DNA of 64,000 bases from Betaproteobacteria bacterium (lineage in GTDB: Bacteria; Pseudomonadota; Gammaproteobacteria; Burkholderiales; Casimicrobiaceae), in NCBI GenBank assembly GCA_027492485.1, contig JAPUER010000058.1, positions 2,619 through 66,618 of the forward strand, given 5' to 3'. Positions 1-64,000 of the stretch are shown in pieces. How positions within the stretch are numbered: position 1 is the stretch's first letter; every line of letters starts with the position of its first letter. Below the pieces are notes generated by a model. The model ran no database searches. It worked only from the letters and a program-made list of their open reading frames with translations, and had not been told where the DNA came from. The position numbers and the translations under genes are program-made.

Positions 1-81
1 GGCGACGATGGCGAAAGTTGCGCCCGCGTCGTCGAGGTTGAACTTGAATTTCTTTGGTGTTGTGCTCATGGCTTCGATCAT
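1..81 (-). CDS. N-terminal fragment of an unknown protein, cut by the left edge
   Basis: An open frame starts at ATG 81-79 and runs off the window with 27 codons visible (MIEAMSTTPKKF...). Its start overlaps the stop of the preceding peptide gene as ATGA, which is typical of translational coupling, so the two are probably one operon. A second in-frame ATG at 69-67 is an alternative start. The visible part is charged (KKFKF, LDD) with no signal peptide. No family is recognisable from so little. In a peptide cluster it could be another precursor, an immunity protein or a modification enzyme; that is guesswork. Confidence 0.4.
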   Translation of the reverse strand, partial: MIEAMSTTPKKFKFNLDDAGATFAIVA

Positions 82-218
82 TCGAGTGCTTCCGTGCCGA
101 GCAGGGTGCTGACGATTCCGCCAATACCACCACCGACGCCGGTACAGCCTTGCCCGTTGCCGCTATCGACCACGCCGCCGTTGACTGCGGCTTGTTCTGT
201 TGTGTTGATCGTTTTCAT
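78..218 (-). CDS. 46-residue Gly-rich peptide, possible bacteriocin or RiPP precursor
   Basis: The ORF encodes MKTINTTEQAAVNGG, then a Gly-rich tail with one Cys (GQGCTGVGGGIGG) and a hydrophobic stretch IVSTLL. The Gly-Gly at residues 14-15 and the GxxxG-rich hydrophobic segment resemble class II bacteriocin precursors processed after a double glycine, although the leader lacks the usual acidic/leucine pattern. The stop overlaps the next start as ATGA. The ATG is in turn overlapped by the stop of an 18-codon upstream ORF (215-271). The Shine-Dalgarno signal is weak, so translation may rely on coupling. Function is inferred only from composition and from the LuxR-linked context. Confidence 0.5.
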   Translation of the reverse strand: MKTINTTEQAAVNGGVVDSGNGQGCTGVGGGIGGIVSTLLGTEALE

Positions 219-271
219 GTGTTGTCTTTTTTATTGTTGTGTCGGCCTACGCCTCTTGCCGGGCGCTTCAT
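215..271 (-). CDS. Possible 18-codon coupling ORF
   Basis: A tiny ORF (MKRPARGVGRHNNKKDNT) ends in TGA overlapping the ATG of the Gly-rich peptide gene (ATGA). It is basic and has no clear ribosome-binding site. It may be a leader that couples translation, or chance. Confidence 0.18.
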   Translation of the reverse strand: MKRPARGVGRHNNKKDNT

Positions 272-281
272 CGATTCGGTT

Positions 282-407
282 CTACGTCTCGTGGCGTGAT
301 GCGGTTGTGTCTGCGGGCTCTGGTTGCTTTTGCTTTTCTTGTCCCCGTTGTTTTGACACCGCCGCATCACGCCACTGCTTGAATTCTTGTTTTGATTTGC
401 GGTTCAT
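282..407 (-). CDS. 41-residue charged hypothetical peptide
   Basis: The ORF encodes a very hydrophilic peptide rich in Lys, Gln, Glu and Arg (MNRKSKQEFKQWRDAAV...). It has no Cys, no double glycine and no membrane segment. A GAAGGA Shine-Dalgarno lies 7 nt before the ATG, but that stretch may belong to a degenerate dispersed repeat (410-448), so the signal could be coincidental. It lies in line with the other peptide genes on the minus strand. It is not recognised and could be non-coding. Confidence 0.35.
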   Translation of the reverse strand: MNRKSKQEFKQWRDAAVSKQRGQEKQKQPEPADTTASRHET

Positions 408-409
408 GG

Positions 410-448
410 TTCGATCCTTCGTCAAGCTCAGGATCACCACGAACGGCA
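410..448. repeat. Degenerate GTTCACC/CTGAGC-type dispersed repeat
   Basis: The segment holds ATCCTTCGTCAAGCTCAGG and then CACGAACGG. It resembles the hairpin repeat at 52804-52931 and 60401-60468 (TCCTGAGCTTGCGAAGG, GGTGAACGG). The match is partial, so this may be a decayed copy. Confidence 0.35.
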
Positions 449-453
449 GGTAT

Positions 454-561
454 TTAGTCGAAATCGATAACGAGGCATCCGTCGCAGGCCACGCAGAGCC
501 AGTCGCTCTGATTCATCTCGTGGCTTTCAATTTCGGGTAGCTCGAACTCTGCGGGTTTCAT
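454..561 (-). CDS. 35-residue Cys-rich peptide (CVACDGC motif)
   Basis: The ORF starts at ATG 561 with an AGGAG Shine-Dalgarno 7 nt upstream, one of the best in this cluster. The product has an acidic N-terminal half (ELPEIESHEMNQSD) and a C-terminal core WLCVACDGCLVIDFD with three Cys spaced C-x2-C-x2-C. A short acidic leader followed by a Cys-rich core suggests a modified peptide, a metal-binding peptide or a disulfide peptide. No double glycine is present. It is the first gene after lux-box promoter 1, about 100 nt downstream. No family is recognised. Confidence 0.55.
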   Translation of the reverse strand: MKPAEFELPEIESHEMNQSDWLCVACDGCLVIDFD

Positions 562-620
562 GTGGCTCTCCTTGTTGATGGACGGAAGCTTCGCTGTGCT
601 CGGCTACCGCTTGTTTGTTG

Positions 621-680
621 TTTACCGTGGAATGAATTTGATCGGAAATTTCGGTTTTGCGTAACTGTCAGAACTGACAG
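621..680 (-). promoter_or_regulatory. LuxR-controlled promoter 1 with a lux-box-like palindrome
   Basis: CTGTCAGAACTGACAG at 665-680 is a 7-bp perfect inverted repeat with a 2-nt centre. It fits the CT-N12-AG pattern of LuxR-family binding sites. Exactly 18 nt downstream on the minus strand begins a 26-nt block (646-621, starting TCCGAT and ending CGGTAAA) that matches promoter 2 at 22 of 26 positions. The box faces the Cys-rich peptide gene at 561. LuxR control is inferred from the adjacent regulator gene. Confidence 0.7.
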
Positions 681-695
681 GTGATGCGGCCGAAG

Positions 696-836
696 TTACT
701 GATAGCGTCCGCAAACACCGCCCGCATTCGACGACGCGGACGCGGTGCAATGCCGAGGCACACAGCCGTTGTCGTCGCGATTGCGTTCGTGGTGACGATT
801 GATCGGTTCGTGGTCGAGGGGGAAGTGCTTGCTCAT
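696..836 (-). CDS. 46-residue His/Arg/Cys-containing hypothetical peptide
   Basis: The ORF begins 18 nt after the stop of the double-glycine peptide gene, so both probably share lux-box promoter 2. The product is hydrophilic (MSKHFPLDHEPINRHHERNR...) with three Cys and a late Gly-Gly (SSNAGGVCGRYQ). The Shine-Dalgarno is poor. It ends just before lux box 1. No family is recognised. It may be a second precursor or a small accessory or immunity peptide. Confidence 0.4.
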   Translation of the reverse strand: MSKHFPLDHEPINRHHERNRDDNGCVPRHCTASASSNAGGVCGRYQ

Positions 837-854
837 GGTGAATTGGCGCTTGGG

Positions 855-998
855 TTAGATGATGACAATGGGGCCGGACGACACGTCGCCAACTCCTCCA
901 CCGATTGCGTCAAGGAAAGATGCGTCGAGCTCGGAAATACCTGTTGCATTCATCTCGGTGGCTGCGATGTTTTTGTTCTTGTCGTTCTTCTTGTTCAT
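855..998 (-). CDS. 47-residue double-glycine-leader peptide
   Basis: The ATG at 998 is preceded by AAAAGGAG with 7-nt spacing. The leader ends ISELDASFLDAIGGG, which fits the double-glycine consensus of peptides cleaved by C39-peptidase ABC exporters (acidic residue, hydrophobic positions, then GG). Cleavage after Gly-Gly would leave a short hydrophobic mature peptide of about 13-14 residues (GVGDVSSGPIVII), small for a bacteriocin and nearer to a signalling peptide or RiPP. It is the first gene after lux-box promoter 2. No exporter or modification enzyme is visible; it would have to lie left of the window or elsewhere. Confidence 0.65.
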   Translation of the reverse strand: MNKKNDKNKNIAATEMNATGISELDASFLDAIGGGVGDVSSGPIVII

Positions 999-1033
999 GA
1001 TCCGCTCCTTTTGTTTTTCTGTTTGCCGGTGTG

Positions 1034-1094
1034 TTTCACCGTTGAATGAATTCAATCGGAGAACGGGCTTTGTGAAAACTGTCAGAGCTGACAG
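1034..1094 (-). promoter_or_regulatory. LuxR-controlled promoter 2 with a lux-box-like palindrome
   Basis: CTGTCAGAGCTGACAG at 1079-1094 differs from box 1 by one base. It keeps the same 7-bp arms and the CT-N12-AG pattern. The block shared with promoter 1 starts 18 nt further on (1060-1034). The site lies just after the luxR stop and before the double-glycine peptide gene. The repeated box, spacing and block argue for a duplicated regulated promoter. Confidence 0.7.
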
Positions 1095-1109
1095 GTAGAA
1101 GGAAACACG

Positions 1110-1817
1110 CTACACGACGAGCTTGAGCTCAAGCGCTTTTGCAATGGCCGCACGCTTGTTGAATACCCCAAGTTTTTCGCAGATATTGCGAACGTGGAAG
1201 TTCGCTGTTCGTTCGGTGCTACCTAGTATTGAGCCCACTTCAAATGCTGTCTTGCCGGCGACGGTCCACTTGAGAACATCGAGTTCTTTTGGAGTGAGCT
1301 TTGGGAAGTCAAGCTGCCTCGTGTGCGCAAGTAACCGGTCTAGTGCAGGGAAGGCGAACGTGCTAAATAGTTGGGCTTCTGCGATCACTCGAACGACCTC
1401 GACTGGGTCCACCGGCAGTTCCGCATCTCGCGCAAAGCCGATGTTCAATTTGGCACCGGTTGGTGAATGCGTCGGTATGTCAAACCCAGCACGAAATCCG
1501 AATGGCTTGAATAGATCAGCAACATGCCCAAGCCCAGACTGTTCGTACAGCGTGACGCCCCAGAGAATTGGTCGAGGAACAGTCTTTACCGCTGCGCTGA
1601 TTGGATCGACAGGGGCAAACTGCTCCTGCTGATCTAGCCATTTCTGCGGGTAATTGTTTATCGTTGTCCACGCTTGGTTTGGCTTTGGGGTGCAGTAATC
1701 CGCAATCACCAAATCAAACCCCAACTTCCTACCAAACTTGATAAGTTCGACTTTGAAGTCTTCGATGGTCGGTGCGTGCATCACCGACGCGTAGAGGTCT
1801 TCGAGCAGGTGGTTCAT
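1110..1817 (-). CDS. LuxR-family quorum-sensing regulator
   Basis: The 235-residue protein has an N-terminal autoinducer-binding domain (about 15-160) and a C-terminal LuxR/GerE helix-turn-helix (about 172-235, LTPKELDVLKWTVAGKTAFE). Pocket landmarks are W60 in NYPQKW, D71-P72, and W86 in PRPILW. The position four after W60, normally Tyr, is Gln (Q64), and the W-to-DP spacing is two residues shorter than in LasR. It may therefore bind a non-standard ligand. No luxI is visible. The start lacks a strong ribosome-binding site. It most likely binds the lux boxes at 665-680 and 1079-1094 and controls the peptide genes. Confidence 0.85.
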   Translation of the reverse strand: MNHLLEDLYASVMHAPTIEDFKVELIKFGRKLGFDLVIADYCTPKPNQAWTTINNYPQKWLDQQEQFAPVDPISAAVKTVPRPILWGVTLYEQSGLGHVADLFKPFGFRAGFDIPTHSPTGAKLNIGFARDAELPVDPVEVVRVIAEAQLFSTFAFPALDRLLAHTRQLDFPKLTPKELDVLKWTVAGKTAFEVGSILGSTERTANFHVRNICEKLGVFNKRAAIAKALELKLVV

Positions 1818-2368
1818 GCGCGAACTTCGGATTGCTTGATGACCGGATTGACGAAGTCAGCGCGAACCAAACCTGCGGCGCGACGTCGAGTTTGGCGAAA
1901 TGCGAATTGCGAAACGAGAAGGTGCATGGTGACGGTGTTCATTTGGACGATTTGCGACCGCGCCACGAAACGTGGCGCAGCGAAAACAACAACAACAACG
2001 ACGACCGAAGCAGCGGGCCACAGAGTGCGCGGGATTCGCGGGTGCGTGGCGTACGAGAGGGAAAAGCGATGCGCAGTCAGGTTTTTGACCTGCGGGGAGT
2101 GTAATGGCAGCCTTTGATGTAAGTAAATAAGACATCGTCATGTTGCGAATAATCCGAGGCGGTTTGATGCTGCGACGCAACATGCCTTGCCACGCGACAC
2201 TGAGCTGGCGCCCCGAACGGTGTTGACGATCTCGGATTACCTTCGTGTTGAATTCCGGCGTCAGCTTGCGCCGTCGGTGCCGCGCTTTTCGGTGACGCCG
2301 ACTAGTCCTTGTCGCAGCTATTCCGGCGTTAGTTTCTACCGGAGTTCCACACTTATCTTGGTGTCTTG
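1818..2368. other. 550-nt intergenic stretch without a supported gene
   Basis: No ORF here has a convincing ribosome-binding site or family resemblance. The stretch probably holds the luxR promoter, but none stands out. Visible structure is limited to a 9-bp inverted repeat, CATGTTGCG (2139-2147) with CGCAACATG (2176-2184), and a smaller one, CAGGTTTTTGACCTG (2078-2092). Confidence 0.4.
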
Positions 2369-2396
2369 AAAAGCGGGGGCACTTTTCATCCCCGCT
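2369..2396 (-). terminator. Candidate Rho-independent terminator after the envZ-like gene
   Basis: On the minus strand AGCGGGG and CCCCGCT form a 7-bp GC stem around an 11-nt loop, followed by a short TTTT. The stem starts inside the last codons of the kinase gene. The U-tract is short, so strength is uncertain. Confidence 0.45.
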
Positions 2397-3720
2397 CGGC
2401 CAGCGGTAGCCGCAGCCGCGCCACCGTGCCGCCGCCCGAACGCGGCAACAGGTCGAGGCTACCGCCGTGCCATTTCGCCAGCCGCTCGACGATGGCGAGG
2501 CCGAGGCCGGCACCCATCGTGCCGCCGCGGGCATGGTCGCCACGCACGAAGGGCTGCTTGAGGCGCTCGCTGTCTTCCGCCTTGATGCCGTCGCCGGCAT
2601 CGAGCACGTCGATGTCGACCATTGCGCCGTCACGCCGCAGCAAGAGCTCGACCGGCGGCTTGCCGTAGCGGTGCGCGTTTTCGATCAGGTTCATCAGCAT
2701 GCGCTCGAAGGCGGCCGGGTAGGCATCGACGACGATGGCTTCCGGGCCCGGCTGCCAGCTCACCGGCAAGTTGCGCGAGGCCGCCTTGTGCGCGATGGCG
2801 CCGAGCACGATCTGCAAATCGGCCTGCTGCGGCGGCTCCTTCGGCGTGCCGCGGGCGAAATCGAGGAACTGGGTGACGATGCGGTCGATCTCGTCGATGT
2901 CGGCCGCCATTTCGTCGCGGCTCTGGGCGTCGCCGACCGAAATCTCGCTGGCCAGACGCAGCCGCGTCAGCGGCGTGCGGATGTCGTGCGAGATGCCGGC
3001 CAGCATGGTGCTGCGGTTGCGCTCCAGTTGCTCCAGATTGGCGGCCATGCGGTTGACGTTGCGGGCGACGCGCGAGATTTCCTGCGGCCCGTCTTCCGGC
3101 AGCGGGTCGGGGCGCTTGCCCTCGGCCACTTTGTCCACCGCGTCGGCTAGCTCGGCCAGCGGCTTGGTCAACCGCCGCGCGAACCAGTAGGTGCCGGCCA
3201 GCAGCAGCGCCAGCACACCGCCGAGCGTGAGCCAGAGCCGGAGCGGCACCTCGCCGGAATCGACGTTGCGGATCGGGAAGCCGGCCCAGACGCCGCGCGT
3301 GTTGCCCTCGGCGCCGACGTTGAGGCGAATCCACACTACCGGCTGCTCCATGCGCATGCCGAGGCGGATCTCGGTGTCGTGCCCGAGCTGCTCGTGCAGT
3401 TTTTCGACCAGCGGCTGCAACGCCGGGCCGCGCGGCACCTGGCCGATTTCGGGGCGGCGGTCGACCGGCACCAGCAGCGCGCCGTACTCGCGGCCGATCA
3501 TCTGCAGGCCCATGAGCGGCCGGCCGGAACGGTCCTCGCTGGCCTGCTTGTTGAGCGCGTTGCGCAGCGCCTCGATCTGGGCGATCTTCGCCTCCGAAAA
3601 GTTGCGCGCGATGAGCCCGGCGCGATCCTGCCGGAACAGCAGCGCCATCGCCAGCACGGCCACCAGCAGCGCCACCAGCAGCAGCGCCACCATGCGCCAG
3701 AACAGGCTTTTCGGCAGCAC
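2386..3720 (-). CDS. envZ: EnvZ-type sensor histidine kinase
   Basis: The 444-residue inner-membrane kinase has an N-terminal membrane helix (about 8-29), a periplasmic sensor region (about 30-160), a second helix (about 161-180), a HAMP segment, a HisKA box with GISHDIRTPLTRLRLA and an ATPase domain (NLIENAHRYG, DAGDGI, GAGLGLAIV). The H-box is the EnvZ form. The gene lies 15 nt after its response regulator and they are surely co-transcribed. Family knowledge says it autophosphorylates and passes phosphate to OmpR in response to osmotic or envelope conditions; the true signal here is unknown. Confidence 0.88.
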   Translation of the reverse strand: MLPKSLFWRMVALLLVALLVAVLAMALLFRQDRAGLIARNFSEAKIAQIEALRNALNKQASEDRSGRPLMGLQMIGREYGALLVPVDRRPEIGQVPRGPALQPLVEKLHEQLGHDTEIRLGMRMEQPVVWIRLNVGAEGNTRGVWAGFPIRNVDSGEVPLRLWLTLGGVLALLLAGTYWFARRLTKPLAELADAVDKVAEGKRPDPLPEDGPQEISRVARNVNRMAANLEQLERNRSTMLAGISHDIRTPLTRLRLASEISVGDAQSRDEMAADIDEIDRIVTQFLDFARGTPKEPPQQADLQIVLGAIAHKAASRNLPVSWQPGPEAIVVDAYPAAFERMLMNLIENAHRYGKPPVELLLRRDGAMVDIDVLDAGDGIKAEDSERLKQPFVRGDHARGGTMGAGLGLAIVERLAKWHGGSLDLLPRSGGGTVARLRLPLAERG

Positions 3721-3735
3721 GATCGCAGCGCCCGC

Positions 3736-4443
3736 TCAGTCCGGCACGAACACGTAGCCGCGGCCCCACACCGTCTGGATGTAGCGCGGCTTGCCGGCGT
3801 CCGCCTCGACCAGTTTGCGCAGGCGCGACACCTGCACGTCCACCGCGCGATCGAACACCTCGTGCTCCTTGCCGCGCGCCAGCATCGACAGCCGTTCGCG
3901 CGACAGCGATTCGTGCGGGTGGGTGACGAACACCTTGAGCATGGCGAATTCGCTGGTAGTCAGCTCCTGCACCTCGCCGGCGCGGGTCAGCGTGCGGGTG
4001 GTGAAATTGACCTCGCAATCGCCGAAGCGAAGCGGCTGGTCGACCGGCAGCGGCGCGCCCGGCGCCGCCTCGGCGACCCGGCGCAGCACGGCATGCATGC
4101 GCGCCACCAACTCGCGCGGACTGAAGGGTTTCGGCAGATAGTCGTCGGCGCCGGCGTCGAGGCCGTCGATGCGCTCGTCCTCCTCGCCCTTGGCGGTCAG
4201 CATGATGATCGGCGTGCGGTCGCCGCCGCTGCGCAGGCGCCGGCAGACGGCGATGCCGTCCTCGTGCGGCATCATCCAGTCGAGCACGATCAGATGCGGC
4301 GGGTCGCGCTCCATGCGGCGCGACAGCTCGCGCGCATCGGGCAGGCTGGTCACGCGAAAGCCCTGTTCGCCGAGGAAGCGCTGCAGCAGATCGCGCAGAC
4401 GCAGGTCGTCGTCGACGATGAGAATATGGTGCGATCCACTCAT
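3736..4443 (-). CDS. ompR: OmpR-type response regulator
   Basis: The 235-residue protein has a receiver domain (about 6-120) with the acidic pocket VDDD, the phospho-acceptor in LDWMMPHEDG and the conserved Lys in LPKPF. A winged-helix C-terminal domain (about 135-233) ends QTVWGRGYVFVPD. It resembles OmpR throughout (TAKGEEDERIDGL, GADDY). It is the first gene of the pair with the EnvZ-like kinase. It is transcribed away from the Spy/CpxP-like gene across a 124-nt region holding tandem half-sites at 4482-4500, which suggests it controls that gene or itself. Confidence 0.88.
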   Translation of the reverse strand: MSGSHHILIVDDDLRLRDLLQRFLGEQGFRVTSLPDARELSRRMERDPPHLIVLDWMMPHEDGIAVCRRLRSGGDRTPIIMLTAKGEEDERIDGLDAGADDYLPKPFSPRELVARMHAVLRRVAEAAPGAPLPVDQPLRFGDCEVNFTTRTLTRAGEVQELTTSEFAMLKVFVTHPHESLSRERLSMLARGKEHEVFDRAVDVQVSRLRKLVEADAGKPRYIQTVWGRGYVFVPD

Positions 4444-4474
4444 GGTGGAAACATAACAGAGCGCGCCGGGCCCG

Positions 4475-4500
4475 GCATACGGCGCTTACATGCGCTTACA
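4475..4500 (+). promoter_or_regulatory. Tandem direct repeat, likely OmpR-family binding site
   Basis: GCGCTTACA occurs twice with a 10-bp period (4482-4490 and 4492-4500), preceded by a weaker GCATAC at 4475. Direct half-sites one helical turn apart are the hallmark of OmpR/PhoB-family operators. The site lies between the divergent ompR-like and Spy-like genes. Confidence 0.55.
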
Positions 4501-4567
4501 AATGGCTGGCGGCGGCGATTGCGGGACAATGACGGCTGCAACAACCAGAAGACGGACAGGAGGCGCA

Positions 4568-5059
4568 ATGAATTCATCACAACGGCGAGCCGCTCGCTGC
4601 GGCGGCTGGCTGGCGGCGCTGCTGCTGGCGGCGACCGCCATCCCGGCGGCGGCGCAAGTGCCGCCCGGCATGCCACCGGTGGGCCTGCCCTACGGCAACT
4701 ACTTCGCAGCGGTGAAGGCGAAGCTGAACATGACGCCAGCGCAGGACGCGCAATACACCGTCGCGCTGAAGGCCACGGTGAAGGCCAACGAGGCGGCGCG
4801 CAAGGCGCGCACCGCCGCCGCCGATGCCGCGAAAGCGGAGCTGGCGAAGCCGGAGCCGAACTTCGAACGGCTGCTCAGCATGCGCGAGGAGTTCGGCGAA
4901 CTCAGCGCCAACGAACGGAAAGCCGCCATTTCGGAATGGGTCAGGTTTACCCAGATGCTGAACGCGGAACAAAAGGCGCTGGTCAAGGGTCAACTGCTTG
5001 ATCGCGTCTCTCGCGCAGAAGCTTTGCGCGAAAAATTTCGGCAGCGCCACGGGGGCTAG
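4568..5059 (+). CDS. Spy/CpxP-like periplasmic stress protein
   Basis: The 163-residue protein has a signal peptide (WLAALLLAATAIPAAAQ) and a mature part predicted to be all-helical and rich in Ala, Lys and Glu (KAKLNMTPAQDAQYTVALKA). A helical periplasmic protein with an LTPAQ-like motif near the first helix is typical of the Spy/CpxP/LTXXQ family of small envelope chaperones. The start is ATG 4568 because GGAGG lies 5 nt upstream; an upstream in-frame ATG at 4490 falls in the operator region. It is divergent from the OmpR/EnvZ pair and followed by a terminator at 5115. The family is clear by shape, not by strong motif. Confidence 0.65.
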   Translation: MNSSQRRAARCGGWLAALLLAATAIPAAAQVPPGMPPVGLPYGNYFAAVKAKLNMTPAQDAQYTVALKATVKANEAARKARTAAADAAKAELAKPEPNFERLLSMREEFGELSANERKAAISEWVRFTQMLNAEQKALVKGQLLDRVSRAEALREKFRQRHGG

Positions 5060-5114
5060 CGACCTTGCGGCGCCGCGGATGAGCCGCGGTTGATACGAAT
5101 GCTCATGCCTTATC

Positions 5115-5139
5115 AGCCCGGCTCCGGCCGGGCTTTTTT
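5115..5139 (+). terminator. Rho-independent terminator
   Basis: AGCCCGGC and GCCGGGCT form a GC-rich stem with a short loop, followed by a run of T. It closes the Spy-like transcript. Confidence 0.85.
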
Positions 5140-5228
5140 ATGGCCACGACCGCCGCGCCGGCTGATGGCGCGACCGCCACGCCGGCACCGCTTCCGAGCA
5201 TTCCGACGGGTTTTCCCGAAAAAAGTGC

Positions 5229-5257
5229 TTGACAGGACGGGCCTGGACCTCTAATAT
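5229..5257 (+). promoter_or_regulatory. Strong sigma-70 promoter of a small RNA
   Basis: TTGACA at 5229-5234 is a perfect -35 box. After a 17-nt spacer comes TAATAT at 5252-5257 (one mismatch). Transcription should start near 5264. No coding region follows on this strand before the terminator at 5356-5382. Confidence 0.75.
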
Positions 5258-5263
5258 GACATT

Positions 5264-5382
5264 TGCATACTTCAGACGACTTCTCTTCTAGGTGTGCCCC
5301 TTTGAGACCACCCCCTCGATACACCTCCGGTCTTATCAGGTCTCTCAGGACTCCAGCCCGCGATCTCCGCGGGCTTTTTTTT
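5264..5382 (+). ncRNA. Candidate small regulatory RNA, about 119 nt
   Basis: The segment lies between a near-consensus promoter and a strong terminator, with no convincing ORF. AGGTGT (5290-5295) can pair with ACACCT (5321-5326), and GAGACC (5304-5309) with GGTCTC (5339-5344); the two stems are mutually exclusive as written, so the fold may switch. C-rich runs (CCCC at 5297-5300, CCCCC at 5311-5315) and ACACCTCC could pair with Shine-Dalgarno sequences of target mRNAs, as in trans-acting sRNAs. It sits about 200 nt after the Spy/CpxP-like gene but has its own promoter. No known RNA family is recognised. Confidence 0.65.
5356..5382 (+). terminator. Rho-independent terminator of the small RNA
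   Basis: GCCCGCG (5356-5362) pairs perfectly with CGCGGGC (5368-5374) around a 5-nt loop, followed by eight T. Confidence 0.9.
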
Positions 5383-5396
5383 GCCGGAACCGGCAA

Positions 5397-5755
5397 CAGC
5401 ATTTCGGCTTGAGCCTCAATCCGTATGGGCTCAGACCACGAATCGGCGCAAAGTCGACTCCTGATCCGCAATGGGGCTCAGTCTCAGTAACGGCGTGGTG
5501 CGTGTCGCGCTTGCCGAGTCACGGCCCCCTCCCCGCTCGCCGGGGAGGGCGGGGGTGGGGTATGAAGGCGGCGGTCGCTCTTGTGCGGACTCTCCGGCGA
5601 GACTGCCTACCCCCTCCCAGCCTCCCCCGGCAAGCGGGGGAGGGGCGCTGCCCGATCCCTCCGCACTCGTTTACTGAGGCAGCTTGCCAATCAGGAGTCG
5701 ACTATTTCGTTTTCTGCGCTCGGCGCCCAATGCCAATGCGGCATGGCGCAAAAAG

Positions 5756-5756
<1 letters not shown>
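5397..5756 (-). repeat. Type-1 AGTCGACT-centred palindromic repeat, split by a MITE-like insert
   Basis: Read on the minus strand, the left arm starts right at the stop of the ABC permease gene (AGCTTTTTGCGCC..., 5755 down to 5696) and ends in AGTCGACT. The right arm resumes with AGTCGACT at 5459 and runs to CCGAAATGCTG at 5397. Joined, the two arms reproduce the layout of the intact copies (GGGC, about 20 nt, AGTCGACT, GAGCCC, AAA-GCTG). The 5460-5695 segment between them is the MITE-like element. Confidence 0.65.
5452..5703. mobile_element. MITE-like element, copy 1
   Basis: The ends are AGTCGACTCCTGAT(C/T)nGCAA in inverted orientation (5452-5471, and the complement of 5684-5703). The interior has GC-rich hairpins (CTCCCCGCTCGCCGGGGAG; CCTCCCCCGGCAAGCGGGGG) and no plausible ORF. 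A second copy lies at 50062-50306 in the opposite orientation, with matching ends and interior. No transposase is encoded, so it would need one in trans. Confidence 0.65.
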
Positions 5757-6984
<1,228 letters not shown>

Positions 6985-6988
<4 letters not shown>

Positions 6989-7746
6989 GCCGGCACCGTG
7001 GCCGCTGCCGCCGCGGCGCGGGCATCGAATGCGGCAATCTCGGCGACGGCATCGCGCGGCGTCTGCAACTGGTCGCCGACCAGCTGGCCGTCGCGAAACA
7101 GCAGCAGACGCGAGGCGAAGGTCGCGACGTCGCTTTCGTGGGTGACCAGCACCACCGCCATGCCCTGCGCGTTGAGCGACTGGAACAGCGCCATGATTTC
7201 GAGGCTGGTGCGGGTGTCGAGCGCCCCGGTCGGCTCGTCGGCGAGGATCAGGCGCGGCTGGTTGACGATGGCGCGGGCAATCGCGACCCGCTGCTGCTGA
7301 CCGCCGGAGAGCTGCGTCGGCCAGTGGTCGGCGCGACCGGCGAGGCCGACCAGCGCCAGCGCCGCCAGCGCCCGCCCGCGTCGCTCTTTCGGCGCCACGC
7401 CGGCATACATCAGCGGCAGTTCGACGTTCTCGGTCGCGCTGGTGCGCGGCAGCAGGTTGAAGTTCTGGAAGACGAAACCGATCATCCGGTTGCGGGCCTC
7501 GGCAAGCTGATCGGCATTCATTTCACTGACCGGTTCGCCATGCAGCCGGTAATGTCCGCCGCTCGGCCGGTCGAGGCAGCCGACCAGATTCATGAAGGTC
7601 GACTTGCCCGAGCCCGACGGCCCCATCACGGCGACGCACTCCCCTTCCTTGATGCTGACGGTGAGATCGCGCAGCGCACGCACCTCCTCCTCGCCCATCA
7701 CGTAGGTTTTGCAAAGCCCGGTGGTTTCGATCAGCGCCTGGCCCAT
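6985..7746 (-). CDS. MacB-type ABC transporter ATPase
   Basis: The 253-residue ATPase shows Walker A (GPSGSGKST), Q-loop (FVFQNFNLL), signature LSGGQQQRVAIARA, Walker B (LILADEPTGALD) and the H-loop (VTHESD). It belongs to the LolD/MacB/FtsE class. The start is ATG 7746 (MGQALIETTG); the frame is open further upstream, but that would overlap the adaptor gene. It lies 10 nt after the macA-like gene and overlaps the permease by 4 nt, so the three are one operon. Confidence 0.9.
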
Positions 7747-7756
7747 GATGGCAGGT

Positions 7757-9058
7757 CTAAAACGGCATCCGCGGCCCGGCCGCGGGCGTGCTGGCGGCAC
7801 CGCGGTTATCCTGGGTGCCGACGATCACTTCGTCGCCTTCCTTCAGGGCGCCGCCGGTCAACTCGCTCGCCGTGCCATCGGTGAGCCCGGTGCGAATCTC
7901 CAGCGCCTGCGGTTTGCCATCGCCGCCGACCACGTAGACGCGCGTCGTGCCGGCGTTCGCCGTGTTTCTGCCGGCGTTGCCGTTGTTGCCGCCGTTGTTG
8001 CCGTCGGCGGCCGGCTTGAAGCGCAGCGCCGCATTGGCGACCCGCAGCACATTGTCGCGGGCATCGACCGTGATGCGCGTGTTGGCCGTCATGCCGGGCA
8101 CCAGCACCAGGTCCGGGTTGTCGGCGGAAATGGTGACCACATAAGTCACGACGTTCTGGATGACCTGCGCAGCCTTGCGGATCTGCGTGATCTTGCCGTT
8201 GAAGTTGCGGCGCGGAAAGGCATCGACGGTGAAGCTTGCGGCCTGCCCGACCTTGAGGCGGCCAATGTCGGCCTCGTCGATCGAGGCTTCGACCTGCATC
8301 GCGCGCAAGTCCTGGGCAATGATGAACAAGTCCGGCGCCGACAGGCTCGCCGCCACGGTTTGCCCCGGCTCCACCTTGCGGGCGATGACGATGCCGTTCA
8401 CCGGTGCGCGAATGGTGGTCCGCTCGAAGTCGACTTGCGCCGATTGCAACGCGACCTCGCGCTGACGCACATTGGCCTGCGCCGAGGCCGCCTGCGCTTC
8501 CTGCGTGCGAATGCTCTGCTCGACCAGTGCCACCTGCTCCCTGGCGGTGTTGAAGGTGGTCTCCGCCTTGTCCAGTTCGGAGGCGCTGATGAAGCCCTTG
8601 CCGACCAGATCCTTCTTGCGCTGCAAATCGCGCTCGGCATCGGCCAGCGCAATCTTCGCCTTGCCTGCTTCGATGCGCTGCCCGGCGACGCTGTTTTGCT
8701 GCACCAGCGCCGCACTGTGCGCGGCGTCGAGGTCGGCGCGCGCCTGGCTGATACGCAACTGGTAACTCTCCGGGTCGATGCGCGCGAGCACCTGACCGGG
8801 CTTCACCTCGCTGTTGAAATCGACCAGCACTTCTTTCATCTGACCGGAAATCTGCGAACTGACCGCCACCGTCTGCACCGCGTTCAGCGTGCCGCTCGCG
8901 GCCACCGTGGAAACGATCGCACCGCGCCCGACTTTCGCCAGCCGATATTTGACCTGGGCATTGTCGCCATCGTCGCCCAGCCACCACCAGCCGGCCAGGC
9001 CGAGCAGGGCAACGGACGCCGCGCCCGCCACCGGAAGCAAAAATTTCCTGCCGTTCAT
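7757..9058 (-). CDS. macA: MacA-type periplasmic adaptor (HlyD/RND-MFP family)
   Basis: The 433-residue protein has one N-terminal membrane anchor (about 5-24), a barrel-sandwich lipoyl half (SGTLNAVQTVAV, LARIDPESYQL), a long helical hairpin (about 100-180), the second lipoyl half (IRAPVNGIVIARKVEPGQTV) and a beta-barrel. It ends in an Asn/Gly-rich segment around residue 345 and a membrane-proximal domain. It links the inner-membrane ABC exporter with an outer-membrane factor. The NodT-type channel gene 200 nt upstream could serve both this pump and the Mdt pump. Confidence 0.88.
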   Translation of the reverse strand: MNGRKFLLPVAGAASVALLGLAGWWWLGDDGDNAQVKYRLAKVGRGAIVSTVAASGTLNAVQTVAVSSQISGQMKEVLVDFNSEVKPGQVLARIDPESYQLRISQARADLDAAHSAALVQQNSVAGQRIEAGKAKIALADAERDLQRKKDLVGKGFISASELDKAETTFNTAREQVALVEQSIRTQEAQAASAQANVRQREVALQSAQVDFERTTIRAPVNGIVIARKVEPGQTVAASLSAPDLFIIAQDLRAMQVEASIDEADIGRLKVGQAASFTVDAFPRRNFNGKITQIRKAAQVIQNVVTYVVTISADNPDLVLVPGMTANTRITVDARDNVLRVANAALRFKPAADGNNGGNNGNAGRNTANAGTTRVYVVGGDGKPQALEIRTGLTDGTASELTGGALKEGDEVIVGTQDNRGAASTPAAGPRMPF

Positions 9059-9155
9059 GCAATCAGTCTGTATCGTCCGATCGGCTTCGACGGAAGCTGC
9101 CGGGAGGTCCGTTGTTACCCCGCCGCGTCAAATGTCGAGCCGGGCGCCTTGTGAC

Positions 9156-9183
9156 TATCTAAATCAATTGTGCTGAAAATCAA
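9156..9183 (-). promoter_or_regulatory. Possible promoter for the macA operon
   Basis: On the minus strand TTGATT (9183-9178) and TAGATA (9161-9156) are separated by 16 nt, within the 203-nt gap between the nodT stop and the macA start. The elements are moderate matches to sigma-70 boxes in a locally AT-richer patch. Confidence 0.35.
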
Positions 9184-9261
9184 CACCGGATTCGTGACAT
9201 GGCGCAGGGAAAGCGCGCTTCGGCGGCTTGAGTCGCGGGATTCGAGTGTTGGCTCAAATCT

Positions 9262-10719
9262 CTAGCCGCCCAGCGCCCGCAACAGCGCGACGGCGGCAGT
9301 GAATTGCTGGCCGCGCAGCGACAGTTCGCTGCGCCGCGCGGCGTACTCCGCTGTCTGTGCGCTGACCACGTTCAGGTAACTCACGGTGCCGGCCTTGTAC
9401 TGGTTGAGCGCAATGGTCAGCGCCTCCTGCGCGGCCTGCACCGCTTGCCGCTGCACCGCCAGCTCGTCGGCCAGGATGCGCAGCGCGGCGAGGTTGTCCT
9501 CGACTTCGCCAATCGCGGTCAACACGGTCTGCCGGTACGCCGCGACAGTCTGGTCGTAGCCGGCCATCGCCTGCGCCTTGGCCGCATCGCGCGCGCCGCC
9601 GTCGAACAGCGACAGCGCCAGCGCCGGTCCGACCGACCAGAAGCGGTTGGGCAAGGCAAACAAATCGGAGAGCGTGGCGCCGCGCTGGCCGAACGATCCG
9701 GACAGCGTGATTGCCGGGTAGTAAGCGGCAACGGTCACGCCGATCTGGGCATTGGCCGCCGCCATACGACGTTCCGCAGCGACGATGTCGGGCCTTTTGC
9801 GCAGCAGTTCGGAAGGCACCGAGGTCGCCACGGGCGGCAGCGTGAGCGCGTAGGTGTCGCTGCGTTCGAGCGCGAAGGCCGAGGGCACGCGGCCAAGCAG
9901 CAGGGCGATGGCATGCTCCAGCGCCGCGCGCTGGTTGTCGGTGTCGATCAGTTGCGCGCGGGCGTTGAGCAACTGCAACTGCGCCTGCGCCACGTCGGAG
10001 CGTGCGGCGACGCCGGCTTCGTAGCGGTTCTGGGTGAGTTTGAGCGAACGCTCGTAGGCCTCCACCGCGTCGTCGAGCAGCGCGCGCTGGGCATCAAGCG
10101 AACGCAGGTTGCCGTAGCTGGTCGCCAGTTGCGCGCGCAGGCTCAGCGTGGTCGCCGCCAGATCGGCTGCGCTGGCGGCGGCGCTGGCATCGCCGGCCTC
10201 GATGCTGCGCCGGATGCGGCCCCAGAGGTCGAGTTCCCAGCTTGCCGCCAGGCTGGCGCTGAGCGCCGTGGCCGTGCTGCGGCCCGCGGTGGTGGCCTGC
10301 GAGGTGCGCGTGGCCGATGCATTGGTGGCGAGCGTCGGCCATTGTCCGGCTTGCGTCTGTTGCAGACTGGCTGTGGCCTGCCGATAGCGGGCCTCGGCCT
10401 GGGCGATGTTCTGATTGCCGGTGGCGACCTCGGCCATCAGCGCGTCAAGCTTCGGATCGGCGAACGCCTTCCACCAGTCGACCGCGGCGGCGCTCGCGGG
10501 CGTGCCGGCCGGCTGCAGCAATTTCGCAGCCTCCTCGTATTGCGCCAGCGGGCCGTTGATCGCCGCCTGTTCGGTGGCGGCGTTGGGCAATGGTGCCGGG
10601 CGCTGGTAGTTCGGTCCCAGCGGCGCGCAGGCCGCGAGCAGGCCAACGACCGGCGCGGCCAACAGCATGCTGCGGACGGCCATCGGCAGTGAACGCACCT
10701 TCATCGTGTGCTGCATCAA
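9262..10719 (-). CDS. NodT-family outer-membrane efflux lipoprotein
   Basis: The 485-residue protein has a lipoprotein signal with lipobox LLAAC near residue 31, the family motif GPNYQRP just after it, and two TolC-like repeats (about 90-290 and 300-480) with long helices ([34 protein letters not shown]). It forms the outer-membrane channel of a tripartite pump. The ATG at 10719 overlaps the mdtC stop (ATGA), which fixes the start as the last gene of the mdtABC operon. Confidence 0.9.
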
Positions 10720-13700
10720 TCGTTTCCTTCAAGGACGGGTTTGTCCGCAACACCGGCATCTTGCGGTGCATGCGGGCGTTTGCGCATGACGCGGTTGCGC
10801 ATGACGCGGTTGCGCAGGCGGTCGAGCGCGAGGTAGACCACCGGCGTCGTGTACAGCGTCAACAGTTGCGACAGGATCAGGCCGCCGACGATAGACACAC
10901 CCAGCGGTTGCCGCAGCTCGGCGCCGTCGCCGGAACCGAGCGCCAGCGGCAACGCCCCGAACAGCGCGGCGATGGTGGTCATCATGATCGGCCGGAAGCG
11001 CAGCAGGCAGGCGCGATAGATCGCCTCGCGCGGATCGAGCCCGTCGCGACGTTCGGTCTCGATCGCGACGTCGATCATCATGATCGCGTTCTTCTTCACG
11101 ATGCCGATCAGCAGGATCACGCCGATCAGCGCGATGAGGCTGAACTCCATCTTGAACATCATCAGCGCCAGCACCGCGCCGACGCCGGCCGACGGCAGCG
11201 TCGACAGAATGGTGATCGGGTGCACCAGACTCTCGTAGAGCATGCCCAGCACCAGGTAGATGGTGATGATGGCGGCGAGGATCAGCAGCGGCTGGCTGGA
11301 CAGCGATTGCTGGAAGATTTTGGCGCCGCCCTGAAAGCTCGCGGTGATGCCGGTCGGCACGCCGATGCGGGCGAGCGCGGCGTCGATGGCCTCGGTTGCC
11401 TGCCCGATCGACACGCCGGTCGCGAGATTGAACGACACCGTGCTCGCGGCGAACTGGCCCTGATGGTTCACCGAGAGCGGCGTGTTGGTGGGCGCAACAG
11501 TGGCGATCTGCGACAGCGGCACCTGCTTGCCGCCGCTGCCGGTGAGGTAGATGTTCTTCAGCGACTCGGCGTCCTGCAGATACTTGCCGTCGGCCTCCAT
11601 CACCACGCGGTACTGGTTCAGCGCCTCGTACAGCGTGGCGATCTGGCGCTGGCCGTAGGCATCGTTCAGCGTAGCGTCGACATTGCGCACGGTGATGCCG
11701 AAACGTGCCATCGCGTCGCGGTCGAGCTGCAGCGAGGTTTGCAGGCCTTTGTCCTGGGCATCGGTATTGACGTCGGTCAGCTCCGGCAGGTTGCTCAGCG
11801 TGGCACGGATGGCCGGCTCCCATTGCCGCAGCAGCGCCAGATCGTCGGACTGCAAGGTGTACTGATACTGCGCATTGCCCTGACGGCCGCCGGCGCGCAA
11901 GTCCTGCGCCGACTGCAGAAACAGCGCTGCGCCCGGCACCTGCGCCAGCTTCGGCCGCAGCCGGTTGCCGATCTCGTCGGCGGTCACACCCCGCTCCCGG
12001 AGTGGCTTCAACACCACGAACATGAAGCCGGAATTGCGCTGGCCGCCGCCGGTGAATGCCGTCACGTGCGCCACCGCCGGGTCCCGCTTGACGATCTCGA
12101 CGAACTGCGACACCTTGCTGCTCATCGACTGGAACGAAGTGGCCTGGTCGGCCTGGATGCCGCCGATCATCAAGCCGGTGTCCTGTTGCGGGAAAAATCC
12201 CTTCGGAATCTCGCGATAGAGCCAGACGTTGGCGGCGATGGTCAGCGCAAACACGAGCAACAGCAGCGCCGGATGATTGAGCGACCAGCCCAGCGACCTG
12301 GCGTAACCGCGATGCATGAGGCCGTAGGCGCCGCTGTGCTGGCGCAGCCCGTCGTCGTCCGACTGCACGGCATGCTTGCCGCGACGCAGCCAGCGCGCGC
12401 AAAGCATCGGCGTCACCGTCAGCGACACCAGCAGCGACACCAGAATCGCCACCGACAGCGTGACCGCGAACTCGCGGAACAGTCGTCCGATGATGCCGCC
12501 CATCGCCAGAATCGGGATGAACACGGCGATCAGCGACAGGCTCATCGACAGCACTGTGAAGCCCACTTCCTTGGCGCCCTTGAGCGCCGCCGCGACCGGC
12601 TGCATGCCCTCCTCGATGTGGCGCATGATGTTTTCCAGCACCACGATGGCATCGTCGACCACGAAGCCAGTGGCGATGGTCAGCGCCATCAACGACAGAT
12701 TGTTCAGGCTGTAGCCGAGCAGATACATCGCGATGAAGGTGCCGAGCAGCGACACCGGCACCGAGATCGCCGGAATGATGGTGGCGCGGCCGCTGCGCAG
12801 GAAGGCGAACACGACGACGACGACCAGCGCAATCGAGATTGCCAGCGCGCGCTCCACCTCGCGCAGCGAGGCGCGGATGGTGGTGGTGCGCTCCATCACT
12901 ACCTCCATGTCGATGGCGTCGGGAATCGTGGCGCGCAGTCGCGGCAGCAGCGCCTTCACGCGCTCGACGGTTTCCAGAATGTTGGCGCCGGGCTGGCGGT
13001 AGATGATCAGTTGCACCGAGGGCTCGCCGTCGGTGAGGCCCATGTTGCGCGCATCCTGCACGCTGTCGGTGACGGTGGCGATGTCGGACAGGCGCAGCGC
13101 GGCGCCGTTCTTCCAGCTCACCACCAGCGGCAGGTACTCGGCCGCCTTCTTGGCCTGATCGTTGGCGCCGATCTGCCACTGCCGGTCGCCGACCTCGACC
13201 ACACCTTTCGGCCGGTTGACGTTGTTGTTGGCGATGGCGCCGCGCACGTCTTCCAGCGAGACGCCGGTCGCCGCCACGGTGGGCAGATCGAGCGCCACCC
13301 GCACCGCCGGCAGCGCACCGCCGCCGACGTTGACGTTGCCGACGCCCTCAATCTGCGAGATGCGTTGCGCCAGCACGGTGGAGGCAGCGTCGTACATCTG
13401 GCCGCGGGTCAACGACTTCGAGGTGAGCGACAGGATCATCACCGGCGAGTCGGCCGGATTCGCCTTGCGGTAAACCGGATTGCCGGGCAGGCTGCTCGGC
13501 AGCGTCACCCGCGCCGCGTTGATCGCGGCCTGCACTTCGCGCGCCGCGCTGTCGATGTTCTTGCCGAGGTCGAATTGCAGCGTGACGCGAGTCGACGACA
13601 GCGAGCTCGACGATGTGATTTCGTTGACGCCGGCGATGGTGCCGAGCGCGCGTTCCAGCGGCGTGGCGACGGTGGCCGCCATCGTCTCCGGGCTGGCGCC

Positions 13701-13856
13701 CGGCAGACTGGCGGTGACCGTGATGACCGGAAACTCCACCTGCGGCAGCGGCGCCACCGGCATCAGCAGGAACGACAGCACGCCGGCAATCGCCACACCC
13801 AGGGTCAGCAAGGTGGTGGCGACCGGGCGTTCGATGAAGGGGCGGGACAGGTTCAT
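10716..13856 (-). CDS. mdtC: RND multidrug efflux transporter, MdtC type
   Basis: The 1046-residue inner-membrane transporter has the AcrB fold: an N-terminal helix ([17 protein letters not shown]), two large periplasmic loops and twelve membrane helices. The proton-relay helix reads [14 protein letters not shown] with paired Asp. MdtB and MdtC act as a heteromultimer that exports bile salts and drugs in E. coli. It follows mdtB after 9 nt and overlaps the outer-membrane factor gene by 4 nt. The operon order is mdtA-mdtB-mdtC-nodT. Confidence 0.9.
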
Positions 13857-13865
13857 CGACTGCGC

Positions 13866-16800
13866 CTATTCCGCGGCGACCGCTGCCGTTTCGTCGCGGC
13901 GGAAGCGACGCGCAAGACGCTCGAAGGCGAGATAGATCACCGGCGTGGTGAACAGCGTCAGCACCTGGCTGACCAGCAGACCGCCGACCATCGTCCAGCC
14001 CAGCGGATGGCGCAGCTCGCTGCCCATGCCGCTGCCGAGCATCAGCGGCAGCGCGCCGAGCAATGCCGCCATCGTCGTCATCAAAATCGGCCGCAGCCGC
14101 AGCAGACAGGCCTGACGGATGGCGTCGTGCGGCGTCTTGCCTTCCTCGCGCTCGGCGGCGAGCGCGAAGTCGATCATCATGATCGCGTTCTTCTTGACGA
14201 TGCCGATCAGCAGCACGATGCCGATGATGGCGATGACGCCGAGATCGTTGCGCGACACGATCAGCGCCAGCAGCGCGCCGATGCCGGCCGACGGCAGCGT
14301 CGACAGAATGGTGATCGGATGGATGTAGCTCTCGTAGAGCACGCCGAGCACGATGTACATGGTGACGATGGCGGCGAGGATCAGCCACACCTCGTTGGCC
14401 AGCGCGGCGCGGAAGGCCAGCGTGGCGCCCTGGAACTGGGTGCGGATGCTGGCCGGCATGCCGAGCGCCTGTTCGGTCGCTTCGATGGCCTGCACGGCCT
14501 CGCCCAGCGAGACGCCTTTGGTGACGTTGAAGGACACGGTGGTCGCCGGGAACTGGTTGAGCTTGTTGACCTGCAGTTCGGCCGGGCGCTCGATGACCCG
14601 CGCCAGCGACGACAGCGGCACCTGCGACGTCACGCCCGCCACCGTGCCCGGCACGTAGATCTGGGCGATGATCTCCGGCCCGGTGGCCGGATTGCCGAAC
14701 CCGGTGACCGGTTTCTGCACTTCGAGCACCACGCGGTACTGGCTGGCCTGGGTGAAGATGGTCGAGATCAAACGCTGGCCGAAGGCGTTGTAAAGCGCGT
14801 TGTTGATCGCGGCGACCGTCACGCCCATGCGCGACGCGGCGTCGCGGTCGATCTCGACGTAAGCCTGCAAGCCGTTGCGTTGCAGCTCGGTGGTGACATC
14901 GGCAAGCTGCGGCAGTTGCTGCAACCGCTCCACCAGTTTCGGCGTCCATTCGCCGAGTGCGGCGGTGTCAGTGCTGTCGAGCGTGAACTGATACTGCGTG
15001 CGACTGACGCGGTCCTCGATGGTGAGATCCTGCACCGGCTGCATCGCCACCGAAATGCCCGGCACGTTGCGGATCCGCTCGTTGAGCCGTTCGATCAGCG
15101 CGGTGGCGCGCGGGCGGCCGCTCTCCAGCGGTTGCAGGTCGATCTGCAGACGGCCGTTGTTGATCGTGGTGTTGACGCCATCGACGCCGATGATGGAGGA
15201 CACGCTACGCACGGCCGGATCATCCATCAGCGCGTTGACGACGGCCTGCTGCTTCTCGCTCATCGCCGCGAATGACACGCTTTGCGGCGCCGTGGTGATG
15301 GCGGCGATGGCGCCGGTGTCCTGCACCGGGAAGAAGCCCTTGGGCACCAGCCAGGCCAGCAGCACGGTCAGCGCCACCGTGGCCACGGCGACCAGCAGCG
15401 TCAGCGCCTGTCGCGCCAGCACCCAGTCGAGCGCCACCGCATAGCGCGCCTGCAAGCCGTCGAAGGCGCGGCCGATCAGCGCCAGCCAGCGCGGCTCGCG
15501 GCGCTCGTGCTCGCTCTTGAGCAGCCGCGCGCACATCATCGGCGTCAGCGTCAGCGACACGAAGGCGGAGATGATGATGGCAATCGCCAGCGTGATGGCG
15601 AATTCGCGGAACAGGCGACCGACCACATCGCGCATGAACAGCAGCGGAATCAGCACCGCGAGCAGCGATACCGTCAGCGAGATGATGGTGAAGGCGATCT
15701 GCTTCGAGCCGTTGATGGCCGCCGTGAACGGTTTTTCGCCATCCTCGATGCGGCGCGCGATGTTCTCGATCATCACGATGGCATCGTCAACCACGAAACC
15801 GGCGGCAATGGTCAGCGCCATCAACGACAGGTTGTTGACCGAGAAGCCGACCGCGTACATCACCGCGAAGGTGCCGACCAGCGACAGCGGCACCGCCACG
15901 CTCGGGATGATGGTGGCCGGAATGCTGCGCAGGAACAGGAAGATCACCATCACCACCAGCGCCACGGCGAGCAGCAGCTCGTACTGCACATCGCGCACCG
16001 AGGCGCGGATGGTCACCGTGCGGTCGGTCAGCGTGGTCAACTCCACCGAGGCCGGCAGCGCGGCCCGCAGTTGCGGCAGGATCGCCTTGATCGCGTCCAC
16101 CGTCTCGATCACGTTGGCGCCCGGTTGCCGCTGTACGTTGATGACGATGCCCGGCTGCTGCACACGCTTGCCGTCGCGCTCCAGCGTCGCCCAGGCGGCG
16201 AGGCGGACGTTTTCGGCGTCATCGACCACGTCGGCGACGTCGCGGATGCGGATCGGGGCGCCGTTCTTGTAGGCGATGACCAGTTTGGCGTATTCGCTGG
16301 CGTCTTTAAGCTGATCGTTGGCGTCGATGGTGCTGGCGCGCAGCGGGCCGTCGAAACTGCCCTTGGCCTGATTGACGTTCTGGTTGCTGACAGCGGTACG
16401 GATGTCGTCCAGCGACAGGCCGAGCTGGGTCAGCGCACGCGGGTTGGCCTGGATGCGCACGGCGGGCTTCTGGCCGCCGGACAGCGTGACCAGGCCGACG
16501 CCGTTGACCTGCGACAGTTTCTGCGCGATGCGGGTATCGGCCAGATCCTGCACCCGCGGCAGCGGCAGCGTGTCGGAGGTGATGGCCAGCGTGAGGATGG
16601 GCGCGTCGGCCGGGTTGACCTTGTTGTAGACCGGGGGCGCCGGCAGATCGCTGGGCAGCAGCGTGGCGGCGGCGTTGATGGCGGCCTGCACCTGCTGCTC
16701 GGCGACATCGAGCTTGAGGTCGAGCGCAAAGCGTAGCGTCACCACCGAGGCACCGCCGGAGCTGGTCGACCACATCTGCTCGAGCCCCGGCATCTGGCCG

Positions 16801-17012
16801 AACTGGCGCTCCAGCGGTGCCGTGATCGAGGACGCGATGACGTCGGGGCTGGCGCCGGGATAGAGCGTGGTGATCTGGATGGTGGGGTAATCCACCTGCG
16901 GCAGCGCCGACTGCGGCAGCAGCCGGTAGCCGATGACGCCGATGATGAACACCGCCAGCATCAGCAGGCTGGTCGCCACCGGGCGCCGGATGAACGGTTC
17001 GCAGGGATTCAT
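13866..17012 (-). CDS. mdtB: RND multidrug efflux transporter, MdtB type
   Basis: The 1048-residue protein starts [20 protein letters not shown], a typical RND N-terminus; the frame is open 66 nt further upstream, but that would overlap mdtA. It shares the AcrB layout with its neighbour, with [12 protein letters not shown] as relay helix and two porter/docking loops. It ends [11 protein letters not shown]. It is the partner of the MdtC-like protein. The gap to mdtA is 22 nt. Confidence 0.9.
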
Positions 17013-17034
17013 GCTTGCGTTTGGCGGGTGCCGG

Positions 17035-18645
17035 TCAGGGCTTGCCGGCGCCCGGCGCGCCGCCGCCTGCGGCCTCACGTTGTTTGCGGCGTTCGGCCTT
17101 CTCGGCGTCGCTCAAGTCGGCCCAGGCCTTGCGCGGGGCATCGCCGGCCGTGCCGGTCGTCGCTGCCGGCGCCGGCGTCGGGGCGGCGGCCGGTGCGCTG
17201 CCGGTGCTGCCGCCCGCTGCTTCGCGCTGCTTGCGCCGCTCCGCCTTTTCGGTATCGCTGAGGTCGGCCCAGGACTTCTTCGCCGCGTCGCCGCTGCCTG
17301 CCGTCGCCGGCGCGGCCGGTGATGTGGCAGCGCCCGGCGCCGTTGCGGCGCCCTTGCCGTCGCCCTGCTTGCCGTCGCCGCGCTGGCGCCGGCGTTCAGG
17401 CGGCGGCGCCTGCACCGTGGTGACCGGGGCGCCGTCGCGCAGTTTGTCGGCGCCGTCGATGACGATGGCTTCGCCTTCCTTCAGGCCACTGCTCACCACC
17501 ACGCGATCGCCCGACACCACGCCCAGTTGAATCTTGCGCAGGCTGGCCGTTTTTTCCGGCGTGACGACATAAACATAGGTGCCCGGCGCGCCGCGCTGCA
17601 CGGCGCTCTGCGGCACGGTGAGCGCGCCGTCGAGCTGGTCGAGTTCGAGCTTGGTATTGACGAACTGGTTGGGGAACAGCCGGTTCGATTTGTTCGGGAA
17701 CACCGCTTTCAGCTTGACGGTGCCGGTGGCGGCGTCGATCTGGTTGTCCACCGCCAGCAGTTCGCCGGTGTCGAGCACGGTGCGGCCGTCACGATCGATG
17801 GCCTGCACTTTCAGCCGCTCGTCGGCGGTCTTCGCGTTGAGCCGCGCCAGCACCGAGGGCAGCGCCTCCTGCGGCACGGCGAACACAGCGGTGATCGGCT
17901 GCACTTCGGTGATGATGACGATGCCGTTGGTGTCGGAGGCGCGCACCATGTTGCCGGCGTCGACCTGGCGCAACCCGGTGCGGCCGCTGATCGGCGCCTT
18001 CACCTGCGTGTAGCCGACGTTGAGCTGCGCGGTGGTTACCTGCGCGCGGTCGGTCTGCAGGCTGCCTTCGAGCTGCTTGACCAGCGCCGCCTGCGCGTCG
18101 ACCTGTTGCCGCGCGATGCTGTCCTGCTCCAGCAATTTCTGATAGCGCACGAGATCAAGTTTCGCCGAATCGAGCTGCGCCTGATCCTTCGCCAACTGCC
18201 CCTGCGCCTGTTGCAGCGCGGCTTGATAGGGCAGCGCGTCGATCTGCGCGATGACGTCGCCAGCACGCACCAGTTGCCCTTCGCGGAAGGAGACGCTTTG
18301 CAGCAGGCCGTCCACGCGGGCGCGGGCAGCAGCGGTCGAGCGCGCGGTGACGGTGCCGATGGCGGTGACGATGACCGGCACGTCGCCGGCGCGCACCTGA
18401 TCGATCACCGCCGGCACCGGCAGATTGCGACGGCCACCGGGGCCACCGGGACCGCCAGGCCCTCCTGCGCCACCGGGGCCACCCGGTCCCCCCGCGGCGG
18501 CGGTTTTGCTGTCTGCGCCGGCCTTGTCGGCGCCGGCATCGGCCTGCGACTTCGCCCACCACCACCAGCCGCCGCCACCCAGCGCCAGGATGGCAACACC
18601 CAGCGCCAGCCAGCGCCCACCCGTTGTTTTCTTGTTGTCCGTCAT
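17035..18645 (-). CDS. mdtA: MdtA-type periplasmic adaptor with an unusual repeated C-terminal tail
   Basis: The 536-residue adaptor starts [17 protein letters not shown], with a membrane anchor, a Gly/Pro-rich linker ([13 protein letters not shown]), lipoyl, hairpin and barrel domains ([14 protein letters not shown]). E. coli MdtA is about 415 residues. The extra length is a low-complexity tail from about residue 415, with two near-identical 24-residue charged segments (456-479 and 505-528) sharing [18 protein letters not shown] and joined by an Ala/Pro linker. The tail is helical and basic in character; its role is unknown. It is the first gene of the mdtABC-nodT operon. Confidence 0.88.
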
Positions 18646-18702
18646 AACTTTCCCGCAATGCGCCGCGTTTCCGGCGCGGCGTTCCAATCGTCAGATACCT
18701 AT

Positions 18703-18822
18703 CAGCTTTTCGGTCTTTGCCCCATTCGATCAGGGCTCCGGGGCAAATTTCCGTAAAAGTCGACTTTTCGTTAATTCCGCGCCAATGCCCTTTTGCAATG
18801 GGCGTTGCGGCGAAAAGTCATT
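18703..18822. repeat. Type-1 AGTCGACT-centred palindromic repeat
   Basis: The element begins CAGCTTTTCGG, carries GGGCTC, has AGTCGACT at 18758-18765 as its centre, and ends with a complementary arm (AATGGGCG...GCGAAAAGTC). It fills the gap between mdtA and bepA, and bepA stops within its outer edge. Confidence 0.6.
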
Positions 18823-20314
18823 CAAAAAAAGTGCGTCGTTCGTCGCGTCGCGCCGCCTGCATTTCGCGCTTCAACTCGCGGGCGCGCGCTTCGACGTAGC
18901 TTGCCTCGTAGTAGTCGCCATCGCCCGCTTTCGAGGCCAGCTCGAACTGGTCGATCGCGCCGCGCAGATTGCCCTGCCGCGCGTACTGTTCGCCCAGAAA
19001 GCGATGCTGCCGCATCTTGAAACCGGCTTCGGCCGACGCCCGCGCCGCCAGCTCCAGCAACTGCACGTCGTCGGGGCGTCGGGCGAGGCTTTTTTCAAGC
19101 GAGGCCAGCGCGCGCTTGGGCTCTTTCGCCCGCAGGAGCACCTCCGGCAGATCGTAGTGCAACTGCCAGTGCTCGGGATAGTCGACGATGGCGCGCTCGT
19201 AATGGCGAACGGCGGCGGCGATTTCCTCGTTCTGCACCAGCACCTGGCCGAGCATCGCCGCGATCATCGGATGCCGCACGCGGGCCGCCGCCAGCGTGGC
19301 CAGCTCGCGTTTGGCGCGCTCGAAATCGCGGGCGCGCAGCAGCGCCGCAGCGAGGCCGTAGCGGGTGGCCGCTTCGGAGGCGAATTTGCGGTCTTCCAGC
19401 GCCGACTCGAAGAACGCGACCGCCGTTTTCGGCTCGCCCACATAACTGCGCAACAAGGCGCGGACGTAGTGGAAATCGAGGCTTTCGCGGGCGAGCTTGA
19501 AGTCGCCGCTGCCGGCGCGCGAGCGGGCGTCGGCGATGCGTTCGACGGTGACTGGGTGGGTGCGCAGATAGCCGGGCACCACGCCGGTGTCGGTCAGCGA
19601 GGTGGAGCGCTGCAATCGCTCCATGAACACACCCATCGAGCCGGGATCGAACTGCGCGCGCACCAGATATTGAAAACCGATGCGATCGGCCTCGCGCTCG
19701 TTGTCGCGCGAGAAATTGAGGTAGCTCTGCACCTGCGCCGCCTGAGTGCCGAGAAAGACACCCTGTGCCGCGTCGCCGCGCCCCTTCGATGCCGCCAGCA
19801 CCGCCCCGGCCAGACCGGCGATGCCGATCCAGGCGTTCTTGCGCTGGTCGTCCATCATGCGGGCGTAGTGCTTCTGCGTCACGTGCGCCATTTCGTGCGA
19901 CAGCACGCTCGCCAGCTCGCTTTCCGATTGCGTCAGCAGCACCAGGCCCAGATTGACGCCGATGTAGCCGCCGGGCATGGCGAAGGCATTGACCGCCGGA
20001 TCGCCCAGCGCGAAAAACTCGAACTTGTCGCGAATGGTCGGGTTGGCCTCGAGAATGCGGCGCCCGAGATCGTTCAGATAGCCGTTGACTTCCGGATCGT
20101 TGAGCCAGGCGCCGCTGGCGCGAATCTCGCGCATCGCCTCGGCGCCGAGCTTGCGCTCCTGCTGCCCGGTCACCAGCGCCCCGGAACTATCGCCCAGTTC
20201 AGGCAAATTGGACTGGGCACCGGCGGGCGAAACGGGAAGCGCGAACGGCGCCGCGAAGCAGAGCGCAACCGCCGCCGCAACGGGCCTGGCAAGGGCCGGG
20301 AAAGGGAATCGCAT
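18818..20314 (-). CDS. bepA: BepA-like M48 periplasmic metallopeptidase with TPR region
   Basis: The 498-residue protein has a signal peptide (cleavage near AGAQ-SN), an M48 zinc peptidase domain with HEMAH at residues 140-144 and a downstream [11 protein letters not shown] helix giving the third zinc ligand. The C-terminal half (about 280-490) is a helical tetratricopeptide array. This is the layout of BepA/YfgC, which degrades or assists folding of outer-membrane proteins such as LptD. ATG 20314 is chosen over an upstream in-frame ATG at 20362 because it starts the signal peptide directly. It is divergent from moaC. Confidence 0.85.
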
Positions 20315-20374
20315 GTTGCTAAGATAGCCGAAAAGCCTTTCCGGTTCCTCACCGAATCGCACTTCGAGCGCGCC

Positions 20375-20863
20375 ATGACCGAACCGTTACAAACGCTTAC
20401 ACATTTCGACGCCAGCGGCCAGGCGCACATGGTCGACGTCGGCAACAAAGCAGAAACAAAACGCGTCGCCCGGGCCACCGGCCGCATCGCGATGTTGCCG
20501 GCCACGCTGGCGCTGATCGCAAATGGTTCGCACAAGAAAGGCGATGTGCTGGGCGTTGCCCGGCTGGCGGCGATCCAGGGCGCCAAGCGCTGCGCCGATC
20601 TGATCCCGCTGGCGCACCCGATCCCGCTGACGCGCGTAGCCGTCGAGTTCGCGGTCGAGCCCGCCAGCAACAGCGTGCGCATCGACGTCACCGCGGAAAC
20701 GGTCGGCCGTACCGGCGTCGAGATGGAAGCGCTAACCGCCGCCAGCGTGGGTTTGCTGACGATCTACGACATGTGCAAGGCGGTCGATCGCGGCATGCGC
20801 ATCGGCGACGTGCGCCTGCTGGAAAAACTGGGCGGCAAGTCGGGGCATTGGACGGCCGGGTAG
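20375..20863 (+). CDS. moaC: Cyclic pyranopterin monophosphate synthase
   Basis: The 162-residue protein matches MoaC across its length: [15 protein letters not shown] at the start, then [20 protein letters not shown] and the C-terminal [20 protein letters not shown] with active-site Lys and Asp (CKAVDRGM). MoaC converts the 8,9-dihydro-GTP intermediate made by MoaA into cPMP in molybdenum cofactor synthesis. Its start lies 60 nt from the divergent bepA. A molybdoenzyme (MsrP) is encoded at 48000-48953. Confidence 0.95.
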
Positions 20864-20905
20864 TCCGACCACGAAAAACCGTGGCCCGGTGAGGCGTTGC
20901 CGCCA

Positions 20906-23311
20906 ATGCGTACCCTCGGCGTTTTATTGACCGGTTGCATCGCGACTGCGCTGGCGCAATTGGTGCCGGCGCTGCCGCCGCGCAACACGGTGTCCGTCGC
21001 GCTGCTGGCGGCGTCGGCGCTGGCGCTCGCCTTGCTCGTCGGCAAGCGGCGAACGCCATTGCTGCTGGCGCTGCTGCTCGCCGCCGTCATCGGTGCCAGC
21101 TACTCGTGGCTGCGCGCCGATCTGCGCATGGCGGACCAATTGCCGCGCGAATGGGAAGGCCGCGACATCGAGTTGGTCGGCATCGTCGACGAACTGCCGC
21201 AGGCGGACGCGCAGGGCGTGCGCTTCGCTTTCGCGGTGGAGCGGGTGCAGACGCGCGGCGCCATGGTACCGACACGCATTGCGCTGGGGTGGTATCCGGC
21301 AACGACACGCGAACTGCAGGGCGAGCCGCTGCCGACGCTGCACGCGGGCGAGCGCTGGCAGTTGACGGTGCGGCTCAAGCGCCCGCACGGCTACGTCAAC
21401 CCCGGTGGCTTCGACGGCGAAGCCTGGTTGCTGGAAAACAACCTGCGCGCCACCGGCAGCGTGCGCAACGACGAGCCCAACCGCCTGCTGGCCGCCAACG
21501 CCGGCCGGCCAATCGACCGCCTCAACCGCCTGCGCGAGCGGCTGCGCGAACGCATGCAGCAGGCGCTCGCCGGCCAGCGCTATGGCGGCGTGCTGATCGC
21601 ACTGGCCATCGGCGACCAGCGCGCGGTGAGCGCGGCAGACTGGTCGCTGTTCAACGCGACTGCCGTCTCCCACCTGCTGTCGATCAGCGGCGCCCACGTC
21701 ACGCTGTTCGCCGGCTGGATCGGCTGGCTCACGTTGGCCGGGTGGCGGCGCTCGCCGCGTCTGGTGGCCTGGCTGCCCGCGCAACAGGCGGCGGCGCTGG
21801 TCGCGGCGGTAGTGGCCGTCGCCTATGCCGCGCTGGCCGGATTCGAGGTGCCGGCACAGCGCACCTGCTACATGCTGCTCACCGCCGCGCTCGCGCTGAT
21901 GCTGCGACGGACGCTTTCGCCCTGGCTCATTCTGGTGCTGGCATTGACGGTGGTGCTGGCGCTCGACCCCTGGGCCGTGCTGGCGGTGGGTTTCTGGTTT
22001 TCGTTTGGCGCGGTGGCCTTCCTGCTGTATGTCACGGTCGGTCGCGTCGGCGGCCGCCCGTGGTGGCACACCGTGCTCGCGGCGCAGGCCGCGGTCACGC
22101 TGGGGCTGGCGCCACTGTCGCTGGCGCTGTTCCAGCAGGTATCGCTGGTGGGGCCGCTGGCCAATGCCGTCGCCATTCCTGTCATCACCCTGCTGGTGGT
22201 GCCGCTCACGCTGCTGTGGTTGATCGTGCCGCTGGATTGGCTGCTGCTCGCGGCGCATCAATTGGTGTTGTGGTTGACGCAGGGCCTGCAATGGCTGCTG
22301 ACCTGGCCGGCGCCGCTGTGGACGCAGCATGCGCCGCCGTGGTGGACGGTGGCGCTGGCGCTGGCCGGCTGCGCGGTACTGCTGGCGCCGCGCGGGTGGC
22401 CGCACCGCTGGCTCGGCGCGCTGTGGTGCCTGCCGCTGTTCGTCGTGCTGCCGGCGGCGGTAGCGCCCGGTGAATTCCGGCTGACCGCGCTCGATATCGG
22501 TCAGGGCACTGCGGCGGTGGTGCAAACGGCGCAACACACGCTGGTGTATGACACCGGGCCGCGCTGGAGCGACAGCGCCGATGCCGGCTCGCGCCTCATC
22601 GCACCCTATCTGCGCGCCAGCGGCGGCGGCCGCATTCACGGTCTGGTCGTCAGTCATCTCGACATCGACCACAGCGGCGGCGCGCGCTCGCTGCTCACCT
22701 CGCTGCCGGTCGACTGGCTGCTGACCTCGGTGTTCGCCGACGCCGACATCGTCGCCGCCGCCAGGGCGCGCGAGGTGACGGCGATCGCCTGCGTCAGCGG
22801 CCAATCCTGGCACTGGGATGGCGTCCGCTTCGAGGTGTTGCACCCGGAAAGCGACAACTATCGCGAGGCGCGACTGAAGACCAACGACCGCTCCTGCGTC
22901 ATCAAGGTCAGCAGCGCAACGTTCAGCGCGCTGCTGACGGCGGACATCGAAGCGCTCAGCGAACGCGCGCTGGTCGAGCGCTACGGCGAGCGGCCGGCGG
23001 TGTTGCGCAGCGACGTGTTGTTGCTGCCGCATCATGGCAGCCTGACCTCGTCGACACCGGCGTTCATCGACGCGGTGGCGCCGAAGCTGGCGCTGATCAA
23101 TGCCGGTTATCGCAACCGCTTCGGTCACCCGCGCGACGCGGTGCTGGCACGCTATCGCGAGCGCGGCATCGAGATCATGCGCACCGACTGGCACGGCGCG
23201 ATCACGGTCGATTCGGCAGTTGGTGTGAGCAGCGCCGGCAAGTACCGCGACGTGCGCCAACGCTATTGGCTGGATCGCCCCGATCCAGCCGACCACCGCG
23301 CGCTGGAGTGA
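20906..23311 (+). CDS. comEC: ComEC/Rec2 DNA uptake channel
   Basis: The 801-residue membrane protein has an N-terminal DUF4131/OB-like region (about 90-190), a multi-helix Competence domain with the motif LLSISGAHVTLFAG, and a C-terminal metallo-beta-lactamase-like domain (SHLDIDHSGG, LLPHHGSLTSS). It carries one DNA strand across the inner membrane during natural transformation. ATG 20906 is preferred; an in-frame TTG lies 9 nt upstream, too close to the GGTGAGG signal. It follows moaC by 42 nt. Confidence 0.92.
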   Translation: MRTLGVLLTGCIATALAQLVPALPPRNTVSVALLAASALALALLVGKRRTPLLLALLLAAVIGASYSWLRADLRMADQLPREWEGRDIELVGIVDELPQADAQGVRFAFAVERVQTRGAMVPTRIALGWYPATTRELQGEPLPTLHAGERWQLTVRLKRPHGYVNPGGFDGEAWLLENNLRATGSVRNDEPNRLLAANAGRPIDRLNRLRERLRERMQQALAGQRYGGVLIALAIGDQRAVSAADWSLFNATAVSHLLSISGAHVTLFAGWIGWLTLAGWRRSPRLVAWLPAQQAAALVAAVVAVAYAALAGFEVPAQRTCYMLLTAALALMLRRTLSPWLILVLALTVVLALDPWAVLAVGFWFSFGAVAFLLYVTVGRVGGRPWWHTVLAAQAAVTLGLAPLSLALFQQVSLVGPLANAVAIPVITLLVVPLTLLWLIVPLDWLLLAAHQLVLWLTQGLQWLLTWPAPLWTQHAPPWWTVALALAGCAVLLAPRGWPHRWLGALWCLPLFVVLPAAVAPGEFRLTALDIGQGTAAVVQTAQHTLVYDTGPRWSDSADAGSRLIAPYLRASGGGRIHGLVVSHLDIDHSGGARSLLTSLPVDWLLTSVFADADIVAAARAREVTAIACVSGQSWHWDGVRFEVLHPESDNYREARLKTNDRSCVIKVSSATFSALLTADIEALSERALVERYGERPAVLRSDVLLLPHHGSLTSSTPAFIDAVAPKLALINAGYRNRFGHPRDAVLARYRERGIEIMRTDWHGAITVDSAVGVSSAGKYRDVRQRYWLDRPDPADHRALE

Positions 23312-23333
23312 GTCCTGCGCACGGCCGCCGCCG

Positions 23334-24332
23334 TCAGTCGCGGAAGCGCCCGATGCGCACGGCCGTCTGCCCCGATTTGGGTTGCGGCACCGGCATCACC
23401 ATGACTGCATCGCGGTGCGGCGTGCGAACCTCGACGTCGCCGTTGATTGCCAGCAGGGTGCCCGCTTCGTCGATCACCTCCAGCCCCTGCAGCGGACGCA
23501 GCCAGCGGAATTTCGGTCCGCTCACGGTCACCACGGCCTCGATGTCGACCACCCGCTGCGGCGATGGCGCAGGCAGCGATCGATCGCCGAGCGAGCGCGC
23601 CAGCGTTGTCAATGCGGTCGCGTCGAGGACGTCGAAGTGCTGCAAAAAACGCAGGCTGACCTGGCGCGCAACGTCGCCGACGGCAGCTTCCCAGTGCTGC
23701 CCGCACTCCACCAGCAAGGCGCTGCGCGAGTGTTGCGGATCGCCGAAATCGGCATAGTCACGCAACCGCTTGCCGGCGGCATGACCGGAATCGACCAGAA
23801 TGTGCTGCGGGATCGCGAGCGCCTTCGCCAGCGCCAGGCCCTTCGCCGTGTCGCCGGCCAGCGCGATTGGCGGCGCCGGCTCCAGCATCGAGTGCAGATC
23901 GAGCAAGTGGTCGACGCTGTCGTAAAACGGCCGCAGCTCGCGCGCCCGGCGCAATTCCCGCGAATCGCGCGGCCCGGTCAGCGTCGCCACATCCCACAAG
24001 CGGTTGAAATCCTCATCGATGCAGCGCGACTCGAAGGGTTTGCTGCGGTCGAATCGCCGATAGGCGTCGACGTTGGCAAAGGCGACCGACAACGTGCCGC
24101 GCGCCGGACGCATGCCGGCGGTCAGGGCCTGCAACAACCAGTCGGCGGCGATCGCACCGCAGACCTCGTTGCCGTGGACCAGCGCGTTGACACAGAGGTG
24201 GGCGCCGGGTGCCGCGCCGCGCCAGCTCCACACATAGGGCGTCGCGGGCGTGCCGTCGGCGGTTCGTCCCGCGGCCCAGGGACTGATATCGGGAAAGACC
24301 GTTTCGATAGGGGTGTTCATGGTTCGCTGCAA
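23334..24332 (-). CDS. M14/AstE-AspA family zinc hydrolase
   Basis: The 332-residue protein has the zinc-site motif VHGNEVCG near residue 53 and DLHSM near residue 148, with a conserved Arg in FANVDAYRRFDR. This marks the succinylglutamate desuccinylase/aspartoacylase branch of M14 peptidases, which hydrolyse N-acyl amino acids. Without other ast genes nearby the substrate is open. A second ATG at 24320 is an equally good start. It is convergent with comEC and divergent from the peptide-binding protein. Confidence 0.8.
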   Translation of the reverse strand: MQRTMNTPIETVFPDISPWAAGRTADGTPATPYVWSWRGAAPGAHLCVNALVHGNEVCGAIAADWLLQALTAGMRPARGTLSVAFANVDAYRRFDRSKPFESRCIDEDFNRLWDVATLTGPRDSRELRRARELRPFYDSVDHLLDLHSMLEPAPPIALAGDTAKGLALAKALAIPQHILVDSGHAAGKRLRDYADFGDPQHSRSALLVECGQHWEAAVGDVARQVSLRFLQHFDVLDATALTTLARSLGDRSLPAPSPQRVVDIEAVVTVSGPKFRWLRPLQGLEVIDEAGTLLAINGDVEVRTPHRDAVMVMPVPQPKSGQTAVRIGRFRD

Positions 24333-24410
24333 CGTGAATTCGGCCCATTTCGCCCTGCGCGGTCGGTTATCCTGTCGCCTTGTTTTTCAATCACGGGGCC
24401 GGTGGCGAAC

Positions 24411-26006
24411 ATGCTTGCAACCAGAGTTCATGCGGTGGGCAATTGGCGGAGGATTATGGTGTTGTGCGGCGCAGCAGTGGCCAGCACGACGCTGTTCGCC
24501 CAGTCGATCACCATCGGCTTGTCCGGCGACATCACGGCCTTTGACCCGCACTATCACAACGTCGGGCCGAACAATTCGGCCGCCGCCCACGTATTCGAGC
24601 GGCTGGTGGCGATGGACGAGCAGCAGCGCCTGAAGCCCGGTCTCGCGCTGTCGTGGAAGCCGCTTGACGATTTGAACTGGGAGTTCAAGCTGCGCCGCGG
24701 CGTGAAATGGCACGACGGCAGCGAATTCACCGCCGACGACGTGATTTTCACGTTCGACCGGGTGCCGAAAGTGCCGAACTCGCCATCATCGTTTTCGACC
24801 TACGTGCGTCCGATCAAGACGATCAAGGCGAGCGATCCCTACACGCTGGTGATGACGACGGAGAAGCCGCATCCGCTGCTGCCCAACGATCTGGCCACTG
24901 TGTACATGGTGTCGAAAAAGGCGGCCAGCGGCGCCAGCACCGAGGACTTCAACAGCGGCAAGGCGGCCATCGGCACCGGGCCCTACAAGCTGGTTCGCTT
25001 CGCCAAGGGCGATCGCCTCGAACTCGCCCGCAACGATGCCTGGTGGGGTGGCAAGACACCGTGGGAGAAGGCGACTCTGCGTATCGTGACCAATGACCCG
25101 GCGCGGGTGGCGGCGCTGCTGTCGGGTGACATCCAGGCACTGGAGAACGCGCCCACCGCCGACATGGCCCGGCTCAAGACCGACAAGAATCTCGCGCTCG
25201 CCCGCGTCGGTTCCAATCGCCTGATCTATCTGCATCTCGATTCCAGCCGGGACGTCTCGCCATTCGTCACCGACAAGCAAGGCAAGCCGCTGGCGAAGAA
25301 CCCGCTCAAGGATCCCCGGGTGCGCAAGGCGATCTCGCTGGCGCTCAATCGCGACGCCATCGTCAGCCGGGTGATGGAGGGCGAAGCGATCGCCGCCGGC
25401 CAGCCGCTGCCGGATGGCTATCCCGGCACTTCGAAGAACCTGAAACCCGACAAGTTCGACACCGCACAGGCAAAGAAACTGCTCGCGGAAGCCGGATATC
25501 CGGACGGTTTCGGCGTCACCATTCACGCGCCGAACAACCGCTACGTCAACGACGAGCAGATCGCACAGGCGGTGGCGCAGATGCTGACGCGGGCCGGCAT
25601 CGCCACCAAAGTCGAGGCGATGCCGTCGGCGGTTTACTTCACGCGGGCAACCAAGCTCGAATTCAGCCTGATGCTGCTCGGCTGGTCGGCCGGCTCCGGC
25701 GAGATGTCCGACAGCCTGCGACCGCTGCTCGGCACCTTCGATGCGAAGAAAGGCTGGGGCAATGCCAACCGTGGCCGCTATTCGAACGGCAAGTTCGACG
25801 CCATGCTGGAGGACGCGCTGGTCACCATCAACGACGCCAAACGCGAGGCACTGCTGGCGCGCGCCACCGAGATTGCGATGGCCGATCAGGGCATCGTCCC
25901 GCTGCACTTCCAGATGAATGTGTGGGCGATGAAGAAGAACCTGAGCTACACGCCGCGCACCGACGAATACACCTTTGCCTGGATGTTCAAGCCGGCCGGC
26001 AAATAG
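24411..26006 (+). CDS. ABC transporter peptide-binding protein (SBP_bac_5 family)
   Basis: The 531-residue protein shows the family landmarks WEFKLRRGVKWHDGSEFTAD, GTGPYKL and a C-terminal lobe typical of DppA/OppA binding proteins. The start at 24411 gives a signal sequence with a basic N-region (RVHAVGNWRR) before the hydrophobic core. An internal ATG at 24456 has a better Shine-Dalgarno (GGAGG) but lacks positive charge. No permease or ATPase genes are adjacent, so it is an orphan that probably uses a transporter encoded elsewhere. Confidence 0.88.
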   Translation: MLATRVHAVGNWRRIMVLCGAAVASTTLFAQSITIGLSGDITAFDPHYHNVGPNNSAAAHVFERLVAMDEQQRLKPGLALSWKPLDDLNWEFKLRRGVKWHDGSEFTADDVIFTFDRVPKVPNSPSSFSTYVRPIKTIKASDPYTLVMTTEKPHPLLPNDLATVYMVSKKAASGASTEDFNSGKAAIGTGPYKLVRFAKGDRLELARNDAWWGGKTPWEKATLRIVTNDPARVAALLSGDIQALENAPTADMARLKTDKNLALARVGSNRLIYLHLDSSRDVSPFVTDKQGKPLAKNPLKDPRVRKAISLALNRDAIVSRVMEGEAIAAGQPLPDGYPGTSKNLKPDKFDTAQAKKLLAEAGYPDGFGVTIHAPNNRYVNDEQIAQAVAQMLTRAGIATKVEAMPSAVYFTRATKLEFSLMLLGWSAGSGEMSDSLRPLLGTFDAKKGWGNANRGRYSNGKFDAMLEDALVTINDAKREALLARATEIAMADQGIVPLHFQMNVWAMKKNLSYTPRTDEYTFAWMFKPAGK

Positions 26007-26033
26007 CGCACATAGTCACCCTATCGGCAGATC

Positions 26034-27470
26034 ATGACTACCCATTTCATCGGCAACCGCCGCGTCGCCGGCAGCAGCGGCGAAACCATCGCGGTGCTGG
26101 ACCCGAGCGACGGTCAGGTGTTCGCACAGCTCGCCCGCGGTAACGCCGAGGACATTCGCCGGGCAGTGGCCGCCGCCCGCGCTGCGGCGGACGGTGGCGC
26201 CTGGAGCCGTCTGGCGCCGGTCGAACGCGGTCGACTGCTGCACAAGCTGAGCGACGCAATGCTTGCGCATCACGATGAACTCGCGCATCTGGAAATGCGC
26301 GACTGCGGCAAACCGGTCAAGCAAGCCAGGGCGGATGCGACGGCGGTTGCGCGTTATTTCGAGTACTACGCCGGTGCCTGCGACAAACTGCACGGCGAGA
26401 CCATCCCCTACACGCCCGGCTACGCGGTGATGAGTTTCTACGAGCCGCATGGCGTCACCGGCCACATCATCCCGTGGAACTACCCGATGCAGATCTTCGG
26501 GCGCTCGGTCGGCGGTGCACTGGCGGCCGGCAACGCCTGCGTGGTGAAGCCGGCGGAAGACGCCTGCCTGTCGCTATTGCGCATCGCCGAGCTGGCAGCG
26601 GAATGCGGTTTTCCGGACGGTGCGCTGAACATCGTCACCGGCTACGGCCATGAAGCGGGGCAAGCGCTGGCGGAGGCGGCCGGCGTCGATCACATCTCGT
26701 TCACCGGGTCGGCCCGAGTGGGCACCCTGATCGCCCAGAGCGCCGCCAGACGCCATGTGCCGGTGACGCTGGAGCTGGGCGGCAAAAGTCCGCAAATCGT
26801 CTTTGCCGACGCCAACCTCGACGACGCGCTGCCGGTCATCGTCAACGCTATCGTGCAAAACGCTGGGCAAACCTGTAGTGCCGGCTCACGGCTGCTGGTG
26901 GAAGCAACCGCCTATGAGCGCGTGCTGGCCACCGTGGGCGCCCGCATTGCCGCGCTGCGGGCGGGCCCGGCGGCGATGGATCTCGACGTCGGGCCGCTGA
27001 TTCGCGCCAGCCAGTTGCAGCGGGTGCAGGGGTTTCTCGACGCCGCAGGCGCCGCCAGCCTGCGCTTTGTCGCGCAGGGCAGTGTCGTCGCCGAATCGCC
27101 AGCCGGCGGTTTCTACGCGGCACCGACACTGATCGCCGACGTGCCGCCGGACGCCGCACTGGCCTGCGATGAAGTGTTCGGCCCGGTGCTGGCCGCGATG
27201 CCGTTTGCCGATGAAGCCGACGCGATCCGCCTCGCCAACGGCACCGACTACGGCCTGGTGGCCGGCGTGTGGACGGAAAACGGAGGACGTGGACTCAGAA
27301 TGGCCCGCGCGATCAAAAGCGGTCAGGTCTTCGTCAACAACTACGGCGCCGGTGGCGGCGTGGAGTTGCCGTTCGGCGGCGTCAAGTCGTCCGGCTATGG
27401 GCGCGAAAAGGGTTTCGAAGCGCTGTACGGATTCAGCGTGCTGAAGACGGTCGTCGTCCGCCACGGTTAA
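26034..27470 (+). CDS. NAD(P)-dependent aldehyde dehydrogenase
   Basis: The 478-residue enzyme has the cofactor-binding segment PWNYPMQIF and KPAEDACLSL, the catalytic Glu in LELGGKSPQIV and the nucleophile Cys in NAGQTCSAGSR, so it should be active. The C-terminal GGVELPFGGVKSSGYGREKG is typical of the betaine-aldehyde / gamma-aminobutyraldehyde branch. It lies 27 nt after the peptide-binding protein gene and may be co-transcribed. The exact substrate cannot be read. Confidence 0.88.
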   Translation: MTTHFIGNRRVAGSSGETIAVLDPSDGQVFAQLARGNAEDIRRAVAAARAAADGGAWSRLAPVERGRLLHKLSDAMLAHHDELAHLEMRDCGKPVKQARADATAVARYFEYYAGACDKLHGETIPYTPGYAVMSFYEPHGVTGHIIPWNYPMQIFGRSVGGALAAGNACVVKPAEDACLSLLRIAELAAECGFPDGALNIVTGYGHEAGQALAEAAGVDHISFTGSARVGTLIAQSAARRHVPVTLELGGKSPQIVFADANLDDALPVIVNAIVQNAGQTCSAGSRLLVEATAYERVLATVGARIAALRAGPAAMDLDVGPLIRASQLQRVQGFLDAAGAASLRFVAQGSVVAESPAGGFYAAPTLIADVPPDAALACDEVFGPVLAAMPFADEADAIRLANGTDYGLVAGVWTENGGRGLRMARAIKSGQVFVNNYGAGGGVELPFGGVKSSGYGREKGFEALYGFSVLKTVVVRHG

Positions 27471-27513
27471 TCGCCCGCAGCGACGTGCCAGCACTGCGAC
27501 CTAAAATGGCCGG

Positions 27514-28986
27514 GTGTACTACCCGCGCTCCCTGACCAACGTCATCCTCGCGTGCTTCGTGCTTTCCGCCGTGCCGCTGGTGGTGGCATTGGCCGAGCTG
27601 GCGTTTGGGCTCGACGCGCTGGCCAAACGCTCGCAGCTCTCGGTACGCGAAGCGGAAGCCGCGAGCTCGGCATCGCGGGAGTTGCGCGATGTGACGGGCA
27701 AGATCGAACGCGCCGTGCGGCAGTCGATCGTGCTCGAAGATGCCTCTCTGATCGACGGCTACCGCAAGCTCGACGCCCAGCTCGAGCAAACCCTCATCCG
27801 CAGCCAGAGCCTGCCGCTGGCGGACGATGAACGGGCCGCCGTCAAGCAGGTCGGCTCGCAACGCGCGGTGCTCGCCGCCGCCTTGCGCAACGGCGTGCCC
27901 GAAGCCGGCGAGCGCCCGCGGCTGGTGGAAACGGCGGCCGATCTGGCCGACAGCGCCGCCCAGGCAGCAGCGATGCTGGGCCGGGTGACCGAGCGCGAGG
28001 TGGTGACGCTGCGCGAGATGGCCGCGAAAACGCGCGAGAACTGGCCGTGGTTCCTGGGCATCGCCGCGGCGACGGCCTTGCTGCTGGCGATCGGCTTTTC
28101 GATCCTGATTTCGCGTCCGCTGCGCAACATCGACCGCAGTATCCGCAAGCTCGGGCGCGGTGAGTTCAACGACGACATTTCGATCAATGGCCCGCGCGAC
28201 CTGCGCTCGCTCGGCGAACGCCTGGACTGGCTGCGCCGCCGCCTGCTCGAGCTGGAAACCCATCAGTCCCGCTTTCTGCGTCATGTGTCGCACGAGCTGA
28301 AAACGCCGCTGACGGCAGTGCGCGAGGGCTCGGAACTTCTCAACGACCGCATCGTCGGAGAAATGTCCACGCAGCAGACCGACGTGGTGCGCATCATCCG
28401 CGACAACACGGTGTCGTTGCAGCGTTTGATCGAGGATCTGCTTTCCTATCAACAACACAAGAGTGCCGCACCGCTGAAGCTGGAAACGGTCGAGATGAAG
28501 CCGATCATCGAACGGGTGGTACGCGAACACCGGCTGGAGATGCTGTCGCGCGCCATCTCGGTCGATGTGCGCGGCGATGCGCTGACGCTGAAGGGCGACC
28601 GCGAGCAACTGCGTGTGGTGCTGGATAATCTGGTATCGAACGCCATCAAGTACACGCCGCGCGGCGGCAAGGTGCGGATCGTCAGCAGCATCGAAGGCGG
28701 CATGGCCCAGATCGATGTCGAGGACGACGGCCCCGGCATCGCGCTGGAAGAGCAGGAACGGGTGTTCGAATCGTTTTACCGGGGTGACGCCAGTGCCAAT
28801 GGCAAGGTGAAAGGCTCCGGTCTTGGCCTGGCCATCGTGCGTGAATATGTGCTCGCCCATCAGGGCCACGTATTTGTCGTGGAACCGGGCAAGCCGGGCG
28901 GACGCTTCCGCGTTCGCCTGCCACTGGATTTGACGCGTGGCGATGCACCGCTCACGCTGACCGAGGGAGACTCAATTGCAGTTTAG
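27514..28986 (+). CDS. glrK: GlrK/QseE-type sensor histidine kinase
   Basis: The 490-residue kinase starts at GTG. It has two membrane helices (about 8-30 and 175-197) around a helical periplasmic domain, then HAMP, an H-box RHVSHELKTPLTAVREG and an ATPase domain (NLVSNAIKYTPRGG, DDGPGIALEEQERVFESFYR). The H-box and the gene order with a small lipoprotein and an NtrC-type regulator identify the GlrK-QseG-GlrR system. In enterics it senses envelope stress and controls the sRNA GlmY. The 3' end overlaps the lipoprotein gene by 11 nt. Confidence 0.88.
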   Translation: MYYPRSLTNVILACFVLSAVPLVVALAELAFGLDALAKRSQLSVREAEAASSASRELRDVTGKIERAVRQSIVLEDASLIDGYRKLDAQLEQTLIRSQSLPLADDERAAVKQVGSQRAVLAAALRNGVPEAGERPRLVETAADLADSAAQAAAMLGRVTEREVVTLREMAAKTRENWPWFLGIAAATALLLAIGFSILISRPLRNIDRSIRKLGRGEFNDDISINGPRDLRSLGERLDWLRRRLLELETHQSRFLRHVSHELKTPLTAVREGSELLNDRIVGEMSTQQTDVVRIIRDNTVSLQRLIEDLLSYQQHKSAAPLKLETVEMKPIIERVVREHRLEMLSRAISVDVRGDALTLKGDREQLRVVLDNLVSNAIKYTPRGGKVRIVSSIEGGMAQIDVEDDGPGIALEEQERVFESFYRGDASANGKVKGSGLGLAIVREYVLAHQGHVFVVEPGKPGGRFRVRLPLDLTRGDAPLTLTEGDSIAV

Positions 28987-29584
28987 GGAACGGCGTGCCA
29001 CTTTCGCCGCAAGCGTCCTCGTAGTTGCCGTGCTGGCCGGCTGTGCCTCGGCACCGGATATTCCTCTTTTGCCCAAATCGCCGCCGCCCGCCGTCACCCA
29101 GACGGTGTACGTGCCGGTCTACGTCGAGGTCGAAAAACAGGCACCGCCACCGCCGGCGCCGGAACCGGTGAAACTGCCCGACGATCAGGAACAGAGCCTT
29201 GCCCTGCTGCTCGAAATGACGCGCGCCGCCGGCGGCAGTGCCGACGATCTGCGCAAGGAATACAACGCCGCGCAAAATGCCTTCAACAAGGAACGCACGC
29301 CCCTCAACCGCATGCGCTTTGCCTGGTTGTCGGCGCTGCTGGGACCGGCGGCAGGCGACGATGCGCGCCTGCAGGGTCTGCTGGAACCATTGCTGGCCAA
29401 GAACGGCGGGCTGACCGCCAATCATCCGCTGCGGCCGGTGGCCGACGTGCTGCTGGCGCAGATTGCCGAACGTGGCCGCCAGGTTCGCGAGGAACAAAAG
29501 CGCGCCGACGCCCTGCAGCAAAAGCTGGACGCGCTGAAGGCAATCGAAAAACAGTTGCTCGACCGAGAGCGTCGGAGAAACTGA
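28976..29584 (+). CDS. qseG: QseG-like lipoprotein
   Basis: The 202-residue protein begins at TTG with GGGAGA upstream. It has a lipobox VLAGC (Cys about residue 23), a Pro-rich linker (KQAPPPPAPEPVKLP) and a helical C-terminal coiled-coil segment (EEQKRADALQQKLDALKAIE). In enterics QseG sits in the outer membrane and activates the QseE/GlrK kinase. Sequence similarity to QseG is weak by eye; the call rests on position and architecture. Confidence 0.72.
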   Translation: MQFRERRATFAASVLVVAVLAGCASAPDIPLLPKSPPPAVTQTVYVPVYVEVEKQAPPPPAPEPVKLPDDQEQSLALLLEMTRAAGGSADDLRKEYNAAQNAFNKERTPLNRMRFAWLSALLGPAAGDDARLQGLLEPLLAKNGGLTANHPLRPVADVLLAQIAERGRQVREEQKRADALQQKLDALKAIEKQLLDRERRRN

Positions 29585-29587
29585 GCC

Positions 29588-30928
<1,341 letters not shown>

Positions 30929-30957
30929 ACACACCCCACTCACCATTTACCTTAGCC

Positions 30958-31413
30958 ATGAAGATCCAGTTCAAGGTGCTGCGCGAATCTGCGCGCCAGA
31001 ATTTGCCGGCCTACGCCACCGCCGGCTCGGCCGGCCTCGATTTGCGTGCCTGTCTTGACGCCGCTATCGAACTGGCTCCCGGCGCGTCGACGCTGATCCC
31101 GACCGGCATCGCCATCCACATTGCCGACCCCGGCTACGCGGCGCTGATCCTGCCGCGCTCCGGCCTCGGCCACAAACACGGCATCGTGCTCGGCAATCTG
31201 GTCGGGCTGATCGATAGCGACTATCAGGGCGAACTGATGGTCAGTTGCTGGAACCGCAATGCCGCCGGCAGCGCGCCGTTCGTCATCCAGCCGCAGGAAC
31301 GCATCGCGCAGTTGGTCATCGTGCCGGTGCAGCAGGTGCAGTTTCACGAGGTAGCCGACTTTACCGCCAGCGACCGCGGCAGCGGCGGCTTCGGCAGCAC
31401 GGGACGCGCGTAA
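30958..31413 (+). CDS. dut: dUTP diphosphatase
   Basis: The 151-residue protein has all five dUTPase motifs: [44 protein letters not shown] and the C-terminal [10 protein letters not shown] arm. It hydrolyses dUTP to dUMP as a cytoplasmic trimer, keeping uracil out of DNA and feeding dTMP synthesis. Its TAA shares one base with the ATG of the next gene, so they are coupled. Confidence 0.97.
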
Positions 31414-32324
31414 TGACCCACAAGCCGCTCGTGATCTGCCTTGGCGTCGCCACACTCGACCAGATTTTTCGCGTCGACGTCATTCCCGAGGCACCGGCCA
31501 AGTTCGGGGCACTGGAATTCATCGTTACCGGCGGCGGCATGGCGGCCAACGCGGCAGTCACCGTCAAGCGTCTTGGCGGTGAGGCGCAGTACTGGGGCCG
31601 GGTGGGCGACGACGACGTGGGCGATCAGATCGTGCGCCAGCTTGCCCGCGAGGGCGTCGACGTGTCGCACGTGTTCCGGCTGCCCGGCGCCCGCTCGAAG
31701 ACTTCGGCGATTCTGGTCGACCGTCGCGGCGAACGGCTGATCTGTTCGGCGCCGGCCCAAGGCTATCCTGCCGACACCTCGTGGCTGCCGCTCGACGAGG
31801 TTCGCCGCGCCGATGCCGTGCATGCCGATTCGCGCTGGAAACCGGGTGCCATCGCGCTGTTCGACGCCGCTGCGGCGGCGGCAATCCCGAGCGTCTTCGA
31901 CGCCGACGCGGGCGACCCGGAAGAAGTGCTCACTATCGCACGACGGGCCACCCATCCGGTGTTCAGCGAACCGATGCTGAAGAGCCTGGGTTTCGGCGCT
32001 CCCGACGTCGCGGTTCCTCGCGCGTTCGGCGGCCGCAACGTTATTTGCGGCGTCACGCTGGGTGAGCGCGGTACCTGGTGCTTCGACGGCGATTGCCTGC
32101 GGCACACACCGGCGCGTCGCGTGCATGCGGTCGACACGCTCGGGGCCGGCGATACCTGGCACGGCGCGCTGGCCTTTGCGCTGGCTGGGAAGCAGCCGCT
32201 GGCTGCCGCGCTGCAGTTCGCAACCGATGTGGCGGCGCTCAAATGCACCCGCTTCGGCGGCCGCGATGGCATCCCTACTGGCAACGAGGTCAACGCCTTT
32301 CGTGCAACTTTTGCTGCGGACTAG
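31413..32324 (+). CDS. PfkB-family carbohydrate kinase
   Basis: The 303-residue kinase has the first PfkB signature (GGGMAANAAVTVKRLGG) and the second, with the catalytic Asp in DTLGAGDTWHGAL. The ribokinase fold phosphorylates sugars or nucleosides. The short lid and the motif TSAILVDRRGER resemble the sulfofructose/tagatose branch, but the substrate cannot be settled. The start overlaps the dut stop as TAATG. A strong terminator lies about 125 nt downstream. Confidence 0.85.
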   Translation: MTHKPLVICLGVATLDQIFRVDVIPEAPAKFGALEFIVTGGGMAANAAVTVKRLGGEAQYWGRVGDDDVGDQIVRQLAREGVDVSHVFRLPGARSKTSAILVDRRGERLICSAPAQGYPADTSWLPLDEVRRADAVHADSRWKPGAIALFDAAAAAAIPSVFDADAGDPEEVLTIARRATHPVFSEPMLKSLGFGAPDVAVPRAFGGRNVICGVTLGERGTWCFDGDCLRHTPARRVHAVDTLGAGDTWHGALAFALAGKQPLAAALQFATDVAALKCTRFGGRDGIPTGNEVNAFRATFAAD

Positions 32325-32648
32325 TTGAACTTTTCGCGGCGACCCGCATCTGATGGTTGTGGCAAGACGATACGCAGTTGACCCCTCTGCTGCCGTGTCG
32401 TCATCCTCCCAGGGCGGGCTTCCCCCGGCCCACCCGTGGTGACGTTCAGGGCGACCGTATCCTCCGATAGGTCGCCCTTTTTTCTTTCCGCCTTCGCTAT
32501 GCCGACCAACGGTGGCCGCGCTGCTACAGATCGGCTGGCTGACGCCGCCCGGCGTGGCGGCGGGCACCAACGGCAGAGTTGATCGTCTAATATGGCAAAT
32601 GCGGGCCGGGTGACCCGGTAGCAGTACGACGAAGAAAGAGGTGTACTC
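32325..32648 (+). other. 324-nt intergenic region before ctpA
   Basis: The stretch holds a terminator (32448-32483) and a TAATAT -10-like hexamer at 32588-32593, about 56 nt before the ctpA start, without a good -35 box at 16-18 nt. No ORF is supported. Confidence 0.4.
32448..32483 (+). terminator. Rho-independent terminator
   Basis: AGGGCGACC (32448-32456) and GGTCGCCCT (32470-32478) form a perfect 9-bp stem, followed by six T. It closes the transcript of dut and the PfkB kinase. Confidence 0.9.
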
Positions 32649-34088
32649 ATGAGCGGTATGTGGCAAAAAACGGCGTGGGTCGGTGCCGGCGCGGCGATCG
32701 GTCTCGCGCTTTCGCTGGCGATCACGGTGGACGCCAATCGCGACGCCAAGTCGACCATCCCGCTCGACGAACTGCGCACCTTCTCCGAGGTTTATTCCCG
32801 CGTCAAGAACGACTACGTCGAACCGGTCAGCGACAAGAAGCTGATCGAGCAGGCGATCGGCGGCATGGTGTCCAGCCTCGACCCGCATTCCACCTTCCTT
32901 GACGAATCGGCATTCAAGGATTTGCGCACCACCACCACCGGCAAGTTCGGCGGCATCGGCATCGAAATCGGCACCGAAGAGGGTTTCATCAAGGTCATTT
33001 CGCCGATCGACGAGACACCGGCGGCGCGTGCCGGCGTCCGCGCCGGCGACCTGATCGTCAAGGTCGACGGCGAATCGACGCGCGGCTTGTCAACCACCAA
33101 GGCCGTCGACATGATGCGCGGCACGCCCGGCACCAAGGTCAAGCTGGAAGTGTTCCGCAAGGAAGACCGCTCGACGCATGTGTTCGCGCTCACCCGCGAG
33201 CAGATCAAGATTCAGGGCGTGAAGGCGAAGATGATCGAACCCGGCATCTCCTTCATCCGGGTGCGCACGTTCAACGAAACGACGGTGGCCGACGTTGCCA
33301 GGGTGCTGACCGAGCACAACGCACAAGCGCCGCTCAAGGGTGTGGTGCTCGATCTGCGCAACAACCCCGGCGGGTTGCTCGACGCCGCAGTCGGGCTGTC
33401 GGCCATGTTCCTGCCGAAAGATGCGATGGTGGTCTACACCGAAGGCCGCATGGAAGGCAGTCGCACCAAGTATTTCGCCAGCCGCGACTACTACGCCCGC
33501 CGTGGCGGCGACCCGCTTGCCAATCTGCCGGAGGTGCTGAAGACGGTGCCGCTGGTGGTGTTGACCAACGGCGCCTCGGCCTCGGCCTCCGAAATCGTCG
33601 CCGGCGCCCTGCAGGATCACAAGCGCGCCACCCTGATGGGCACCACGACCTTCGGCAAGGGCTCGGTGCAGAACATCATCCCGCTGTCGCAGACGACCGG
33701 CGTCAAGCTCACCACGTCGCGCTACTTCACGCCGAACGGCCGGTCGATCCAGGGCACCGGCATCGAGCCGGACACATTGATCGAACAATTGACCTGGGAC
33801 GGCGTCATGTCGCCTAAGTTGCAGCGCGAGAAGGACTTGTCGCGCCATCTGGTGGGCAAGAACGAGACCAAAGACACGACGTCCGACGAAGATACCTCGG
33901 AGGATGCGCAGGAAGCCAAGCTGCTCAAGGTGCGCGAAGACCAGAAGAAACTCAAGGGTTTCGACTGGGGCAACGAGAAGGACTTCCTCTATTCGCAGGC
34001 GCTGAACAAGGTGAAGGGGCTGCCGGTGGTGCGTTCGACCGTGGAAGCGGTGGGCACCACGGCGAAGGCGACGGTTCCCGGCCAGTGA
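32649..34088 (+). CDS. ctpA: C-terminal processing peptidase (S41)
   Basis: The 479-residue protease has an N-terminal signal/anchor helix (about 6-26), a PDZ domain (about 100-180, GRG-like GGIGIEIG) and the S41 catalytic domain with the Ser in NGASASASEIVAG and the Lys 25 residues later in TTTFGKGSVQ. It trims C-termini of periplasmic proteins and often acts with a lipoprotein adaptor on cell-wall hydrolases. The C-terminus from about 400 is charged. Its stop overlaps the GTG of the next gene (GTGA). Confidence 0.93.
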   Translation: MSGMWQKTAWVGAGAAIGLALSLAITVDANRDAKSTIPLDELRTFSEVYSRVKNDYVEPVSDKKLIEQAIGGMVSSLDPHSTFLDESAFKDLRTTTTGKFGGIGIEIGTEEGFIKVISPIDETPAARAGVRAGDLIVKVDGESTRGLSTTKAVDMMRGTPGTKVKLEVFRKEDRSTHVFALTREQIKIQGVKAKMIEPGISFIRVRTFNETTVADVARVLTEHNAQAPLKGVVLDLRNNPGGLLDAAVGLSAMFLPKDAMVVYTEGRMEGSRTKYFASRDYYARRGGDPLANLPEVLKTVPLVVLTNGASASASEIVAGALQDHKRATLMGTTTFGKGSVQNIIPLSQTTGVKLTTSRYFTPNGRSIQGTGIEPDTLIEQLTWDGVMSPKLQREKDLSRHLVGKNETKDTTSDEDTSEDAQEAKLLKVREDQKKLKGFDWGNEKDFLYSQALNKVKGLPVVRSTVEAVGTTAKATVPGQ

Positions 34089-34879
34089 TCCCGCACGGCG
34101 GCCCGACCGCCGCGCCCGACCTCGACGACGACGCGCTGCTGCGCTACTCGCGCCACATCCTGCTCGACGAGTGGGGCGTGGCCGGCCAGCAGCGGCTGGC
34201 GACGGCGCACGCGCTCGTGATCGGCGCCGGTGGCCTGGGCTGTCCAGCGGCGCTGTTCCTGGCCGCGGCCGGGGTTGGCACGCTGAGCATCGCCGACCCC
34301 GATCGGGTCGACCTGACCAACCTGCAACGCCAGATCGGCCACGACACCGCCAGCGTCGGCGAACTGAAAGTGCAATCGCTGGCGCGCCGGCTGGCGGCGG
34401 TCAACCCGCGCGTCGTGGTGCGTCCGGTCGCGGAGAAGCTCGCCGGCGAGGCGCTCGCCGCCGCCGTGGCCGCGGCCGACGTCGTGCTCGACTGCACCGA
34501 TCGCTTCGCCACCCGCCACGCCATCAACCGCGCCTGTGTCGCCGCCGGCAAGCCGCTGGTGTCGGGCGCCGCCATCCGCTTCGACGGCCAGGTCAGCGTG
34601 TTCGATCCGCGGCAGCCGCCGTCGCCCTGCTACCACTGCGTGTATCCCGAAAGCGGAGATTTCGAGGAGACCGCCTGCGCCGAGATGGGTGTGTTTGCGC
34701 CGCTGGTCGGCATCGTCGGCAGCCTGCAGGCCGCCGAGGCGCTGAAGCTGCTGGTCAACGCCGACGGGGCAGAAATGCTATGTGGGCGCTTGCTCACCAT
34801 CGACGCCAAGACCATGCAGTTCAACACGCTCAAGCTCCGGCGCGATGTCACTTGCACGGTCTGCGGCGGTCGCCGCTAA
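34085..34879 (+). CDS. moeB: MoeB/ThiF/HesA-family adenylyltransferase
   Basis: The 264-residue E1-like enzyme has the ATP motif GAGGLGCPAALFLAAAG, the Arg/Asp pocket (NLQRQIGHDTA) and two CxxC zinc pairs (CYHCVYPE and CTVCGG). A Cys in FEETACAEMG is at the thioester position. It adenylates the C-terminal Gly-Gly of MoaD or ThiS for sulfur transfer into molybdopterin or thiamine. MoeB is favoured by the moaC in this window, but ThiF cannot be excluded. It starts at GTG overlapping the ctpA stop. Confidence 0.85.
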   Translation: MIPHGGPTAAPDLDDDALLRYSRHILLDEWGVAGQQRLATAHALVIGAGGLGCPAALFLAAAGVGTLSIADPDRVDLTNLQRQIGHDTASVGELKVQSLARRLAAVNPRVVVRPVAEKLAGEALAAAVAAADVVLDCTDRFATRHAINRACVAAGKPLVSGAAIRFDGQVSVFDPRQPPSPCYHCVYPESGDFEETACAEMGVFAPLVGIVGSLQAAEALKLLVNADGAEMLCGRLLTIDAKTMQFNTLKLRRDVTCTVCGGRR

Positions 34880-34894
34880 CTTGCAGCCCGGCGG

Positions 34895-35012
34895 CAGCTT
34901 TTCGATGAAAGCGTTATCTGCATTGGGCTCGGCGGCCATTTATGCCAATAGTCGACTTATTCAGTTTTCAGGGCATACACCGCGATCCGCTGGCGTTTTG
35001 TCAAAAAAGCTG
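34895..35012. repeat. Type-1 AGTCGACT-centred palindromic repeat
   Basis: It begins CAGCTTTTCGATG, has GGGCTC at 34925-34930, the centre AGTCGACT at 34950-34957 and ends CAAAAAAGCTG. It lies between the convergent moeB and the Gln-rich protein gene, where it could act as a two-way terminator. Confidence 0.65.
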
Positions 35013-35029
35013 TATGTCGCCCTTCCCTG

Positions 35030-35698
35030 CTAGCGCGCTGCATCCAGCCGCGTCCAGCCGTTACCTTGCCAGCGCCAGTACGTGCCCTGGGCATCCTGTG
35101 CGTAGGTGTTGCCGCCCTGCTGATAGGTTTGCCCCTGCGGCAACGTGTGCGGCAGCATGGTGCGCTGGCCGTTGCCGTCGACGTAGGGGCTGACGCCGCG
35201 AATGGCCTGATTGCTGTAGTTCGCCACCGCGGCCGACTGGCGGGCGCTGTTCTGCGCCCAGCCGGCGTTGTAGCTGGCGTGGCTCTGCTGCACCGTCGCG
35301 TTGGCCCGCTGCAAACCCTCGAACTGCCGCTGCTGCGCCTGCACGGCGCCCTGCACGTTGGTGCCGGCGGCGGTCATCAGATCCCAATAGGCGAACTGTT
35401 CGAAGCTGATGTGGTTCATGCCCTGCGCCCGCATCTGCGCATACTGCGCGCGCAGCCGCGGACCGTTCATGGCGAGGTGGCGCTGCCAGAGCTGTTGCTG
35501 CGATTGCGCCAGCCGCTGCTGGTTGCCGGCCATCCAGCGATTGAACTGCGCGTCGAAGGCCGCGTTTTGCGCGGCGATGCCCTGCCACTGCGCGCCTGCC
35601 TCGCCCGCAGCCAGCAGCGCCAACGCGGCGGCCAGCACCGCACCTGCGCGGCGCAAGGCGGGCACCGGGAAGGAAGAACGAAAAGACCGATTGCTCAT
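35030..35698 (-). CDS. Secreted Gln/Ala-rich protein of unknown function
   Basis: The 222-residue protein starts at ATG 35698 with a signal peptide (RAGAVLAAALALLAAGEAGAQ). The mature part is unusually rich in Gln, Ala and Asn (QQRLAQSQQQLWQRHLAM) and probably helical to about residue 150, followed by a Gly/Tyr/Gln tail with repeated Gln-Gly steps (LPQGQTYQQGGNTYAQ) and a Trp-rich end (YWRWQGNGWTRLD). It has no Cys. No family is recognised. It is 146 nt after the large surface protein on the same strand. Confidence 0.75.
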   Translation of the reverse strand: MSNRSFRSSFPVPALRRAGAVLAAALALLAAGEAGAQWQGIAAQNAAFDAQFNRWMAGNQQRLAQSQQQLWQRHLAMNGPRLRAQYAQMRAQGMNHISFEQFAYWDLMTAAGTNVQGAVQAQQRQFEGLQRANATVQQSHASYNAGWAQNSARQSAAVANYSNQAIRGVSPYVDGNGQRTMLPHTLPQGQTYQQGGNTYAQDAQGTYWRWQGNGWTRLDAAR

Positions 35699-35844
35699 GG
35701 GACCACTCCTGTCAGGTTGCACGCCGCGACGCGACGTCTGTACGGGAATGGACGGTGCCGGCCGTCGCCACGGACGGCGTGACGGCGGATGCGGCGTAAC
35801 ACCGGGTTACAGGGTGGGCAATCGCGGGCGGCGCTGCCCGTGCC

Positions 35845-38505
35845 TTACTGCATCAGCGCATCGATCGCGAGCAGCACGTCCTGGTCGCTGCGCGCGGAGT
35901 TCTTTGCATTGGCGGTGACGATGGCGGCGCCCGTCGCGTCGGTCGGGCTGATCGACGGCAGCAGCAGGCGACGCAGGATCATCAGGCCGTCGGTCAGCGC
36001 CAGCGTCTGCCCGTCGCCGTCGACGTCGAAGGCGGTCAGATTGCCGGCGATGTGGCTCTGGATCGCCGCGGCGTCGCGCAGAAAGCTGCCATTGCCGCGC
36101 ACATCGGCGATCAGCGCCGCATCGCGATAGCCCAGCAGATAGCGGATCAGCAGCACGCCGTCGGTGGCGGCGTCGAAGCTGGTCGCCGCATTGCTGTTGT
36201 CGATGTTGAGCATGGCATTGACCGTCACCGACAGCGTCGCCGGCGACGTGGGCGTGGACCCGCCACCGTTGCTGAACACGGCGCGATAGCGCTTGCCGTG
36301 ATCCGCCGCCGTCGCCGTGAAAGCGAGCGGCACACTGCTGGCGCCCGGCAGGTTGCCGAAACTCTGGCCCTGATTGGTGCTCACCTGCCATTGCACCGTG
36401 ACCGGCGCCGTGCCACCGGCCGCCGCGCTGAAGCTCGCGGTAGCGCCAGCGGTGACGCTGACATCGCCGGGGTTGGCGGTAACGACAGGCGGCGCAACGA
36501 TGAAGTTGGCGGTGACCGTTTTCGCTGCGTCCATCGCGACCGTGGTGGCGGCCGCGAGCGTATTGGCAACCGCGCCCGTCCACTGCGAAAACACGTAGCC
36601 GGCGCCCGGCGTGGCGACCAGGTCGACCACTGCGCCGGCATCGTAGAACTGGCCGCTGGCCGGCGTTGCCGTGCCGCCGGCAGTCGTGTTCACAGTCAAC
36701 TGGTATTGCGTGGTGAAGTTGCCGGTCACGGCGACCGGCGTCGCGCCAACGCTGACGTTGTGGGCGATGGCGCCGGCATCCGACCAGCTGGAGAACGCGA
36801 GCCGCGTGCCACTGGCAACGCTCTGCGGCGTGGTGGTCGACAGCGTGTAGTTGCCGGTGGCGCGCGTCAGCGTCTGCGGCCCGACGAAATTGCTGCCGCC
36901 GAACGAAAAGCTGGCCGCCGCCGGCACCGTGATGGTCACCGTCTGCATGTTGGAAAAACTTGCAGCCACCGTCTTCGGCGCATCCATCGTGACCGTGGTG
37001 GCCGCCTGCGCCGCGTTCGCCACCGGGCCCGTCCAGCCGGTGAAGAAATAGCCGCTGGCCGGGGTAGCAGTGACGTTGACCACCGTGCCCGCGTCGAAGA
37101 ACTGCCCGCTGAGCGGCATGACCGAGCCGCCGCTGCCGGCCGTGGTGGTCAGCTGATACTGCGTGGTGAAAACGCCGGCAACCGACAGCGGCGCCGCGCC
37201 AACCGTCAGCACATGGCTCATGGCGCCCGCGTCCGACCAACTGGCGAACACCGCCCGCGCGCCGGTGGCGAGCGCTTGCGGCGATGTCGTGGCGAGCGAA
37301 TAGTTGCCCGGCGCCACGTTGACGGTCTGGGTGCCACTGTAGCCCGTGCCGTTGAAGCTGAAGGCAAGGCCGACCGGCACCGTGATTGTTGCCGGCGACA
37401 GCAGGTTGATGCTGGCGGTGCCGGCGTTGTTCGCGGTGTTGATCTCGTTGCCGCCGGCGACCGTTGCGCTGTTCTGGATCGCTGCATTCGCCGCGTTGGT
37501 GGCGATGCTGGTGTTGATCTGGATGGCCGGCGCCGAGGCGCCGCTGGCGATGGCGGCACTGCGCGAACAGCCGACGCTGACACCGCCGGACGCCACGGTA
37601 CAGCTCCAGCCACTGCCGCTGGCCGCCGTCGCCGTCAAACCTGCCGGCATGACGTCGCTGACGGTGTAGCTGCCGCTGGTCGCGCCGTCGCCGATGTTGT
37701 TGACGGTCAGCGTGAAACTCGCGCTGCCGCCACGCACGAAGCTGCTGCCGACAGCGGCCTTGGTCAGCGTCAGATCCGGCAGCGGCGACTGCCGGATGTT
37801 GATGCCGGCCTGTTGCGAATACTGGCCGGACGAGGTCCAGCTCATGGCGACCGAGCTGGCGCCGGCCTTGGTGCTGGTCGCGAAGCGTGCCGCGCCGAGA
37901 CTTGGAATGGCGCCGGCCCCCTGCGAAACCAGCGTCTGGCCGGCCGCGAACGAAGCGGTCGGCGTCGTGCCGTTGCTGTAGCTCGCGAACAGATCGAAAG
38001 TCATGTCACCGGCGCTGCTGGTCAGCGTCAGCGACGAATTGCCGGAGAAATCGTTGCGCGCCGTCTGCGGCGAGTTGACCGGCGTTTGCTGCAAAACACC
38101 TTCGAACACCGTTGCCGCGAGAAAGCGCTGCTCGCCGCCAGCACTGGTCATCACCACGTTGCCGGACGTCGCCGTTGCGCTGCTGCCCAGCGGCAGGTAC
38201 CAGATCGAGGCGACCGCGACGTCGTTGACCGCCTGCGTGGCACGCGTCATCGCGGTCCCGGCGAAGGTCACGCCCGACACATCGACCGCCAGCGGATCGG
38301 CGGCCGTCACCAGCAGCAGGCGGTTGACGCCGGCCGCGACGGTGAACGACGACAGCGTATTGCTCACGGCGAATTGGCTCGCCGGCGTGCCGATGCGGGC
38401 GACTGCGGCGTGGCAAGGTTCGCCGATCAGGGCGAACAGCACGGCCAGCATCGCGGCCGCAGCCGCAAAACCGTGACGACACCTGGCACCAAGAAAACTG
38501 AACAT
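35845..38505 (-). CDS. Large exported repeat protein with DUF11-like, B-repeat-like and dockerin-like modules
   Basis: The 886-residue protein has a signal peptide (AMLAVLFALIGEPCHA) and a beta-rich N-terminal domain (about 34-240). A DUF11-like adhesion domain follows (about 245-368, PDLTLTKAAVGSSFVRGGSA). Two tandem repeats of about 150 residues (370-519 and 520-669) share ASWSDAGA/SSWSDAGA, TTQYQLT and a listerial-type module (ASGYFFTGWTG). Then comes an Ig-like domain (about 672-770). The end is dockerin-like with a Ca-binding loop FDVDGDGQ (about 775-886). It is probably a cell-surface or secreted adhesin-like protein. No anchor motif is visible. Confidence 0.75.
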   Translation of the reverse strand: MFSFLGARCRHGFAAAAAMLAVLFALIGEPCHAAVARIGTPASQFAVSNTLSSFTVAAGVNRLLLVTAADPLAVDVSGVTFAGTAMTRATQAVNDVAVASIWYLPLGSSATATSGNVVMTSAGGEQRFLAATVFEGVLQQTPVNSPQTARNDFSGNSSLTLTSSAGDMTFDLFASYSNGTTPTASFAAGQTLVSQGAGAIPSLGAARFATSTKAGASSVAMSWTSSGQYSQQAGINIRQSPLPDLTLTKAAVGSSFVRGGSASFTLTVNNIGDGATSGSYTVSDVMPAGLTATAASGSGWSCTVASGGVSVGCSRSAAIASGASAPAIQINTSIATNAANAAIQNSATVAGGNEINTANNAGTASINLLSPATITVPVGLAFSFNGTGYSGTQTVNVAPGNYSLATTSPQALATGARAVFASWSDAGAMSHVLTVGAAPLSVAGVFTTQYQLTTTAGSGGSVMPLSGQFFDAGTVVNVTATPASGYFFTGWTGPVANAAQAATTVTMDAPKTVAASFSNMQTVTITVPAAASFSFGGSNFVGPQTLTRATGNYTLSTTTPQSVASGTRLAFSSWSDAGAIAHNVSVGATPVAVTGNFTTQYQLTVNTTAGGTATPASGQFYDAGAVVDLVATPGAGYVFSQWTGAVANTLAAATTVAMDAAKTVTANFIVAPPVVTANPGDVSVTAGATASFSAAAGGTAPVTVQWQVSTNQGQSFGNLPGASSVPLAFTATAADHGKRYRAVFSNGGGSTPTSPATLSVTVNAMLNIDNSNAATSFDAATDGVLLIRYLLGYRDAALIADVRGNGSFLRDAAAIQSHIAGNLTAFDVDGDGQTLALTDGLMILRRLLLPSISPTDATGAAIVTANAKNSARSDQDVLLAIDALMQ

Positions 38506-38600
38506 GAACGAACTGCAAGCGACTCGAATCGGGCAGTCAATCTACCGGCTGCGTCGCCGGTGGTCAATGATCGCCGTCACGAGCCGCATTCAACCCGCGC

Positions 38601-39206
38601 TCATTCTGCGCGGCAGAGCAGTGCCGCCTGCTTCACGGCGACGCGGAGCAGTCCGGCGTCCTGCCGCGCCTGCGCCAGCAGCGAACCACCTTCCAGCAGC
38701 GCGACGGCGAGTTCCGCCTTTTCCTTCGCCGCGCGGGGTGCAATGCCGTCGTCCACCATGCGCTGCTGCAGGGTGTCCAGCATGCGGCCATAGCCGGCCG
38801 CCACGGCCTCACCCAGCAATGGCGAAGACTTGCGTTCCGCCACAAAGGACGAGTACAGCGCGCAAATCTCGAAGTTCGTCTTTTCGGCCACGCTCACCAG
38901 TTGCTCGCCCGATTGCCGCAGCATCGCCTGGGCACTGCGGGCGCGACTTTGCGTGAACAGCGCGATCAGCCCCGCGGTCAGGTCGTCGATCACGCAGACG
39001 CCGATCTGCTCCTTGCCGCCGGGGAAGTGGTGATACATCGAGCCCTTGGGCGCCTGTGCCAGCTCGAGAATGTCGTTGAGTCCGGTGGCGTGATAGCCGC
39101 GCTTGCGGAAGAGCTGTTGCGCCGCTTTCAGGATGCGGGTGCGGGTATCGGGCAGCGCCGCGGCGGCCGGCGTTGCCTTGATTGCGGTGGACGGAGGTGA
39201 ACTCAT
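38601..39206 (-). CDS. TetR-family transcriptional repressor
   Basis: The 201-residue protein has a TetR helix-turn-helix (about 20-66, AAQQLFRKRGYHATGLNDIL, GSMYHHFPGGKEQ) and a helical ligand domain resembling the YxaF/LmrA-type C-terminal domain. ATG 39206 is chosen; the frame is open upstream into the operator. It is divergent from an alpha/beta hydrolase across a 119-nt gap with a perfect palindromic operator. It probably represses both genes until a small effector, perhaps an electrophile, is bound. Confidence 0.88.
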   Translation of the reverse strand: MSSPPSTAIKATPAAAALPDTRTRILKAAQQLFRKRGYHATGLNDILELAQAPKGSMYHHFPGGKEQIGVCVIDDLTAGLIALFTQSRARSAQAMLRQSGEQLVSVAEKTNFEICALYSSFVAERKSSPLLGEAVAAGYGRMLDTLQQRMVDDGIAPRAAKEKAELAVALLEGGSLLAQARQDAGLLRVAVKQAALLCRAE

Positions 39207-39286
39207 CGGCGAAAGTGGAAAGTGCTCTGGTGCTCTGGTGCTCTGCGCGGACTTGCCGGTACTTCGGCAATAATAGAATATACGCT

Positions 39287-39304
39287 CTAGACCGACCGGT
39301 CTAG
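39287..39304. promoter_or_regulatory. Palindromic TetR operator
   Basis: CTAGACCGACCGGTCTAG is an 18-bp palindrome with 8-bp arms around a 2-nt centre. It matches the TAGACC-N4/5-GGTCTA operator type of NemR/YxaF-like TetR regulators. It lies 22 nt before the hydrolase ATG and 81 nt before the repressor ATG. Confidence 0.8.
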
Positions 39305-39325
39305 CTATCACTACACTGCGGCCGC

Positions 39326-40192
39326 ATGAGCACCACCGATCTGCAACTCATCGCCGCCGACGGCTACCCGCTGACGGCCACCCACTTCGCCTCGCCTGGC
39401 GAGCAATGGATCGTGATGGCCAGCGCGACCGCGGTACCGCGCGGCTTTTACCGGCGCTTCGCGGAATATGCGCAGCAGCAGGGAATCAACGTCATCAGCA
39501 CCGACTATCGCGGCATCGGCGACTCGAAGCGTGGCTCGCTGCGCGGCTTCGAAATGGAATACGCCGACTGGTCGCGCTACGACCTTGCCGCGGCGGTCGA
39601 CCATGCGCTCGCCCGCGGCAAGGTCTGGCTCGTCGGACATAGCCTCGGCGGCCACGCCATCGGCCAGTTGCCGCGACCGAACGAGTTGCAGGCGGCCTAC
39701 GTCTGCGGCGCCGGTGCCGGCTGGCACGGCTGGATGCCACGCCCCGAACGCTATCGGGCCTGGGCGCTGTGGAATGTGGTGGGACCGGTAGTGACCCGCA
39801 TCTACGGCTATCAGCCGATGAGCAAATTCGGCATGGGCGAAGACATCCCGATGGGGGCCTACCGCGACTGGAAGAAGTGGTGCCACCTGCCGCACTACTT
39901 CTTCGACGATCCGGACGCCCGCGCCATCACCGAGCGCTTCGCCGAAGTACGCGTACCGATCGCGGCAGCGGTCAGCAGCGACGACTTATGGGCGCCGCCG
40001 CGCTCTCGCGACGCCTTCTTCCAGGGCTACACCGGCACCGCAGTGGATCGTATCGATTTCGCGCCGCACGAGCTGAAGGTGAAGCAGGTCGGGCACATGG
40101 GCTATTTCCGCGCGCAAACCGGCATCGAGCTATGGCCGAGAATACTTGCCTGGCTGGGTCGCCATGGCCTGGAGAGTGCTGCGCGCCGCTGA
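39326..40192 (+). CDS. Alpha/beta hydrolase
   Basis: The 288-residue enzyme has the strand-Asp-Tyr-Arg-Gly motif (STDYRGIGDS), the nucleophile elbow GHSLGGHA and a His near the C-terminus (VGHMGYF), so the Ser-His-Asp triad looks intact. It is cytoplasmic (no signal). Similar proteins are annotated as serine aminopeptidase-like hydrolases or lipases. Control by the divergent TetR repressor suggests a detoxifying role, which is inference. The TetR operator sits in its promoter region. Confidence 0.82.
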   Translation: MSTTDLQLIAADGYPLTATHFASPGEQWIVMASATAVPRGFYRRFAEYAQQQGINVISTDYRGIGDSKRGSLRGFEMEYADWSRYDLAAAVDHALARGKVWLVGHSLGGHAIGQLPRPNELQAAYVCGAGAGWHGWMPRPERYRAWALWNVVGPVVTRIYGYQPMSKFGMGEDIPMGAYRDWKKWCHLPHYFFDDPDARAITERFAEVRVPIAAAVSSDDLWAPPRSRDAFFQGYTGTAVDRIDFAPHELKVKQVGHMGYFRAQTGIELWPRILAWLGRHGLESAARR

Positions 40193-40273
40193 ACGGGCGC
40201 TGGCGCAGAACTGCGGCGCCGGCTGCGGCGACGGTGCCGGCCGCGATTGCGCTACGCTTCGCACCCGGTATTC

Positions 40274-41386
40274 ATGTTCGGTCATATTGCGATGAGCTTC
40301 CTGCGCGGCACGGTCGCCGCTGTGTCTGTCCTCTCTGCCCTCGCCGCGAGTCCCCTGTTGCAAGCGGCGCCGTTGACCGTCAACGGCGCCCGTTTCGACG
40401 CGCCCGAGGGCTGTCAGGCGGCCGGCAATGCGCTGGTCTGCAAAATCGATGGCCAGCAGATGGAACTCTGGGTCAACCGCAAACCGCCCGAGGAAGGCCC
40501 GGCCGCAACGGACACCCTGGTACAGCGGATGGCATGGCTGCAGGCCATGCATGACGCGGCGGTGAAGAACATCATGCGCAGTACCTTCAACGACAAGCTT
40601 GCGCGCTTCGATGGCTACGGCAGCTACCCGGCGCTCGGCAGCGCGATGCCGGGCAAGGGCACGGCGTCGTCGCCGACCGTGCGTTTCGCCTCGGTGCTGC
40701 GCGACGGCGAATACTGGGAATTTCTGGAGGTCGCGGCGGTTCGTTCGCCCGCGGTCGAGGCCGTCAGTGCCGCCCTGCAGAAGTCGCTGGTGTTGCCGGT
40801 GCCGCCACCGATGCCGAACCCGACGCCAGTCGCGGGCGCGGCCGCCGTCGCAAGCGTGTCAGCACCGGCGGTCAGCAGCGCGCCAGCGGCGCCCGCCGAA
40901 CCCGACCGCGGCAGCAGCCCGCTCACCGTGAGCTTCGACAGCCGCATTCTGGACTTTCAGGTGCCGGGCTATCTCGCGGCGACCGTGGAGCAGAATCTGG
41001 ACGACCGTCTGCGCGTCAGTTTCCGGCACAAGACACGCAAGTCCGGCGGCCCGACGTTGCAGATGGTCGTGCAGCCGCTGACCGCCGGCCGCGCGCTCGC
41101 CAATGTCGAGCGCGAGCAACGCTCGGCGATCGCCGCCGGTATGGCGGGACAACCACCGGCCGTCGACATCGGCAAGCTGGGCCCAATTGCCGGCAAGGGC
41201 TTTGCGATGGCAGGCACCACGCGCGCCAAGCCGGACAATCCGGCCGTCGAGGCGCTGGAAACATTCTTCGCGGCGGAGGTCAACGGCAGTCTGCTTGAGC
41301 TGCGACTATCGGCCGAACAGCAGTACGCCGGCGAGGCGCAAAGCGTGTGGGCGCTGGTCGCGTCCAGCCTGCACTTCAAGCGCTAG
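40274..41386 (+). CDS. Exported two-domain protein of unknown function
   Basis: The 370-residue protein has a signal peptide (TVAAVSVLSALAASPLLQAA), an N-terminal domain (about 35-170, PLTVNGARFDAPEGC, CKIDGQQMELWVN with a likely disulfide), an Ala/Pro/Val-rich linker (about 175-215) and a C-terminal domain (about 220-370). ATG 40274 or ATG 40292 could be the start; neither has a strong ribosome-binding site, and a TTG at 40247 is in frame. No family is recognised. It has no operon partner. Confidence 0.7.
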   Translation: MFGHIAMSFLRGTVAAVSVLSALAASPLLQAAPLTVNGARFDAPEGCQAAGNALVCKIDGQQMELWVNRKPPEEGPAATDTLVQRMAWLQAMHDAAVKNIMRSTFNDKLARFDGYGSYPALGSAMPGKGTASSPTVRFASVLRDGEYWEFLEVAAVRSPAVEAVSAALQKSLVLPVPPPMPNPTPVAGAAAVASVSAPAVSSAPAAPAEPDRGSSPLTVSFDSRILDFQVPGYLAATVEQNLDDRLRVSFRHKTRKSGGPTLQMVVQPLTAGRALANVEREQRSAIAAGMAGQPPAVDIGKLGPIAGKGFAMAGTTRAKPDNPAVEALETFFAAEVNGSLLELRLSAEQQYAGEAQSVWALVASSLHFKR

Positions 41387-41411
41387 GAAACGCAGTGTCG
41401 GCTTTGCGCAG

Positions 41412-42422
41412 CTAGCCGATTACGCCATCGGCCTGCCGGTCGGCGTGGTACGAGCTACGCACCATGGCGCCGACGGCGGCGTGCTTGAAGCCCATTGCAT
41501 AGGCCTCGCGCTCGAACATCGCAAAGGTGTCGGGGTGCACGTAACGCAGCACCGGCAGATGATCTTTTGACGGTTGCAGGTACTGGCCGATGGTCAGCAT
41601 GTCGATCTGGTGCGCGCGCATGTCGCGCATCACGGCGAGGATTTCGTCGTCGCTCTCGCCCAGGCCCACCATCAGGCCGCTCTTGGTCGGCACCTGCGGA
41701 ATTCTGGCCTTGAAATCGCGCAGCAACGACAGCGAGTGTGCGTAGTCCGAGCCCGGCCGCGCCTGCTTGTAGAGGCGCGGCACGGTTTCCAGATTGTGGT
41801 TCATCACGTCCGGCGGCGCCGCCTCAAGAATGGCCAGCGCACGATCGACGCGGCCGCGGAAGTCCGGCACCAGCACTTCGATCTGCGTCTGCGGCGACTG
41901 CTCGCGCACCTGCCGGATGCAGTCGACGAAATGGCCGGCGCCGCCGTCGCGCAGATCATCGCGGTCGACGCTGGTGATTACCACGTACTTGAGCTTCATT
42001 GCGGCGATGGTCCGGGCGAGGTTCTTCGGCTCCTCGGCATCGAGCGGGTTCGGGCGGCCATGACCGACGTCGCAGAACGGGCAGCGCCGGGTGCAGATGT
42101 CGCCCATGATCATGAAGGTCGCGGTGCCCTTGCCGAAGCATTCGCCGATGTTCGGGCAGCTCGCCTCCTCGCACACCGAGTAGAGGTTGTGTTCGCGCAG
42201 GATTTTCTTGATCTCGCCGAAGCGCGCCGCATGCTCGCCGGTCGGCGCCTTGACGCGAATCCACTCCGGCTTGCGCAGCATCGGCGCGCTCACCACCTTG
42301 ATCGGGATGCGCGCGGTCTTGCCTTCGCCCTTGTGTTTGACGCCGGCGGCGTTGGTGGCGATCGTGCCGCCGGTGCCGGCGGGCTCGGGCGGGGTGCTGA
42401 CGGGGGTGGGCTGCGAATCCAT
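41412..42422 (-). CDS. lipA: Lipoyl synthase
   Basis: The 336-residue radical-SAM enzyme has both cluster motifs: the auxiliary [12 protein letters not shown] and the radical-SAM CTRRCPFC, plus the C-terminal VRSSYHAD with the Ser ligand. It inserts two sulfurs into the octanoyl chain on E2 and GcvH proteins. It follows lipB on the same strand, with a type-1 repeat in the 146-nt gap. Confidence 0.97.
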
Positions 42423-42464
42423 GACGTGATTTTCTCACCGGCGAATGACGGCGGGCTGACGTAT

Positions 42465-42585
42465 CAACTTTTTCCAGAAAACGTTATCTACATGGGGCAA
42501 AGCGGCCGATTTAACCAAAAGTCGACTTTCCTGTAAATTGACATCTTTGCCCAATAGGAACAACGTTTCTACGAAAAAGATGTTG
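42465..42585. repeat. Type-1 AGTCGACT-centred palindromic repeat
   Basis: CAACTTTTTCC begins the element. AACGTT and TGGGGCAAAG in the left arm pair with CTTTGCCCA and AACGTT in the right arm. The centre AGTCGACT is at 42520-42527 and the end is GAAAAAGATGTTG. The right arm includes the last codons of lipB. Confidence 0.65.
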
Positions 42586-43210
42586 GTGCCGTGAGCGAGG
42601 TGCGCAGCGCTTCGGCCAGCGCCTGCGACACCGCTGCGTAGTCCGGCGCGGTGGCAGTCAGCGTGGCCAGATCGGTGACGGCGAGCCCGCTGTAGCCGCA
42701 GGGATTGATGCAGGAAAACGGCGCCAGGTCCATCGCCACGTTGAAGGCGACGCCGTGGTAAGTGCAGCCGTTGCGCACCTTGAGGCCGAGCGAGGCGATC
42801 TTGGCTTCCGGTGCGCGACCGTCCGGCCGCACATACACCCCCGGCGCGTCGCGCTTGCCGTAAGCCTCAATTCCGTAGCGCGCGAGCAGTTCGATGACAC
42901 CGCGCTCGATGCGTTGCACCAGCTCGCGCACGCCGAAACCGGCGCGGCGCAGATCGAGCAGCACGTAGACCATGGTCTGGCCGGGGCCGTGATAGGTGAT
43001 CTGGCCGCCGCGATCGGTTTTGACCACCGGGATGGCGGCCGGATTGAGCAATAGATGCTCTTCCTTGCCGGCGATGCCCTGGGTGAATACGGCTGCGTGT
43101 TCACACAGCCACAGTTCGTCATCGCTTGCCGGCGTGCGGGCATCGGTGAACGCGCGCATGGCGTCCCACGTCGCCTGATAGCCGGCGCGACCGAGGTTGC
43201 GGACGATCAC
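42569..43210 (-). CDS. lipB: Lipoyl(octanoyl) transferase
   Basis: The 213-residue enzyme begins at GTG with GGGAGG 6 nt upstream. It has the motif [16 protein letters not shown], the catalytic Lys in [11 protein letters not shown] and the Cys in [11 protein letters not shown]. It moves octanoate from acyl carrier protein to apo-E2/GcvH, the step before LipA. The last four residues (TSFS) and the stop lie inside the right arm of a type-1 intergenic repeat, so the C-terminus seems to have been remodelled by the repeat. Confidence 0.95.
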
Positions 43211-43213
43211 TCA

Positions 43214-43290
43214 GCGCCTCCCGCTGCGCAGCGCCGGCGCGACGAGGTCGCGGCGAGCCGCTCCTACAGCGGCGTTGCGACCGAACGGCA
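43214..43290 (-). repeat. REP-like GC-rich hairpin
   Basis: On the minus strand the 88-nt gap between ybeD and lipB holds GCCGCTGTAGGAGCGGC and GCGGGAG-type hairpins, resembling the GTAGGAGCGGC REP sequences of other proteobacteria. Only one copy is seen here. Its edge provides the lipB ribosome-binding site. Confidence 0.4.
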
Positions 43291-43298
43291 TGACGGAT

Positions 43299-43592
43299 CT
43301 ACAACGCCCAGACAACGTCCGGGTGTGCGGTCAGATCGCAATACAGCGCGTCGAGCTGCGCCTTCGAGGTGGCGGTGAAGCTGACCGAGACGGCGAGGTA
43401 CTTGCCGCCTTTGGATTCGCGCACGGTCACCGCCGTCTCGTCGAAATCTGCGACGTGGCGGCGCACGATCTCGACCACGGTGGCCTCCAGCGCGCTGTCG
43501 TTCTTGCCCGCCACTTTCAGCGGATAGACGGTCGGAAAGACGAAGTTGGTCTCGCCGGCGTTGCCGGCGGTTGGGGTAACAGGGGTAGTCAT
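43299..43592 (-). CDS. ybeD: YbeD/DUF493 family protein
   Basis: The 97-residue protein matches the DUF493 fold: FPTVYPLKVAGKND near the start and VTVRESKGGKYLAVSVSFTA, ending in HPDVVWAL. It is a small ACT-like cytoplasmic protein of unsettled role, almost always beside lipB and D-alanine carboxypeptidase genes, as here. It begins 4 nt after the transaminase gene. Confidence 0.9.
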   Translation of the reverse strand: MTTPVTPTAGNAGETNFVFPTVYPLKVAGKNDSALEATVVEIVRRHVADFDETAVTVRESKGGKYLAVSVSFTATSKAQLDALYCDLTAHPDVVWAL

Positions 43593-43595
43593 CGC

Positions 43596-44444
43596 TCAGT
43601 CTCCATGCATGTCCGCCTGCATCAGCGCGAACATTTTCTTGAACATCGGACCCGGCTTGCCGCGGTGGGCGGCGTTGCCGATCGCCTTGTCGTCCAGCGT
43701 GGTGATGGCGAGCACGCCTTTGCTGGACGACGACAGCCACATCTCGTCGGCCGCCCACATCTCGGCCTCCGGCACCGGGCGCACCTCGAGCTTGAGGCCA
43801 TGCTTTTTGGCCAGATCGAAGACACCGTCGAGCGTGATGCCGCCCAGGATGTGGTTGTCCTTCGGCGGCGAGACGATGCTGTCGCCGAACACGCAGAACA
43901 CGTTCGACGCCGACGCCTCGGTCATGAAGCCGTCGCGGATCATCACCACCTCGGCGCCGCCATGCTCGGTGGCGTGCTGCTTGGCGAGCACGTTGCCGAG
44001 CAGCGAAATGCTCTTGATATGGCAGCGGTGCCAACGCTTGTCGGGGAAGGTGTAGCACGGCACGCCGTTGTCGATCTGCTCTTGCGTGAGCTTTGGCAGC
44101 GGGTTCGACATCATGAACACCGTCGGCTCGACGTCTTTCGGAAAGCTGTGGTCGCGCTTGGCCACGCCACGGGTGACCTGCCAGTACACACCCTGATCGC
44201 CCGGGCCGTTGCGGCGCGCAGCCTCAAGCACCAGCTCGGTCCACTTGGCGTTGCTGTAGGGATTCTTGAGGCCGATTTCCCGGCACGAATTGTCGAGCCG
44301 CACGAGATGGCCGTCGAGCCGGTACGGCTTGCCGGCGATCACCGGCACGTACTCGTACACGCCGTCGCCAAAGATGAAGCCGCGGTCGAGCACACTGATT
44401 TTTGCGTCCTCGACCGGCATCCACTCGCCATTCAAATAGATCAA
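43596..44444 (-). CDS. dat: D-amino-acid transaminase (class IV)
   Basis: The 282-residue PLP enzyme starts at TTG 44444, overlapping the dacA stop (TTGA), with AAGGGA 8 nt upstream; this gives the expected N-terminus IYLNGEWMPVEDAKISVLDRG. The frame is open to an ATG at 44495 inside dacA, which is less likely. The PLP Lys is in CHIKSISLLGNVLAK, and EASASNVFCV and GGITLDG are class IV landmarks. It interconverts D-alanine and D-glutamate with their 2-oxo acids. It is in the dacA-dat-ybeD-lipB-lipA row. Confidence 0.88.
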   Translation of the reverse strand: MIYLNGEWMPVEDAKISVLDRGFIFGDGVYEYVPVIAGKPYRLDGHLVRLDNSCREIGLKNPYSNAKWTELVLEAARRNGPGDQGVYWQVTRGVAKRDHSFPKDVEPTVFMMSNPLPKLTQEQIDNGVPCYTFPDKRWHRCHIKSISLLGNVLAKQHATEHGGAEVVMIRDGFMTEASASNVFCVFGDSIVSPPKDNHILGGITLDGVFDLAKKHGLKLEVRPVPEAEMWAADEMWLSSSSKGVLAITTLDDKAIGNAAHRGKPGPMFKKMFALMQADMHGD

Positions 44445-45655
44445 TTGAACATTCCCTTGAACCACAGCACGACTGCGTGCCACATCCGTTTCCACATGGG
44501 GGCGGCGGGCGCGGATTCCAGTGCCACCACGTCGCGCTCGTAGATCAGGTTGCCGGCGCGCTTGACCTTGAGCACGCCCACCGTGTCACCGGCCTGCAGC
44601 GGACCGATCTTTGGTTCCGCAATGGTCAGCTCGGTGGTGATCTCCGCGCCCTTGCCGGCCTCGGCGACCGCCGTGACGTCATCGCGAAACCCGATCGGGA
44701 TTTCGCTGACCGCGGATTTCCACACGGTCAACTGCCGGACCGCTTTGCCCGCCTCGTACAACCGGCGCCCTTCGTAGGCGGCAAAGGCCCATTCGATCAG
44801 TTTCTGCGATTCACCGATCCGCATCGCCTCGGTCGGCGCCCCGAGCAGCACGGTCAACAGCTTGCGCGGTGGGCGGTTGACGGTGGCGATCAGGCACCAG
44901 CCGGCCGCGTCCGTATGCCCGGTTTTCAGGCCATCGACGGTTGGGTCGAGAAACAGCAGCCGGTTACGGTTTTGCTGCGTGATGCGGCCGTGGGTGAAGC
45001 TCTTCTCCGCGTAGTACCGGGTGTACTGCGGAAAATCGCGCAGCAGCGCCAGCGACAGCACGGCAAGGTCGTGCGCGGTCGAATAATGCCCCTGCTGCGA
45101 CAGCCCGGTTGGGTTCAGGAACTGGGTGTCGTTCATGCCCAGCCGCTTCGCCTCGCGGTTCATGCGCGCGATGAACTCGCCCTCATTGCCGGCCACCGCG
45201 ATGGCCAGCGCGATGGCGGCGTCGTTGCCGGACTGCACGATCAGGCCGCGCAGCAGATCCTCGGTGGTCACCGGCGCGCCAGGCTCGATGAACATGCGGG
45301 AGCCTTCGGCCTTCCACGCCCGCTCCGGTACCCGCAGACGCTGGCTCAGCGACAGCCGCTTCTGGTGCAGGGCATCGAAGACGAGGTACGCCGTCATCAG
45401 TTTGGTCAGCGACGCCGGATCGCGGCGCTGGCGCTGGTTGGACTCGGCCAGCACCTGCCCGCTGGTAGCTTCCACCACGAGGTAGGCCGCAGCATTGACC
45501 ACCAGCGCTGCCACTGGCGCGGTGGTCGCTGTCGCCTCCGCAGGGGCGGCGGCAGGCGCCGGCGCGCTGCCCTGGGCAAAAACGAAGGCCGACAGGGCGA
45601 CCGCTGCAGCGGCGGCGAGATGGAAGCAACGAAGGGGCGACAGGATGGCGTTCAC
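44441..45655 (-). CDS. dacA: D-alanyl-D-alanine carboxypeptidase (PBP5/6 type)
   Basis: The 404-residue protein has a signal peptide (LAAAAAVALSAFVFAQ), the S11 motifs SLTK at 82-85, SGN (IVQSGNDAA) and KTG (VDGLKTGHTDAAGWC), a beta-rich second domain and a C-terminal amphipathic membrane anchor (MWKRMWHAVVLWFKGMF). It trims the terminal D-Ala from peptidoglycan pentapeptides. The released D-Ala can be used by the coupled dat gene and the neighbouring dadA. Confidence 0.95.
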   Translation of the reverse strand: MNAILSPLRCFHLAAAAAVALSAFVFAQGSAPAPAAAPAEATATTAPVAALVVNAAAYLVVEATSGQVLAESNQRQRRDPASLTKLMTAYLVFDALHQKRLSLSQRLRVPERAWKAEGSRMFIEPGAPVTTEDLLRGLIVQSGNDAAIALAIAVAGNEGEFIARMNREAKRLGMNDTQFLNPTGLSQQGHYSTAHDLAVLSLALLRDFPQYTRYYAEKSFTHGRITQQNRNRLLFLDPTVDGLKTGHTDAAGWCLIATVNRPPRKLLTVLLGAPTEAMRIGESQKLIEWAFAAYEGRRLYEAGKAVRQLTVWKSAVSEIPIGFRDDVTAVAEAGKGAEITTELTIAEPKIGPLQAGDTVGVLKVKRAGNLIYERDVVALESAPAAPMWKRMWHAVVLWFKGMFN

Positions 45656-46960
45656 TCAGGCATGGGAGGTGGCCGCAGAAGCCGCGATTTTACGAGCCGG
45701 CGCGTTGATAAATGCGTAGTCCACTTCCGGCACTTCGCCGGTAATGATGTCGGCCAGCGCCCGTGCCGAGCCCGGCCCCTCGGTCCAGCCGAGCGTGCCG
45801 TGACCGGTGTTGAGATAGAGATTTTTCAGCGTCGACTGCCCGATGATCGGCAGATTGGACGGCGTCGCCGGGCGCAGGCCGGTCCAGTATTCGACCTGGT
45901 CCCATTCGCAGAGATCCGGGAAGTGATGCTTCGCGCGCCGCGTCAGCGCCTCGCAGCGCACGCTGTTGAGCGTGGTGTCGAAGCCATTCAGCTCGGCGGT
46001 GCCGGCAATGCGCAGGCGATTGCCGATGGTGGTGAACACCACCTTCTTTTCGTCGTCGGTGATGCTGCCTTTCGGTGCCGGCACGCGGCTGCCGGCGTGC
46101 AGCGGCAAGGTGGCGCTGTAGCCCTTCGCCGGATAAACCAGCGCGTCGACGCCAACGCCGGACAGCAGCGCCGGCGAGTAGGAACCGAGCGCAACGACGT
46201 AGGCATCGGCCGTCAGCGTCCGCTCGCCCTGGTCGTCGCTCACCACGACGCCGGACACCTCACCGCCGGCGCGCTCGAGGCGCCGGATCGTCGTGCCGTA
46301 GAGGAACTGCACGCCCTGCTGCGCGGCCAATGCGGCCAGCGCCGCCGTGAACTTGTAGGCGTCGCCGGATTCGTCGTTCGGTGCGTAGATGGCGCCGGCC
46401 AGCGTCGGCGCCGTGTGCGCCAGCGCGGGCTCGATCTTGACCGCCTCGGCAACGGTCAGCACGTCGCGCCGCTCGCCGTTGCGGATCAGCAGTTGCGCCG
46501 CTTCCGCCGCGTCGCTGAAGCTCTTCGGATCGGAGTGGATCATCATGATCCCGGCTTCGGCATGGTCGTACTCGATGCCGGTCTCGCGGCGCATCATCTG
46601 CAAGGTGCGACGGCTGTATTCGGCCAGCCGCATCGCCTGCAGCGTGTTGTGCTCGGCGCGGCTGGGCAGGCATTCGTAGAGGAAGCGCAAGCCCCAGCGC
46701 CACTGGTTGATGTCGGCCTTCAGACGGAACAGCAGCGGCGCGTCCTCCTGCCCAAGCCATTTAAGGACTTTTAACGGCGCATGCGGGCTGGCCCAGGGGT
46801 CGGACTGGCTGACTGAAATCTGGCTGCCGTTGGCGAAGCTGGTTTCCAGCGCCGGGCCGGGTTGACGATCGACGACCGTGACTTCAAAGCCACGCTGCCG
46901 GAGAAACCATGCGGTGTGAACGCCGAGAATGCCGGCGCCGAGAACGAGTACGCGCTTCAT
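45656..46960 (-). CDS. dadA: D-amino-acid dehydrogenase
   Basis: The 434-residue flavoenzyme has the FAD motif VLGAGILGVHTAW at its start and the C-terminal YLNTGHGTLGWTEGPGSARALAD typical of DadA. It oxidises D-alanine to pyruvate and passes electrons to the respiratory chain. The ATG at 46960 gives the standard N-terminus; the frame is open another 198 nt upstream. It ends 1 nt beyond the dacA start on the same strand. With dacA and dat it forms a D-alanine handling group. Confidence 0.93.
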   Translation of the reverse strand: MKRVLVLGAGILGVHTAWFLRQRGFEVTVVDRQPGPALETSFANGSQISVSQSDPWASPHAPLKVLKWLGQEDAPLLFRLKADINQWRWGLRFLYECLPSRAEHNTLQAMRLAEYSRRTLQMMRRETGIEYDHAEAGIMMIHSDPKSFSDAAEAAQLLIRNGERRDVLTVAEAVKIEPALAHTAPTLAGAIYAPNDESGDAYKFTAALAALAAQQGVQFLYGTTIRRLERAGGEVSGVVVSDDQGERTLTADAYVVALGSYSPALLSGVGVDALVYPAKGYSATLPLHAGSRVPAPKGSITDDEKKVVFTTIGNRLRIAGTAELNGFDTTLNSVRCEALTRRAKHHFPDLCEWDQVEYWTGLRPATPSNLPIIGQSTLKNLYLNTGHGTLGWTEGPGSARALADIITGEVPEVDYAFINAPARKIAASAATSHA

Positions 46961-47184
46961 GAGCTTGCTGCTGGATTGCGTCGCGGGTAGCGACCGATCG
47001 GCGAATGCTAGAAAGTTTCGCGTCCGTTGGCGAGCAAGCATGCGAATTCTGCATGGCTCAAGCCGCGTCGGGCGGCCGCCCGCTCGCCCGCGATGCACGA
47101 AATGGCGGCGCGGCAATGACATCGTCGTCCTGCTCGCGTGGGTTATTGACGTCTGCACGGTGCTTCGCGCCTACCGCCCATCCC

Positions 47185-47281
47185 CGTTCACCCTGAGCGT
47201 AGCGAAGGGTCCGATGCGAGAAGGTTCAAACCCTCCGATCATCCTGAACGTTGTGAAGGACGCTACGCTCTGGGTGAACGG
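47185..47281. repeat. Dispersed hairpin repeat, GTTCACCCTGAGCGTAGCG type
   Basis: CGTTCACCCTGAGCGTAGCG at the left end is matched by the complement ACGCTACGCTCTGGGTGAACG at the right, with AAGGGT and a CCTCCGATCATCCTGAACG segment between. It lies in the 302-nt gap between dadA and msrQ, and its right arm contains the msrQ stop. Confidence 0.65.
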
Positions 47282-47997
47282 TGGCCCTGGTCGCCAACCT
47301 GGGAAAACTCAATTGGGCTGCGACTGCTGTTGCCCGCGTTCCTGCCCTGAGTCGCTGCGCGCAGCTTCCACCACAGGCGAAGGCCCAGCAACAGGGCGAA
47401 CACCGCCGCGTAGATGGCCGGTTGCGTGATGTCCTTTTTCACCAGCCACCAGTAGTGCACCACCGCCAGCACGGCGATCGGATATACCGCGTAGTGAATG
47501 CGTTGCCACAGGCGCGCGCCGAGGCGCTTGATGACGGCGTTGTTCGACGTGGCAGCCAGCGGAACCAGCAGCACAAAGGCCGCGAAGCCGACGGTGATGA
47601 ATGGCCGCTTGCCGATGTCCTTCAGGATGTCCTGCCAGTCGAAGAAGCGGTCGAACCAGATATAGGTGGTGAAGTGCAGGCATGCATAGAAAAACGCCAG
47701 CAGCCCCGCCGTGCGGCGCAAACGCAGCAGCCACGGCCAGTTCAACAGTTTGCGCAGCGGCGTAATCGACAGCGTGACGGCGAGCCCGACCAGCGTCCAG
47801 GTGCCGGTTGAACGGGTGATGAATTCGATCGGATTGGCGCCGAGCCAGCCGAGAAAGAAGCCCGCGACCAGTCGCAGCAGCGGCAGCAGACCGATCAGGA
47901 CCAGCGCCCATTTGACGCGCCGGACTGCGGCGTTGGACGGACTGCGCCAGCGACCGGACGCGGCAACGCGGCCGGTCGGCGCAACGGTGATGCCCAC
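47263..47997 (-). CDS. msrQ: MsrQ heme-binding membrane subunit
   Basis: The 244-residue protein has five to six membrane helices of the ferric-reductase-like fold with His ligands (YACLHFTTYIW, VLAVVHYWW). It passes electrons from the quinone pool to periplasmic MsrP. The start is probably GTG 47997, 2 nt after the msrP stop; the true start could be further in, since the first 30 residues lack similarity. The last residues and the stop are encoded by the arm of a dispersed repeat (HRSPRA end). Confidence 0.85.
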   Translation of the reverse strand: MGITVAPTGRVAASGRWRSPSNAAVRRVKWALVLIGLLPLLRLVAGFFLGWLGANPIEFITRSTGTWTLVGLAVTLSITPLRKLLNWPWLLRLRRTAGLLAFFYACLHFTTYIWFDRFFDWQDILKDIGKRPFITVGFAAFVLLVPLAATSNNAVIKRLGARLWQRIHYAVYPIAVLAVVHYWWLVKKDITQPAIYAAVFALLLGLRLWWKLRAATQGRNAGNSSRSPIEFSQVGDQGHRSPRA

Positions 47998-47999
47998 GG

Positions 48000-48953
48000 T
48001 CAGTACAACTTCTTCAAATCCATGCCAGCGTACAGCGATGCCACCTGTTCGCCGTAGCCGTTGAACATCAGCGTCTTGCGTTTGCCGAATTCGCCGAGGC
48101 GGCGTTCGCTGCCCTGGCTCCAGCGTGGGTGGTCGACGCTCGGGTTGACGTTGGAGTAGAAGCCGTATTCGCTGGGGCCGGCCTTGACCCAGGCGGTGCG
48201 CGGCTCTTTCTCGACAAAGCGGATTTTCACGATCGACTTGCCGCCCTTGAAGCCGTACTTCCACGGAATGGTGATGCGCAGCGGTGCCCCGTTCTGCGGC
48301 GCCAGGATTTCGCCGAAAGCGCCGAAAGTCAGCAGCGTCAGCGGATGCATCGCCTCGTCCAGGCGCAGGCCCTCGACATACGGCCAATTGAGCACGCCGG
48401 AGCGCAGGCCGGGCATCTGCGCCTTGTCGGCGAGAGTGACGAATTCGACGTACTTGGCGTTGCCTTTCGGCTGCACCTGATTGATCAGCGCCGACAGCGG
48501 AAAGCCTATCCACGGCACCACCATCGACCACGCCTCGACGCAGCGGAAGCGGTAGACGCGCTCTTCCAGCGGCGCCAGCTTCATCAGCTCGTCGATGTCG
48601 AACGTCTTCGGTTTCAGCACCTCGCCTTCGACCGCGACCGTCCACGGCCGCGTTTTCAGCGATTTCGCCAGCGCCGGCGGATCGGTCTTGTCGGTGCCGA
48701 ACTCGTAGAAGTTGCAGTAGTTGCGGAAGTCGTCGACCTTGTTGATCTTTTCGTCGGCCAGCGCGTAGGCCGGGTTCGCCTTGACACCGGCCAGACGCGC
48801 ACCCTGCGCCCGGGCGTCGCAGGCGGCGAGCGCGGGCAAGCCGGCGATGAGCCCCATCGACGCGGCGTGCTTGAGCCATTCGCGGCGATTGAGATAGACG
48901 GCCTCGGAAGTGATTTCCGAAGGCAGAATAGCGGCGGGGCGACGAATCAACAT
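48000..48953 (-). CDS. msrP: MsrP methionine sulfoxide reductase, molybdopterin subunit
   Basis: The 317-residue protein has a Tat signal with NRREWLKHA followed by a hydrophobic stretch, and the molybdenum ligand Cys in [11 protein letters not shown]. The C-terminal [15 protein letters not shown] is typical of the YedY/MsrP family. It repairs oxidised methionines in periplasmic proteins and needs the molybdenum cofactor (see moaC). It is upstream of msrQ. Confidence 0.95.
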
Positions 48954-49005
48954 ACTGAATCCTTACCAATCAAGCCGTCAGTCGCGCCTATAAGGAGAGC
49001 CTTAC

Positions 49006-49941
49006 ATGCGTCACGCAATGATGCGCCATTCTCTGCAATTCGCCATCGCCGGCGTTCTGGCGGCGGCGTTCTTCCCGGCCACCGCGTCCGCCGAGAAAGC
49101 GCCGGCCGCGCAGGCGATGATCTTCGACTATGCCCGCGCGCCGGATGTTCCGGCGCTGTCGGGCGGCGTCTTCCAGAAGGCGAGGTGCTGCGCCATCACC
49201 GAGTGGAAAGTACCGCGCCCGACCGGCGGCGAGGTGGAAATGACGGTCATCGCGCCGCCCGGCAAGGCGAAGCACCCCACCGTGCTGTGGCTGCACCGCG
49301 AGGGCGCCGAGGTGAAGCGCGCCATGTTCGTGCAGGAGGCGGAGACGCTGGCCACGATGGGCATTGCCTCGCTGCTGGTTGAACTGCCGTTCAAGCAGCC
49401 CTACGTGCATCGCGCCAACAACAATGCCGGCGACGCCGATGTGATCCGCAACGCGGTGATCGACGCCCGCCGCGCGCTCGATTGGGCGGCGACGCGGCCG
49501 GAATTCAACCTTGATCGCGTCGCCGTCGTCGGGCACCGCTTTGGCGCCTGGGCCGGCGCGCTGCTGACCGCCGTGGACAAGCGGGTCGATGCAGCGCTGC
49601 TGATGAGCCCGCCGGGCAAGCCGAGCGGCTGGCTGCAGGTGACCGAGCAGCCGAAAGCGAAGAAATTCCGCGAAACCTTCGACAAGGAGGCTTGGGGCGC
49701 ATACCTGAACTCGATCGAGCCGCTCGACCCCGAAAAGTGGATCATGTACGCGGCGCCGGCGAAGCTGCACTTCCAGTTCGCCAGCAACGACGAATGGGTG
49801 CAGACGCTGGAGCAGGTCGACCTCTACCGCGCCGCCTCGCAGCCGAAGTCACGCCAGATGTTCGAGGCCGACGAATTGCTCAACGACGAAGCGAAGAAAG
49901 ACCGCCACGCCTGGCTGCGGCGGGTGCTGCTGGGCAAGTAG
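49006..49941 (+). CDS. Exported alpha/beta-hydrolase-fold protein lacking the catalytic serine
   Basis: The 311-residue protein has a signal peptide (FAIAGVLAAAFFPATASA), a dienelactone-hydrolase-like body (TVLWLHREGAE, LDWAATRPEFNLDRVAVVGH) and two adjacent Cys (KARCCAIT). The nucleophile elbow reads GHRFGAWAG: the Ser of GHSxG is Arg (codon CGC). It is therefore either a non-catalytic relative or uses another residue. AAGGAG upstream supports ATG 49006. It stands alone between msrP (divergent) and a type-1 repeat. Confidence 0.75.
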   Translation: MRHAMMRHSLQFAIAGVLAAAFFPATASAEKAPAAQAMIFDYARAPDVPALSGGVFQKARCCAITEWKVPRPTGGEVEMTVIAPPGKAKHPTVLWLHREGAEVKRAMFVQEAETLATMGIASLLVELPFKQPYVHRANNNAGDADVIRNAVIDARRALDWAATRPEFNLDRVAVVGHRFGAWAGALLTAVDKRVDAALLMSPPGKPSGWLQVTEQPKAKKFRETFDKEAWGAYLNSIEPLDPEKWIMYAAPAKLHFQFASNDEWVQTLEQVDLYRAASQPKSRQMFEADELLNDEAKKDRHAWLRRVLLGK

Positions 49942-50060
49942 CAGCTTTTTGGTCAAACACACACTGGAGTTGGGCTCATAGCCATATTTTGCCCATTGTC
50001 GACTTTTGGCGAAAATAGCGCCGCAGCCCATGTGCTGCGGCGTTTTTGCAAGAAAGGCGT
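49942..50060. repeat. Type-1 palindromic repeat (TGTCGACT centre)
   Basis: It begins CAGCTTTTTGG one base after the hydrolase stop, has GGGCTC at 49972-49977, the centre TGTCGACT at 49997-50004, and an internal stem GCCGCAGCCCATGTGCTGCGGC in the right arm. It directly abuts the second MITE-like element. Confidence 0.6.
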
Positions 50061-50061
50061 A

Positions 50062-50306
50062 TATCGACGCCTGATTAGCAAGCTGCCTCAGCAAACGAGC
50101 ACGGAAGGATCGGGGAGTGCACCTCCCCGGCTCGCCGGGGGAGGTTGGGAGGGGGTAAACGGTCTCGCCGGAGAGGCCATACGAAAGTAACCGCCACCTT
50201 CATACCCCACCCCAACCCTCCCCGGCGAGCGGGGAGGGAGCCGTGAATCAGCCAGCGCGGCACGTACCACATCGTTGCTGATGCACGTTGCGAATCAGGT
50301 GTCGAC
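50062..50306. mobile_element. MITE-like element, copy 2
   Basis: The ends are TCGACGCCTGATTAGCAA on the left and the complement of GTCGACACCTGATTCGCAA on the right, matching copy 1 at 5452-5703 but in the opposite orientation. The interior again has GC-rich hairpins (CCTCCCCGGCTCGCCGGGGG; CCTCCCCGGCGAGCGGGGAGG). It lies between the convergent hydrolase-like gene and midA and ends 2 nt before the midA stop codon. It carries no ORF of its own. Confidence 0.65.
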
Positions 50307-50308
50307 GA

Positions 50309-51475
50309 TCACAGCCGGAAGCTCTGGTCGACCGCGGCCAGCGGCGCCAGCGCATCGGCTGCGGCACCCTTCGCCACCACCAGCACCTTGAACAGTTCGC
50401 CCATTTCGGCGGGCGAAACCAGTTTTTGCAGCGCGTTCAGCGCGTTGGCGCGGGCCGCCTCGCTGGCGAACTGGCTGCTTTGCAAGCGGTTCAGCAGCCC
50501 GCCGTGCAGCAGGAACTGCGCCTGCGTGGCGTAGCAGATCACGCCGGCGCCGGCGTCCACGGCGGCCTCGGCCATCGCGGTGAAATCGACGTGGGCGGTG
50601 ACGTCCTGCAACCCGGCCAGAATCAGCGGATCGAAGTGCACCCGCTGCCGATAGTGGCAAGCCAGCGTGCCGTCGCGGCGCTCGGGCAGGTAATACTCGC
50701 GACGCGGAAAACCATAGTCGATGAAGCAGAGCGCGCCATCGCCCAGCCGCGCCGCCAGCGTGGCGACCAGCGCCTCGGCTTCGGGATTGATCTCGCTGCG
50801 GTAGCCCTCGACCGGAGGCACCCGGTGCTTGGCGGCGGCGAGCAGCGGCCCATCCAGCAGCGGCTGCCAGCGCCACTCGAAGCGATCGTCGATCAGCGCG
50901 ACGCGCCCTTGCTCGTAGTGCCCCGCCTGAAAGCGGACCACCTCGCAGGGCACGGCGTCGAGCACTTCATTGGCCAGCACCAGGCCGTCGATGCGCTCGG
51001 GCAGCGCGTCGAGCCAGGCGACCGGGAGGCCGGCGAGCGTTTGCTGCTGGCGCTCGCGCAGATCGGCGCTGAGGTCGAGAATGCGGTAGCGCGGCGCCGG
51101 CGAGGCCGCGAGAAAATCGCGCGCCAGCTTGCCGGTGCCGGCGCCGAGTTCGATGACGCCGGCCGCCGCGAGCGGCGCAAAGATGTCGGCGAGCGTCGCG
51201 CCAAACAGCGGCGACAGCTCCGGCGCGGTGACGAAATCGCCGCCCACGCCGAGCTTGGTCGCGCCCGCCGTGTAGTAGCCGAGACCCGGCGCATAGAGCA
51301 CCTGCTGCATAAAATCGGCGAATGCAATCGTCTGCTCCCCGTTGCCGGCTGCCGGCATCTGCTCGATCCTTGCGCGCAGATGCGCCAGCACGCGCCGGCC
51401 GTGTTCGGCGGCGGCGGGCGTGGGCGAGGGCAGCCCGGCTTCGGCCGGGTGCAGAGCGGAATGAGGCGTAGCCAT
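50309..51475 (-). CDS. MidA/NDUFAF7-family protein arginine methyltransferase
   Basis: The 388-residue protein belongs to COG1565/DUF185: FADFMQQVLYAPGLGYYTAG, the SAM-binding VIELGAGTGKLARDFL, and LANEVLDAVPCEVVRF. In mitochondria the homologue NDUFAF7 methylates complex I; the bacterial role is not settled. The ATG at 51475 is 1 nt from the GTG of the divergent SDR gene, so no leader or ribosome-binding site fits between them. One or both true starts may be further in. Its 3' end meets MITE copy 2. Confidence 0.85.
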   Translation of the reverse strand: MATPHSALHPAEAGLPSPTPAAAEHGRRVLAHLRARIEQMPAAGNGEQTIAFADFMQQVLYAPGLGYYTAGATKLGVGGDFVTAPELSPLFGATLADIFAPLAAAGVIELGAGTGKLARDFLAASPAPRYRILDLSADLRERQQQTLAGLPVAWLDALPERIDGLVLANEVLDAVPCEVVRFQAGHYEQGRVALIDDRFEWRWQPLLDGPLLAAAKHRVPPVEGYRSEINPEAEALVATLAARLGDGALCFIDYGFPRREYYLPERRDGTLACHYRQRVHFDPLILAGLQDVTAHVDFTAMAEAAVDAGAGVICYATQAQFLLHGGLLNRLQSSQFASEAARANALNALQKLVSPAEMGELFKVLVVAKGAAADALAPLAAVDQSFRL

Positions 51476-51476
51476 C

Positions 51477-52220
51477 GTGGCGGGCAATGAACCGGTGGTG
51501 CTGGTAACGGGTGGTGGCCGGCGCGTCGGCGCCGCCATCGTGCAACGCCTGCATCGGGAAGGCTGGCGGGTCGCGATTCATTATCGCGCATCGCAAACCG
51601 AGGCCACGGCGCTCGCCAGCCGCCTGAACGACGCCCGCCCGCAATCGGCGCTCGCCGCCGCCGCCGACCTGCTCGACGTCGATGCGCTGGCGCCGCTGGT
51701 TGCCGCCGTGGTCGGCCACTTCGGCCGTCTCGACGCCCTGGTCAACAACGCCTCGACCTACTTCGCCACTCCGTTCGGCAACATCGGCGTGGCGGACTGG
51801 GATGCGCTGATCGGCAGCAACCTGCGGGCGCCGCTGTTCCTTGCCCAGGCGGCCGCGCCGCACCTGACGGCGAGCGGCGGCAGCATCGTCAACATCACCG
51901 ACATCCACAGCGAACGCCCGATGCCGGACTACGTCGTCTACAACGTCGCCAAGGCCGGGCTGCGCGGGCTGACCCATGCGCTGGCGCGCGACCTCGCGCC
52001 CGCGGTGCGGGTGAACGCGGTGGCGCCGGGGCCGATCGCGTGGCCGCACGACGGCCAAATCGCAGCCAGTGAACGCGAACGCATCCTGGCCCAGGTGCCG
52101 CTCGGCCGCGAAGGCGGCGTCGAACAGATCGCCGAGGCGGTGAAATACCTCATTTGCGACGCCAGCTTCGTCACCGGTCACACGCTCAACGTCGACGGCG
52201 GCCGCAGCGTCGCGATGTAG
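51477..52220 (+). CDS. SDR-family pteridine-reductase-like oxidoreductase
   Basis: The 247-residue enzyme has the NADPH motif TGGGRRVGAAI (the TGxxxRxG form of pteridine reductases/FolM), NNAS, the catalytic Ser in IVNITDIHS and YxxxK in YNVAKAG. The Tyr-x3-Lys is present (YVVYNVAKA). The C-terminal GHTLNVDGGRSV is typical. It probably reduces dihydrofolate or dihydrobiopterin. The annotated GTG start is at 51477; a GTG at 51495 is an alternative that would leave room for a leader. Confidence 0.82.
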   Translation: MAGNEPVVLVTGGGRRVGAAIVQRLHREGWRVAIHYRASQTEATALASRLNDARPQSALAAAADLLDVDALAPLVAAVVGHFGRLDALVNNASTYFATPFGNIGVADWDALIGSNLRAPLFLAQAAAPHLTASGGSIVNITDIHSERPMPDYVVYNVAKAGLRGLTHALARDLAPAVRVNAVAPGPIAWPHDGQIAASERERILAQVPLGREGGVEQIAEAVKYLICDASFVTGHTLNVDGGRSVAM

Positions 52221-52297
52221 CGCACACGGCTCCCGCCCGCCCCGTCGCCAACGATCCGGCGCGGCCGGCATCGGCGCAGCGCATGATATAAGGCCGC

Positions 52298-52780
52298 ATG
52301 ATGTCCGAAGACACCGATCCGACCCTGATGCGTCCGCCGCGTCCGCGCGGCAGCAAGGGCGCCGCCGAGGCGATGGTCGCTCCCGAGAATCAGGCACTCA
52401 GCCCGGCGTTGGCCCGGTTTGGCCACGCCTGCTTTGTCGCGCTCGACAGCGTGCTGTGGCGGCATCAGCTGAGCATGTTGGAGTGGCAGGCGCTGGCCGC
52501 CATTTTCACGCTCGGCGAGCCCACCATTTCGCAAGTTTCGCGCCGGGTCTACCGCTCGCCGTCGCAGACGACGGTGCTGATGAACCGGCTGGTAGGCCGC
52601 GGCTGGGTGCGCGAACTGGGCGAACGGCCATCGAAGTACGCACTGACCGACAAGGCGCTGGACGTGCTGCCCTATCCGGCTGCGCTCAGCACTGCGCTGG
52701 AACAACGGGTCGATCATGCGCTGAGCGACGACCAGCAGACGCTGCTCGCGCAACTGCTGTGGAAAGTGCTTTCGGCTTAG
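52298..52780 (+). CDS. MarR-family transcriptional regulator
   Basis: The 160-residue protein has a winged-helix domain typical of MarR (LEWQALAAIFTLGEPTISQVSRRVYRS is recognisable in pieces: helix 2, recognition helix SPSQTTVLMNRLVGRGWV, wing ERPSKYALTDKA) and helical dimer ends. The target is unknown. It follows the SDR by 77 nt and may regulate it. A second ATG at 52301 is equally possible. Confidence 0.75.
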   Translation: MMSEDTDPTLMRPPRPRGSKGAAEAMVAPENQALSPALARFGHACFVALDSVLWRHQLSMLEWQALAAIFTLGEPTISQVSRRVYRSPSQTTVLMNRLVGRGWVRELGERPSKYALTDKALDVLPYPAALSTALEQRVDHALSDDQQTLLAQLLWKVLSA

Positions 52781-52803
52781 GAGCAACGCAGAACCAATGG
52801 AAA

Positions 52804-52931
52804 CCGTTCGCCCCCGGTCTTCGCCGGGGCAGGCTCTGAGCCGAAGGCGAAAGGTTTGAAACCCGCATCCAGTCGTCAAACCTCCGAGCATCCTGAGCTT
52901 GCGAAGGACACTGCGTTCAGGGTGAACGGGA
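52804..52931. repeat. Dispersed hairpin repeat, CCGTTC...GGTGAACGG type
   Basis: The segment begins CCGTTCGCCC and ends CAGGGTGAACGG, with the paired inner parts GGTTTGAAACC and TCAAACCTCCGAGCATCCTG. It is the same family as 47185-47281 and 60401-60468. It lies between the convergent MarR and GNAT genes. Confidence 0.6.
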
Positions 52932-52972
52932 ACTTGTTCCGCGTTTCCCTGAAATCGTGAGCTAGAAATCGG

Positions 52973-53503
52973 TCAGGGCACGTAGTCGGCGCTGACCGGC
53001 CGCCACATGTGCAGTTTGTCGAGGTAGGCGCCCGCCGTCTTCACGGCGCGGGTTTCGCGCCCGAAGCTCTGAAAACCCTGCCGCGAATACAGCCGCAGGG
53101 CCGGCAAGTTGTCCGCCGTGACGGTCAGGTTGATGATCTCGACGCCGCGCATGCGTCGCGCAGCCGCAAGAGCCTCGTCGACCAGACGGCGAGCGATGCC
53201 CTGATTGGCGAAATCCTTCATCACATACATCGCGGTCAGCGCCACCTTGTGGCGCTCGCGCACCCGCTGGAAGGCCTCCAGACGCACGGTGCCGATCAGC
53301 GCTTCGGCGGCGTCGAACGCACCCAGCGTGACCGTAGTCGGATCGGACAGCCGCTTCGACCACCATTCGATCGGCTTGCTGGCCCGCTCCTCGAAGGTCG
53401 AGGTGAAGGCGGTGTCGTGTTCGCTGTACGCCCGCAGCATCAACGCACGGTAGATGCCGCCGTCGGTGGGCGCCAGTTGTCTGATCGATACGCCTATGCT
53501 CAT
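52973..53503 (-). CDS. GNAT-family N-acetyltransferase
   Basis: The 176-residue protein has the acetyl-CoA fold with the P-loop-like motif VMKDFANQGIARRLV (Q-x-x-G-x-A type) and LTVTADNLPALRLYSRQGF at the C-terminal end. ATG 53503 is chosen (MSIGVSIRQL); the upstream ATG at 53539 would overlap the RND gene. It is 19 nt after the RND transporter gene and may be its last operon member. Substrate unknown. Confidence 0.82.
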   Translation of the reverse strand: MSIGVSIRQLAPTDGGIYRALMLRAYSEHDTAFTSTFEERASKPIEWWSKRLSDPTTVTLGAFDAAEALIGTVRLEAFQRVRERHKVALTAMYVMKDFANQGIARRLVDEALAAARRMRGVEIINLTVTADNLPALRLYSRQGFQSFGRETRAVKTAGAYLDKLHMWRPVSADYVP

Positions 53504-53522
53504 GCCCCGCTCCGTCGGTGGA

Positions 53523-56500
53523 CTACTCCCCGGCCACATGGGCGGGCTGCTGGGCGAGCTGTTCCGCCTTTGCCACTTCCCTTGCGCGCTCGCCCCTCGT
53601 TTCGCGAGCGAGCAAAGTGTACGCCGTCGGCACCACGAACAAGGTGAGCAAAGTGCCGAGCAGCAGGCCGCCGACGATCACCCAGCCGATCACCTGCCGG
53701 CTTTCGGCGCCGGCGCCGACCGCGCGGGCCAGAGGGATGGCGCCGAGCACCATGGCGCCGGTGGTCATCAGGATCGGGCGCAGGCGCAGCTCGGCCGCCT
53801 CGACCACCGCTTCGCGAATGCCGCGCCCCTGATCGCGCAACTGGTTGGCGAATTCGACCAGCAGGATGCCGTGCTTGGTAATCAGGCCGACCAGCGTGAT
53901 CAGCCCGATCTGCGAATAGATGTTCAGCGTGTTGCCGGTCAGTTGCAGCGCCAGCAGCGCGCCGGTCATCGACAGCGGCACTGTGAGCATGATGATGAAG
54001 GGGTCGATGAAGCTCTCGAACTGCGCGGCGAGCACCAGATAGATGAAGCCGAGCGCCAGCAGGAAGACGAAGTAGATGTCGCTCGACGAATCGCGGAATT
54101 CGCGCGCCTGGCCCGACAGATCGGTCTGCACCGTGTTCGGCAGCACCCGTTTGGCGGCGTCGTTCATGTACGCCAGCGCCTCGCCCTGGGTGAACCCCGG
54201 CGCCAGATTGGCATTCACGGTGGCGGCGCGCACGCGCTGGAAGTGGGCGATGCCGCGCGGGCTGACGCCTTCGCGCACGGTGACCAGGTTGGACAGCGGC
54301 ACCATGTCGCCCGCCCTGTTGCGGACATTGATCTCGCTGATCCGCTCCGGCGTATCGCGACCGTCGCGCGCCACCTGCACGATCACGTCGTACTGCTCGC
54401 CCTCTTGTTTGAAGCGGGTGACCAGACGGCCGCCGAGCATGGTCTCCAGCGTGCGACCGACAACGTCGACGTTCGCGCCGACGTCGAGCACCTTGTCGCG
54501 ATTGACGCGAACGCGCAGCTCCGGCGTGTTCATGCGCAGATCGGTGTCGATGTTGGTGAAGCCGGGGTTCTTCTGCATCTCGTTCTGCATCGCGCGCACG
54601 AAGCTCTGCATCTGCTCGTAGGGCACGGCGGCGAGGATGACGAACTCGATCGGCTTGGCGCGCGGGCTCTGGCCGAGCGAGCCCGGCTGCGACGGGAAGG
54701 CCTGCACGCCAGCGATGCCCTGGAACTTCGGCAGCAGCTCTTTCGCCACATCGGCCTGCGAACGGGAGCGATCGGTCCAATCCTTCAGGCGCAGCAGCGC
54801 GGTGCCGTCGGCGACGTTCGGGAAGCCGCCGTTGCCGCCGTAGACGTTGGTCTCCGGCAGCGTCTTGTAGATGCCTTCGATCTGCTGCACGTACTTCATC
54901 AGGTAGTCGGAGGTCGAGCCCTCCGGCGCCGACACGAAGCCGAAGATCACGCCGCGGTCTTCCAGCGGCGACAGCTCGGTCTTGGTCACCTTGAACAGCA
55001 CCCCGGCGGCGCCGGCCACGATCAGCGCCACCAGCACCACGATCAGGCGGTTGTCGAGCGCGAGATTGAGCAGGCGCTTGTAGCCGCGGGTGAAGGCGTT
55101 GAAGCCGTCTTCGATCCAGTTGTAGATCTTCGAGTGCCGCGTCTGATGCGTCAGCAGCATCGAGCACATCATCGGCGACAGCGTCAGCGCGACGAAGCCC
55201 GACACCACCACGGCGCCGGCCAGCGCCAGCGCAAACTCGATGAACAGGCGGCCGGTGCGGCCGGTGGCGAAGGCGAGCGGCGCGAATACGGCGGCCAGCG
55301 TCAGCGTCATGGCGACCACCGCAAAGCCGATCTCGCGGGTGCCGATCAATGCCGCCTGCAGCCGGCCCATGCCGTTCTCGATGTGACGGTGAATGTTTTC
55401 CAGCACCACGATGGCGTCGTCCACCACCAGCCCGACCGCGAGCACCATCGCCAGCAGCGTCAGCGTGTTGATGGTGAAGCCGAAGGCATACATGATGAAG
55501 AAGGCGCCGGTCAGCGCCACCGGAATGGTGATCAGCGGGATGATGGTGGCGCGGAAGCTGCGCAGGAAGAAGAAGATCACGATGGCGACCAGCACCACGG
55601 CCTCGCCGATGGTGGAGAACACCGCCTTGATCGACTGCGCGATGAACACCGAGCTGTCGTAGTTCAACTCGATCTTCATGCCTTTCGGCAGCGATTCCTG
55701 GATGCGCGGGATCTCGGCAATCGCCGCCTTCGACAGTTCCAGCGGATTGCCGGTGGATTGCCGGATGATGCCGAAGCCGACCGCCGTCTTGCCCATGAAG
55801 CGCTGGAAGCCGCGCTCCTCGGCGGCGCCGACCTCGACCCGGGCCACGTCGCGGATGCGGATCGGATAGCCGCCCGACTGCGCGACGACGATGGCGCCGA
55901 ATTCCTCCGGCGTCTGCAAGTCGGTCTGCGCCAGCACGTTGAATTCGCGCAGCCGGCTTTCGATGCGGCCGGCCGGAATTTCCACGTTCTGCGCCCGCAG
56001 CGCGTTCTCGACGTCGGCGACGGTCAGGCGGTAGGCGGCCAGCTTGGTCGGCTCGATATTGATGCGCATCGAGGTCTTGCGTTCGCCGAAGATGCGCAGG
56101 TCGGCCGCACCGGGCAGCACCAGCAGGCGCGGCTTGATGATGCGGTTCACGGCGTCGGACAGTTGCAGCGAATTGTGCGTTTCCGAGGTCAGCGCGAACC
56201 ACATCACCGGGAAGGAATCGGCCTCGACCTTGGCGATCACCGGCTCGTCGGCGGCGTCGGGCAGGCGCGCACGCACGCGGGCCACCTTGTCGCGCACCTC
56301 GGCGGCGGCGACGTCGGGGTCCTTGGTGATCTTGAAGCTGACCGTGATGTCGCTGCGCTCCGAGCGCGAGTTCGAGGTGATCAGGTTGACGCCCTCGATG
56401 CCGGACAGCGAATCCTCCAGCGTCTTGGTGATCTGCGACTCGATCACCTCGGGCGAGGCGCCCTTGTAGCCGGTGCTGACGCTGACGATCGGCTCGTCGA

Positions 56501-56618
56501 TCTTCGGGTATTCGCGCACCGACAGCCGCTGGTAGCCGATCAGGCCGAGCAGCACCACGACCAGCGAGAGCACGGTGGCGAGCACCGGCCGTTTGATGCA
56601 GAGATCGAAGAAATTCAT
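53523..56618 (-). CDS. RND-family multidrug efflux transporter (HAE1 type)
   Basis: The 1031-residue transporter starts MNFFDLCIKRPVLATVLSLV, the usual first helix. It has the relay helix [18 protein letters not shown] and the ALTLSPMMCS end of the first membrane half, with the LGALLALQLTGN-type segment in the second. It belongs to the MexF/MexK-like branch and is distinct from the MdtBC pair. The adaptor gene lies upstream with a type-1 repeat between. No outer-membrane factor is adjacent, so it may share the NodT-type channel at 9262 or one elsewhere. Confidence 0.9.
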   Translation of the reverse strand: MNFFDLCIKRPVLATVLSLVVVLLGLIGYQRLSVREYPKIDEPIVSVSTGYKGASPEVIESQITKTLEDSLSGIEGVNLITSNSRSERSDITVSFKITKDPDVAAAEVRDKVARVRARLPDAADEPVIAKVEADSFPVMWFALTSETHNSLQLSDAVNRIIKPRLLVLPGAADLRIFGERKTSMRINIEPTKLAAYRLTVADVENALRAQNVEIPAGRIESRLREFNVLAQTDLQTPEEFGAIVVAQSGGYPIRIRDVARVEVGAAEERGFQRFMGKTAVGFGIIRQSTGNPLELSKAAIAEIPRIQESLPKGMKIELNYDSSVFIAQSIKAVFSTIGEAVVLVAIVIFFFLRSFRATIIPLITIPVALTGAFFIMYAFGFTINTLTLLAMVLAVGLVVDDAIVVLENIHRHIENGMGRLQAALIGTREIGFAVVAMTLTLAAVFAPLAFATGRTGRLFIEFALALAGAVVVSGFVALTLSPMMCSMLLTHQTRHSKIYNWIEDGFNAFTRGYKRLLNLALDNRLIVVLVALIVAGAAGVLFKVTKTELSPLEDRGVIFGFVSAPEGSTSDYLMKYVQQIEGIYKTLPETNVYGGNGGFPNVADGTALLRLKDWTDRSRSQADVAKELLPKFQGIAGVQAFPSQPGSLGQSPRAKPIEFVILAAVPYEQMQSFVRAMQNEMQKNPGFTNIDTDLRMNTPELRVRVNRDKVLDVGANVDVVGRTLETMLGGRLVTRFKQEGEQYDVIVQVARDGRDTPERISEINVRNRAGDMVPLSNLVTVREGVSPRGIAHFQRVRAATVNANLAPGFTQGEALAYMNDAAKRVLPNTVQTDLSGQAREFRDSSSDIYFVFLLALGFIYLVLAAQFESFIDPFIIMLTVPLSMTGALLALQLTGNTLNIYSQIGLITLVGLITKHGILLVEFANQLRDQGRGIREAVVEAAELRLRPILMTTGAMVLGAIPLARAVGAGAESRQVIGWVIVGGLLLGTLLTLFVVPTAYTLLARETRGERAREVAKAEQLAQQPAHVAGE

Positions 56619-56686
56619 GGTTTCGTCTCCCGGAACGTGCGGCGCCGGAGCGCCAGATCGCCGCTATCCGGCGATCGGAAAATGAT

Positions 56687-56803
56687 CAGCTTTTCGATGT
56701 AACGTCCATTTGACGAGGGCTCAACAGCGAAATTACCGAATGTCGACTGTTGCAAGAAAACTGCTCCGAGCCCAGATCAAATGGCGCTTCTACGGAAAAG
56801 CTG
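56687..56803. repeat. Type-1 palindromic repeat (TGTCGACT centre), best-preserved arms
   Basis: CAGCTTTTCGATG opens it and GGAAAAGCTG closes it. CCATTTGA and GAGGGCTC in the left arm pair with GAGCCC and ATCAAATGG in the right arm, so a long hairpin can form. The centre TGTCGACT is at 56741-56748. It lies between the adaptor and transporter genes of one pump. Confidence 0.7.
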
Positions 56804-58051
56804 TTAGCTCTTCTTTTCGGCGGTGGACGCCGGCGCCGGTGCGCCCGGCTTGGCCGCCGCCCCAGCCTTGGCGACGTCGGCGTTGCCGCCACCCGCAGCG
56901 GCGGCACGCACCGCCGAACCGTCGCGCAGCCGCTGCCAGCCGGCGATCACGATGGTGTCGTTGCCGCCGATGCCTTCGACGATCTCCACCTTGCCGTCGC
57001 GACGCTGGCCGACTTCGACCTTGGTGCGCAGCGCGCGGCCATCGACCACCTTGAACATGATCTGCTCTTCGCCCTGCATCGCCACCGACTGCTCGGGCAC
57101 CACCACCGTCTCGCCGGTGTCGGCCAGCGTCAGGCGCACGCGGGCAAACATGCCGGGCTTGAGCACGCCGCCGTGGTTGTCCATCTGCGCCCGCAGCACC
57201 ACGGCGCGACCGGCCGTGTCGAGCTGCGGATTCACCGCATAGACGCGGCCGGAATACGGCTTGCCCGGCAGCGCGTCGAGCGCCACCGACAGCGCCTGAC
57301 CGACGCTGATCTTCGACTGGAACAGCTCCGGCACCTTGAAATCCACCTTGATCGGATCGGTCTTCTCAAGGTTGACGATGTCCTGCCCGTCTTTCACGTA
57401 GTCGCCGACGCTTGCCGAGCGCAGGCCGACGGTGCCGGAGAACGGCGACCTGATGATCAGCTTGGTCAGCTTCGCCTCGGCCAGCGACACCGTGGCGTCG
57501 GCGACGCGCATCGCGTTCTCGGCCTCGTCGCGCGCCTGGCCGGAGATGAAATTCTTCTGCTGCAATTCGACGGCGCGGTCGAATTTCGCTTTGGCGAGCT
57601 TCTGGTTCGCCTTCGCCTGCTCCAGCTCGGCGCGGGCCAGCGAGTCATCCAGTTGCACCAGCAATTGCCCGGCCTTGACCGGCTGGCCTTCCTTGAAATT
57701 GAGCGCGGTGATGCGGCCCGACTGCTCGGCGCGCACGATGACCGATTCATCCGAGCGCAGACTGCCGACGGCAGTCACGCTCTGCGGCCAATTCAGCTTT
57801 TCGGGCTTGCCCAGCTCGACGGGCGTGGCGCCACCGCCGCCGCCCGTCGCTGCGCCGGTCTTGTTGGCCGCGCCGTCCGCCGCCTTTTTCTCACCCTCGC
57901 CCGACTTCGCCGCCGGTGCCGGGGCCGCAGCCTGAGGCGTCGCCGCGGGTGCCGGCGCCGCCGGTTTGCCCAGTCCGAACAAAAACATCGCGCCGGCGCC
58001 CAGTACAGCGCCAAGCACAGCCACCACAATGCCGTAAACCGTTTTCTTCAT
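56804..58051 (-). CDS. RND efflux periplasmic adaptor (MFP)
   Basis: The 415-residue adaptor has an N-terminal anchor (VVAVLGAVLGAGAMFLFGL), an Ala/Pro-rich linker (about 30-75), lipoyl halves (GRITALNFKEGQPVKAGQ; IRSPFSGTVGLRSASVGDYV), a helical hairpin and a barrel. ATG 58051 is chosen (MKKTVYGIV). It pairs with the RND transporter downstream. A type-1 repeat in the 185-nt gap could attenuate or stabilise the shared transcript. Confidence 0.9.
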   Translation of the reverse strand: MKKTVYGIVVAVLGAVLGAGAMFLFGLGKPAAPAPAATPQAAAPAPAAKSGEGEKKAADGAANKTGAATGGGGGATPVELGKPEKLNWPQSVTAVGSLRSDESVIVRAEQSGRITALNFKEGQPVKAGQLLVQLDDSLARAELEQAKANQKLAKAKFDRAVELQQKNFISGQARDEAENAMRVADATVSLAEAKLTKLIIRSPFSGTVGLRSASVGDYVKDGQDIVNLEKTDPIKVDFKVPELFQSKISVGQALSVALDALPGKPYSGRVYAVNPQLDTAGRAVVLRAQMDNHGGVLKPGMFARVRLTLADTGETVVVPEQSVAMQGEEQIMFKVVDGRALRTKVEVGQRRDGKVEIVEGIGGNDTIVIAGWQRLRDGSAVRAAAAGGGNADVAKAGAAAKPGAPAPASTAEKKS

Positions 58052-58237
58052 GACTTCCCGCGCCGGACTGCGCAACCCCTCTGACGCACGCGATTATGCA
58101 CTTGTATGACAACAATTGAAGCGCTGGCGTTCCCGCTATTTCGATCGCCGCCAGACAGCGCCGAAACTGTACGATCGATCAACGCCGGCCTTCCGTATCA
58201 TCCACGGTAGACGCCACTCCCACCTGACCGCTACGCC

Positions 58238-59290
58238 ATGAATCCATCACCGACATCCGCCGCCTGCCGGCTTGCACGCAGGCGGCCCCTCCGTTTTGTT
58301 GCCATGCTAGCGGTAAGCCTGGTGCCACTCGCGCTGGTATCGCCAGTAAATGCGCAACCGGTCACCGCGTGGCCGGCGAAGCCGATCCGGCTGGTGGTGC
58401 CGTTCCCGGCCGGTGGCTCGGTCGACGCCACGTCGCGCGGCCTGGCGCAAAAGCTCGCCGAGCAACTCGGGCAACCGGTGGTGGTCGACAACCGCCCCGG
58501 CGCCGGCGGCAACATCGGCATGGACGCGGTCGCCAAAGCGGCGGCAGACGGCTACACCATCGGCATGGGCGCGCTGTCGACGCACGCGGTCAACCCGGCG
58601 CTGTACCCGAAGATGCCCTATGACGCAGTCAGGGATTTCGCGCCGGTGTCGCTGGTGGTGGTGACGCCGAACGTGCTGGTCACCAATCCGCAGGCGCTGC
58701 CGGCCAACGACATCGCCGGCATCGTCGCCGCCGCCAAAGCCGGCGGCAAAGTGAACTGCGCCAGCGGCAGCAATGGCAGCGCCGGCCATCTCGCCTGCGA
58801 ACTATTCAAGCTCGCCACCGGTGCGCCGGTGACCCATGTGCCGTACAAGGGCGGCGGCCCGGCAATGACCGATCTGCTCGGCGGTCAGGTGCAGATGATG
58901 TTCGACAACATGGCCTCGGCACTGCCGCAGATCAAGGCCGGCAAGCTGAAGGCGTTTGCCGTGACCACACCCAAACGCAGCGCGCTGGCGCCGGAGCTGC
59001 CGACCATGGCCGAGGCCGGGTTGAAGGATGTCGCCGTAGGCGGCTTCAGAGACTTCGACGTGTTCACCTGGTGGGGCGTGCTGGCGCCTGCGGGTACGCC
59101 GCCGGAGATCGTCAAGCGGCTGTCGGCCGAGATCGGCAAGGCGCTGGCGGCGCCCGATCTGCGCGAAAAGTGGCTGGCCAGCGGCGCCGAGCCGGCCGCC
59201 AGCACACCGGAGGAGTTTCGCGCCTTTATCGGCAAGGAACTGCCGAAATACGCCCGTATCGTGAAGGAAAGCGGCGCCCGCGTCGACTGA
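58238..59290 (+). CDS. TctC/Bug-family periplasmic binding protein
   Basis: The 350-residue protein has a signal peptide (MLAVSLVPLALVSPVNAQ) and Bug landmarks: WPAKPIRLVVPFPAGGSVD, VVVDNRPGAGGNIG, HVPYKGGGPAMTDLLGGQV, and WWGVLAPAGTP. These proteins bind carboxylates or amides; large Bug families are typical of Burkholderiales. No TctAB permease genes are near, so it is an orphan receptor. Its gene diverges from the pump adaptor. Confidence 0.92.
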   Translation: MNPSPTSAACRLARRRPLRFVAMLAVSLVPLALVSPVNAQPVTAWPAKPIRLVVPFPAGGSVDATSRGLAQKLAEQLGQPVVVDNRPGAGGNIGMDAVAKAAADGYTIGMGALSTHAVNPALYPKMPYDAVRDFAPVSLVVVTPNVLVTNPQALPANDIAGIVAAAKAGGKVNCASGSNGSAGHLACELFKLATGAPVTHVPYKGGGPAMTDLLGGQVQMMFDNMASALPQIKAGKLKAFAVTTPKRSALAPELPTMAEAGLKDVAVGGFRDFDVFTWWGVLAPAGTPPEIVKRLSAEIGKALAAPDLREKWLASGAEPAASTPEEFRAFIGKELPKYARIVKESGARVD

Positions 59291-59436
59291 CATACCGGAC
59301 GGGAACGCCCATTGGCATTGGGCTGGCGGCCGATCGCCGGGGCGTGGCGTCGGTGCAACGGCGGCGGCGCAAATTTTGCAGAGTGAGACGTCATTGCGCA
59401 TGGCATGGCGAACTCCCCGTAAAATTGATGTGCACT

Positions 59437-60369
59437 ATGAAAAAAATGACCGGTCGCCTTGTTTTTGTTCGGTTTTTCGCTGCCGCCACGCTGACGGCTG
59501 CGGCCGCGCTCGCCTCCCTCGCCCACGCGCAGGGCCCCAACCTGCTGTCGCAGGCCGCGCTGATCGTCGATGCCCGCACCGGCGACCCGATCTTCGCCAA
59601 GAACGCCAATAACGTCACCCCAATCGCCAGCATCACCAAGCTGATGACGGCGATGGTGGTGCTCGATGCCCAGCAAAACCTCGACCAGACCCTCACTGTC
59701 GATCTTGACGATCTCGATTTCCTCAAGGCCAGCCGCTCGCGGCTGTCGATCGGCAGCGAACTGACGCGCCGCGAAATGCTGCGGCTGGCGCTGATGTCGT
59801 CGGAGAACCGCGCCGCCAGTTCGCTGGGCCGCTTCTATCCGGGCGGACTGACGGCGGCCGTCGCTGCCATGAATGCCAAGGCGAAAGCGCTGGGCATGAT
59901 CAATACCCGCTACGTCGACAGCACCGGCCTGTCGCCGGAAAACGTGTCGACGGCACGCGATCTCGCCGTGATGGTGCAGGCGGCGCAACGCTACCCGCTG
60001 ATCCGCGAGTTCAGCACCCAGTCCGAGGAATACGTGCAGATTCCGGCCACCGGCAGAACGCTGCATTTCAACAATTCCAATGCGCTGGTGAAGTCCGGCG
60101 GCTGGGACATCATGCTGCAGAAGACCGGCTTCATTCGCGAGGCCGGCCGTTGCGTGGTGATGCTGGCGCAAATCGCGCAGCGCCCGGTGGTGCTGGTGCT
60201 GCTCGACTCGGTCGGCAAGTTCTCGCGCATCGGCGATGCGCAACGCGTGAAGACCTGGATGGAAACCGGCGAAGTGCTCGCCATCCCGAAGCCGCAAGTT
60301 GCGCGCAAAGGCGCGAAAGCAGGCAAGAACAGGGCCGGCAAGGCCATCGTTAAGAAGAAGCGGCGCTAG
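59437..60369 (+). CDS. pbpG: D-alanyl-D-alanine endopeptidase (PBP7 type)
   Basis: The 310-residue S11 enzyme has a signal peptide (FAAATLTAAAALASLAHAQ), SITK at residues 65-68, SSENRAASSLG as the second motif and KTG in MLQKTGFIREAG. The second domain of carboxypeptidases is absent, as expected for PBP7, which cuts cross-links. It ends in a Lys/Arg-rich tail (KKKRR). ATG 59437 or ATG 59428 could be used. Confidence 0.92.
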   Translation: MKKMTGRLVFVRFFAAATLTAAAALASLAHAQGPNLLSQAALIVDARTGDPIFAKNANNVTPIASITKLMTAMVVLDAQQNLDQTLTVDLDDLDFLKASRSRLSIGSELTRREMLRLALMSSENRAASSLGRFYPGGLTAAVAAMNAKAKALGMINTRYVDSTGLSPENVSTARDLAVMVQAAQRYPLIREFSTQSEEYVQIPATGRTLHFNNSNALVKSGGWDIMLQKTGFIREAGRCVVMLAQIAQRPVVLVLLDSVGKFSRIGDAQRVKTWMETGEVLAIPKPQVARKGAKAGKNRAGKAIVKKKRR

Positions 60370-60400
60370 CCGCGGTTGATTCGGCGCGAAAATACGTGAA

Positions 60401-60468
60401 CCGTTCGCGCTGAGGCGACGCCGAAGCGTTTGACTATCAAACCCTTCGCTTCGCTCAGGGTGAACGGA
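60401..60468. repeat. Dispersed hairpin repeat
   Basis: CCGTTCGCGCTGAGGCGACG and the closing CTTCGCTCAGGGTGAACGG are partly complementary, with AAGCGTTTGA / TCAAACCCTT inside. It matches the family at 47185 and 52804. It sits between the convergent pbpG and recN genes and could act as a terminator. Confidence 0.65.
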
Positions 60469-60491
60469 CTTCTGTACCTCATCTTTCCGGA

Positions 60492-62153
60492 TCAATAGCC
60501 GCGGCGCGACGTCTCCAGCAACTCCTTCGCCATTTTCTCCGTCGCCGTGCCGACCTCGTGGCCGGCGAGCATGCGCGCTATCTCCGTGTGCCGCGCCTTG
60601 CGGTCCAGCGTCGCGATCCGCGTGGTCGGGCTCTCGCTGTTGTCGCGCAGCACCGTGCAGTGATGATCGGCGTGCGCCGCCACCTGCGGCATGTGGGTGA
60701 CGCAGAGCACCTGTCGCGAATCCCCGAGCTTTTGCAGCTTGCGTCCGACCTGCGCCGCCACCCGTCCGCCGATGCCGACGTCGACCTCGTCGAACACCAG
60801 TGTCGGCACCGCCGCCGCGTCGCCGCAAACGACCAGAATCGCCAGCGACAGGCGCGCCAGCTCGCCGCCCGACGCCACTTTCGCCAGCGGCGCAAAGGGC
60901 AGGCTGGCATGCGAACGAAAGGCAAACTCGACCGCCTCGGCGCCGGTCGACTCCACCTCGGGCAAGGCGACCAGCGTCACCGCAAAGGCGGCATTGGTCA
61001 ACGCAAGGGTCGGCAATTCCGCGGTGGCTGCAGCGGCCAGCCGCTGCGCTGCGACTTCGCGCTTGCTACTGAGAGCGGCGGCGGCGGCGGTCAGCGCGGC
61101 ATCGGCGTCCTGCGCCGCCCGTTCCAGGGCGGCGATGTCTTGCGCGGCGGCCAACTGTTCAAACTTTTGCTCGGTAGCCTGCCAGTGTGAGGCCAGCTCC
61201 TCGGGGCGCACGCGCAGTTTGCGCGCCAGCGCGAACAGGCTCGACAGCCGGTGCTCGATGTCCTGCAGCCGCTCGGGATCGAGGTTCAGCTTGCCGGCAT
61301 AGTGCCGCAAGGCCTGCGCGGCTTCGTCCAGTTGCACCGCGGCCGATTCAACCAGTTGCCGCGTCCCGGCAAGCGCCGGATCGATGCGTTCGGCGCCGCC
61401 CAGTGCGGTTGCCAGCGACGCCAGCCGCTCCCCGACGCCGTCGTCGTCGGCAATCGCCGCGCGGGCGGATTCGATCGTTTGCAGCAGTTCCTTGCCGTGG
61501 CTCAGGCGCGATTGCTCCTGCGTCAGGGTCAGCCACTCCTGCGCGTCGGGTCTGGCGAGACGCAACTCCTGCAAGTCGGACTCGAGCGTCTGGCGTTCGC
61601 GCGCCATCGCATCGGCCGCGCCGCGCGCCCGCGCCAGCGCGTCGTGCGCGTCGCGGGCGCCGCGCCATGCCGCCTGCACTGCGCGCAGCTCGCCGGCGGC
61701 ATCGGCGTAACGGTCGAGCAGTTCGCGCTGGCTGGCGCCGCGCAACAGGGCCTGATGTTCGTGCTGTGCGTGCAGTTCGATCAGCGTGGCGCCCAGTTCG
61801 CGCACTTCGGTCAACGACGCCGGACGGCCGTTGATCTGGGCGCGGCTTTTGCCGGTGGCGTCGACGATGCGGCGCAGCACCACATGCCCGCCGTCGTCCT
61901 CGGCCTGCGCGGCGAGCCAGCCGCGGGCGGCATCGTTGCCGGTCAGATCGAATTCGGCGGTGATGTCGGCCTGCTTCTCGCCCACGCGCACCATCGCGCT
62001 GTCGGCCCGCGCGCCCAGCGCCAGCCCAAGCGCGTCGAGCACGATCGATTTGCCGGCCCCGGTCTCGCCGGTCAGCGCGGTCATGCCGGCCTCGAACTCG
62101 ACGTCAAGCCGGTCGATGAGCACGAAGTTGCGAATGGAAAGTTGCTTCAGCAC
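60492..62153 (-). CDS. recN: DNA repair protein RecN
   Basis: The 553-residue SMC-like ATPase has Walker A in TALTGETGAGKSIVLDALG, a central coiled coil (about 155-370), the signature KVASGGELARLSLAI and Walker B (TLVFDEVDVGIGG). It tethers DNA ends in double-strand break repair. It starts at GTG 62153, 18 nt after nadK, and is co-transcribed with it. Confidence 0.96.
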   Translation of the reverse strand: MLKQLSIRNFVLIDRLDVEFEAGMTALTGETGAGKSIVLDALGLALGARADSAMVRVGEKQADITAEFDLTGNDAARGWLAAQAEDDGGHVVLRRIVDATGKSRAQINGRPASLTEVRELGATLIELHAQHEHQALLRGASQRELLDRYADAAGELRAVQAAWRGARDAHDALARARGAADAMARERQTLESDLQELRLARPDAQEWLTLTQEQSRLSHGKELLQTIESARAAIADDDGVGERLASLATALGGAERIDPALAGTRQLVESAAVQLDEAAQALRHYAGKLNLDPERLQDIEHRLSSLFALARKLRVRPEELASHWQATEQKFEQLAAAQDIAALERAAQDADAALTAAAAALSSKREVAAQRLAAAATAELPTLALTNAAFAVTLVALPEVESTGAEAVEFAFRSHASLPFAPLAKVASGGELARLSLAILVVCGDAAAVPTLVFDEVDVGIGGRVAAQVGRKLQKLGDSRQVLCVTHMPQVAAHADHHCTVLRDNSESPTTRIATLDRKARHTEIARMLAGHEVGTATEKMAKELLETSRRGY

Positions 62154-62171
62154 GTAAAGAAAAGAAAGCCG

Positions 62172-63092
62172 CTAGCGTTTGCGCGGCGACAGTCCCTCGG
62201 GCGTCTCCGTCCAGCCCAGCTTGTGCCGCAGCGTGTGGTAGTAGTCGTATTCGAGCGGATGCCAGAGGCGAACGTTGGTCGCGGCGCGGCGCAGCACCAC
62301 GGAATCGCCCTCGGCCAGCGGCAGGGTGTGGTGGCCGTCGATACTGGCCACGGCTTCGCGGGCACGCGCCACGGTGATGCGGATGACCGAATCGTCGGCC
62401 ACCACGATCGGGCGCATGGTCAGCGCATGTGGCGCAATCGGCGCCAGCGTGAACGCGTTGACGGCCGGCGCCAGAATCGGCCCGCCGGCCGACAGCGCGT
62501 AGGCGGTGGAGCCGGTGGGCGTGGCAACGATGACGCCGTCGGCCCGAAAGCCATAGGCAAACCGGTCGTTGAGCGAAATTTCGAGGTCGACCAGCGAGGC
62601 CGTGGTGCCGCGGTTCACCACCACGTCGTTCATTGCGAAATATTCGGCGCCGGCATCGGTCGATATCACCGCGCTGATCAGCGCGCGTGCCTCCTCGCGA
62701 TACGCCCCGGCGAGAATCTGCGGCAGCAATTCGTGCACCGTGCCTTCGCCGAGATCGGTCAGAAACCCGAGTCGCCCGTGATTGATGCCGATCACCGGTA
62801 CGCCGAACGGCGCCAGTTGCCGGGCCACCGAAATCAGCGTACCGTCGCCGCCCAGCACAATGGCCAGGCCGCACTGGGCACCGATCTCCGCCGCCGTCAA
62901 GGTCGGCAGCCCGGAGCCGCCAATCTCTTCGGCGCTATTGCGCTCCAGCACCGGGTGATAGCCGTTGTCGGCCAGCAAGTCGGCGATCGAATCCACCCAG
63001 GTGCGCAGCTCATGCCGGCTTTCGCGGGCGCCGTCCCGTTGCGACGGCCGCACGGCAATCGCAATGGAGCAGGGAGCAAGCGCGGCAGGCAT
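62172..63092 (-). CDS. nadK: NAD kinase
   Basis: The 306-residue enzyme has the catalytic GGDGT in VLGGDGTLISVAR, NHGRLGFLTD, the conserved NDVVVNRG and the GSTAYALSAGGPI loop. It phosphorylates NAD to NADP in the cytoplasm. It is divergent from hrcA across 68 nt and upstream of recN, an order common in betaproteobacteria. Confidence 0.96.
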   Translation of the reverse strand: MPAALAPCSIAIAVRPSQRDGARESRHELRTWVDSIADLLADNGYHPVLERNSAEEIGGSGLPTLTAAEIGAQCGLAIVLGGDGTLISVARQLAPFGVPVIGINHGRLGFLTDLGEGTVHELLPQILAGAYREEARALISAVISTDAGAEYFAMNDVVVNRGTTASLVDLEISLNDRFAYGFRADGVIVATPTGSTAYALSAGGPILAPAVNAFTLAPIAPHALTMRPIVVADDSVIRITVARAREAVASIDGHHTLPLAEGDSVVLRRAATNVRLWHPLEYDYYHTLRHKLGWTETPEGLSPRKR

Positions 63093-63160
63093 GCGGGGAT
63101 TTAATCACACGGTTTGACGGCGACCGGCTGCGCGGCAGTCCCCTAATTACAATCGGCAGC

Positions 63161-64000
63161 ATGCTGGACCCTCGCTCCCGAATCCTGCTGAAAGCGCTCG
63201 TCGAGCGCTACATCGCCGACGGCGAACCGGTCGGTTCGCGCACGCTGTCCAGGCAAAGCGGGCTGGAACTGTCGCCGGCGACCATCCGCAACGTCATGGC
63301 CGACCTCGAAGAGCTTGGCTTTATCGCCAGCCCGCATACCTCGGCAGGCAGGGTGCCGACGCCGCGCGGCTATCGCTTCTTCGTCGACACCCTGCTGGTG
63401 ACGCAACCGTTGCAGCAGATCGAGCTGCGCGAGGCGGAGGCGCAGATCCAGGGGCAGCAACCGCAGGAACTGATCAGCGCCGCCGCGCGCATGCTGTCCG
63501 ACCTGTCGTCGTTCGCCGGTGTCGTCGCCGCGCCGCACAAGACGCCCGGTTTCCGGCACATTGAATTCGTGCGCCTCGGCGAGCGGCGACTGCTGATGGT
63601 GCTGGTGGCGCCGGACGGCGACGTGCAGAACCGCATCCTCAATACCGACCGCCCCTACTCGCCCGCGCAGCTGGTCGAGGCGGCCAATTTTTTCAACGAA
63701 CACTTCGCCGGCCTGCCGCTCGATCAGGTGCGGGTGCGGTTGACCGATGAGTTGAAGCGCCTGCGCGAAGACATCGTGGTGCTGATGACCACCGCCGTCG
63801 AGACCGGTTCCGAGGTGGCGCAACAGTCGAGCGACAACCTGATCGTCTCCGGCGAGCGGCGATTGCTGCATTCGCAGGATCTGGCCGGCAATGTCGGCAG
63901 CCTGCGGCATCTGTTCGATCTCTTCGAGCAGCGCACGCAGCTGCTGCATTTGTTCGATCAGGCAAACAAGGCCGACGGCGTACAGATTTTCATTGGCGGC
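63161..64000 (+). CDS. hrcA: Heat-inducible repressor HrcA, truncated by the right edge
   Basis: The frame is open from ATG 63161 to the window end (280 codons, no stop). The N-terminal winged helix reads RSRILLKALVERYIADGEPVGSRTLSR and SPATIRNVMADLEELGFI, with SAGRVPTPRGYRFFVD following. These are diagnostic for HrcA, which binds CIRCE elements to repress groE and dnaK operons. The missing C-terminus is probably about 50-60 residues. No CIRCE element is seen in its upstream gap. Confidence 0.95.
   Translation, partial: MLDPRSRILLKALVERYIADGEPVGSRTLSRQSGLELSPATIRNVMADLEELGFIASPHTSAGRVPTPRGYRFFVDTLLVTQPLQQIELREAEAQIQGQQPQELISAAARMLSDLSSFAGVVAAPHKTPGFRHIEFVRLGERRLLMVLVAPDGDVQNRILNTDRPYSPAQLVEAANFFNEHFAGLPLDQVRVRLTDELKRLREDIVVLMTTAVETGSEVAQQSSDNLIVSGERRLLHSQDLAGNVGSLRHLFDLFEQRTQLLHLFDQANKADGVQIFIGG

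Follow-up and report, generated by a model that had tools for sequence, protein, structure and literature searches.

Genes and predicted features of the window

Analysis of the window, a stretch of 64,000 nucleotides of contig C58 from a Betaproteobacteria bacterium, revealed a gene for a LuxR-type regulator with very short open reading frames (ORFs) and lux-box promoters on the same strand. The features identified were as follows.

1110..1817, minus strand: luxR, an ORF of 235 aa for a LuxR-type regulator with autoinducer-binding and HTH domains
1077..1096, minus strand: lux box 1, 20 bp, directly downstream of luxR, 0 mismatches to ACCTGTCAGNTCTGACAGTT
1050..1055, minus strand: -10-like hexamer of promoter 1, TTGAAT, 21 bp past lux box 1
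855..998, minus strand: peptide 1, 47 aa, with a double-glycine leader, a predicted mature part of 13 residues and a good ribosome site
696..836, minus strand: ORF 2, 46 aa, a doubtful gene (open frame only, without a clear ribosome site)
663..682, minus strand: lux box 2, 20 bp, 0 mismatches to ACCTGTCAGNTCTGACAGTT
636..641, minus strand: -10-like hexamer of promoter 2, TCAAAT, downstream of lux box 2
454..561, minus strand: peptide 3, 35 aa, acidic, with a CxxCxxC motif and a good ribosome site, without a double-glycine leader
282..407, minus strand: ORF 4, 41 aa, a doubtful gene (open frame only), its start adjoining a dispersed repeat
78..218, minus strand: peptide 5, 46 aa, with a double-glycine leader, a Gly-rich mature part and a weak ribosome site
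1..81, minus strand: peptide 6, with a single hydrophobic segment, coupled to peptide 5 and cut at the window edge

A preliminary description of this DNA had proposed a LuxR-type gene heading a set of small peptide genes with two lux-box promoters, and both elements were confirmed: the luxR product was found to exceed the Pfam cut-offs for the Autoind_bind (43.1 bits) and GerE (47.2 bits) domains, the small ORFs lie on the same strand, and the boxes at 1077-1096 and 663-682 each match without mismatch. The four to six short ORFs that it counted could be retained for 855-998, 454-561, 78-218 and 1-81, with those at 696-836 and 282-407 remaining doubtful. The coupled ORF at the window edge was also borne out, with the ATG of peptide 6 overlapping the stop of peptide 5 (78-218) and a 100-N assembly gap to the left of base 1 interrupting the gene.

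Neither peptide 1 nor peptide 3 had a family match in a comparison with Pfam and NCBIfam profiles. The dispersed repeat near ORF 4 (window 402-446) has copies on contigs C35 and C30, and the C-terminal part of peptide 5 was found to be duplicated as a truncated copy at L009:1678-1743. Relatives of peptide 6 were identified at L009:1559-1678, on contig C62 and in genome G009. A profile of this peptide matched three of 399 genomes of the order at E<=0.01, these being the source genome and two weak matches in frames exceeding 1,600 aa; within the genus, six of 17 genomes were matched at E<=1, strongly in just the source genome and G009.

To the left of base 1, contig C58 was found to contain four more peptide genes (three with double-glycine leaders and one with a Gly-Ala leader), along with two genes for CPBP/Abi-type membrane proteases. 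In the cluster as a whole, GG leaders number five and GA leaders one, and contig C62 adds one GG peptide. Five ORFs in L009:241-3720 combine an ATG, a ribosome site and a GG or GA leader; 200 dinucleotide shuffles averaged 0.08 such ORFs and never gave more than 1. The pattern was defined after the peptides were seen and misses 78-218, and the 100 gap Ns were read as A in the shuffles. The other 61.6 kb of the window contain three more ORFs with this pattern. The predicted leader-bearing ORFs of L009:241-3720 are more numerous than chance would give.

The peptide encoded at L009:916-1053 passed the TIGR03949 profile for class IIb bacteriocins (lactobin A/cerein 7B; 25.0 against a cut-off of 21.5 bits), with nine other proteins compared alongside it giving no match to this family. 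It fell under the cut-offs for lactococcin G-beta (NF038034; 35.7 against 37) and Bacteriocin_IIc (PF10439; 16.7 against 27.1). The predicted mature peptides are anionic, with a net charge of -1 to -3, and GxxxG motifs were found in several of them. Both CPBP genes exceeded the Pfam cut-off of PF02517 and possess the FxxxH and HxxxN motifs, their first motif being ETxxxQ rather than EExxxR. The CPBP profile matched five of 399 genomes of the order at E<=1e-6. The other four were rejected as relatives of the system, their 19-kb stretches containing no luxR, C39 or HlyD match and no convincing GG peptides. The histidine-kinase pair closest to the cluster is an EnvZ/OmpR-like pair at window 2386-4443.

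The lux-box promoters and the loci that share them

A C39-peptidase ABC exporter, which the preliminary description had suggested seeking to the left of base 1, was located on contig C6. Here, an operon of HlyD and the exporter is preceded by the same box and -10-like hexamer at the same 21 bp spacing, and the exporter domains exceeded their Pfam cut-offs. A modification enzyme, also suggested in that description, was not identified in searches aimed at the other parts of the system. A second peptide locus behind the same box and hexamer was identified on contig C62, with relatives of peptide 6 and peptide 10, the copy of the latter being without an ATG start. HlyD matches (E<=1e-40) were present in 14 of 17 genus genomes and were rejected as exporter orthologues, the best outside the source genome being only 41% identical. 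The ends of contigs C58 and C6 carry the same repeat, which is suggestive of the two being neighbours across an insertion sequence, and we infer that the loci may be physically linked.

Searching the 17 genus genomes with the box pattern at <=3 mismatches gave 15 distinct sites, compared to a single match, outside the source genome, for a reversed control pattern. Four of the five sites in the source genome lie ahead of peptide or exporter genes; the fifth (contig C29, 1 mismatch) sits inside anmK and was rejected as a promoter. Close luxR genes are kept in three of the 17 genomes (the source genome, G009 and G019), the orthologues in the two relatives being 79% and 60% identical, and in all three a box occupies the noncoding stretch directly behind luxR. 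Of the other nine sites, eight sit inside ORFs of >=120 aa. Besides the anmK site, these comprise matches in G011, G012 and G013 in ORFs that read like anmK (a Pfam assignment to AnmK being limited to the C29 gene), matches in G005 (an integrase-family gene) and G017 (PRA isomerase) rejected for lying inside genes, and matches in G016 and G018 within ORFs of 333 and 353 aa, respectively. The ninth, another match in G018, is outside any ORF of that length. Two of the six accepted sites also fall within mechanical ORFs, that of C6 being antisense to hlyD and that of C62 lying in an upward extension of the peptide-6 frame.

Alignment of the six promoters showed T..AAT to be invariant in all of them, 21 bp after the box. 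This agreement was reached in 0 of 20,000 permutations for the six promoters, which are not independent because promoters 1 and 2 are 73% alike over 67 nt and promoter 1 and that of G019 are orthologous; for the four least related promoters it was reached in 2 of 20,000. Conservation of the small ORFs in relatives with luxR, the lack of which the preliminary description had named as counting against it, held for G009, where the box just downstream of luxR is followed by a related small peptide ORF, and not for G019, where a PIN-domain gene stands in place of the peptide behind luxR and its box.

The luxR product, its possible signal and an RsaM-like protein

The conserved pocket residues of TraR-type regulators are Trp, Tyr, Asp, Pro, Trp and Gly. 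Of these, the luxR product possesses W60, D71, P72, W86 and G111, with the Tyr replaced or deleted; it agrees with canonical AHL receptors in its domains and departs from them in the pocket. No luxI match (PF00765, E<=0.001) was found in the source genome, a draft that is ~99% complete; the control genomes of this search likewise gave no match. Among 64 family genomes, eight had PF00765 matches at this threshold, four of them over the cut-off and none in the source genome. A check of the candidates covered two of these eight genomes, and in both a luxI identity was rejected, the best score being that of the GNAT acetyltransferase family PF13444 (107.9 and 114.4 bits). The luxR product is likely to be the activator of the peptide regulon. 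With no luxI match in the source genome, and with a receptor that is without the Tyr by which canonical AHL receptors contact their ligand, AHL as its signal, as had been proposed in the preliminary description, is unproven.

The exporter operon of contig C6 ends with a gene for a protein resembling RsaM, a modulator of AHL quorum sensing. The protein scored below the cut-off of DUF4902 (PF16245; 15.6 against 25 bits), while reaching 23.7 bits with a profile of 17 RsaM sequences, for which the next best of 701 controls had 3.2 bits, and a probability of 93% against RsaM with hhalign. Residues W80, W96, W98 and W146 align with four Trp-rich columns of the 17 sequences, which probably correspond to the published conserved Trp quartet. 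The source genome was the only one of 64 family genomes with this protein, and a PDB search with it returned one irrelevant match (E 0.44). LuxR solos and RsaM-associated AHL circuits share the LuxR domain structure with the present system, as they do an RsaM-like protein with these Trp positions, but the receptor here lacks the Tyr, and rsaM genes are reported to adjoin luxI or luxR (excerpt of PMC10710839), whereas the RsaM-like gene here belongs to the exporter operon of contig C6, away from luxR on C58.

Comparison with known systems and a proposed regulon

The preliminary description could name no system that the set matched; it was found to resemble clusters for class II bacteriocins or microcins in which double-glycine leaders and CPBP genes occur together. 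Clusters of this kind, such as that of Aliivibrio wodanis pAWOD920 (PMC4462113, from its excerpted text), share GG leader peptides, a C39-peptidase ABC exporter, HlyD and Abi/CPBP-type genes with it. In contrast to pAWOD920, several unlike peptides are found here under one LuxR-type regulator with lux boxes, and the exporter, linked in class II clusters, lies with HlyD on contig C6, with the peptides on C58 behind the same box. A link between the A. wodanis bacteriocin and quorum sensing appears in the excerpt of PMC8861277 as an entry among LitR-dependent genes and not as a lux-box promoter. The peptide at L009:916-1053, which narrowly misses the cut-off for lactococcin G-beta, and the GxxxG motifs recall the lactobin A/cerein 7B and lactococcin G-beta families; relative to these, the host is Gram-negative, the peptides anionic and the proposed control by lux boxes. 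The gonococcal nap island, as described in the excerpt of PMC11798529, is likewise betaproteobacterial and encodes GG peptides and a C39 peptidase along with a putative regulator and an immunity-like product. It differs in its FapF-like channel, in having NapR where LuxR stands here, in peptides that are cationic and in an autolysis phenotype. The parts of the present system are already known, the new element being their LuxR/lux-box wiring; in open-access PMC text, no paper was found that describes double-glycine peptides under the control of LuxR or of lux boxes.

In the gene order, leaders, boxes, common promoter spacing, exporter and CPBP domains, which are read directly from the sequence, we recognise what is probably a LuxR-solo regulon for making and exporting several class II bacteriocin/microcin-like peptides, with self-protection a probable part of it. 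LuxR, probably in a ligand-bound form, would bind lux boxes centred ~34 bp upstream of the -10 hexamer and activate at least four promoters, namely the two for peptides in the window, that of the C6 exporter operon and that of the C62 peptide locus. The C39 exporter would then cut the short leaders at Gly-Gly or Gly-Ala and secrete the peptides, whose action is presumably antimicrobial. The CPBP membrane proteins, whose genes follow those of the peptides, may protect the producer or join in processing, and the RsaM-like protein may damp the LuxR circuit.

A bolder version of this reading is offered tentatively, as a real possibility. Here, the multi-bacteriocin regulon would have reached its Gram-negative host by horizontal transfer, and its LuxR solo, with a pocket that is non-canonical and with tuning by the RsaM-like protein of the exporter operon, would sense the AHLs of neighbours or another small ligand. 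A single lux-box/-10 promoter type would let this regulator directly switch on several two-peptide-like bacteriocins, their CPBP protection and their C39 exporter, amounting to the Gram-positive blp/pln logic on AHL-type hardware. A quorum-type regulator switching on both peptides and exporter would be an unusual logic for bacteriocin-like peptides. If the proposed regulon is real, it would join two fields that are usually separate, quorum sensing of the LuxR type and peptide bacteriocins of class II, and would predict a bacterium that, without an AHL of its own, arms itself on its neighbours' signals. The lux-box/-10 signature offers a search handle for further peptides of this kind, which homology searches detect only with difficulty, and the system is small enough for LuxR, promoter, exporter and peptides to be testable in a laboratory strain.

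Two alternatives keep the regulon and change the role of its peptides. It is unlikely that they act on the producer's own population, through autolysis or programmed death, rather than on competitors: quorum control would suit timed lysis, and the gonococcal Nap peptides are reported in the excerpt of PMC11798529 as autolytic without detectable killing of competitors, yet those peptides are cationic and the present ones anionic, and two CPBP genes with several unlike peptides better suit a bacteriocin array. That the peptides are pheromones, with LuxR starting a second, peptide-based step of communication, is decidedly unlikely. Short leaders and C39 export are common to pheromones and bacteriocins, and SilX, a CPBP protease, is reported to be connected with the processing of signal peptides (excerpt of PMC9298176), but many unlike peptides occur together here, one with a class IIb family match, and the cluster itself is without a histidine-kinase peptide receptor, the pair at 2386-4443 being the nearest.

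The remaining alternatives question the regulon itself. An ordinary peptide cluster, in which the nearby boxes are not LuxR sites or this LuxR is not their regulator, would fit the nine of 15 box-like sites lying elsewhere, eight of them in ORFs of >=120 aa; this is very improbable in view of the box behind luxR in all three genomes that keep the gene and the -10 spacing common to all six promoters. Scarcely credible is a decaying mobile cassette without present function, to which the truncated peptide 5 duplicate, the ATG-less peptide-10 copy at C62, the remnant in G019 and the insertion-sequence-like repeats at the edges would point, whereas luxR, both CPBP genes, the exporter, HlyD and seven peptide genes are all open and the promoter elements have been kept at unlinked loci.

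The luxR-headed peptide cluster

Contig C58 was found to continue 2,618 bases to the left of window base 1, and all cluster genes from luxR through the second gene of the CPBP/Abi-type membrane protease family (CPBP) lie on the minus strand.

Features of the peptide cluster (L009 is C58:1-12000; window coordinate = L009 coordinate - 2618)
window 1110-1817, -, luxR, first gene of the cluster
between luxR and peptide 1, -, box 1
window 855-998, -, peptide 1, GG leader
window 696-836, -, ORF 2, doubtful gene
between ORF 2 and peptide 3, -, box 2
window 454-561, -, peptide 3, acidic, 35 aa, CxxCxxC, without double-glycine leader; first gene past box 2
window 282-407, -, ORF 4, doubtful gene
window 78-218, -, peptide 5, GG leader
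window 81 onward into a 100-N gap (L009:2519-2618), -, peptide 6
L009:2297-2476, -, peptide 7, NGG, left of the gap
L009:1747-2253, -, first CPBP gene
between first CPBP gene and peptide 10, -, 5'-truncated copy of peptide 5 and whole copy of peptide 6
L009:1342-1482, -, peptide 10, SGG
L009:1105-1242, -, peptide 11, NGA
L009:916-1053, -, peptide 12, NGG
L009:256-756, -, second CPBP gene

The luxR gene, two lux boxes and small peptide genes of the preliminary description were thus recovered; among its four to six small ORFs in the window, peptides 1, 3, 5 and 6 stood, while ORFs 2 and 4 are doubtful. Its suggestion to look left of base 1 added peptides 7, 10, 11 and 12 and both CPBP genes. The duplication of peptides 5 and 6 is a 146 bp repeat (90%). 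A leader plus ribosome-site pattern, defined post hoc, was fitted by five ORFs in L009:241-3720 (200 shuffles: mean 0.08, maximum 1) and by three in the remainder of the window. Judging from the sequence, peptide cassettes may have been shuffled behind a common ribosome-site segment. A 43-bp untranslated leader was observed before two unrelated peptides (L009:1244-1286 and 2476-2518, 98% alike).

LuxR scored above the cut-offs of both Autoind_bind and GerE, as did both CPBP proteins for PF02517 (27.2 and 25.7 bits vs 22.4). Peptide 12 was above the cut-off of TIGR03949 (25.0 vs 21.5) and below those of NF038034 (35.7 vs 37) and PF10439 (16.7 vs 27.1). Peptides 1, 3, 5, 10 and 11 had no Pfam or NCBIfam match at E<=1, peptide 6 and ORF 2 had no Pfam match, and the sole match of peptide 7 in both collections was an irrelevant NCBIfam model, below cut-off.

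Lux-box promoters and the exporter operon

A search with ACCTGTCAGNTCTGACAGTT, allowing up to 3 mismatches, returned five sites in the genome: two on C58, C6:130-149, C62:12616-12635 and C29:8103-8122, the last being rejected as a promoter as it falls within anmK. Six promoters (two on C58, C6, C62 and one in each of the genus relatives G009 and G019) align gap-free from the box to a T..AAT that stands 21 bp past it in all six. Their invariant positions were equalled in 0 of 20,000 permutations, a figure that overstates independence because the promoters at boxes 1 and 2 (P1/P2), and P1/G019, share descent; for P1, C6, C62 and G009 the count was 2 of 20,000. Across 17 genus genomes, the 15 distinct sites (<=3 mismatches) comprise the six aligned promoters, eight within ORFs of at least 120 aa and one in no such ORF, although two of the six accepted sites (C6 and C62) also fall in mechanical ORFs.

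The C39-peptidase ABC exporter that had been proposed as a search target was located on a separate contig, in an operon with the same box (130-149).

Genes past the C6 box
C6:212-1492, hlyD, first gene past the box
C6:1541-3835, C39-peptidase ABC gene, between hlyD and the RsaM-like gene
C6:3836-4357, RsaM-like gene, third gene past the box

The RsaM-like protein was under the Pfam DUF4902 cut-off (15.6 bits vs 25). A profile was also built from 17 RsaM proteins (a search had yielded 20 loci, of which 17 were used); it gave the RsaM-like protein 23.7 bits, against 3.2 for the highest-scoring of 701 controls (500 shuffles and 201 ORFs), and hhalign gave 93%. A LuxR match lay beside rsaM in both profile loci looked at further, and a review describes rsaM genes as always next to luxI and/or luxR (PMC10710839). 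That an RsaM-like gene sits in an exporter operon with a lux box agrees with C6 and C58 possibly being one locus, as does their common end-repeat. This repeat, resembling an insertion-sequence end (window 2303-2387, L009:153-237, C6:5-68 and C15:23323-23383; 80-83% alike), flanks the peptide cluster on both sides and starts C6, and probably explains the contig ends.

Past the C62 box lie relatives of peptide 6 (50% over 38 aa) and of peptide 10 (40% over 45 aa, without ATG), then an ITGG peptide, another short ORF and a hydrophobic protein of 93 aa; a C62 peptide is also preceded by a leader similar to the 43-bp one. Two of the four C39 matches in the genome are on C35, with HlyD and VSGG-leader peptides, and no box was found on C35 at up to 3 mismatches. 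The lux-box exporter being one of several, the box is argued to mark a specific subset. The C35 stretch L016 holds a second double-glycine peptide and C39/HlyD region (~9,900-10,700, minus strand), where one of the C39 genes appears to be cut short, with an open frame of 160 aa.

Known systems and the bacteriocin reading

The earlier view that the set matches no system that could be named did not hold for its parts, which resemble the C39 exporter, HlyD and Abi genes known with Gram-negative double-glycine bacteriocins (PMC4462113). A bacteriocin is listed among quorum-sensing-influenced genes of Aliivibrio wodanis (PMC8861277); here, the promoters appear to be of LuxR/lux-box type, for which no report on double-glycine bacteriocin genes was found among the open-access papers listed by the searches. 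Such promoters would be the new part, the components being already known.

The two peptide-plus-CPBP units would act as bacteriocin-and-protection modules, one of peptides 5-7 with one CPBP protein and the other of peptides 10-12 with the second. Protection appears the likeliest CPBP role but not the sole one, because in streptococci such proteases have been connected with immunity as well as with processing and signalling (PMC9298176). The bacteriocin reading is weakened by the anionic charge of the predicted mature peptides and by a gonococcal island with comparable components, which is described as causing autolysis rather than killing (PMC11798529).

Relatives, signal and receptor

Eight of the 64 family genomes, the present one counted, contain a LuxR match at E<=1e-15, with close orthologues only in G019 (79%) and G009 (60%). 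The small ORFs, whose conservation beside luxR had been made a point of refutation, were kept in part: in G009, luxR and box precede a 63-aa relative of peptide 6, whereas G019 has luxR and box but its homology does not extend past the ribosome site, and next comes a PIN-domain ORF. G019 carries a further luxR copy (73%; contig C721, stretch L027, 1-556, cut by the contig start) side by side with the one at 1582-2289; behind the box of the latter the peptide is lost to the PIN-domain ORF. The system looks accessory, since luxR orthologues are few, the closest genus match to the exporter HlyD is 41%, and the RsaM-like protein was found in this genome only among the 64.

No luxI, a gene sought following the preliminary description, was found in the genome at E<=0.001. 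The receptor retains W60, D71, P72, W86 and G111, which we take to be pocket positions by the TraR residue list, and lacks a Tyr at the LasR Tyr64 position, where the alignment puts a two-residue gap. The receptor may respond to a foreign AHL, to some other small molecule or to no ligand at all. Directly upstream of luxR, and in the same orientation, lie genes for an EnvZ/OmpR-type histidine kinase and response regulator (window 2386-4443, -); microcin PDI is reported to be under EnvZ/OmpR control.
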